A program made the translations under genes and the position numbers. A stretch of DNA of 38,112 nt from Deltaproteobacteria bacterium. GTDB lineage: Bacteria; Myxococcota_A; Polyangia; Polyangiales; JADJMO01. Location: NCBI GenBank assembly GCA_025363655.1, contig JANYDK010000102.1, forward strand, positions 1-38,112. Reading direction: 5' to 3'. Positions 1 to 38,112 of the stretch are shown in pieces; position 1 is the stretch's first letter, and the number at the start of each line of letters is the position of its first letter. Under the pieces are notes generated by a model, which was not told the origin of the DNA, ran no database searches, and was given only the letters and a program-made list of their open reading frames with translations.

Positions 1-2
1 GC

Positions 3-3614
<3,612 letters not shown>

Positions 3615-3628
3615 AGGGAAGAGCCGCC

Positions 3629-5155
3629 ATGGAGTTCGACAGCAGCGTGGTTCGCATTCTCCTCGTCGACGATCGCCAGGAGGACCTCCGCGTCCTCCGC
3701 GCCGTCCTCGAATCGCCGCTCTACGAGCTCACGCTCGCGCCGTCCGGAGCCGAGGCACTTCGTCACGTCCTCCGCGTCGATTTCGCGGTGATTCTCCTCG
3801 ACGTGATGCTCCCCGAGATGGACGGCTTCGAGGTGGCCTCGATCATCAAGCAGCGCGAGCGCTCACGGCACACGCCGATCATCTTCCTCACCGCGTCGGG
3901 ACCCGAGCTCGCCGCCATCTACCAGGCTTACTCGGTCGGCGCCGTCGACTACATCGAGAAGCCGTTCGATCCGGCGGTGGTGCGCGCGAAGGTCAAGGTC
4001 TTCGCCGATCTCCATCGGAAAGATCAACGCATCAAGCAGCAGGCCGAGGCGCTCGTCGCCGCCGAGCGTCGTGAGCGAGACCTGCAGCTCGCGGCCTATC
4101 GCGTCGCGAGTCGTGAGCGCTATCGTCGTCTCGCCGAGGCGATCCCCGCGATCGTCTGGACCGCCGAGCCGCTCGGCGTGGTGACCTATTGCAACCGCCT
4201 TTGGCACGAGTTCAGCGGGCTCGAGGTCGACGAGGTGCTCGCCGAAGGGTGGGCGGAGGTGATGCACCCCGACGATCGAAAGGGCTGGGAATCTGCCTGG
4301 TCCGCGGCGATCGCGCGCGGTCAGGCCCTGGAGGTCGAGTGCCGGCTTCGTCGTCACGACGGACAATATCGCTGGCATCTCTGGCGCGTCGTCCCCGAGC
4401 ACGACGAGCACGGGACGCGCATCGGTTGGCTCGGCACGTCGGTCGATTGCGACGACCTGAAGACGGCCATCTCTTCTCGTGACGACTTTCTCTCCGCCGC
4501 CTCGCACGAGCTGCGCACGCCGCTGACATCCCTCAATTTGCAGCTGCAGAGCGTCCTCCTCAAGGTCGACGCCGACGAACGGATGGCTCCGCTGCGCCCC
4601 AAGCTCGAGTCCGCCGAACGGCAGGCGCGGAGGTTGACCAAGCTGATCGACAATCTCCTCGACCTCTCGCGCATCGCCCATCGTCGGCTGGATCTCGAGC
4701 TCGAGGAGCTCGACCTCGGCGTGCTCGTCGAAGAGGTCGTCGTGCGTGAGCGCGAAGATCTGGCGAAAGCTGGCTGCGAGCTGCACGTCTCGTCCGAGTC
4801 CGAGGTGCTCGGCACCTGGGATCGACTCCGGCTCGATCAGGTCGTCACCAATTTACTCACCAATGCGGCAAAATACGGCAGTGGCAGGCCGGTCGACGTC
4901 CGCGTCGAGGCGAGCCGCGAGCGCGCGAACATCGTCGTGCGAGATCGCGGCATCGGTATCGCCAGCGCCGATCAGCAACGAATCTTCGACCCCTTCGAGC
5001 GCTCGGTGACCCACAAGGACTATCGCGGCGCTGGCCTCGGGCTCTGGATCACGCGCACCATCGTCGAGGCGATGGGCGGCACCATCGGCGTCGAGAGCTC
5101 ACCGGGCGAAGGCTCGACGTTCAAGGTCGACTTGCCGAGGCACGCAGGTTGCTGA
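3629..5155 (+). CDS. Receiver-PAS-histidine kinase
   Basis: A 508-residue cytoplasmic sensor kinase with an N-terminal receiver. REC spans 8-125 with the acidic pair in LLVDDRQ, phospho-acceptor Asp58 in ILLDVMLPEMDG and Lys in EKPF. A short coiled linker leads to a PAS domain (about 165-285, with a PAC-like tail HDGQYRWHLWRV). HisKA has [10 protein letters not shown] (His293), and HATPase_c shows NLLTNAAKYG, RDRGIGIA and GAGLGLWI. There is no membrane segment. The ATG at 3629 follows the upstream stop by 14 bases and is preceded by an AAGGGAAG ribosome site, so it is probably co-transcribed with the HAMP-repeat kinase. Because the receiver precedes the kinase, phosphorylation by another kinase may control its activity; this is inference. 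Confidence 0.95.
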   Translation: MEFDSSVVRILLVDDRQEDLRVLRAVLESPLYELTLAPSGAEALRHVLRVDFAVILLDVMLPEMDGFEVASIIKQRERSRHTPIIFLTASGPELAAIYQAYSVGAVDYIEKPFDPAVVRAKVKVFADLHRKDQRIKQQAEALVAAERRERDLQLAAYRVASRERYRRLAEAIPAIVWTAEPLGVVTYCNRLWHEFSGLEVDEVLAEGWAEVMHPDDRKGWESAWSAAIARGQALEVECRLRRHDGQYRWHLWRVVPEHDEHGTRIGWLGTSVDCDDLKTAISSRDDFLSAASHELRTPLTSLNLQLQSVLLKVDADERMAPLRPKLESAERQARRLTKLIDNLLDLSRIAHRRLDLELEELDLGVLVEEVVVREREDLAKAGCELHVSSESEVLGTWDRLRLDQVVTNLLTNAAKYGSGRPVDVRVEASRERANIVVRDRGIGIASADQQRIFDPFERSVTHKDYRGAGLGLWITRTIVEAMGGTIGVESSPGEGSTFKVDLPRHAGC

Positions 5156-5166
5156 GCCAAACGGAC

Positions 5167-5859
5167 ATGCGCGTCCGCGAACCACTCCGCTTCCTCGTCG
5201 CCGAAGACGACAGCGCGCTCCGGGAAGAGCTCGTCGACGCGCTCCGTCTGGGAGGAAATGAAGTGCGGGACGCGTCTTCGGGCGCGGTCGCCATCGAAGA
5301 GGCACATCGCTGGCTCCCCGACGTCGTCGTCGTCGACTACTTCATGCCCTTCACCGACGGCATCTCGCTCATCGCCTACGTGCGGGCGATGGTGCGGCCG
5401 ATTCCGCCGGCGATTCTCGCGATGTCGGGGGTCGTGCGGGCGGCGCGATGGTGCACCGAGATCGGCGTCGATGCGTTCCTGGCGAAGCCCTTCACGCTCG
5501 CCACCTTCGACGCAATGGTGGACTACGTCGGCGAGCGTCGCGCGGCGTCGATGCAGAACCCGCAGAGCCAGCGGCCGAGTGGATCGGATCCGATGAGCGA
5601 GCCGCGAAGGGCCTGTGTGCTCGGCGTCGGCGAAGCGGCGGAAGGCATCGGCGACGTGCTCACCGCGTCTCTTCGGAACGCACGCGTGGTGGTGGTCGAC
5701 TCGCCCTACGATGCAGCGCAGACGCTCGCGGACATTCTTCCCGATCTCGTCGTGGTCACCGACCAGCGAGCGCACCTGCGCGTGCGCGAGGCGGCCGAAG
5801 CGAACGGCGTCTCCTGCATGGTCCTCCACCGGACGCCGCACGCACACGCGTCGGGGTGA
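5167..5859 (+). CDS. Response regulator with one active and one degenerate receiver
   Basis: A 230-residue protein with no DNA-binding domain. Receiver 1 (about 8-120) is canonical: AEDD acidic pair, phospho-acceptor Asp57 in VVVVDYFMP and Lys in AKPF. After a polar linker, residues about 145-230 look like a second receiver cut short: PDLVVVTD puts Thr where the phospho-acceptor should be, and the C-terminal helix and Lys are missing. I chose the ATG at 5167, 12 bases after the upstream stop; a TTG at 5149 in the same frame would overlap the kinase stop and add six residues. It probably belongs to the same transcript as the two kinases upstream. Confidence 0.88.
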   Translation: MRVREPLRFLVAEDDSALREELVDALRLGGNEVRDASSGAVAIEEAHRWLPDVVVVDYFMPFTDGISLIAYVRAMVRPIPPAILAMSGVVRAARWCTEIGVDAFLAKPFTLATFDAMVDYVGERRAASMQNPQSQRPSGSDPMSEPRRACVLGVGEAAEGIGDVLTASLRNARVVVVDSPYDAAQTLADILPDLVVVTDQRAHLRVREAAEANGVSCMVLHRTPHAHASG

Positions 5860-5887
5860 CGCTGCGAGCAAAGATCGACACGGTCGT

Positions 5888-5920
5888 GTGCAGGGCCTGC
5901 TGCGTGTGCAGACCCTGCAC
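5888..5920. terminator. Hairpin between convergent genes
   Basis: GTGCAGGG at 5888-5895 and CCCTGCAC at 5913-5920 are perfect inverted copies with a 17-base loop. A second copy of CGTGTGCAG inside the loop (5903-5911) allows an alternative tighter hairpin, GTGCAG/CTGCAC with a 3-base loop. It lies between stops at 5859 (+) and 5939 (-). No T-run follows, so termination is inferred from position. Confidence 0.4.
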
Positions 5921-5938
5921 TCACTGCGGACGCGGCCT

Positions 5939-6433
5939 TCAGACGTGTCGCGTCATGTTGGCTTCGAGTCGTGCCTCTTTGCGCAGCGACGCCCCGCGGA
6001 CCGTGAGCACGGGACAAGGGGCATGCCGGACGACGCGCTCGGCGACGCTGCCGAGGAGGATGTGCGCGAGGTTGGTGTGCCCATGGGTCGCGAGGACGAC
6101 GAGGTCGTAGCGCTCCTCTTCGGCGACGCGAACGATCGTCGACCATGGTGCCCCACCCTCGAGACGCCCGCGTGCTGGCACGCCCTCCGCCTCGAGAAAG
6201 CCGAGGAATTCCTTCATCCAGGTGCCTGCGCGGGTGGCGGCGAAGGTACTGAGAGAGGCAGGCGTGATCGAGGGGAGCAAGAATGCCTCAGGGGCAAGGT
6301 AAGCCGACATCTCCCAAACATGGAGGATGTCGACCTCGGCAGCGAACGAGCGCGCGAGCGTCATCGCGGTGTCGACTGCGCGGAGGGAGCACTCGGAGAA
6401 GTCCACGGGCACGAGGATCTTGTGCAGTCGCAT
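5939..6433 (-). CDS. Universal stress protein (UspA family)
   Basis: A 164-residue single-domain Usp. The N-terminus MRLHKILVPVDFSECS is the family's first strand and loop with the conserved VPVDFS. The C-terminal ATP-binding region reads ATHGHTNLAHILLGSVAERVV followed by HAPCPVLTVR, close to the G-x2-G-x9-G(S/T) motif of ATP-binding Usps. Members act in the cytoplasm in stress tolerance; the exact ligand is not predictable. The ATG at 6431-6433 has a strong ribosome site (GGAGGT, 6439-6444) seven bases upstream in the transcript, and the orientation is opposite to the neighbouring kinases. It is divergent from the sigma54 activator across 139 bases, which may be a shared control region. Confidence 0.95.
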   Translation of the reverse strand: MRLHKILVPVDFSECSLRAVDTAMTLARSFAAEVDILHVWEMSAYLAPEAFLLPSITPASLSTFAATRAGTWMKEFLGFLEAEGVPARGRLEGGAPWSTIVRVAEEERYDLVVLATHGHTNLAHILLGSVAERVVRHAPCPVLTVRGASLRKEARLEANMTRHV

Positions 6434-6572
6434 GGCGCACCTCCGGTGGTTGTGAGAATTCTCGTCGTGCTCCAGTGCAAGTCACGCGCCTCGACGATGG
6501 GCGGATACAGGTGCGTAGCTACTTTGATGTCGAGAGCGCATGGCCCGGTCGTAGACTTGGTGGGAGCCTTTC

Positions 6573-8072
6573 ATGATGTCTGCCGCCGAACGACGACCTG
6601 TGCACGAGACGAGCTCGAGGCGCAGCCTCCAGCGCGTGGTGCTCTGCGTCGACGACGACGCCGACTATCTCGACATCCTCGCGCGCATGATCAGTGGTCC
6701 GGAGTTGCGCACTCTCGGGGTCAGTTGCGTCGAGGACGCGCTCGGTTGCATCGAGCGCGAGCGCGTCGACGTGATCATCGTCGACCTCAAATTGGGCAGT
6801 GAATCTGGCCTCGATCTGATCGAACGGGTGCGCGCGACTGGGCATCACGTGCCCATCCTCGTGCTCACGGGTGCACCTTCGGTCGACGCCGCCGTCGAAG
6901 CCCTCAAGCGAGGTGCGGTCGATTTCCTCGCCAAGCCGGCCGACGCTTCACGGCTTCGCGCGACGCTCGCCGAGCTCATGGGCGACACCAGCGGGCCGCT
7001 CGATCGCAGCGTCGAGCGCGGCACCGACGCCCAATGGTTCGAAGGGATGTTCGGCGTCAGCGACGCGATGCGGCGAGTCTTCGACAGCATCGGGCGCGTC
7101 GCGCAGACCGACGCACCGGTGTTGATCGTCGGTGAGAGCGGCGTGGGAAAGGAGCTGGTGGCGCGCGCCATCCATGCACGGAGCAAGCGTCAGCACGGCG
7201 CCTTCGTGCCGGTGCACCTCGGCGCGATTCCCCGCGACCTCGTCGCCTCCGAGCTCTTCGGGCACGAACGTGGAGCCTTCACCGGCGCCACCTCGGCGAC
7301 CGTCGGAAAATTCGCCGCTGCCGCTGGAGGCACGCTCTTTCTCGATGAAATATCGACCGTCGTTCCAGAGGTGCAAATCGTTCTTCTGCGCGTGCTCGAG
7401 TCGTGGCGCTTCACGCGCGTCGGTGGGCGCAAGGAGCAGGACGCCGACGTGCGCATCGTCGTCGCGACCAACCGCGACCTCCTCAGCTTGGTCGAAGAGG
7501 GACGCTTTCGCGAAGATCTATACTTCCGTCTCGCGGTGTTCTCGGTGGGAATCCCGGCGCTGCGTGAGCGTAGCGACGACATCGTGCCGCTCGCCGAGCA
7601 CTTCCGCGATCACTTCGCCCGTCGCCATGCCTCTCCGGCGTGCGAGCTCGCGGCCGACGCGAGGAGCGCGCTCGTCGAGCACTCGTGGCCTGGCAACGTG
7701 CGCGAGTTGCGCAACGTCATCGAGCGAGCTGTCGTCTTCGCCTCCAGCCCGGCGCTCGAAGCGGCCGATCTCCAACTCGAAGCACCGCGGCTCGAGAGCT
7801 CGCGCATCCCCGTCGCGCCCCGTTTCCCGTCCGAGGCGAAGCCCGACTCGTCGCGGCATGAAGACTCGGTCGTCATTCCGCTCGGCACCTCGATGCACGA
7901 CGCCGAACGCGAAATCCTCCTTCGCACGCTCGCGTTCGTCGGCGGAAACAAGCTCCGCGCTGCGCAGGTGCTCGGCATCAGTCGCCGGTCGATCTACAAC
8001 CGCCTCAAGGAGTACGGCCTCGCCGAGGCTCATCGCGACGCGGACGAGCCGGACAGCGGCGCCGAAAATTGA
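6573..8072 (+). CDS. NtrC-family sigma54-dependent response regulator
   Basis: A 499-residue transcription activator. The receiver (20-140) has CVDDD, phospho-acceptor Asp71 in IIVDLKLG and Lys in AKPAD. The AAA+ domain (about 160-385) has Walker A GESGVGKE, the sigma54-contacting GAFTGA loop, Walker B GGTLFLDEIS and an arginine-finger region FREDLYFRL. The C-terminus has a Fis-type helix-turn-helix (GGNKLRAAQVLGISRRSIYNRL). All key motifs are intact, so it should hydrolyse ATP to open sigma54 promoters when phosphorylated. Two ATG codons stand in tandem at 6573 and 6576; GGGAG lies just upstream. It is the only DNA-binding output in the 12-kb signalling island and a plausible endpoint of its phosphorelay. 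Target promoters were not identified. Confidence 0.97.
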   Translation: MMSAAERRPVHETSSRRSLQRVVLCVDDDADYLDILARMISGPELRTLGVSCVEDALGCIERERVDVIIVDLKLGSESGLDLIERVRATGHHVPILVLTGAPSVDAAVEALKRGAVDFLAKPADASRLRATLAELMGDTSGPLDRSVERGTDAQWFEGMFGVSDAMRRVFDSIGRVAQTDAPVLIVGESGVGKELVARAIHARSKRQHGAFVPVHLGAIPRDLVASELFGHERGAFTGATSATVGKFAAAAGGTLFLDEISTVVPEVQIVLLRVLESWRFTRVGGRKEQDADVRIVVATNRDLLSLVEEGRFREDLYFRLAVFSVGIPALRERSDDIVPLAEHFRDHFARRHASPACELAADARSALVEHSWPGNVRELRNVIERAVVFASSPALEAADLQLEAPRLESSRIPVAPRFPSEAKPDSSRHEDSVVIPLGTSMHDAEREILLRTLAFVGGNKLRAAQVLGISRRSIYNRLKEYGLAEAHRDADEPDSGAEN

Positions 8073-8081
8073 CCGGGGCGC

Positions 8082-8930
8082 TCAGCGCGCGGGTAGCTCG
8101 ATCTCGATGCGTCGCCGTGAGCTCGCGCGTTCGGTGAGGGTGACGGTGCCGCAGAGACGGCGCACCAGGCGACCGACGATGTGGAGCAGCGCGCGCTCGC
8201 CGTTCTTGTCCGAGGGCGGCAGCACGTCGAGGCGACCGGCCAAGAGGGCCGTGACGTGGGCGAGCCCGAGGGCGTTCTCGCGCGTGTCGTGCTCGACCAC
8301 CAAGAGCGCTCGATGCGGCGAGCTCTTGCGTACGGTGACCCGCACCTCGTGTCTTGGCGGCGTCGTGCGGAGGACGTACCGCATCAGATTGGCGAAGAAT
8401 TGCCGCACGAAGAGCGGCTCTCCGGGGACCGAGACCGGCCCTTCCGCGGCCTCGACGGTCACGAGCGTTCCCGCCCGACGAGCGCCGATCGCCGCCAGGT
8501 CGGTGACCTCGCGCACCACCTGCACCAGTTCGGAGTCGAATCCGTCGCCATCCGACTCCGAGAGCCCTTCGGTCTCGGACGTCTCGCAAGGGTGCGTCAG
8601 TGCGACCACGTTGTCGACCAAGAGCGTGAGCGAATCGGCCGCGCGGCGCACGATGCTCAGCAGGTGAAGTTGCTCGGAATCGAGCCCTCCGAGCGATGGC
8701 GTCAGCAGATCGAGGGCTCCGTGGATGCACGTGACGGGTGTGCGCAGGTCGTGGGAGGTGAGCGCGAGGATCTCGTCGCGGAGGGGCTTGAGGGCCCGAT
8801 AGCGTTCGAGCGCGCGGTCTCCCTCGCGCATGCCCAGCGCCGCCGTCTGTGGGTGGCCGTCGCCCATCTTGGTCTCGAGCGTCATGAGGAGCGCGCCGAG
8901 GTCGTCGTGCCGTTCATCGTTGTGCATCAC
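8082..8930 (-). CDS. Histidine-kinase-like protein with degenerate ATP-binding domain
   Basis: A 282-residue soluble protein. The dimerisation/phospho-acceptor region is preserved: LTSHDLRTPVTCIHGALDLL places His60 in a normal H-box. The C-terminal half aligns in layout with HATPase_c but has lost its motifs: the N-box reads FFANLMRYVL, with Tyr in place of the Mg-binding Asn; the position of DxGxG reads VVEHDTREN; and no GxGLGL is seen. Autophosphorylation therefore looks unlikely. It could act as a phosphotransfer partner, a phosphatase or an inhibitor of neighbouring kinases (inference). A tandem ATG ATG (8928-8930, 8925-8927) follows an AGGTG-containing leader. Its stop is only 9 bases from the convergent activator stop. 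Confidence 0.85.
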   Translation of the reverse strand: MMHNDERHDDLGALLMTLETKMGDGHPQTAALGMREGDRALERYRALKPLRDEILALTSHDLRTPVTCIHGALDLLTPSLGGLDSEQLHLLSIVRRAADSLTLLVDNVVALTHPCETSETEGLSESDGDGFDSELVQVVREVTDLAAIGARRAGTLVTVEAAEGPVSVPGEPLFVRQFFANLMRYVLRTTPPRHEVRVTVRKSSPHRALLVVEHDTRENALGLAHVTALLAGRLDVLPPSDKNGERALLHIVGRLVRRLCGTVTLTERASSRRRIEIELPAR

Positions 8931-9034
8931 CTGTCTCCGCGTCTCCGTTCATACACGTTTCGTTCCAGTTTCCGGCGCCTCGAGCGCGTTCCCCGAGGTG
9001 CCAGGGCCTATGGCGCTACACTCCTCTGCGAGCC

Positions 9035-11206
<2,172 letters not shown>

Positions 11207-11216
11207 GATCATCGTC

Positions 11217-11606
11217 ATGCCGTCCGTGCCGCCCGGCAAAAGGCGTGTCCTCGTCGTCGACGACAGCGCGGTGATTCGCACCGTCGTCGCCGCGATGCTC
11301 GACAACCTCGGCGCCGAATACGACATCGTCGTCGATGGCGCGGCCGCGGTTCGTGCAGTGCAGGAGCGACGTTACGCGCTCGTGCTCCTCGACCTCCGCA
11401 TGCCGACGCTCGACGGCCCGAGCACCGCCGTTCGCATTCGCGCCGAGGCGATCGCCGGCGAGCGCCCGACCATCGTCGGCGTCAGCGGCTCCGTCGACGA
11501 CGCCATGCGCGAGGCCTGCCTCCGTGCCGGGATGACGACGATCCTCCTCAAGCCGCTGCGCATCGCCGATCTCGAGCCGCTCCTGATCGAGACCGGGACG
11601 AAGTGA
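11217..11606 (+). CDS. Single-domain response regulator (CheY-like)
   Basis: A 129-residue stand-alone receiver: VLVVDDSAVIR gives the acidic pair, Asp59 in LLDLRMPTLDGP is the phospho-acceptor, Ser sits in GVSGS, and Lys in LLKPL completes the active site. There is no output domain. The ATG at 11217 lies 10 bases after the membrane-kinase stop; an in-frame ATG at 11172 would overlap that gene and add 15 residues, which is less likely. The stop codon overlaps the GTG start of the HPt gene (GTGA), indicating translational coupling. Confidence 0.9.
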   Translation: MPSVPPGKRRVLVVDDSAVIRTVVAAMLDNLGAEYDIVVDGAAAVRAVQERRYALVLLDLRMPTLDGPSTAVRIRAEAIAGERPTIVGVSGSVDDAMREACLRAGMTTILLKPLRIADLEPLLIETGTK

Positions 11607-11950
11607 CCCTCGACCCTGCCGTCTTCGGTGAGTTGGTCGAGCTCGACGCGAAGGCCGGGGGCACGCTCCTCGGCCCTTTGACCGAGAGCTTCGGGCGCAC
11701 CAGCGAGAAGGACCTCGCGTGCATTCGAGTGGCGCTCGCCGCAGGAGACGCGGGTGCGATTGCCGAAGCCGCACATGCCCTCAAAGGAGCTGCGGCCGCG
11801 ATCGGCGCGACGCGCGCGCGAGAGATCGCCGGCAAGATCGAAGAGGTGTCTCGAAGGGGCACGCCAGGCGATCTGCCGGCACTCGCGCTCGAGCTCGCCG
11901 CCGCCGTCGCCGAGGCACGCGAAGACCTCGAAACTCACGCGCGCAAGTGA
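11603..11950 (+). CDS. Stand-alone HPt phosphotransfer protein
   Basis: A 115-residue alpha-helical histidine phosphotransfer protein. The motif EAAHALKGAAAAIGA matches the HPt helix signature (AHxLKGxAxxxGA) with His58 as the phospho-site. The start is GTG at 11603, overlapping the upstream receiver's TGA by the 4-base GTGA. With the kinase-REC-HPt and the free receiver upstream it forms a complete multistep relay set: kinase His, receiver Asp, HPt His, receiver Asp. It may deliver phosphate to receivers elsewhere in the cluster; partners are inferred from position only. Confidence 0.9.
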   Translation: MTLDPAVFGELVELDAKAGGTLLGPLTESFGRTSEKDLACIRVALAAGDAGAIAEAAHALKGAAAAIGATRAREIAGKIEEVSRRGTPGDLPALALELAAAVAEAREDLETHARK

Positions 11951-11951
11951 C

Positions 11952-11967
11952 TCACCCCAAAGGGTGA
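11952..11967. terminator. Short hairpin between convergent genes
   Basis: TCACCC (11952-11957) and GGGTGA (11962-11967) form a perfect 6-bp stem with a CAAA loop, directly after the HPt stop at 11950 and before the YCII-like stop at 11981. No T-run is present, so it is only a candidate transcript end. Confidence 0.35.
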
Positions 11968-11980
11968 TCGCCGCTCGCCG

Positions 11981-12259
11981 TCAGCTGGCGACGCGCGCGT
12001 GCTTGGCGCGGACGACGAGGAGCCCGCCGATGAACTCCTTGGACTCGAGATAAGGCCCATCGGTCAACACCGCTTCGCCTTCCACCGTCCTCACCATCGT
12101 CGCCGAGCTCGGCGAAGTGAGCCCTCCGTTGAAGACCCACACCTGCGCCTTTTTCGAGGCCTCGATCAGCGCGCGCACGTTCTGCATGATCGGCCCCAGC
12201 CGCTCCGGCGGCGGAGGAGGCCCATCGGGCTGGATGATCGCGAGTTGATATTGCTTCAT
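11981..12259 (-). CDS. YCII/DGPF-domain protein, short form
   Basis: A 92-residue cytoplasmic protein of the YCII-related (DGPF, PhnB-like) fold. Recognisable parts are the first strand MKQYQLAIIQPDG, a helix PIMQNVRALIEA, the GGL turn and TDGPYLESKEFIGGLLVV, which is the DGPF signature. Members are often annotated next to ECF sigma factors, but none is seen here and the function is unknown. The protein stops right after the strand following the DGPF motif, so the usual C-terminal helix seems to be missing. I chose the ATG at 12257-12259 because GAGGAG (12267-12272) sits 7 bases upstream; a start 20 codons earlier would read through that site. Confidence 0.85.
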   Translation of the reverse strand: MKQYQLAIIQPDGPPPPPERLGPIMQNVRALIEASKKAQVWVFNGGLTSPSSATMVRTVEGEAVLTDGPYLESKEFIGGLLVVRAKHARVAS

Positions 12260-12266
12260 GGAGAGA

Positions 12267-12272
12267 CTCCTC
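12267..12272 (-). promoter_or_regulatory. Ribosome binding site for the YCII-like gene
   Basis: GAGGAG on the minus strand, seven bases before the ATG at 12259. It decides between this start and the longer in-frame alternative at 12319. Confidence 0.7.
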
Positions 12273-12359
12273 GGTGAGGGTTGGAAACTGCTGCCCTCCA
12301 GACGAATGGGGATTCGCAAGATCGACAGGGTCCGAAAAAAAACGCGGCCGCGCCTGCAC

Positions 12360-12764
12360 TCACTTCTTCACCGGCTTCTTCACCAGCTTCTTCACCGGCT
12401 TCTTCACCGGCTTCTTCTCCCCCTTCTTCGGCAACCTCAATGTCCCCTTGAACGCCCGCGCAATCCACCCCCGCAACTCCTCCGGCTCCTCCATCATGCT
12501 CTCCGGAAGCATGACCTTCTCACTCCGCGCCTTCCCATTCCCCATCGGGTCGAAATACCCAGCGCCTTCGAGCGCGAGCGCCTCGGCGCGTTCGGATTCG
12601 GGGAGCCAGATCATCGTCGAGCGGCCGAAGAGCCCCGCGAAGATGTGGCCGTTCACCTTGGCAGCGATGCCGCCGAACATCAGCTGCGTTTCGACGCGAG
12701 GGTCGTTCGGGAGCGCGGCGCGGAAGATCGGATGATGCTCAGCGGGGACTTTGATCCAGGCCAT
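12360..12764 (-). CDS. TfoX N-terminal domain protein with KKPV-repeat tail
   Basis: A 134-residue protein. Residues 15-110 match the TfoX/Sxy N-terminal domain: LMFGGIAAKVNGHIFAGLF, the central strand TMIWLPES, then GYFDPMG and a final helix WIARAF. Such stand-alone domains are common and mostly uncharacterised; only the E. coli/Haemophilus Sxy proteins are known competence regulators, so a competence role should not be assumed. The last 25 residues are a basic tail built of the tetrapeptide Lys-Lys-Pro-Val, repeated about four times with one Lys-Lys-Leu-Val variant. This resembles histone-H1-like tails and may bind nucleic acid (inference). Confidence 0.88.
   Translation of the reverse strand: MAWIKVPAEHHPIFRAALPNDPRVETQLMFGGIAAKVNGHIFAGLFGRSTMIWLPESERAEALALEGAGYFDPMGNGKARSEKVMLPESMMEEPEELRGWIARAFKGTLRLPKKGEKKPVKKPVKKLVKKPVKK
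12363..12410 (-). repeat. 12-bp tandem repeat encoding KKPV
   Basis: Four consecutive 12-base units (CTTCTTCACCGG on the plus strand; the second has AG in place of GG) at 12363, 12375, 12387 and 12399, plus a decayed fifth unit at 12411. In frame with the TfoX-N gene, so copy-number change would alter only tail length. Confidence 0.9.
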
Positions 12765-12808
12765 TGGCAGAGCCTATCGTGAAGAGCTCACTCGAGCTCA
12801 CTCGACTT

Positions 12809-13582
<774 letters not shown>

Positions 13583-13737
13583 TCCATCACGCTTTCCGTT
13601 CGGCGGCACGCACCGGCGTTCGTCCCCGCGGACGCCAACCGGCGGTCTCCGTCGCTCGCGCGCGTTGGCCGAAGCGATACGGCGCGGGAGTATGTCCAGC
13701 CTCGCGCGCACACCTGGCGTGATACCCTCTCTCCACG

Positions 13738-14709
13738 GTGGCACGCGCCCTCTTCGCCGCCTTCTGCAGGTCGTTCGCGTTCGCGAAGCTCGTGAGCGTC
13801 GCAACCCTCGTGAGCCTCCCCCTCGGATGCGGTGGCGATGGCAGCGCACCGATCGGACCGGACGACGACGCCTTCGTCGATGCTGGGTTCATCGACTCGG
13901 GAAGCGAGCTCGATGCCAATGTCCCCATCGATGCCACCACCGATTCCCGCTCCGACGCGATCGGCGTCATCGACGTCGGAGTCGACACCAAGCCGGATAC
14001 GAAGCCCGACGTGGGCGGAGACGCGTCCGCGGCGTGCCTCGCCGATCTCACAGCCAAGGGCATCTCCTACAAGCTCACCGCGGCGCGCGGCGTCGTCGAT
14101 GCCGTCAACGTCCTCGGACCGATCAATGGCGTCCTCTTCGCCAATGGCACCGATCCTCGCCCGATGGGCGACCCGGTCGCGTGCCAATTCGTTCGTACGC
14201 TGTATTCCTTCGCCGATCTGCTGAAAGAGAAGGGCTTCGTCCGCGTCGGCACCCTCGGCTCTTATTGCTATCGCTGCTGTTGCGCGTGGAGCACCACGAA
14301 TTTCTGCCGCGGCCTCACCGATTCCGAGCCGGTCTGCGGCACGTCGGGACTCTCCAACCACTCGTTCGGGCGCGCCATCGACGTTCGCTATCTCTACAAG
14401 GCCGACGGCACGCGCTACGACGTCGATGACCCCGCGCAGTTCGTCAAATGGGCCACCACCGAGACGTGCACCAAAGGTCTCCCCGGCCAGACCGGCATCA
14501 GCAAAGAGCTCTACACGCTCGCTTGCGAGGCCACCGCGCGGAAAATCTTCGGCACCGTGCTCACGCCCAACTACAACGCCGATCACCGAAACCACTTCCA
14601 CATGGACATCGGCGAGAGTGGCACTCCCACCAGCTGGACCACCAAGTCGAAGAGCTCCAATCCTCACGTCGGTCTCGACGATGCAGTGGAGATTTGCGGC
14701 GACGAATGA
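13738..14709 (+). CDS. Extensin-like/M15-type zinc peptidase lipoprotein
   Basis: A 323-residue exported protein. A hydrophobic leader ends at PLGCGG (Cys31, slightly atypical lipobox), then an Asp-rich linker to about residue 100. The catalytic domain carries SNHSFGRAIDV, which gives the His208 and Asp215 pair of the S-x-H-x2-G-x-A-x-D motif, and DHRNHFHMDI with His286 and His288. This arrangement is the zinc-ligand pattern of M15 D-Ala-D-Ala carboxypeptidases and the extensin-like C-terminal family, so cleavage of peptidoglycan peptides in the periplasm or outside the cell is likely. Several Cys residues (YCYRCCCAW) may form disulfides. The start is GTG at 13738. It is divergent from the Thr-rich lipoprotein (155 bases between) and converges on the GH26 gene. 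Confidence 0.87.
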   Translation: MARALFAAFCRSFAFAKLVSVATLVSLPLGCGGDGSAPIGPDDDAFVDAGFIDSGSELDANVPIDATTDSRSDAIGVIDVGVDTKPDTKPDVGGDASAACLADLTAKGISYKLTAARGVVDAVNVLGPINGVLFANGTDPRPMGDPVACQFVRTLYSFADLLKEKGFVRVGTLGSYCYRCCCAWSTTNFCRGLTDSEPVCGTSGLSNHSFGRAIDVRYLYKADGTRYDVDDPAQFVKWATTETCTKGLPGQTGISKELYTLACEATARKIFGTVLTPNYNADHRNHFHMDIGESGTPTSWTTKSKSSNPHVGLDDAVEICGDE

Positions 14710-14731
14710 GCTCGCTGAAGGCGCAAGCCGC

Positions 14732-15931
14732 TCACTTCCACCCCGGCATCGCCTCCAGCGTCAGCACGTTGCCAGCCCCATAGAGGGCAGGCAACGACGC
14801 GCGATTGTCGGCGATGAAGTCCGGCCAAAGCATCGCGTAGACCCATTTGTTCTGCGTCGTCAGCAGGGACGACGTGGGATTGAATTGGCACTCGCCGATG
14901 GCCATCGGTTTGCCGGCGGCGACTCCGACCATCGCGTCGTAGTTCCCTTTGGTATATCCCGTGTTGTAAACGTCGAGCGAGACGATGTCGTACGACGAAG
15001 GGCTCGGTGCGTAGTCGACGACGTCGGTGGCGAGCGAGGTGAAATCCTGGACGTTCCAGACCCAGATGACGTTGTCGAGGCCCTTCGTCGTCGTCAGGTA
15101 GTCGTGCGTCATCTGGAAGAGCTTGGCGCTCCCGTTCGGCCCCTTGTGGCACGACCACCAGAAGACGCATTGGTTCATTTCGTGGAACGGGCGGAAGAGC
15201 ACCACCACGCCGGCGCTCTTCAAGTCGGCGAAGAATCCCGCGAGGGTGTCGAGGCGAGCGATCCACGCCGCGTGCAGCGTCGTTCCCGGCGTCACGAGCG
15301 CGGTGAAGTCGGCTTCGTTCAGCTGCGCGTGCTTGGCTGCGCCGATGTCGTCCCAGGTGCAGTACTCGTCGCGGGCCGGCGCGCACGCATGGTACATCAG
15401 GCCGACGAGCGCACCGAGCCCGAATTGGCGCTTCGCCTCGTCGATCATCTTCGCGCGATTGCCGACCGCGCCGCTGCCGAAGCCGAAGTCGGCGCCCCAG
15501 AACGAAGGCGTTTTGCCGGCGATTGCCCGGATGGTGTCGCTGTCGGCGGTCGGTGAGCCGGCGTTCTTGTTCTCGATGCCGACGAGCGTCTTCTTGCCCG
15601 AGATGCTCCGCAGGTACGTGAGAATCGACTCGCGCTTGGCAGCGGTGACGCTCGGCGTGCCCGTCTCGCTTCCCTTGGCGTCGACGATGGCCCCGTCGCT
15701 TCCCGTGTCCAGCGAGACGGCAGCGTCCTCGGCAGAAGATTCCCCATCGCGTCCGAGAGGCGCGTCGCCCAGGTGGCCGCTGTCGAGCACGAGGCCACTG
15801 TCGGCGCCGTTGCTCGGAAGAGACGCGTCGCTCGCGTCGTCGAGTCCTTGCCCGGAGCACGCACAAGAGGCGATCGCAGAGAGACTCAGCAGGAAGACTC
15901 GTGCCCGAGCGTGGAAGCAGGTCGAGCTCAT
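14732..15931 (-). CDS. Glycoside hydrolase family 26 (beta-mannanase-like) lipoprotein
   Basis: A 399-residue exported enzyme. The signal peptide ends in IASC (Cys23) with a possible second site at Cys25, followed by an Asp/Ser-rich linker to about residue 90. The GH26 barrel then shows LFRPFHEMNQ (acid/base Glu251) followed by VFWW, a WVWNVQD strand and KPMAIGECQF (nucleophile Glu347). These are the hallmark sites of clan GH-A mannanases; endo-1,4-beta-mannan hydrolysis is the best guess, though GH26 also includes other beta-glucanases. There is no visible carbohydrate-binding module. A perfect 12-base palindrome lies 9-20 bases before the ATG. The gene is convergent with the M15-like peptidase. 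Confidence 0.92.
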   Translation of the reverse strand: MSSTCFHARARVFLLSLSAIASCACSGQGLDDASDASLPSNGADSGLVLDSGHLGDAPLGRDGESSAEDAAVSLDTGSDGAIVDAKGSETGTPSVTAAKRESILTYLRSISGKKTLVGIENKNAGSPTADSDTIRAIAGKTPSFWGADFGFGSGAVGNRAKMIDEAKRQFGLGALVGLMYHACAPARDEYCTWDDIGAAKHAQLNEADFTALVTPGTTLHAAWIARLDTLAGFFADLKSAGVVVLFRPFHEMNQCVFWWSCHKGPNGSAKLFQMTHDYLTTTKGLDNVIWVWNVQDFTSLATDVVDYAPSPSSYDIVSLDVYNTGYTKGNYDAMVGVAAGKPMAIGECQFNPTSSLLTTQNKWVYAMLWPDFIADNRASLPALYGAGNVLTLEAMPGWK

Positions 15932-15939
15932 GCTCTTGG

Positions 15940-15951
15940 CAACTGCAGTTG
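15940..15951. promoter_or_regulatory. 12-bp palindrome in the leader of the GH26 gene
   Basis: CAACTGCAGTTG is perfectly self-complementary and lies immediately upstream of the minus-strand ATG at 15931. It may be an operator that controls the mannanase gene; the regulator is unknown. Confidence 0.3.
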
Positions 15952-16103
15952 TCGGGCCGCGTCATCAGGCGAGATCGATGCGCGAACTCACCCGTCGCGA
16001 CGAGCGTCACGCGAAGGGGACAGCGGCGTCGACTCCCCGCCGAGGGGACTCATGCCCATCTTCGCCCCCGAGTTCGTCGGATTCGTCGACTTGCTCACTT
16101 CGC

Positions 16104-16940
16104 TCAGCGCCGTCGGAAGACGCGGAGGCTCGGGTCGAGGCCAGGGAAGGGCTCGAGCGCCGGGCAGTCGGCCGGGGAGACCCACTCCGAAGGGCCGAGA
16201 ATCAGCGCGCCGCGCGGCTCGAGGGAGGCGGCGAGGCGTTCGAGCACCTTCCGTTGCATTCGGCGATCGAAGTAGATGAGGACGTTGCGACAGAGGATGA
16301 GGTGATAAGAGGCAATGATCGCGCTCGGGGGTGCGAGCGTGGCGCCGATGAGGTCGTGCCGCTCGAAGGACACCCGAGCGCGGAGCTCGTCGACGATGCA
16401 AGCGTGGTCTCCCTCGTCTCGCAGCCATCGCGCGCGACGCGCCGAAGAGACGGCCTCGAGCTGGCGACCTGGATACATGCCGCGCGCGGCGACGGCGAGG
16501 GAGGGCTCGTCGCGATCGGTGGCCATCACCTCGTACTCGGCGAAAGAGCCACATTGCTCGGCCATCTGCATGGCAATCGACCAGGCCTCTTCGCCGGTCG
16601 CCGTTCCTGCCGACCACGCGCGCAGGGTTCCGCCGATCGAGAGTCGCATCAGCAACTCGGGGAGCACTTTCGCGTCGATTGCGTGAAAAACCGGGCCATC
16701 GCGAAAGAACGTGCTCAACGGGACGGCCACCGCGGCGACGAGCGCGGCGGCCTCGGAGGTGTCGCGAGCCAGGTGGGAGAGATACTCGTCGACGTGCGCG
16801 CACCCGAGCTCCCGCATGCGCGCTTCGATGCCGCGATGGGCCGCGTGAAGCGCGAAATCACGGAGGTCGAAGGCGCGACTCTCGGCGAGCCAGGCGAGCA
16901 CGGTCTGCGCACCTTCGGCGTCGAGCAGGCTCGTCGTCAT
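16104..16940 (-). CDS. CheR-type protein-glutamate methyltransferase
   Basis: A 278-residue SAM-dependent methyltransferase. The N-terminal helical region (1-75) is followed by PLSTFFRDGPVF (CheR motif T-x-FFR-D), the SAM-binding loop WSAGTATGEEAWSIAM, the acidic strand YEVMATDRDE, and LILCRNVLIYFDRRMQ, the catalytic-domain signature. Full family length. CheR normally methylates Glu residues of chemoreceptors using S-adenosylmethionine. Here no receptor, CheB, CheA or CheW is visible, and the ATG overlaps the stop of a REC-kinase (ATGA), so it is coupled to sensor kinases. A sensory role other than taxis is likely (inference). Confidence 0.93.
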   Translation of the reverse strand: MTTSLLDAEGAQTVLAWLAESRAFDLRDFALHAAHRGIEARMRELGCAHVDEYLSHLARDTSEAAALVAAVAVPLSTFFRDGPVFHAIDAKVLPELLMRLSIGGTLRAWSAGTATGEEAWSIAMQMAEQCGSFAEYEVMATDRDEPSLAVAARGMYPGRQLEAVSSARRARWLRDEGDHACIVDELRARVSFERHDLIGATLAPPSAIIASYHLILCRNVLIYFDRRMQRKVLERLAASLEPRGALILGPSEWVSPADCPALEPFPGLDPSLRVFRRR

Positions 16941-18072
16941 GGCGTACCGAGGGGCAGGGTGATGCGGAAAATCGAGCCGCCGCCGGGCCGATCGAGCACT
17001 TGCGCCATGCCGCCGTGGGCCGACGCGACCAAGCGCACCATGTAGAGACCGAGCCCGAAGCCGCGTCGCGCTTGCATCGCCACTTGCTCGGAGAGCCCGC
17101 TGAATTTCTGGAAGAGGGACGCTTTGAGCGAATCGGGCACGCCGCTGCCGCGATCGATGACGTCGATGCAGATGGTCCGTTCTTCCGGCTTGGCGTGGAG
17201 CGAGAGAACTACGGTGCGATCGTCGCCGACGTGACGAATGGCGTTGGTGAGGAGGTTCGCGAGCGCGCGGCTCACCAGCGACTCGTCGATGGTCAGCTCG
17301 AGCGACGCTTCGACGTCGACGTCGAGCGTGACCTCTCGGGCCCGCGCCTCGGCCTCGACGTGTGCGAGCGCGCGGGTTGCCACTTGCGAGGCCCGAGCTC
17401 GGGTCATCGAGAGAATCGCATGCCCGTGCTCGATGCGGTGCACCTCGAGGAGATCTTCGAGCATGCGATTGATGCGGCTGCTGGCTTCGAGCGCGGTGGC
17501 GATGTCTTCTCGCGTCTCGGGGCTCGTGACGTCGTCGGCGACGATGCGGAGAATGCCAATCAGTCCGGCGAGAGGACTACGGATGTCGTGGACGAGGAGC
17601 GACACCAAATCTTCCTTGAGGGCGTCGAGCTCGCGGAGGGACTTCAGCTGGCGGCGAATCTCGGCGTCCTGCCGTCGGGTGCGCAAGAGCGTGGCGACGC
17701 GGAGCCGCAATTCGCGCCGATCGACGGGCTTGGTCAGATAGTCGTCGGCGCCGGCGGCGAGCCCCGCGTTGCGCTCGCTCTGCTCGGAGAGTGCAGTCAC
17801 GAGAATGACGGGGAGGAACTCGCCGGGGCGTCTCGCCTTGATGCGAGCGCAGGTCTCGATGCCACTCAGCCCCGGCATCATCACGTCGAGGAGGACCAAG
17901 TCGACGGGCTCGAGCTCGAGGGCACCCAGCGCCTGTTGACCATCGGCGGCCTCGACGACGCGTAGCTCGGCCGAGAGAATGCCGCGCATCAGCAGTCGAT
18001 TGCGCTCGTCGTCGTCGACGACCAGCACGACGGGCCTGGCGACGCCGACGCCGACTCCGGGCGCGACGCTGT

Positions 18073-18076
<4 letters not shown>
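16937..18076 (-). CDS. Receiver-histidine kinase
   Basis: A 379-residue soluble protein. The receiver (15-130) has LVVDDDERN, Asp64 in [11 protein letters not shown] and TKPVD with the conserved Lys. A coiled linker leads into His[15 protein letters not shown] (His163), and HATPase_c with [18 protein letters not shown] and RGFGLGLYM. The start is GTG at 18074-18076, which overlaps the TGA of the upstream kinase (GTGA); the open frame extends further but only through antisense-like sequence inside that gene. The stop overlaps the CheR start (ATGA). The two 4-base overlaps indicate tightly coupled translation, so the receiver is a natural target of the upstream kinase. Confidence 0.93.
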
Positions 18077-20247
<2,171 letters not shown>

Positions 20248-20251
20248 CGTG

Positions 20252-20258
20252 CCTCCCC
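20252..20258 (-). promoter_or_regulatory. Ribosome binding site for the PAS hybrid kinase
   Basis: GGGGAGG on the minus strand, four bases before the ATG at 20247. It supports this start over an in-frame start at 20400. Confidence 0.75.
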
Positions 20259-20342
20259 ACCCATGGCGTAGCTGGTACGCGCGAAGATGTCTCGCCAGAT
20301 TCACCGAAAGCCAGACCCCGCGGGGATATGAGGCGCTTCTGC

Positions 20343-20359
20343 AGAGGACATCGTCCTCT
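20343..20359. terminator. Hairpin downstream of the phosphoesterase gene
   Basis: AGAGGAC and GTCCTCT form a perfect 7-bp stem with an ATC loop. It lies about 80 bases past the phosphoesterase stop and about 95 bases before the start of the kinase operon on the same strand, so it could end the first transcript. No T-run is seen. Confidence 0.35.
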
Positions 20360-20437
20360 CGCGTCGAGCTATGGCGCGCCGCATTGTCGACTACCGCCAC
20401 GACGCGAGCACCGCGACTCGGCGACGACGGCGCGGCC

Positions 20438-22435
20438 TCAGTGCTTGCGCGTCGTGGTCGCCTTCGTCGTCGTCGTCGACACCGCCGCGAAGCGGATTGC
20501 CTGCAATCGATCGCGAAACTCCTCCGACGTGCTCGAGGCCGCCACCGCTTCGTGCACGTCTCCCATCCCCACGGGCCTAGGAGCAGCCACGAGCCCCAGC
20601 GGGGTGGGCTCGCGCAGTGGATTGCTCCAGTCCGGATGCGGGTCCGAGGCGGCGTCGACGAATTGCGGCCGATCCGCTCGTCCGCCGGCGCCCGCCGCTG
20701 CGAGCACGGCCTCGAATGTCGGCGCCTGCGCTACCCGCGCACCGAGCCCGGCGGTCTTCGGGTCGAGCCCGGCCCACTTGAGGAGAGTGGCAATGAACGA
20801 CGTGTGATCGTAATCCGCGTTCGCGTCCGGAGTGCGAAATACGGTGCCGGCGGTGATGAACGGCGAGACGAGAATCGTCGGCACGCGCACGCCGAGCTGC
20901 TGGAATGCGAACCCGGTGGCTGCGACCGAGGGCGACGGCGTCGCGGAATCAGGCGCGACGGTCGTCGTCGGCGGCGGTTGGTGGTCGTAGGTGCCACCGT
21001 GCTCGTCGAAGGTGATGATCAGCAGCATGTGCGGCCACTGAGGGCTATTCACGATGGCGTTCCACAGCACGTTGAGGGCAGCGTCGCAGGTGCCGACGTC
21101 CGTCGGTGGATGGTAATCGGTCCCTTGAATCACCACCGGCGGAAATCCGCCGCCCCACGCCGGCTCGACGAAGCAGAAATTCGGCAGCGTCCCCGCCGCC
21201 AGCGCCTGGAGAAACGTGGTCACTTGATTCGGGTCGTCGTACGCGTACACGCCGCCGTTCGCCGCGGCGGCGATGCGTGGGAAGAAGTAGGGCGTGAAGG
21301 GATCTCCAGAGGGCGAGCCAGCCGCCACCCCGCCGTCGTCTTGATAATAGACGCCCCACGTCTTCTTCCCGGGCCCACCGAGCAAGTTGAATATCGTGTT
21401 GCAGTATCGGTAGGTGGTCCCGTCGATCTCCGAGTTGTCGACCTTGCCGAGCGACGTCCCACACGCCGCGAAGGCGCGATTCGCGTAGGTCTGCGTCGGG
21501 ATCGAGCTGAACCATCGGTCACTCGCGGCGTAGCTCGTCGCGAGGCCGGCGAGCGCCGGGATTTGGGCTGCCGAATAGCTTCCCATCACTTGCTGATTGG
21601 TGGTGTAGACCTCGTCGTAGTCGAAGGCGAAGCCGGACATCGGCGCCTGCTCCCCGAAGTAGGGCGACGCCGGCATCGACCCGTTGCCGTTGCCGTACAG
21701 CTGAATCACCACGTGCTCGAAATCTTCCCCGGGATCGAAGTTCGGCGCCGACGTCGACGGACTGCCATTCGTCGGCGCATAGGGAGTCGAGTGGTAATGG
21801 TTGGTCGCCCCGGCGGGGATGCCGTTCCAGGCCGGGCTGGTGTCGGCGCCGACGACGACCGGTGGATTGGATCCGAGATAGAGATACCCGAGCAGGTTGT
21901 CGAGCGAGCGATTCTCCAACATCAGCATCACGACGGTGGTGACGTTGGTCATCACCGGCGGAATCTGTCGAACGGCCGCCATCGAGACGAAAATCGTGTA
22001 GCAGAGGCTCTGATGAAGGGCGCCGGCCGGGAGCGAGAAGACGGCCTCGATCGTGTAGGACGCGCCGCTCTTCCCGGCGAACGAGATCGAGCCCGATGTC
22101 GACGACCATCCGGAGTCGACCGTCCCCGCGGTCATGCGTATCTGAATCGAGCTCCCCTCGATCGCGTTCTCGCCGGTGACCAGCTCGAGGAGCGACACGT
22201 CGACGCCGTCGACCTTGAAGGTGGTGTCGAAGGTCCAGACGTCGCCGTCGGTGATGCCCTCGTTGCGACTGAAGGCGAGTATCCCCACGGGGTCAGGCGC
22301 GGGGCTGGAGGCGGCGGTCCCACCGGTGGAAGTCCAGTACGAGCTCGCGAGCGCGGGGGCGACGGTGCTGACGACGTCGACCCCGGCGCCGCTGAGGTTG
22401 GCGAGCGTGACGTAGGTGTTGTCCGTGGTGATCAA
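20438..22435 (-). CDS. Phosphoesterase family protein (phospholipase C / acid phosphatase type)
   Basis: A 665-residue enzyme of the bacterial phosphoesterase family (PF04185-like, AcpA/non-haemolytic PLC). The catalytic part starts near residue 165 with [18 protein letters not shown] (metal- and nucleophile-region Glu-Asn-Arg-Ser), then [42 protein letters not shown] and [13 protein letters not shown], all conserved family motifs. It probably hydrolyses phosphate esters of phospholipids or small molecules. Residues 1-160 form an extra N-terminal beta-rich domain I do not recognise. There is no clear signal peptide. The start is TTG at 22433-22435, backed by AAGGAG seven bases upstream. The C-terminus is a Thr/Lys-rich tail. 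Confidence 0.92.
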
Positions 22436-22442
22436 GTGACGT

Positions 22443-22448
22443 CTCCTT
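22443..22448 (-). promoter_or_regulatory. Ribosome binding site that supports the TTG start
   Basis: AAGGAG on the minus strand, exactly 7 bases from the TTG at 22435. No ATG or GTG stands at a suitable distance, so this decides the rare start. Confidence 0.75.
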
Positions 22449-22695
22449 GCGCTCCCTGCACCGGGGTCCCCGATGCCGTATCAGGAGGCTTGCCGTCGCG
22501 GCAAGGGCGACGTCGCCAGCGGACCCGTGGGAAGACACACCTACTCTGCACGCAGGACGCAGTTCGGTCGATGCTGCGACGGTCTCCGTGCTCGCGAGCG
22601 CGCGCAACGACCTCCCGCGCAGCGCGCCACGTATCGCGCAACAGGACCTCGATGGCGCGTATCGGTGAATGATCGTCAGTCGCGGTGCGGTCCCC

Positions 22696-22730
22696 TGACA
22701 GTCACGCTTCCGCCAACCAAGTTGACAGTC
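22696..22730 (+). promoter_or_regulatory. Direct TGACAGTC repeat upstream of a lipoprotein gene
   Basis: Identical 8-base copies at 22696-22703 and 22723-22730, 27 bases apart. The second includes TTGACA (22722-22727), a good -35 match; the nearest -10-like TATCTG (22749) is 21 bases away, which is too long for a standard sigma70 promoter. It could be a regulator site. Confidence 0.3.
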
Positions 22731-22771
22731 GCAATTCGCGAGCGTGCCTATCTGCGTGGTAGTGTCGACTC

Positions 22772-23170
22772 ATGCGCCGGACGTTCCCGAGCACGCCGAG
22801 ACTCTTGGTGCTCGCGTTGCTTCTTGCCACCTCCGGGGCCGCGGGGTGCGGCGCACGGACGAATCCTTTGATCGCCGATCCCATCGACGAGGACGCCGCC
22901 ACCGATACGCCGAGCCTCCAAGACGCCGGCGCCGACGCTGGCGACGCGACCTTCGACGCCGACGAAACGATCGTCGGAGGCTTCTGTCACTTCCACGACG
23001 TCGACCTCGCCTGCGCGGCCGGAAAAGTCTGCACCGCGAACTTCGTCGTCGGGCCGACCCCCACGGTGTGTATCTCCACCCGTGATCCGGCCGAAGCGTG
23101 CGGCCTCATCGGGTGCGGCGAGCTATGCACGTGTGTCGATTCGACGAGAAGCTTGTGCGATTGTCGCTGA
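22772..23170 (+). CDS. Small Cys-rich lipoprotein
   Basis: A 132-residue predicted lipoprotein: basic start MRRTFPSTPR, hydrophobic core and lipobox GAAGC (Cys26), followed by GARTNPL and an Asp/Ala-rich linker to about residue 68. The C-terminal domain has about ten Cys (FCHFHDVDLACAAGKVC, CGLIGCGELCTCVD, LCDC), consistent with a small disulfide-bonded fold. I do not recognise the family; function unknown. The ATG at 22772 begins a proper signal peptide. Confidence 0.8.
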   Translation: MRRTFPSTPRLLVLALLLATSGAAGCGARTNPLIADPIDEDAATDTPSLQDAGADAGDATFDADETIVGGFCHFHDVDLACAAGKVCTANFVVGPTPTVCISTRDPAEACGLIGCGELCTCVDSTRSLCDCR

Positions 23171-23179
23171 GCGCTGGAG

Positions 23180-23554
23180 TCACCCTGGTATCGCCGTCCC
23201 CTGGTGAAACACCATTCGCCACGTCCCCTCCGCGCGCTCCCAAATCGAACAACGCAGCGACGCGACGCTCACCCCTTTTCGCTCGTCCGTCAGTCGATAG
23301 GTCACCAGCGCTCGACCCTCACCGAGCGCTCGGACGTGAAATTGGGTGATGCTCCAATGTGGAACTGCCGGAGTTTTCGGCAGCGCGTCGAGGACCATCG
23401 ATCGGTCGTAGGCGCGTCCGGAGGCGCCGTGCTCGAGGTAGTCCTCTGCGAGCAGCTCCGCGATCGCTTCTCGGGAAGCGCGCACCGTCGGGCAGAGGAG
23501 ACGCTCCTCCCGTGCGCGGAGGGTCGTGGCGAGCTCGTCGGTGGGCGGTGACAT
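23180..23554 (-). CDS. NTF2-like (SnoaL/DUF4440-type) protein
   Basis: A 124-residue single-domain protein. The pattern REERLLCPTVRASREAIAELLAEDYLEHGASGRAYDR with later ALVTYRLTDE and WRMVFHQGTAIP is typical of the SnoaL/DUF4440 branch of the NTF2 fold: an N-terminal helix, the LxxDxxEhG-like turn, then a curved sheet. These proteins bind small molecules or act as isomerases or hydrolases; the substrate cannot be told. The ATG at 23552-23554 has GAGGG 8 bases upstream. The open frame continues far upstream, but that part is antisense-type sequence. Confidence 0.87.
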   Translation of the reverse strand: MSPPTDELATTLRAREERLLCPTVRASREAIAELLAEDYLEHGASGRAYDRSMVLDALPKTPAVPHWSITQFHVRALGEGRALVTYRLTDERKGVSVASLRCSIWERAEGTWRMVFHQGTAIPG

Positions 23555-23743
23555 GGCGCTTGCCCTCGAGAGTATGAGCCAATGCGGAGACAAATTCAGG
23601 CCCCCCGTCAACCTCGCCCAAGCCGTGGCCCTTCGCGCCGGGAAGATGGCGATCGCGACGGAGGTTCGAGCGTCGGCGAAGCCCTCGAGCTCGGATGAAG
23701 CCCCGTCGCCACTCGCCTCACTCGAAGTGCTAGAATCACCTCC

Positions 23744-23935
23744 GTGGACCCGCTGCGCTTGGACGACCTCGAGAACGCACGCGCCATGACCGCTGGCGAG
23801 CGAGGTCGCTTGGCCCTCGGGGCGATGCGAACTGGTTTCCGCTTGAAGCGCGCCGGGCTCCGCGCACGCTTCCCGAACGCCTCTCCGGAAGAGGTCGAGT
23901 CTCTGTTCGATCGGTGGCTCGAACGCGATGACTGA
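23744..23935 (+). CDS. Small helical protein, partner of a nucleotidyltransferase
   Basis: A 63-residue protein, GTG start at 23744. It is predicted to be helical and charged: LDDLENARAMTAGERGRLALGAMRTG, then RLKRAGLRARFPNASPEEVESLFDRWL. Its stop overlaps the start of the nucleotidyltransferase gene by 8 bases (ATGACTGA), so the two are translationally coupled. No DNA-binding motif is evident. By position it is a candidate antitoxin or cofactor for the nucleotidyltransferase; this is inference. No family recognised with certainty. Confidence 0.72.
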   Translation: MDPLRLDDLENARAMTAGERGRLALGAMRTGFRLKRAGLRARFPNASPEEVESLFDRWLERDD

Positions 23936-24521
23936 GGCCACGCCGGAAAGCGCCCTCGCCCACCTGGCGTCGGAGCTCCGGCGACGAAAGCGACGCTTCG
24001 CCTTGGTGGGCGGTCTCGCCGTCTCCATTCGTGCAGAAGTGCGATTCACCCGGGACGTCGACGTCGCGATCGTGGTCGCGAGTGACGCGGAGACCGAGGC
24101 GCTGGTCCGCGACCTCTCCACTTCCGGCTACTCGATTGGGGCGCTCGTGGAACACGACGAGCGAAAGCGATTGGCGACCGTGCGCCTTCGCTCGCCGAGC
24201 CGTGTCGTCGTCGACCTCCTCGCCGCCAGCTCGGGGATCGAAGAGGAAATCGTCGACCGTGCCGTCGAGGTCAGCATCGACGACGTCGGCATGATTCCGG
24301 TCGCGCGCGCCGAGGAGCTGCTCGGCATGAAGGTGCTTTCGATGACCGACGCCCGTCCCCAGGACCGAATCGATGCCAAGAACCTCTTGGCGCTCAATCC
24401 CGATATCGATCTCGCTGCGGTGCGCGAGCTGCTCGGGCGCATCGAGACCCGCGGCTTTCATCGCGGTCAGGATCTCGGCGCGAAGTTCGACGCCCTGCTA
24501 CGCAGCGTGCCACTCGGCTGA
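23928..24521 (+). CDS. Nucleotidyltransferase-fold protein (AbiEii/AbiGii-like)
   Basis: A 197-residue protein with a minimal nucleotidyltransferase core: FALVGGLAVSIRAEVRFTRD gives the GG motif (28-29), followed by Asp43-x-Asp45 as metal ligands, and RVVVDLL supplies a third acidic residue (Asp96). The later block LLGMKVLSMTDARPQDRIDAKNLL matches the Lys/Asp helix typical of AbiEii/DUF6036-type enzymes. Such enzymes transfer nucleotides to tRNA or protein in abortive-infection and toxin-antitoxin systems, though related members are housekeeping or unknown. The start overlaps the small upstream gene. The pair sits alone between an NTF2-like gene and a lipoprotein, with no restriction, CRISPR or phage genes nearby. 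Confidence 0.85.
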   Translation: MTEATPESALAHLASELRRRKRRFALVGGLAVSIRAEVRFTRDVDVAIVVASDAETEALVRDLSTSGYSIGALVEHDERKRLATVRLRSPSRVVVDLLAASSGIEEEIVDRAVEVSIDDVGMIPVARAEELLGMKVLSMTDARPQDRIDAKNLLALNPDIDLAAVRELLGRIETRGFHRGQDLGAKFDALLRSVPLG

Positions 24522-24648
24522 CCTGGGGGCCGAGTGACCAGGAGGGTGGAGTGACCGTCTCGCTAACGTGACGGACCCTCGTTTTCTCGACTCGTTTCGC
24601 TCGACGCGCAGCTCGAGACCGCGGCACGCGGCGTGCTGAGGCGACATC

Positions 24649-25791
24649 ATGAGCTCGAAGCCTCTCGCAGCCATCGCCCTCCTCCTGACGTTGGCCACCG
24701 CCTGCAGCGTCGGCGCCATCGACGGTCCGGCCGACGATCGCGATGACGTCGAGAAAGATCTGCAGTCGCTCCATTGCAGCGATGGTGACACCAGCTATCA
24801 CCCCTCGAGCCTCCGCTGCGGTGGTATCCCCGGGGCCTATACCGCATCGTCGGCGAACATCGGCTACTACCCAGTCGTCGCGCTACGAGATACTCCTCTC
24901 TACAGTGGAGACTTCGGGCCCGGGCTCGGAGCCACACTCCTTCGTACCGTCGGTGAGGGCGAGGGGTTCGCCATTCAATCGACGCGCAATCCGACGTGCA
25001 GCGATGCGCCGCCGATGCGACCGACGGTGAATGGCTTCGTCTACGGCCTCACGCGCTCGGGCAGCGTGGCCGGGTGGATTCGCCTCGCCGACGTCGTGTC
25101 GGTCGGCAGCACGTCGCAGGCGCTTTGCGCCGACGGGCCGGGATCGCCGGGAACCGACTTCCAAGTGGCCTATGACGCCGAGCACGCCTGCCGGGCATTC
25201 CACTGCGACAGCGGTCGCAAGAGCTGCCGCAGCGCCAACGCCGAAACGGACGGCCGAGACGATTGCACGGGTGGGAGCGCGGTCGATTGGCAACGCGAAG
25301 TCGCCGCCGACACGTTGCATCTTCGCTTCGCGCAGGGGTCGACGTCGATTGGATATGCGCATCGCCACGATCGCGTGCGCGTCCTCTTCGTCAACGGCGC
25401 TTGGGCCTTCGTCGAGATCACGGCGAGTACCTGTCCGAGCTCGACGCCGGTGGGCATGAGGGCGTGGACGATGCTGGAATTCCTCGCGCCGATCTCCTCC
25501 GACCCGCCGAGCACGCCTCCTCCGCCGGCGCCCGATCCTGGTGGCTCGCCGCCGCCTGCCGATCCCGATCCCGATCCTGGTACCGATCCCGATCCTGGCG
25601 TCGGCACCGATCCGACGCCAGCGCCCACGCCTCCGCCCGCGCCTCGATACTGCTGCGCCAAATGCTCGAAGCGCGAGGTCTATCACCGCGTCGACGTCGC
25701 CAGCGGATGCACCGACGCGGCGCGCGCGTACTGCAAGGTCAACGACCGCGGCAGCTTTCAAGACGCGATGTGGGGCGATTGCGCGGCCTGA
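24649..25791 (+). CDS. Lipoprotein with SH3-like segment and PDPG linker
   Basis: A 380-residue predicted lipoprotein: lipobox TAC at Cys19, ATG at 24649 with GAGG eight bases upstream. The middle region (45-270) has beta-rich segments that resemble bacterial SH3 domains (YYPVVALRDTPLYSG, LHLRFAQGSTSIGYAHRHDRVRVLF), which often bind cell wall. A Pro/Asp linker of repeated Pro-Asp-Pro-Asp-Pro-Gly (about 285-335) connects to a Cys-rich C-terminal module (RYCCAKCSKREVYHRVDV ... GCTDAARAYC ... WGDC). Probably anchored outside the cytoplasm. Function unknown. Confidence 0.82.
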   Translation: MSSKPLAAIALLLTLATACSVGAIDGPADDRDDVEKDLQSLHCSDGDTSYHPSSLRCGGIPGAYTASSANIGYYPVVALRDTPLYSGDFGPGLGATLLRTVGEGEGFAIQSTRNPTCSDAPPMRPTVNGFVYGLTRSGSVAGWIRLADVVSVGSTSQALCADGPGSPGTDFQVAYDAEHACRAFHCDSGRKSCRSANAETDGRDDCTGGSAVDWQREVAADTLHLRFAQGSTSIGYAHRHDRVRVLFVNGAWAFVEITASTCPSSTPVGMRAWTMLEFLAPISSDPPSTPPPPAPDPGGSPPPADPDPDPGTDPDPGVGTDPTPAPTPPPAPRYCCAKCSKREVYHRVDVASGCTDAARAYCKVNDRGSFQDAMWGDCAA

Positions 25792-25795
25792 CCGA

Positions 25796-26044
25796 TCAAA
25801 GACAGCAATACGACGTCGTCTTGGCGCCGTTGATGGTGACCGTCGCGCGGAGCTCGCAGGAAGAGCTCGCGGGCTTGGCCTCGCCGCTGCACGTGAACGA
25901 TTTGGCCGGGCTTCCTCCGACGGTGCAGGCGGTGCCGCCGTCGCCGGTCTTTTCGGTGCACGAGTCGGAGGCCGAGCTGCTGCTGCTGCAGGCGGCGAGG
26001 GTGAGCGTCGCGAGGAGAAAGGGGAAGAGCAGGAAGGTGCGCAT
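25796..26044 (-). CDS. Small Cys-rich lipoprotein
   Basis: An 82-residue predicted lipoprotein with a clean signal (MRTFLLFPFLLATLTLAAC, Cys19) and poly-Ser after the lipid Cys. The mature part has six Cys (SCTEKTGDGGTACT, FTCSGEAK, SSCELRATVTINGAKTTSYCCL), suggesting disulfides. A very long open frame extends upstream on this strand but is the antisense of the multifunctional protein gene, so the signal-peptide ATG at 26042-26044 is the start. The stop lies 5 bases from the convergent lipoprotein stop. Function unknown. Confidence 0.78.
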   Translation of the reverse strand: MRTFLLFPFLLATLTLAACSSSSSASDSCTEKTGDGGTACTVGGSPAKSFTCSGEAKPASSSCELRATVTINGAKTTSYCCL

Positions 26045-26073
26045 GCGCCGATGATGACATGGTTCGGCTGCCC

Positions 26074-26799
26074 TCAGTGACAGGGCGTCGGGGAGCACGC
26101 CAAGTTGCCATCGGTGCCGCAGACGCAGACGTGATCGCACTCGACGACGCAGGAGGCCGACGGCTCGACCGATCCACACGGTTTCCCGGCGGCGCAAGTG
26201 TCCACCGTGAGCCCACAATTCTTCGTGCCGATATCGAAGCGTGTCGGTTCGCCGACACCCCCGTTGGTGCACTTCCATTCGGTCGCGCACTTGTCGCCAC
26301 CGAGGAAGTAATGGCAATAAAAATGCTCGTCCGGATATCCAGACTTGCCCTTGCAGAGCTGGCCTGAGGTCGGCGGAGCGATGGGACACCCTGGGGTGAT
26401 CGGACCGACCGGAGGGCCGACGTCCGGCGGACCGGCGTCGGCTGGCGTGTCGACGGGCGGGCAGGTCGGATGCGTCACGACCTTTCCCGCACCGCACGAC
26501 CAACCGCCCTCCGGGCACGTGCACTGGTATTCGACGAGCGGACCGATCGAGGTTCCATCGGGACACGGCGTCTGCAGGTCGTACACGCAGGCCAGTTTTC
26601 TCGGTGAGCAAGCCCCATGAGGCGTGTCCTTGCCCAGAGGCGCAGGACACGGGGGATCGATCGCGCTGCCGTCGTTGGCGGCGTCCGCCGAAGTGTCGGG
26701 CGCGACCGTGCCTCCGCACGCGAGCATCGAGATCCAGCTCGAGATCGAGAGCGCGAGCGGGAGGACGAACGTCGACGAGAGGCGCGCTGGTGAAGCCAT
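26074..26799 (-). CDS. Cys-rich lipoprotein
   Basis: A 241-residue predicted lipoprotein. The signal peptide ends at MLACGG (Cys28). The mature part has about 24 Cys in short blocks (CPAPLGKDTPHGACSPRKLAC, CTCPEGGWSCG, CHYFLGGDKCATEWKC, CVVECDHVCVCGTDGNLAC) separated by a Pro/Gly/Asp linker (PADAGPPDVGPPVGPITPG), a pattern of repeated small disulfide-rich modules seen in many myxobacterial surface proteins. The ATG at 26797-26799 gives the signal peptide; no strong ribosome site is visible. It lies 30 bases upstream of the small lipoprotein on the same strand and may share its transcript. Function unknown. Confidence 0.8.
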   Translation of the reverse strand: MASPARLSSTFVLPLALSISSWISMLACGGTVAPDTSADAANDGSAIDPPCPAPLGKDTPHGACSPRKLACVYDLQTPCPDGTSIGPLVEYQCTCPEGGWSCGAGKVVTHPTCPPVDTPADAGPPDVGPPVGPITPGCPIAPPTSGQLCKGKSGYPDEHFYCHYFLGGDKCATEWKCTNGGVGEPTRFDIGTKNCGLTVDTCAAGKPCGSVEPSASCVVECDHVCVCGTDGNLACSPTPCH

Positions 26800-26944
26800 C
26801 GAACGAATGTTGACCGATCGCCGCGCCTGGCTCCAGCACCGTTCGTGGGCGCTCGCATTTCGAGGACGCCTCTTGACGCCACCCTCCCCACCCTCGATCC
26901 TTCGCACGCAAAGCATCTCCCCTTCGCCCCCAAGGTCCCCGCCC

Positions 26945-29900
26945 ATGTCCTCTCTCCGCTTCGACAACAAGGTCGCGATCATCACCGGCGCCGGCGGTGG
27001 CCTCGGCCGCTCGCACGCCCTCCTCCTCGGCTCGCGTGGCGCGAAGGTGGTCGTCAACGACCTCGGCGGCACCGCGACGGGCGGTGGCAAATCCTCCGCG
27101 GCAGCCGACAAGGTCGTCGAAGAAATCAAAGCCGCGGGCGGCACGGCGATCGCGAACTACGACTCGGTCGAGGACGGCGACAAGATCATCAAGACCGCCA
27201 TCGATGCCTTCGGGGGTGTCGACATCCTCGTCAACAACGCGGGCATCCTTCGCGACACTTCGTTCCAGAAGCTCTCGGCCGAAGATTGGGACCTCATCTA
27301 TCGCGTCCACGTCCTCGGCGCCTACCGCACCACCAAAGCGGTGTGGGATCACATGCGCGACAAGGGATATGGGCGCATCATTTTCACCTCTTCCGCGGCC
27401 GGCATTTACGGCAACTTCGGCCAATCGAACTATTCGATGGCCAAGCTCGGCCTCCTCGGTTTCTCCAATACGCTCGCCATCGAGGGCAAGAAGAAGAACG
27501 TCCACGTGAACACGATTGCCCCGCTCGCGGGCTCGCGTCTCACCGAGACCGTTCTCCCGAAAGAGCTGATCGACGCGCTCCGCCCCGAATACGTCTCTCC
27601 GCTGGTGGCCTATCTCTGTCACGAAGAGTGCAAAGAGACGGGCGGGCTCTTCGAGGTCGGCGGCGGCTTCTTCGCCAAACTGCGTTGGGAGCGCTCGGCC
27701 GGCGAGATGCTGCGCCTCGGCGGGACGATGACGCCGGAGATGGTGAAGCGTTCGTGGGGCAAAATCACCGGCTGGGAGAAGGCGTCGCATCCGCCCGACA
27801 TCACCGCGTCGATGCAACCGATTCTGCAGAATCTGCAGGCGGGGCCGACCAAGGGCGGCAACGAGTTCATCGATGTCGACGTCGCCCTCGGGTACGAATT
27901 CTCGCCGATGACTTCGAAGTACGACGAGCGCGACGTCTCGCTCTACGCGCTCGGAATCGGCGCCGCGCACAATCCGCTCGACGCCAACGACCTCCAGCTC
28001 GTCTACGAGATGCACGGCGAAGGCTTCCGCACGTTTCCCACGTTCGGCGTCATTCCGGCGATTGGCTGCATGATGGAGCGCGCCAAGCAGGGTGAGCAGG
28101 CCCCGGGGATGAACTACGGGTTCGATCGCATTCTCCACGGCGAGCACACGATGGAGATCAAGCGTCCACTGCCGCCGAAGGCGACGCTGACGCACAAGGC
28201 GAAAATCACCAACATCTACGACAAGGGCAAGAACGCCCTCGTCCTCACCGAGGTGAAGAGCTACGACGAGGCGGGCAACGAGCTCATCGTCAACGAGTTC
28301 GTCACGCTGGTGCGCGGGGCCGGCGGCTGGGGCGGCGATCGTGGTCCGACGGCCGACGTCAACGTCCCGCCGGAGCGCGCGCCCGATCAAGTGGTGACCG
28401 AGAAAATCCTCGAGAACCAGGCGCTGCTCTATCGCCTCACTGGCGACATCAATCCGCTCCACGCCGACCCGATGTTCGCGACCGCCTTCGGCTTCCAGAA
28501 GCCGATTCTCCACGGGCTCTGCACTTATGGCTTTGCCACTCGGCACGTCGTCAATGCCTTCCACAAAGGCGATCCGCGCAAGTTCAAGAGCGTGAAGGCG
28601 CGCTTCGCCGACAGCGTGTTCCCCGGCGAGACGCTGATCACCGAGATGTGGAAAGACGGCGACGACAAAGTCATCTTCCGCTGCAAGGTGAAAGAGCGCG
28701 ACAAAGTCGTCATCAGCAACGCGGCTGTCGAGTTCTACAAAGAGATTCCCAAGGCAATCGCTGCCAAGCCGGCGGCGGCTCCGGCGGCAGCAGCGGGCGC
28801 TCCGGCGAAGCCTTCGACCCCGACCGAGGCCGACGTCATCAGCGCCGACATCTTCCGCGCCATCGAGCTCTATCTGGAGGCGACTCCCGACTTGGCGGCG
28901 AAGATCCAAACCGTCTTCCAATTCAAGCTCACCGGTCCCGACAGCGCCTGGTCGCTCGATTTGAAGAGCGGCAAAGGCTCCATCAAGCCGGGCACCGCCG
29001 CTGCCGACGTCACCCTCGAGATGACCGACAGTGACTTCATCGCCATGTCGACCGGCAAAGCCGACGCGCAAAAGCTCTATTTCGGCGGGAAAATGAAGAT
29101 CGGCGGGAACGTGATGGCTTCGCAGAAGCTGCAGTTCCTCCAGAAGATGGATCCGGCGTACGGCGTGAAAGCCGTCACCGAGCGCTTCGCCAAAGGCGGC
29201 GGAAACGCACCGGCGGCGGCAGCACCGGCAGCAGCTCCGGCAACCACTGCAACTCCGGCGTCGAGCGCCGACGTCGTCAGCGGCGATATCTTCAGGGCAA
29301 TCGCGCTCTACTTGGAGGCGACTCCCGACTTGGCCGCGAAGATCCAAACCATCTTCCAATTCAAGCTCGCCGGCCCTGACAGCGCCTGGCTGCTCGATTT
29401 GAAGAACGGCAAAGGCTCGATCAAGCCGGGCACCGGCACCGCCGACGTCACGCTGGAAATGGCAGATAGCGACTTCATCGCCATGTCGACCGGCAAGGCC
29501 GACGCGCAGAAGCTCTATTTCGGCGGGAAGATGAAGATCGGCGGCAATGTGATGGCGTCGCAGAAGCTGCAATTCCTCCAGAAGATGGATCCCGAATACG
29601 GCGTCAAGGCCGTGAAGGAGCGTCTCGCGGGTGGCGGTGGCCACGCGGCGGCGAGCGCGGCGGCGGCCTCTTCGGCGAGCGCAGGTCCGGTGGCGAACGC
29701 GTCGTCGTTCTTCGCCAAGCTGAAAGAGCGCCTGACGCAGAACGCGAACTTGAGCGGCGAGGTGGGGGTCATTCTCCAATTCAAGGTGAAGTCTCCCGAC
29801 GCGCTCTTCAGCGTCGATTTGAAGGCCAGTCCGGGCGTCGTGAAGGAAGGCGCGGGCGCTGGTGCAGTGGCGACGTTCATCCTCGACGACAGCGACTTGG

Positions 29901-30016
29901 CGGCGCTCGCCAAAGGCGAAGTCGAGATTCGCTCGCTCTATCAGCACGGGAGATTGCGCGTCGACGGTGATGCGCACTACGTCCACAAGCTCGGCTTCTT
30001 GAAGGGTCTCGTCTGA
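26945..30016 (+). CDS. Multifunctional beta-oxidation protein: SDR-MaoC-SCP2x3
   Basis: A 1023-residue fusion with the domain order of eukaryotic peroxisomal multifunctional enzyme type 2 (HSD17B4). Residues 1-305 are a short-chain dehydrogenase: TGAGGGLG (14-21), NNAG (97-100), catalytic Ser150, Tyr163 and Lys167, expected to oxidise (3R)-hydroxyacyl-CoA with NAD. Residues about 305-605 are a 2-enoyl-CoA hydratase 2 (MaoC) domain with YRLTGDINPLH, giving Asp501, Asn503 and His506. Three SCP2 sterol/lipid-carrier domains follow (about 630-753, 776-899, 918-1023); the first two are near-identical copies. The known family has one SCP2 domain. It probably handles CoA esters of branched or long-chain acids. 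The ATG at 26945 begins the SDR; ribosome site weak. Confidence 0.95.
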   Translation: MSSLRFDNKVAIITGAGGGLGRSHALLLGSRGAKVVVNDLGGTATGGGKSSAAADKVVEEIKAAGGTAIANYDSVEDGDKIIKTAIDAFGGVDILVNNAGILRDTSFQKLSAEDWDLIYRVHVLGAYRTTKAVWDHMRDKGYGRIIFTSSAAGIYGNFGQSNYSMAKLGLLGFSNTLAIEGKKKNVHVNTIAPLAGSRLTETVLPKELIDALRPEYVSPLVAYLCHEECKETGGLFEVGGGFFAKLRWERSAGEMLRLGGTMTPEMVKRSWGKITGWEKASHPPDITASMQPILQNLQAGPTKGGNEFIDVDVALGYEFSPMTSKYDERDVSLYALGIGAAHNPLDANDLQLVYEMHGEGFRTFPTFGVIPAIGCMMERAKQGEQAPGMNYGFDRILHGEHTMEIKRPLPPKATLTHKAKITNIYDKGKNALVLTEVKSYDEAGNELIVNEFVTLVRGAGGWGGDRGPTADVNVPPERAPDQVVTEKILENQALLYRLTGDINPLHADPMFATAFGFQKPILHGLCTYGFATRHVVNAFHKGDPRKFKSVKARFADSVFPGETLITEMWKDGDDKVIFRCKVKERDKVVISNAAVEFYKEIPKAIAAKPAAAPAAAAGAPAKPSTPTEADVISADIFRAIELYLEATPDLAAKIQTVFQFKLTGPDSAWSLDLKSGKGSIKPGTAAADVTLEMTDSDFIAMSTGKADAQKLYFGGKMKIGGNVMASQKLQFLQKMDPAYGVKAVTERFAKGGGNAPAAAAPAAAPATTATPASSADVVSGDIFRAIALYLEATPDLAAKIQTIFQFKLAGPDSAWLLDLKNGKGSIKPGTGTADVTLEMADSDFIAMSTGKADAQKLYFGGKMKIGGNVMASQKLQFLQKMDPEYGVKAVKERLAGGGGHAAASAAAASSASAGPVANASSFFAKLKERLTQNANLSGEVGVILQFKVKSPDALFSVDLKASPGVVKEGAGAGAVATFILDDSDLAALAKGEVEIRSLYQHGRLRVDGDAHYVHKLGFLKGLV
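28832..29641 (+). repeat. Tandem duplication of the SCP2-coding segment
   Basis: Two copies of about 370 bases (28832-29203 and 29270-29641) with an exact 438-base period, including an Ala-rich linker. The encoded segments differ at only a few positions (for example Thr/Ala, Ser/Leu, Ser/Asn changes), which implies a recent duplication or gene conversion inside the gene. Confidence 0.92.
30001..30006 (+). promoter_or_regulatory. Possible ribosome site for an upstream CTG start
   Basis: GAAGGG lies six bases before a CTG codon at 30013 that overlaps the stop of the multifunctional protein (CTGA). It sits inside the end of that gene, so it may be fortuitous. Confidence 0.3.
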
Positions 30017-30024
30017 CGCCTTCT

Positions 30025-30068
30025 CCTTCTCGTCAGGATCCTTCTCGTCAGGATCCTTGTCGTCAATG
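30025..30068 (+). repeat. 15-bp tandem repeat
   Basis: CCTTCTCGTCAGGAT occurs at 30025-30039 and 30040-30054, followed by a partial third copy (30055-30065). Read in the frame of the downstream gene it encodes Pro-Ser-Arg-Gln-Asp units that merge into the first zinc-ribbon Cys pair. Confidence 0.85.
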
Positions 30069-30129
30069 CGGCGCCGTCGGGACGCAGACCGGTCACGCCG
30101 GCGCTTGTACGAAATGCAGCACGCTACCT

Positions 30130-30660
30130 TTGCACCTCTACGTGCCAGGTAGCGCGCTGCCGCCTGCCGTCGAAATTGAACCCGGCGGCTTCGCGATCGG
30201 CCTCGCGCCGCCGGGTCCGAGTGCGGCGCGGGTCTGGTTCTGGCTCGCGTATGGAACCTTCGCGACCATTCCGCTCGCCATCGTCGCCGCGCTCTTCACC
30301 GACAAGGGGTTGGCGATGCTGGGGTGGATTCCCCTCGCGCTCCTCTGGGGCGGCTTCTCACTGGGCTCGGGCCTCGATCGCAGCCGCAATCATCCGCGCG
30401 TCTGGATCGAGCACCAAGAGCTGCGCGCGCAGACGGGATACATCCTCCGGCGCAGCGAGCGCGTGCACTTGTCGCGGCTCGCGTCGGTGCGCGCGGTGAC
30501 ATGGGTCGACCGGCAGAATGGGCGGACGTTTGCGTTGATGGGGTATGGGACGGATCAAGCCATCTATTTTTTGGTGATGGGGATCGTGACGCCGCAGCAG
30601 GCGGTGGCGATGGAGGTTCTGACGTTGGATATGTGGCGGAGGGCGACGCAACCCGGGTGA
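30130..30660 (+). CDS. Two-helix membrane protein (N-terminus may extend into a zinc ribbon)
   Basis: A 176-residue protein from the TTG at 30130. Two membrane segments lie at about 33-57 (VWFWLAYGTFATIPLAIVAAL) and 62-82 (LAMLGWIPLALLWGGFSLG), followed by a soluble beta-rich region of about 85 residues (HPRVWIEHQELRAQTGYILRRSERVHLSRL) that resembles bacterial PH-like domains. The same frame is open upstream to 29971 and encodes CRQCGAVGTQTGHAGACTKC (about 30058-30117), a clear C-x2-C pair spacing for zinc. No ATG, GTG or TTG precedes it; only CTG at 30013. The real protein may therefore be about 215 residues and translationally coupled to the multifunctional protein gene. Function unknown. 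Confidence 0.75.
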   Translation: MHLYVPGSALPPAVEIEPGGFAIGLAPPGPSAARVWFWLAYGTFATIPLAIVAALFTDKGLAMLGWIPLALLWGGFSLGSGLDRSRNHPRVWIEHQELRAQTGYILRRSERVHLSRLASVRAVTWVDRQNGRTFALMGYGTDQAIYFLVMGIVTPQQAVAMEVLTLDMWRRATQPG

Positions 30661-30749
30661 GATTGGACCGGCGTATCGGGCGAGGGCGGGTCTGCGCGGT
30701 CTTCTTCGGCACTGTCGTCTCCTCTGGACGCGGCTATGCTTGCGTGCTG

Positions 30750-31871
30750 ATGCGACGCCAACTCATCGTCATTTGCGTGGGAGTCTCACTCGCCAGCTGC
30801 GGCGACGCCTCCAGCTCGACCGATTCGACCGACACCTCGACGTCGCCTGACGTGACCACCGACGACGCAAATCGCAGCGACGCATCTTTCGACGATGGCA
30901 CGATCGGCCCAGAAACGTCGACGCTCGACACCAGCATCGTCACCGACACGCCCGAGTCGGGCACCGACGCACCCGACGTCGCGACCGACGTCGCCATCGA
31001 CTCCCCCACCGACGCTGCCACCGTCGACCCCTTTGGCGTACGCGAAATCTACCCGACCCTCGCCGCGGGTCGCGAGTGGTACCTCCCCGCCGACGCCGAC
31101 GTCATCAAAGGCGAATGGAGCCCCGAGACCGACGACGTGACCAAGGTCTCGGCCGGCGTCTTTCACACCTTCGGGGAGGGCGGGCAGGTGCGGCTCAACG
31201 TGGTTTCGCCGGCCGGGAAGGCGTGGTGGCGCAACGTCGAGATGACGGGCTATTTCCGATACACCGCCGACAAAGTGTGTTGTGGGCAAGTGCAGCATTG
31301 GGAGCTCTTCGCGCGCGGCGAACGGCACAGCGAGACCAACATCGCGGGCACTGCGATCAACGGCGGCGTCGCGGCGCCGGCGGGAACGGCGACTTGGCCG
31401 GGCTATCCCTACGGGAGCAGCACCGTCGACGTGCACTGTCTCGGAACGGCCTATCACGGCAACGTCTACCCGACGGGGCGCGTGCTCTTCGAGAAAGAGG
31501 TGGCGCACTTCGATGGCTACGCGCCGCAGAAGGGCGTGGTGACGCTCGACCGCGCCACCTTCCCCGATCCCAAAGGGCGCTGGTTTGGCCTCAAATTCGT
31601 GGTCCGCAACGCCGGCGGCGCGAGCAGCGTCCACCTCGAGGTGTGGCTCGACGAGAAGGCCGATGGCGTCTTCCGCAAGGTGACGGAGCTCGACGACACG
31701 AAGGGCTCGTGGGCCGCGCCCGCAGGGTCGCTCGATGGCTGTGACGCCGCGCCGTTCTCCTACAAGCTCGATCAACTGATGACATGGGCCGGTCCGTGGG
31801 TGACGTTTCGGAGTGACAGCATCGAGACCGACTTCAAGTGGCTGAGCGTGCGTGAGATCGCCCCGCTCTGA
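30750..31871 (+). CDS. Lipoprotein with beta-rich C-terminal domain
   Basis: A 373-residue predicted lipoprotein: MRRQLIVICVGVSLASCGD gives lipobox ASC (Cys17). An Asp/Thr/Ser-rich linker follows to about residue 90. The remaining 280 residues form a beta-rich globular domain with conserved-looking blocks (AGREWYLPADADVIKGEW, GYFRYTADKVCCGQVQHWELFARG, GRWFGLKFVVRNAG, VHLEVWLDEKADG). The strand pattern is similar to concanavalin-like sheets or polysaccharide-lyase domains, so carbohydrate binding or cleavage is a guess only. The ATG at 30750 is preferred over an upstream GTG. The gene ends 40 bases from the convergent kinase gene. Confidence 0.8.
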   Translation: MRRQLIVICVGVSLASCGDASSSTDSTDTSTSPDVTTDDANRSDASFDDGTIGPETSTLDTSIVTDTPESGTDAPDVATDVAIDSPTDAATVDPFGVREIYPTLAAGREWYLPADADVIKGEWSPETDDVTKVSAGVFHTFGEGGQVRLNVVSPAGKAWWRNVEMTGYFRYTADKVCCGQVQHWELFARGERHSETNIAGTAINGGVAAPAGTATWPGYPYGSSTVDVHCLGTAYHGNVYPTGRVLFEKEVAHFDGYAPQKGVVTLDRATFPDPKGRWFGLKFVVRNAGGASSVHLEVWLDEKADGVFRKVTELDDTKGSWAAPAGSLDGCDAAPFSYKLDQLMTWAGPWVTFRSDSIETDFKWLSVREIAPL

Positions 31872-31876
31872 CACCC

Positions 31877-31912
31877 ACGAGTTTTACGAGCTTTACGAGC
31901 TTTGCGAGCTTT
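31877..31912. repeat. 9-bp tandem repeat between convergent genes
   Basis: Four units of ACGAGCTTT-type sequence (31877 ACGAGTTTT, 31886 and 31895 ACGAGCTTT, 31904 GCGAGCTTT). The last unit runs into the stop codon of the kinase gene (minus strand TAA at 31911-31913). Confidence 0.9.
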
Positions 31913-34598
31913 ACGTCCCGCACTTCAACGCCGTCACGCGCGCCTTCGCCAAGTCGGCAGTCACCGACTTCGGCTTCGCCTTGCCCCAATGCGAGAGGAG
32001 CGCGGCGTAGGCGCGACAGGCACCCGGAACATCCCCCTTCGCTTCGCGTGCGAGGCCGAGAAAATAGCTGTTTCGTCGCACTTCGCGGGGCGCCTCCATG
32101 GAGAAGCAGGCGTCTTCGGTGAGCTCGAGGTGCGGGAGCGCGTCGTCCCATTGGCCGGCGAGGGCGAGGACGCGACCGATGGTCGGTGCGTGCACCGATT
32201 CGTTCTGCGGCAACGGCGCGTACTCACTGAGAGAGCCGAGGGCGCGCTTCGCTTCGGCGGCATCTTCGACGGCGTCGGCGAAGCCAGCCACCCAGCGGTA
32301 GCCTTGGGGGAGCGGAGGCGAGCCGGTCGAGAGCTGGTAGAGAAAACCGACGCGCATTCCCTCGAAGCTCTTTGCATCGAGTTTTCCCGCGTGGAACAGC
32401 ACTGCGTTCATCGAGAATCGGGGGCTGTATTCGGCGAGTAGCTCCTGCGATGCGCTCCAGTTGTCGGCGCGCTTGAGATAGTCGTCGGCGACCTTGGCGG
32501 CGTCGTCAGCGCGGCCTTGCTCGAGGAAGGCGCCGATGCGCGCCCGCGCGACCGCGAGGTGCCAGCGCTCGTTGGCGTCGCCGGCGATCAGCGGCTCGAT
32601 CTCGAGCGCCAGCTTCTCGACGGCGACGAAGTCACCCTCGGCGGCGAGGAGATCGAGCTCCCACAGCTTGCGGTGCAGCGGGCGTTCCGACTCGGGAAAA
32701 ATGGCTGCGGCGTGATCGAACGCGTCCCGCACCGATTCGAGAGAACGACCGAGCGAGTAGAGGGCCTGCGCCTTCATCGTCCAGGCCGTTGCGCTCGCCG
32801 GATCGCGTTCGAGATAGCGACGCGTCGCCGATTCCATCGCGCCACACGGTCCGCGCCAATGATGGAGCCACACTCGGGTCCAGACGCAGTCGGTCGACGT
32901 GGGAAAACGTTGCTCGCATTGCTTCTGCGACTCGAGCATTTCGTCGAAGCGTCCGAGCGCTTGCAGGGCGCCAGCGCGGCCCGTCCAAGCGTCGGCGTAG
33001 AGCGGGTCGAGCGCGATCGCGCGGTCGTATTCGGCGATCGCGTCGCCTCCGTGATCGACGCGCACCCACGCGTCGGCGAGCAACATGTGGAGCTCGGCGT
33101 CGTCGGGCCATCGCTTCACCATCGCCGCGGTACGCCGCTGCAGCTCGACCCAGTCGGCGACGTCGCGTGGAACGACCACGTCGTAGGCGTCGAAGAGGGC
33201 CGCGTCGCGCTCGCCGAGGGTGCCGCGAAGGAGGAGCACGCGCTGCCACGACTTGTGCGCTTCGTCGCGATGGAACTCACCGAAGGAGACGATGGCGTAG
33301 CGGAGGTGCGCCTCGGGCATCGACGGGTCGAGCTCGCTGGCGCGCTGGAACGCTCTTCGCGCGAGCTCCCAACTGCCATCGCGGAGCGCCTGCAGACCTT
33401 CGCGATACGCGCTCGCCGCGCCCGGCACCGCGGTCTTCGGCGTCGGGAGGTCGGTGATCGCGACGGGGCTAGTTTTCGTGGCATTCGATGCGCTCGTGCT
33501 CGCCGCAGGTTCGCCGCCGACGTTGCGTTGCATGCGCCAGCGCCACGTCAGGAGAGACGCCGCGGCGACGGCGACGATCGCGAGACCGACGGCGAGTGGC
33601 CTTCGCGACGTGGTGCGCACCGTCATCGCGACTCGTCGGTCGTCGCGCTTGCCGGTCTCGTCGGTCCTCGCGGGCGCGACCTCGGTCGCTGCATGCGCGA
33701 GGTCTCCGAGCCGCGTCGAATCCGACGTACGCGCGCCGCGTGACGCGCTCTCGCCATGGTCGAGCGCGGCGATGGCCTCGGTCATCGATGCGAAGCGGTC
33801 GTCGCGTTTTCGCGAAAGGGCGCGGGCGATGGCGCTCTCCACGCGCTCGGGGAGCGAGGGCACCACGGCGCGCAAGAGCGGCGGATCTTGCGAGAGCATG
33901 GTGGCGATGAGCCGTACGCCATCGGTCGCCGGACCCCACGGCAGGTGCCCCGAAAGTAGCTCGTAGGCGAGGACGCCCCACGCGAATTGATCGGTCCGCG
34001 AGTCGACCGGCTCGCCGCGCATCTGCTCGGGCGGCATGTAGAGCGGCGTCCCCACGATCATCCCGTCGCCGGTCATCGTCCCCGGCGCACCGACCGCGGT
34101 CGGGGCCGTCGGATCGATCGGCGCCTGCGCACGGCGCGCGATGCCGAAGTCGAGGACCTTGATCGCGCCGTCGTCGCGCACCATCACGTTCTCGGGTTTG
34201 ACGTCGCGATGCACCAGCCCGCGCTTGTGCGCCGAGGCGAGCGCGCGTCCGACGTCGCAAATCCAACGGAGCTTGGTTTCCAGAGCGATCGTCGGATCGC
34301 CGACGAGGACGCGCAGGCTCTTGCCCTCGATCAGCTCCATCGCCATGTAGGGACGGCCGTCGTGCTCGCCGACGTCGTAGATGTGCACCGCGCATGGGTG
34401 ATCGAGCGCCGCGGCAGCCCGCGCTTCGCGAAGAATTCTCTCGGCCTGGGCGCGATCGCCCGAGCCCTCGAGGTGCAGCACCTTGAGCGCGACCTTGCGG
34501 TGGAGCTTCGGATCGTAGACGCGGAAGACCTCGCCCATCCCGCCTTGGCCGATGCGCGCTTCGACGACGTATCGATCGAAGGTGTCCCCCGTCTCCAT
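31911..34598 (-). CDS. Hanks-type Ser/Thr protein kinase with TPR region
   Basis: An 895-residue membrane kinase. The kinase domain (10-280) has the glycine loop IGQGGMGEVF, Lys39 in VALKVL, catalytic HRDVKPEN (Asp132), DFG (Asp150) and the activation-segment end GTPLYMPPEQ, so it should be active. A membrane helix at about 334-352 (LAVGLAIVAVAAASLLTW) separates it from a 530-residue C-terminal region of TPR-like helix pairs (SAYREGLQALRDGSWELARRAFQRASELDPSM, AIAEYDRAIALDPLYADAWTGRAGALQALGRFDEML), which should lie outside the cytoplasm and bind a partner. Kinases of this PknB-type layout are abundant in myxobacteria. The ATG at 34596-34598 has no strong ribosome site. Downstream, the gene ends in a 9-base repeat. 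Confidence 0.95.
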   Translation of the reverse strand: METGDTFDRYVVEARIGQGGMGEVFRVYDPKLHRKVALKVLHLEGSGDRAQAERILREARAAAALDHPCAVHIYDVGEHDGRPYMAMELIEGKSLRVLVGDPTIALETKLRWICDVGRALASAHKRGLVHRDVKPENVMVRDDGAIKVLDFGIARRAQAPIDPTAPTAVGAPGTMTGDGMIVGTPLYMPPEQMRGEPVDSRTDQFAWGVLAYELLSGHLPWGPATDGVRLIATMLSQDPPLLRAVVPSLPERVESAIARALSRKRDDRFASMTEAIAALDHGESASRGARTSDSTRLGDLAHAATEVAPARTDETGKRDDRRVAMTVRTTSRRPLAVGLAIVAVAAASLLTWRWRMQRNVGGEPAASTSASNATKTSPVAITDLPTPKTAVPGAASAYREGLQALRDGSWELARRAFQRASELDPSMPEAHLRYAIVSFGEFHRDEAHKSWQRVLLLRGTLGERDAALFDAYDVVVPRDVADWVELQRRTAAMVKRWPDDAELHMLLADAWVRVDHGGDAIAEYDRAIALDPLYADAWTGRAGALQALGRFDEMLESQKQCEQRFPTSTDCVWTRVWLHHWRGPCGAMESATRRYLERDPASATAWTMKAQALYSLGRSLESVRDAFDHAAAIFPESERPLHRKLWELDLLAAEGDFVAVEKLALEIEPLIAGDANERWHLAVARARIGAFLEQGRADDAAKVADDYLKRADNWSASQELLAEYSPRFSMNAVLFHAGKLDAKSFEGMRVGFLYQLSTGSPPLPQGYRWVAGFADAVEDAAEAKRALGSLSEYAPLPQNESVHAPTIGRVLALAGQWDDALPHLELTEDACFSMEAPREVRRNSYFLGLAREAKGDVPGACRAYAALLSHWGKAKPKSVTADLAKARVTALKCGT

Positions 34599-34640
34599 GA
34601 ACCGACGAGGATATCAGGTGTGCGAAATAGTCTCGCCGGA

Positions 34641-36146
34641 CTAGTTCCCCAAACGCACCATCTCGCGCACGCGACCTCTCACTCCACCGGGCGCCCGCGT
34701 CGAGTGTCCCCGCCCACGCACCAGCATCGGCAATCCCCCCGCCGGCGCCATCGTGATCGCCACGCGCGGATCGACGAGCGCGCGTGCCGGCAACTCGAGG
34801 CGATGGCGTTGCAAGAGAATCGCGAGCGCCGTCTTGATCTCCATGATCGCGAACGACGCGCCGATGCACATGCGCGGCCCGGCCGAGAACGGGTTGTACT
34901 CGTAGACGCTCGGCTTGATGGTCTCCCAGCGACGCGGGTCGAACGCCTCCGGCTCGCTGAAAACGGCCGGATCGTGATGCATGTGATAGATGCTGATGAA
35001 GAGCTCGCTGCCTGCCGGGAGTGAGTGACCGCCGAGCTCACAGTCTTCGGCGACGATGCGCGGGTGCATCGGCACCGGCGGGAGCACGCGCATGCTCTCT
35101 TTGACGACCGCGTCGAGGAGCGGGAGCTTGCCCAGATCTTCGACCGAAGGCGCGCCGCCACGGAGCACCCCAGCGAGCTCGTCCTCGAGGTCTCGGAGCA
35201 CGTGGGGGTGTTGCGAGAGGAGAAAGAGCGTCCACGCCAGCGCGTTGGTGCTCGTCTCGTGGCCGGCAGCGAAGATGACGCCGGTGTGTCCGATCAGATC
35301 GTCCTCGTCGAAGCCGGTGCCGTCGTCGTCCTGCGCAGCGAGCAGCATCGAGAGCATGTCGCTGCCGCCGCCGTTCTTCTGCACGCTGACGCGCTTGTCA
35401 CGCACGATGGCGGCGGTCTCGCGATCGATCGCGGCGGTGAGATCGAGAAACTTTCGATAGGGCGTCCCCGGGACGTCGAAGCGGAGGAACATCATCACCG
35501 GGTTGAACATGGTGAGGAGCCACTCCTGCATCATGCGCGCGAGCTGGGTACCGCGCTCGCCTTGATCGGCGCCGAAGAGCGTCTGCGTAGCTACCCGCAG
35601 GGTCAGCTCGGTCATGTCGGCGTGGACGTCACGCGTCTCGCCATTGCGATAGCGCGAGACGATTTCCTCGGTGATTCGCGCCATTTCAGCCTGATAGCCA
35701 TCGATGCGCGACTTGTGGAACGCAGGCATCAAGAGCCGACGATGACGACGATGCTCATCGCCATTGACCTGGAAGAGGCCAGTCATCATCCGCATGATCG
35801 GCTTCTCGCGCGACGTCGGCGGCGTCACCGGACGCAGGCGACCGGGCAGGGCGATCATGTGAAAGCGATCGTGCTGCGTGAGAATCTCGCGGTTGTTGTC
35901 GGCGCCCGTGACGAGGACGACGCCCGCGCCCTTCGCCGTGCCCGCCGGCCCTTTTCCCCAGCCCGGACCAGGACTCGCGACGTGAATCGGTGCCCGCACC
36001 AGCGACGCGATGTTTCCATAGCGCGCGAAGATGCGCCCCGCGTTCTTCACCGGGTTGCGCATGTAGACGATGAGGTTGGCGGCGGCACCGAGGCCGCGGA
36101 TGGGGGAGGGGCCGGGCGCGCTGGAGATGGGGGCGTCTTCGAACAT
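34641..36146 (-). CDS. Cytochrome P450
   Basis: A 501-residue soluble P450. The I-helix motif AAGHETSTN supplies the oxygen-activation Gly/Glu/Thr-type residues, ESMR is the K-helix ExxR, and FSAGPRMCIG is the haem loop with the ligand Cys427. No membrane anchor is seen. Full family length. The substrate cannot be predicted; the overall sequence resembles the bacterial branch that resembles CYP102/CYP4-like fatty-acid hydroxylases only in general layout, so I leave it open. There is no ferredoxin or reductase gene next to it. The ATG at 36144-36146 is preferred; an in-frame ATG at 36239 would add 31 residues of poor quality. It stands 42 bases upstream of the kinase gene on the same strand and may be co-transcribed. 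Confidence 0.93.
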   Translation of the reverse strand: MFEDAPISSAPGPSPIRGLGAAANLIVYMRNPVKNAGRIFARYGNIASLVRAPIHVASPGPGWGKGPAGTAKGAGVVLVTGADNNREILTQHDRFHMIALPGRLRPVTPPTSREKPIMRMMTGLFQVNGDEHRRHRRLLMPAFHKSRIDGYQAEMARITEEIVSRYRNGETRDVHADMTELTLRVATQTLFGADQGERGTQLARMMQEWLLTMFNPVMMFLRFDVPGTPYRKFLDLTAAIDRETAAIVRDKRVSVQKNGGGSDMLSMLLAAQDDDGTGFDEDDLIGHTGVIFAAGHETSTNALAWTLFLLSQHPHVLRDLEDELAGVLRGGAPSVEDLGKLPLLDAVVKESMRVLPPVPMHPRIVAEDCELGGHSLPAGSELFISIYHMHHDPAVFSEPEAFDPRRWETIKPSVYEYNPFSAGPRMCIGASFAIMEIKTALAILLQRHRLELPARALVDPRVAITMAPAGGLPMLVRGRGHSTRAPGGVRGRVREMVRLGN

Positions 36147-36216
36147 GACTTGGGACGTAGGGTAGCATCGGGGGATGGGGCAATGGCCGGCGCGTGGATT
36201 TTCGGGGGAGTTCGTC

Positions 36217-36226
36217 CGGTTAACCG
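36217..36226. promoter_or_regulatory. 10-bp palindrome in divergent promoter region
   Basis: CGGTTAACCG is perfectly self-complementary and lies in the 243-base gap between the P450 (-) and the next lipoprotein gene (+). A candidate operator; no regulator identified. Confidence 0.3.
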
Positions 36227-36313
36227 TACGGGATATCAAGTGGTGGAAATCGTTGGGGAATGATGGTGGGGTCGGGGACGGGTGTGAGGCTCTCGGCCGA
36301 CGTTGACCTAGAT

Positions 36314-36337
36314 CGACCTCGTCGCGAAATGAGGTCG
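36314..36337. promoter_or_regulatory. Inverted repeat near the lipoprotein start
   Basis: CGACCTC (36314-36320) and GAGGTCG (36331-36337) are perfect inverted copies with a 10-base spacer, about 55 bases before the lipoprotein ATG. The size fits a dimeric regulator's half-sites; otherwise an RNA hairpin. Confidence 0.35.
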
Positions 36338-36389
36338 TCGGTTCCAGTCCGTGGATTACAGTCCGCGCATGTTTGGCGACGGCAGTGGG

Positions 36390-37880
36390 ATGAGCACCCC
36401 TTCAGTCACGCATCGTTCGGCACGAGCGCTGGTCTTCGCGATGGGTATCTGTTTGGGCTCGGTGGCGTGCGCAAAGGTCGCTCCCGAGGCCACGACCAAC
36501 GACGATGGTGGCCCATCGATCGACGCAGTTCTTCCGATCGCGGATGCAATCGGCTTGGCCGATGACGGTGTCGATGTCGCTCCCGACCTTGGAGCCGATT
36601 CGGAAGACGACGCGCCGGCCGCCCCGAAGGGTTTGCGCGTACTGGCGGCCGCGGGAGACGTCGTCGGCGTCACGGCCGACGACGATGCGATGGTCGTGAT
36701 CGCGGGCGATCTCTTCGCCGTCTCCATCGAGACCAGTCGCGCGACGCGTATCGCCCCATGGCACGGCGGAGCTCGCATTTCCGGTCACGTCGTCTTCATC
36801 TACGACGGAGGCACTCTTTCCGCTTGGTCGCGCGCGAGCGGGTTCCACTTGTTGGGGAAGGCAGCACCAGCCCTGCTGGCTCACGCGGCTGCGGCCGAGG
36901 ATGGAAGTCGCGTGACTTGGCTCGACGGCGGGCCGGACAGCGTTCGCTTCTACTTCGCGGCCGCGGACGGCACTGACGTGACCCACGTAGACGCGACCAT
37001 CTATTCGAAATGCCTCGACTCCGCGCATCCGGCTCGGGTCGTCGGCCATGTCGTGCATCAAACGCTCTGCGACGGCCTCGAGGCGTTCGATCTCGCGACG
37101 GGGAAGCGGACAATCTGGTTGGAGGACGTCACCGACTCCTTTCCCGATCCCCGCGGAGCTCGCTTGGTCGCCTTCACGCCGAAATTCGAGACGATCCTCC
37201 TCGACTACGACAGTCCAACTCGAGCGGCGACCGTGTACACCGACTCGAGCACGCTCGCTGGTGCCGCTTTGTTTCTCCCTGATGGTGCCGGAATTGTCTT
37301 CGGCTCCACGGACGGCGTCTTCCGCTACGATTTCGAGCCGGCTGCGATCTCGCGCCTCGGTGCGCCGGGCCCCCTCACGAAGGGCAACCTGTCCCGCGAC
37401 GGCGCGTGGATCGCGCACCAGAGCGGATCGACCGGCGCTCCCTCCCTCGAGCTCGTTGGCGCGAGCGGCTTCGTCGTCCCGACCTTCGCTGGAGCTTCAC
37501 TGGCGAGACCCATCCTCGTCGACGACGAGCTCGTGCAGGAAGCCTTCACCGCGGACTGCGGCGCGCTCATTTACACGACCGACGGGCGCAAGCGGCTCCA
37601 TGTGTACGAGCTCGGCGGTCTGTTCGACTCGACCTTCGAAATCGGCGAGAGCATCGGCGCGATTCGGTCGACGAGCGGCCGCCAAATCGTCTTCGAGACG
37701 ACGACCTTGGGCATCTACGAGCTCGATCTGCTGGGACTCGGGCCGCTCCAGAAGCTCGGCCGTCTTCGCTCGACCTCGACGCCGGAGCCGAGCTGGTTCC
37801 TCGACCGCGCGAAACGCACGGTGGTTTTCACGGATCCGACGCGAGATGCGGTCGTCGCCGTACCCCTCGGGGTCCCCTGA
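36390..37880 (+). CDS. Lipoprotein, possible beta-propeller
   Basis: A 496-residue predicted lipoprotein. MSTPSVTHRSARALVFAMG continues to lipobox SVAC (Cys27), followed by an Asp-rich linker to about residue 80. The rest consists of repeated four-strand segments typical of propeller blades (GDLFAVSIETSRATRIA, GLEAFDLATGKRTIWLED, GVFRYDFEPAAISRLG, GIYELDLLGLGPLQKLG), in which short Asp/Gly turns link strands at intervals of about 40-50 residues. No catalytic motif is recognised; a binding or sensing role is the usual expectation for such propellers. ATG codons at 36369 and 36390 are both possible; 36390 gives the better signal-peptide length. Confidence 0.8.
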   Translation: MSTPSVTHRSARALVFAMGICLGSVACAKVAPEATTNDDGGPSIDAVLPIADAIGLADDGVDVAPDLGADSEDDAPAAPKGLRVLAAAGDVVGVTADDDAMVVIAGDLFAVSIETSRATRIAPWHGGARISGHVVFIYDGGTLSAWSRASGFHLLGKAAPALLAHAAAAEDGSRVTWLDGGPDSVRFYFAAADGTDVTHVDATIYSKCLDSAHPARVVGHVVHQTLCDGLEAFDLATGKRTIWLEDVTDSFPDPRGARLVAFTPKFETILLDYDSPTRAATVYTDSSTLAGAALFLPDGAGIVFGSTDGVFRYDFEPAAISRLGAPGPLTKGNLSRDGAWIAHQSGSTGAPSLELVGASGFVVPTFAGASLARPILVDDELVQEAFTADCGALIYTTDGRKRLHVYELGGLFDSTFEIGESIGAIRSTSGRQIVFETTTLGIYELDLLGLGPLQKLGRLRSTSTPEPSWFLDRAKRTVVFTDPTRDAVVAVPLGVP

Positions 37881-38112
37881 GCTCGGCGCGCGCTTTTTTT
37901 CGAAATCGTCCACCCCTAGGAATGATATCTTGCGCTTGCAATTCTTCTTTCGCGAGCGAAGGTGGCGTTTGAGCCTGAATTTCGGGCCGGTGCCGCGGTT
38001 CGGCACCGTCAATCGCGCACGCGCTCTCGATCGCGCATAGCCGCGCAAATCGGGCATGATTGGCGCTTCGCGAAGACACTGCCCCCTTACCCCCACGAGC
38101 GTTCATGCGTGT
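37881..38112. other. Non-coding end of the window
   Basis: 232 bases without a convincing gene. It contains a run of seven T (37894-37900) just after the lipoprotein stop, following GC-rich sequence, and an 8-bp hairpin at 37988-38008. Any gene beyond the right edge is not visible. Confidence 0.5.
37988..38008. other. 8-bp perfect hairpin
   Basis: CGGTGCCG (37988-37995) and CGGCACCG (38001-38008) are perfect inverted copies with a CGGTT loop. No T-run follows, so it is either a structured RNA element, an operator or a weak terminator. Confidence 0.4.

Follow-up and report, generated by a model that had tools for sequence, protein, structure and literature searches.

The gene on the minus strand at 8082-8930 of the window, the 38,112 nucleotide stretch of DNA analysed here, encodes a HisKA protein that has an intact H-box and has lost its ATP site. 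Judged by its sequence, the protein is a descendant of a canonical HisKA kinase linked to an NtrC-like activator, and such an activator is encoded beside it (Table 1). The original prediction had correctly recognised that the ATP site is lost and the phosphoacceptor histidine kept. What is new here, and had not been seen at that time, is the apparent origin of the protein: it is related to canonical kinases that are linked to the adjacent regulator, and has been stripped down. The most likely function, put forward at somewhat less than even confidence, is that of an ATP-independent histidine phosphotransferase or phosphatase acting on the neighbouring activator.

Table 1. Positions of the degenerate kinase, its sequence features and the neighbouring signalling genes in the window.
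Feature	Position	Strand	Basis and remarks
Degenerate HisKA kinase, 282 aa	8085..8930	(-)	Stop codon 8082-8084
DHp (HisKA) domain, residues 47-112	8595..8792	(-)	Pfam PF00512; helical in structure model
His60, predicted phosphoacceptor, in SHDLRTP	8751..8753	(-)	Column alignment
Thr64 (H+4)	8739..8741	(-)	Phosphatase-activity position in HisKA kinases; Ser in the three canonical relatives
Pseudo-CA (HATPase_c-like) domain, residues 166-282	8085..8435	(-)	HATPase_c match below cut-off and structural matches
Former N-box	8376..8390	(-)	N181 retained; Tyr185 in place of the Mg-ligand Asn; N in 97/101 at that column
Former G1 box, residues 213-222	8265..8294	(-)	Column alignment; two possible registers
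Former G2 box, residues 244-249	8184..8201	(-)	Arg246 and Leu248 in place of the central glycines
NtrC-like activator (receiver, sigma-54 AAA+, Fis HTH)	6573..8069	(+)	Pfam, orthologue search; convergent neighbour, proposed partner
Hybrid kinase HisKA-HATPase-receiver-Hpt	9035..11203	(+)	Pfam; divergently oriented neighbour; kinase domains intact; may supply phosphate
Free receiver protein	5149..5856	(+)	Pfam; possible phosphate source or sink
Receiver-PAS-HisKA-HATPase kinase	3629..5152	(+)	Pfam; same cluster
HAMP-GAF-HisKA-HATPase kinase with two receiver matches	33..3611	(+)	Pfam; same cluster

The gene starts with either a GTG at 8930 or an ATG at 8927, as read from the open reading frame. 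Its GC content by codon position (0.748/0.457/0.858) resembles that of the four neighbouring signalling genes measured. The CA part alone is equally coding-like (0.74/0.48/0.87), and its GC3-GC2 difference was matched in none of 10,000 base shuffles. The reading frame runs over 282 codons without a stop or frameshift, for which the chance of a stop-free run is about 0.004 at the base composition of the gene. Codon composition and homology together exclude a random ORF. Paired frameshift errors masking the ATP boxes were also considered, however neither of the remaining minus-strand frames of 8061-8500 contains an N, G1 or G2 pattern, which speaks against such errors. The HisKA domain (PF00512) scores 40.1 bits over residues 51-111, above the Pfam cut-off, and carries the normal H-box, with H60 intact, that had been predicted for this ORF. 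The HATPase_c match is below the cut-off (19.9 bits against 26.4), although it covers positions 2-109 of the 111 in the profile. Only about 46 residues are present ahead of the DHp domain.

Loss of the ATP site was assessed at five diagnostic positions, these being the Mg-ligand Asn of the N-box, the Asp and Gly of G1, and the two central Gly of G2. The column alignment contained 101 sequences, 98 of them HisKA kinases from the genome itself and the other three relatives, with H at the His60 column in every one, having an H-box being the condition for inclusion. None of the five positions is kept in the window protein; the other 97 kinases of the genome keep 3 (4 kinases), 4 (3) or 5 (90). We take the N-box Asn of the Tyr185 column to be the Mg ligand. 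The first Asn of the box, N181, survives, and the N-box is therefore damaged rather than wholly lost. Within G1, the Asp is replaced by Glu218 (His213 if gapless) and the Gly by Ala220 (Thr215 if gapless). The gapless register, set by eye, gives H213/T215/E217; the gapped registers give either E218/A220/G222 or an insertion of 4 residues together with the loss of 3 residues in G2. In one register G222 aligns with the last Gly of G1, and the first Gly of G2 (G244) still aligns, yet the ATP boxes fail in every register considered. The earlier statement that N, G1 and G2 are all lost is upheld with these qualifications; alignment, which could have refuted it by recovering the boxes, recovered none.

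The genome containing the window is 9.04 Mb in 150 contigs and is 96% complete. Its HisKA places at E 0.01 or better number 102; the H-box pattern missed 4 of these, which lie outside the alignment. In a looser regular expression census of all 102, the four boxes are found together in 88, and an H-box without any of N, G1 and G2 is found in two, the window protein and C39:55888. Four other kinases of the genome, at C39:55888-56058, C39:40587-40772, C52:47042-47242 and C72:19078-19269, keep three of the five positions and are milder degenerate cases.

The closest relatives of the window protein are canonical kinases in three sister MAGs, L009, L010 and L011 (JALHOE010000290.1, JACPFM010000109.1 and JAJXTK010000011.1). 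Across five genomes of the family, matches at 1e-15 or better were found in three others, and a search of 289 genomes of the class (own genome included, 8 candidates scored per genome) found the same three and no more at 1e-17. The degenerate form was found in one draft genome only. The three relatives are 425–440 aa long, their N, G1 and G2 boxes are intact, their HATPase_c scores are 91–99 bits, and the window protein is 30–31% identical to them overall and 44–47% identical in the DHp. They are in the same clade, but have an additional N-terminal region, of which roughly 140 residues are missing from the window protein. The roughly 180 residues before the DHp in these relatives have no Pfam match, except for one below threshold in L009.

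The two halves of the protein have diverged unequally. Compared with the 98 kinases of its own genome, the window protein has the DHp closest to those of L009 (47%) and L010 (44%), whereas its CA ranks only 80th and 87th against the same two proteins. The clade of the window protein and the three relatives has support of 0.896 in the DHp, 0.993 at full length and 0.537 in the CA, these being local SH-like values from FastTree, one quick program, and not a full bootstrap. The terminal branch of the window protein is ordinary in the DHp tree (0.41, rank 68 of 101) and extreme in the CA tree (3.0, rank 2 of 101). Placement with canonical kinases, the missing N-terminus and this difference in rates suggest that a canonical kinase has lost its input and its ATP site, with the phosphotransfer and docking half still constrained.

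The kinase and activator genes converge and are separated by 9 bases, the former being a minus-strand gene within the signalling cluster, which agrees with the antiparallel placement first noted. Activator orthologues with 60% identity are found in G001 to G004; across 56 genomes of the order the next match is at 50%. The activator and a canonical kinase share a contig in G001 and G003, where they converge and about 2.0 and 3.3 kb separate their 3' ends. In G004 the two are on different contigs. In G002 the activator is present and no kinase match was found at the cut-off; the contig with the activator ends 3.5 kb downstream. The activator receiver is about 53–56% identical to those of the orthologues and has kept both acidic residues of the pair, the phosphoacceptor Asp, the Thr and the Lys. 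Based on this linkage, the activator is the proposed partner of the window protein. The activator itself is 499 aa, compared with 585–664 aa for the orthologues in the sister genomes, and the G002 copy has a Pro-rich stretch between the AAA+ domain and the HTH. The AI-2E-type permease that neighbours the canonical relatives was also sought in the genome, giving one 33% match at C102, a contig with no kinase match among the matches listed in the search with a canonical relative.

A structure model of the window protein was built on 35 aligned sequences from the genome and the relatives. These are mostly canonical paralogues, and the model may therefore be pulled towards the canonical fold. It has a mean pLDDT of 84.9 and contains a long hairpin of helices that leads into an alpha/beta domain; an alignment-free model was poor (pLDDT 48.5) and was left out of the structure search. 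Bergerat-fold CA domains match the model at up to Z 19.5 (rmsd 2.2, 147 aligned), and whole DHp-CA regions match at about Z 17–18, among them those of RetS, DivL, KinB and GacS. By sequence, the best PDB match is DivL (E 9.8e-6). The HATPase fold that was to be looked for is seen in the model. Spo0B and ChpT, also suggested for comparison, are absent among the matches listed in the sequence and structure searches, an absence that excludes nothing. The likeness to these two proteins stands as an analogy. Set against a functional HisKA kinase, the window protein has the H-box and a predicted Bergerat CA fold, and none of the five N, G1 and G2 residues.

The predicted architecture of the window protein, a DHp hairpin with a His and a CA-like domain with its ATP motifs lost, would fit that of ChpT and Spo0B. 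ChpT of Caulobacter is described as carrying phosphate on His33 of its DHp hairpin, without autophosphorylation, and its Bergerat-like domain, which does not use ATP, bound no nucleotide in the crystals reported (PMC3433190). In ChpT extra helix turns fill the pocket; in the window protein it is the ligand residues that are replaced. PhyT of Sphingomonas is reported to be a phosphotransferase and negative regulator, and the PhyT/PhyP type is similar in being a kinase with a degenerate ATPase domain (PMC5898713). PhyP is described as having an HRxxN DHp motif, a membrane anchor and a putative periplasmic domain (PMC5898713), in contrast to the window protein with its HDLRT at 60–64 and short N-terminus. 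DivL of Caulobacter is likewise a pseudokinase, but is reported to have Tyr in place of the His, to keep the N, G1, F and G2 boxes, to bind an ATP analogue weakly and to be neither a kinase nor a phosphatase (PMC4211667). RetS of Pseudomonas, reported to act on another kinase (PMC12189002), has a DHp-CA structure matching the model at Z 18.2 (rmsd 3.7, 209 aligned), and a ChrS variant whose CA domain is frameshifted is reported to act without its His (PMC9491836). With respect to the ChpT, Spo0B, PhyT, DivL and ChrS families the likeness is one of kind and need not mean membership. The window protein is probably the same kind of thing as the degenerate kinases of the ChpT, Spo0B, PhyT and DivL type, independently derived as far as the data go.

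For the proposed function, a kinase linked to the NtrC-like activator would have been left without its N-terminal region and with its ATP site erased in this lineage, while constraint on the DHp hairpin, including H60, D61 and T64, remained ordinary. The product would be an ATP-independent, presumably dimeric DHp protein for the receiver of the activator. H60 may exchange phosphate, in either direction, with the free receiver or with the receivers of the hybrid kinases nearby, and T64 may support dephosphorylation of the activator. The ordinary DHp rate and a CA among the fastest of the 101 sequences are consistent with the phosphotransferase, phosphatase or decoy envisaged in the original prediction. 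HisKA proteins are reported to need the acidic residue that follows the His to act as kinases, and a Thr or Asn at H+4 to act as phosphatases (PMC3510030). At these positions Asp and Thr are found in the window protein and Asp and Ser in the three relatives; T or N is present at H+4 in 89 of the 98 kinases of the genome. Since the H+1 Asp and H+4 Thr are common in ordinary kinases, they are weak positive evidence, permitting and not proving phosphatase activity. Three of the four DHp docking positions (H+8, +11, +12 and +15) agree with the relatives; the G/A/L triple is also present in six other kinases of the genome, so that this agreement is likewise weak evidence. An Hpt seems to be present already in the adjacent hybrid kinase (23.8 bits, just below the cut-off of 24.6), and the cluster may therefore not need another phosphotransferase.

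The main rival explanation, possible rather than probable, is that of a non-catalytic pseudokinase, which would bind the activator receiver or heterodimerise with another kinase and act through docking, titration or allostery in the manner of DivL or RetS, with H60 unneeded. DivL and RetS are among the structural matches listed, at a Z of about 18, although ordinary kinases score alike. DivL, described as lacking kinase and phosphatase activity, senses DivK~P (PMC4211667), and the ChrS variant with a broken CA domain is reported to still promote signalling independently of its His (PMC9491836). Pure docking would not, however, require the intact H60 and H-box or the ordinary DHp branch, and DivL, described as having lost its His and kept its boxes (PMC4211667), is the reverse of the window protein. 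Extreme CA divergence, the missing N-terminal region and the presence of the degenerate form in one genome would fit instead with the decay of a redundant kinase before stops accumulate. This is unlikely, given the uninterrupted reading frame and the coding-like composition of the CA; decay of the whole gene would also have sped up the DHp, which is not fast, and the model keeps the whole CA fold.

That the protein is still active as a kinase through a non-canonical ATP site is very improbable, although Nla6S of Myxococcus xanthus, a myxobacterial kinase, is said to have an atypical CA domain. Nla6S is also reported to partner an NtrC-type activator (PMC9765219). The CA of the window protein is recognisably canonical with its ligand residues replaced, and is derived from kinases that have them. 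There is a slight chance that H60 is phosphorylated in trans, the protein forming a heterodimer with an intact kinase whose CA acts on it and so changing the output. The DHp needed for this is kept, and the most similar DHp in the same genome are those of C106:204722 (41%) and C106:206356 (38%). An identity of 41% is modest, however, and kinase heterodimers are described as rarely reported (PMC9491836).

An extension of the preferred phosphotransferase or phosphatase function, and a rather doubtful one, is that a phosphotransferase is being born. Within family-level divergence, the kinase of this one myxobacterial lineage would have shed its input region and its ATP site, and the activator would have been rewired, the adjacent hybrid kinases driving or draining it via the old histidine. 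Phosphotransferases like PhyT, Spo0B and ChpT are thought to have been derived by degeneration of a kinase catalytic domain (PMC5898713). On the reading of a phosphotransferase being born, the intact relatives in the sister genomes would let each step be compared directly. The degenerate protein adjoins the same regulator whose sister-genus orthologues are linked to an intact kinase, and comparing these pairs would show whether loss of the ATP site makes a relay, a phosphatase or a decoy.

A second cluster in the same genome, at C106:204698-213266 (L003, L004 and L008), contains three HisKA kinases and an NtrC-like activator with 42% identity to that of the window. Two of these kinases have the DHp most like that of the window protein within the genome, and all three share G/A/L at H+11, +12 and +15. 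There was no PADLOC match to the window protein and no match in plasmid records searched at 1e-12. No report of the protein was found in the literature searched, which lacks most subscription papers. Repeats near the divergent promoter region showed nothing notable, and a sigma-54 promoter consensus pattern had 27 matches in the window with up to 2 mismatches, against 25.8 expected, which lends no support to such a promoter.

The free receiver protein at 5149-5856(+) has about 110 more residues past its receiver, with no Pfam match there. Elsewhere in the window, 16107-20400(-) holds a CheR methyltransferase and, close by, a PAS-HisKA-HATPase kinase that carries two receiver stretches, and a further HisKA place is at 17423-17617(-). 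An AbiEii-like nucleotidyltransferase at 23928-24518(+) has a Pfam score of 37.5 bits and a weak PADLOC match. The 1130-aa protein encoded at 26624-30013(+) combines a short-chain dehydrogenase, an MFE-2 hydratase/MaoC region and three SCP2 stretches.
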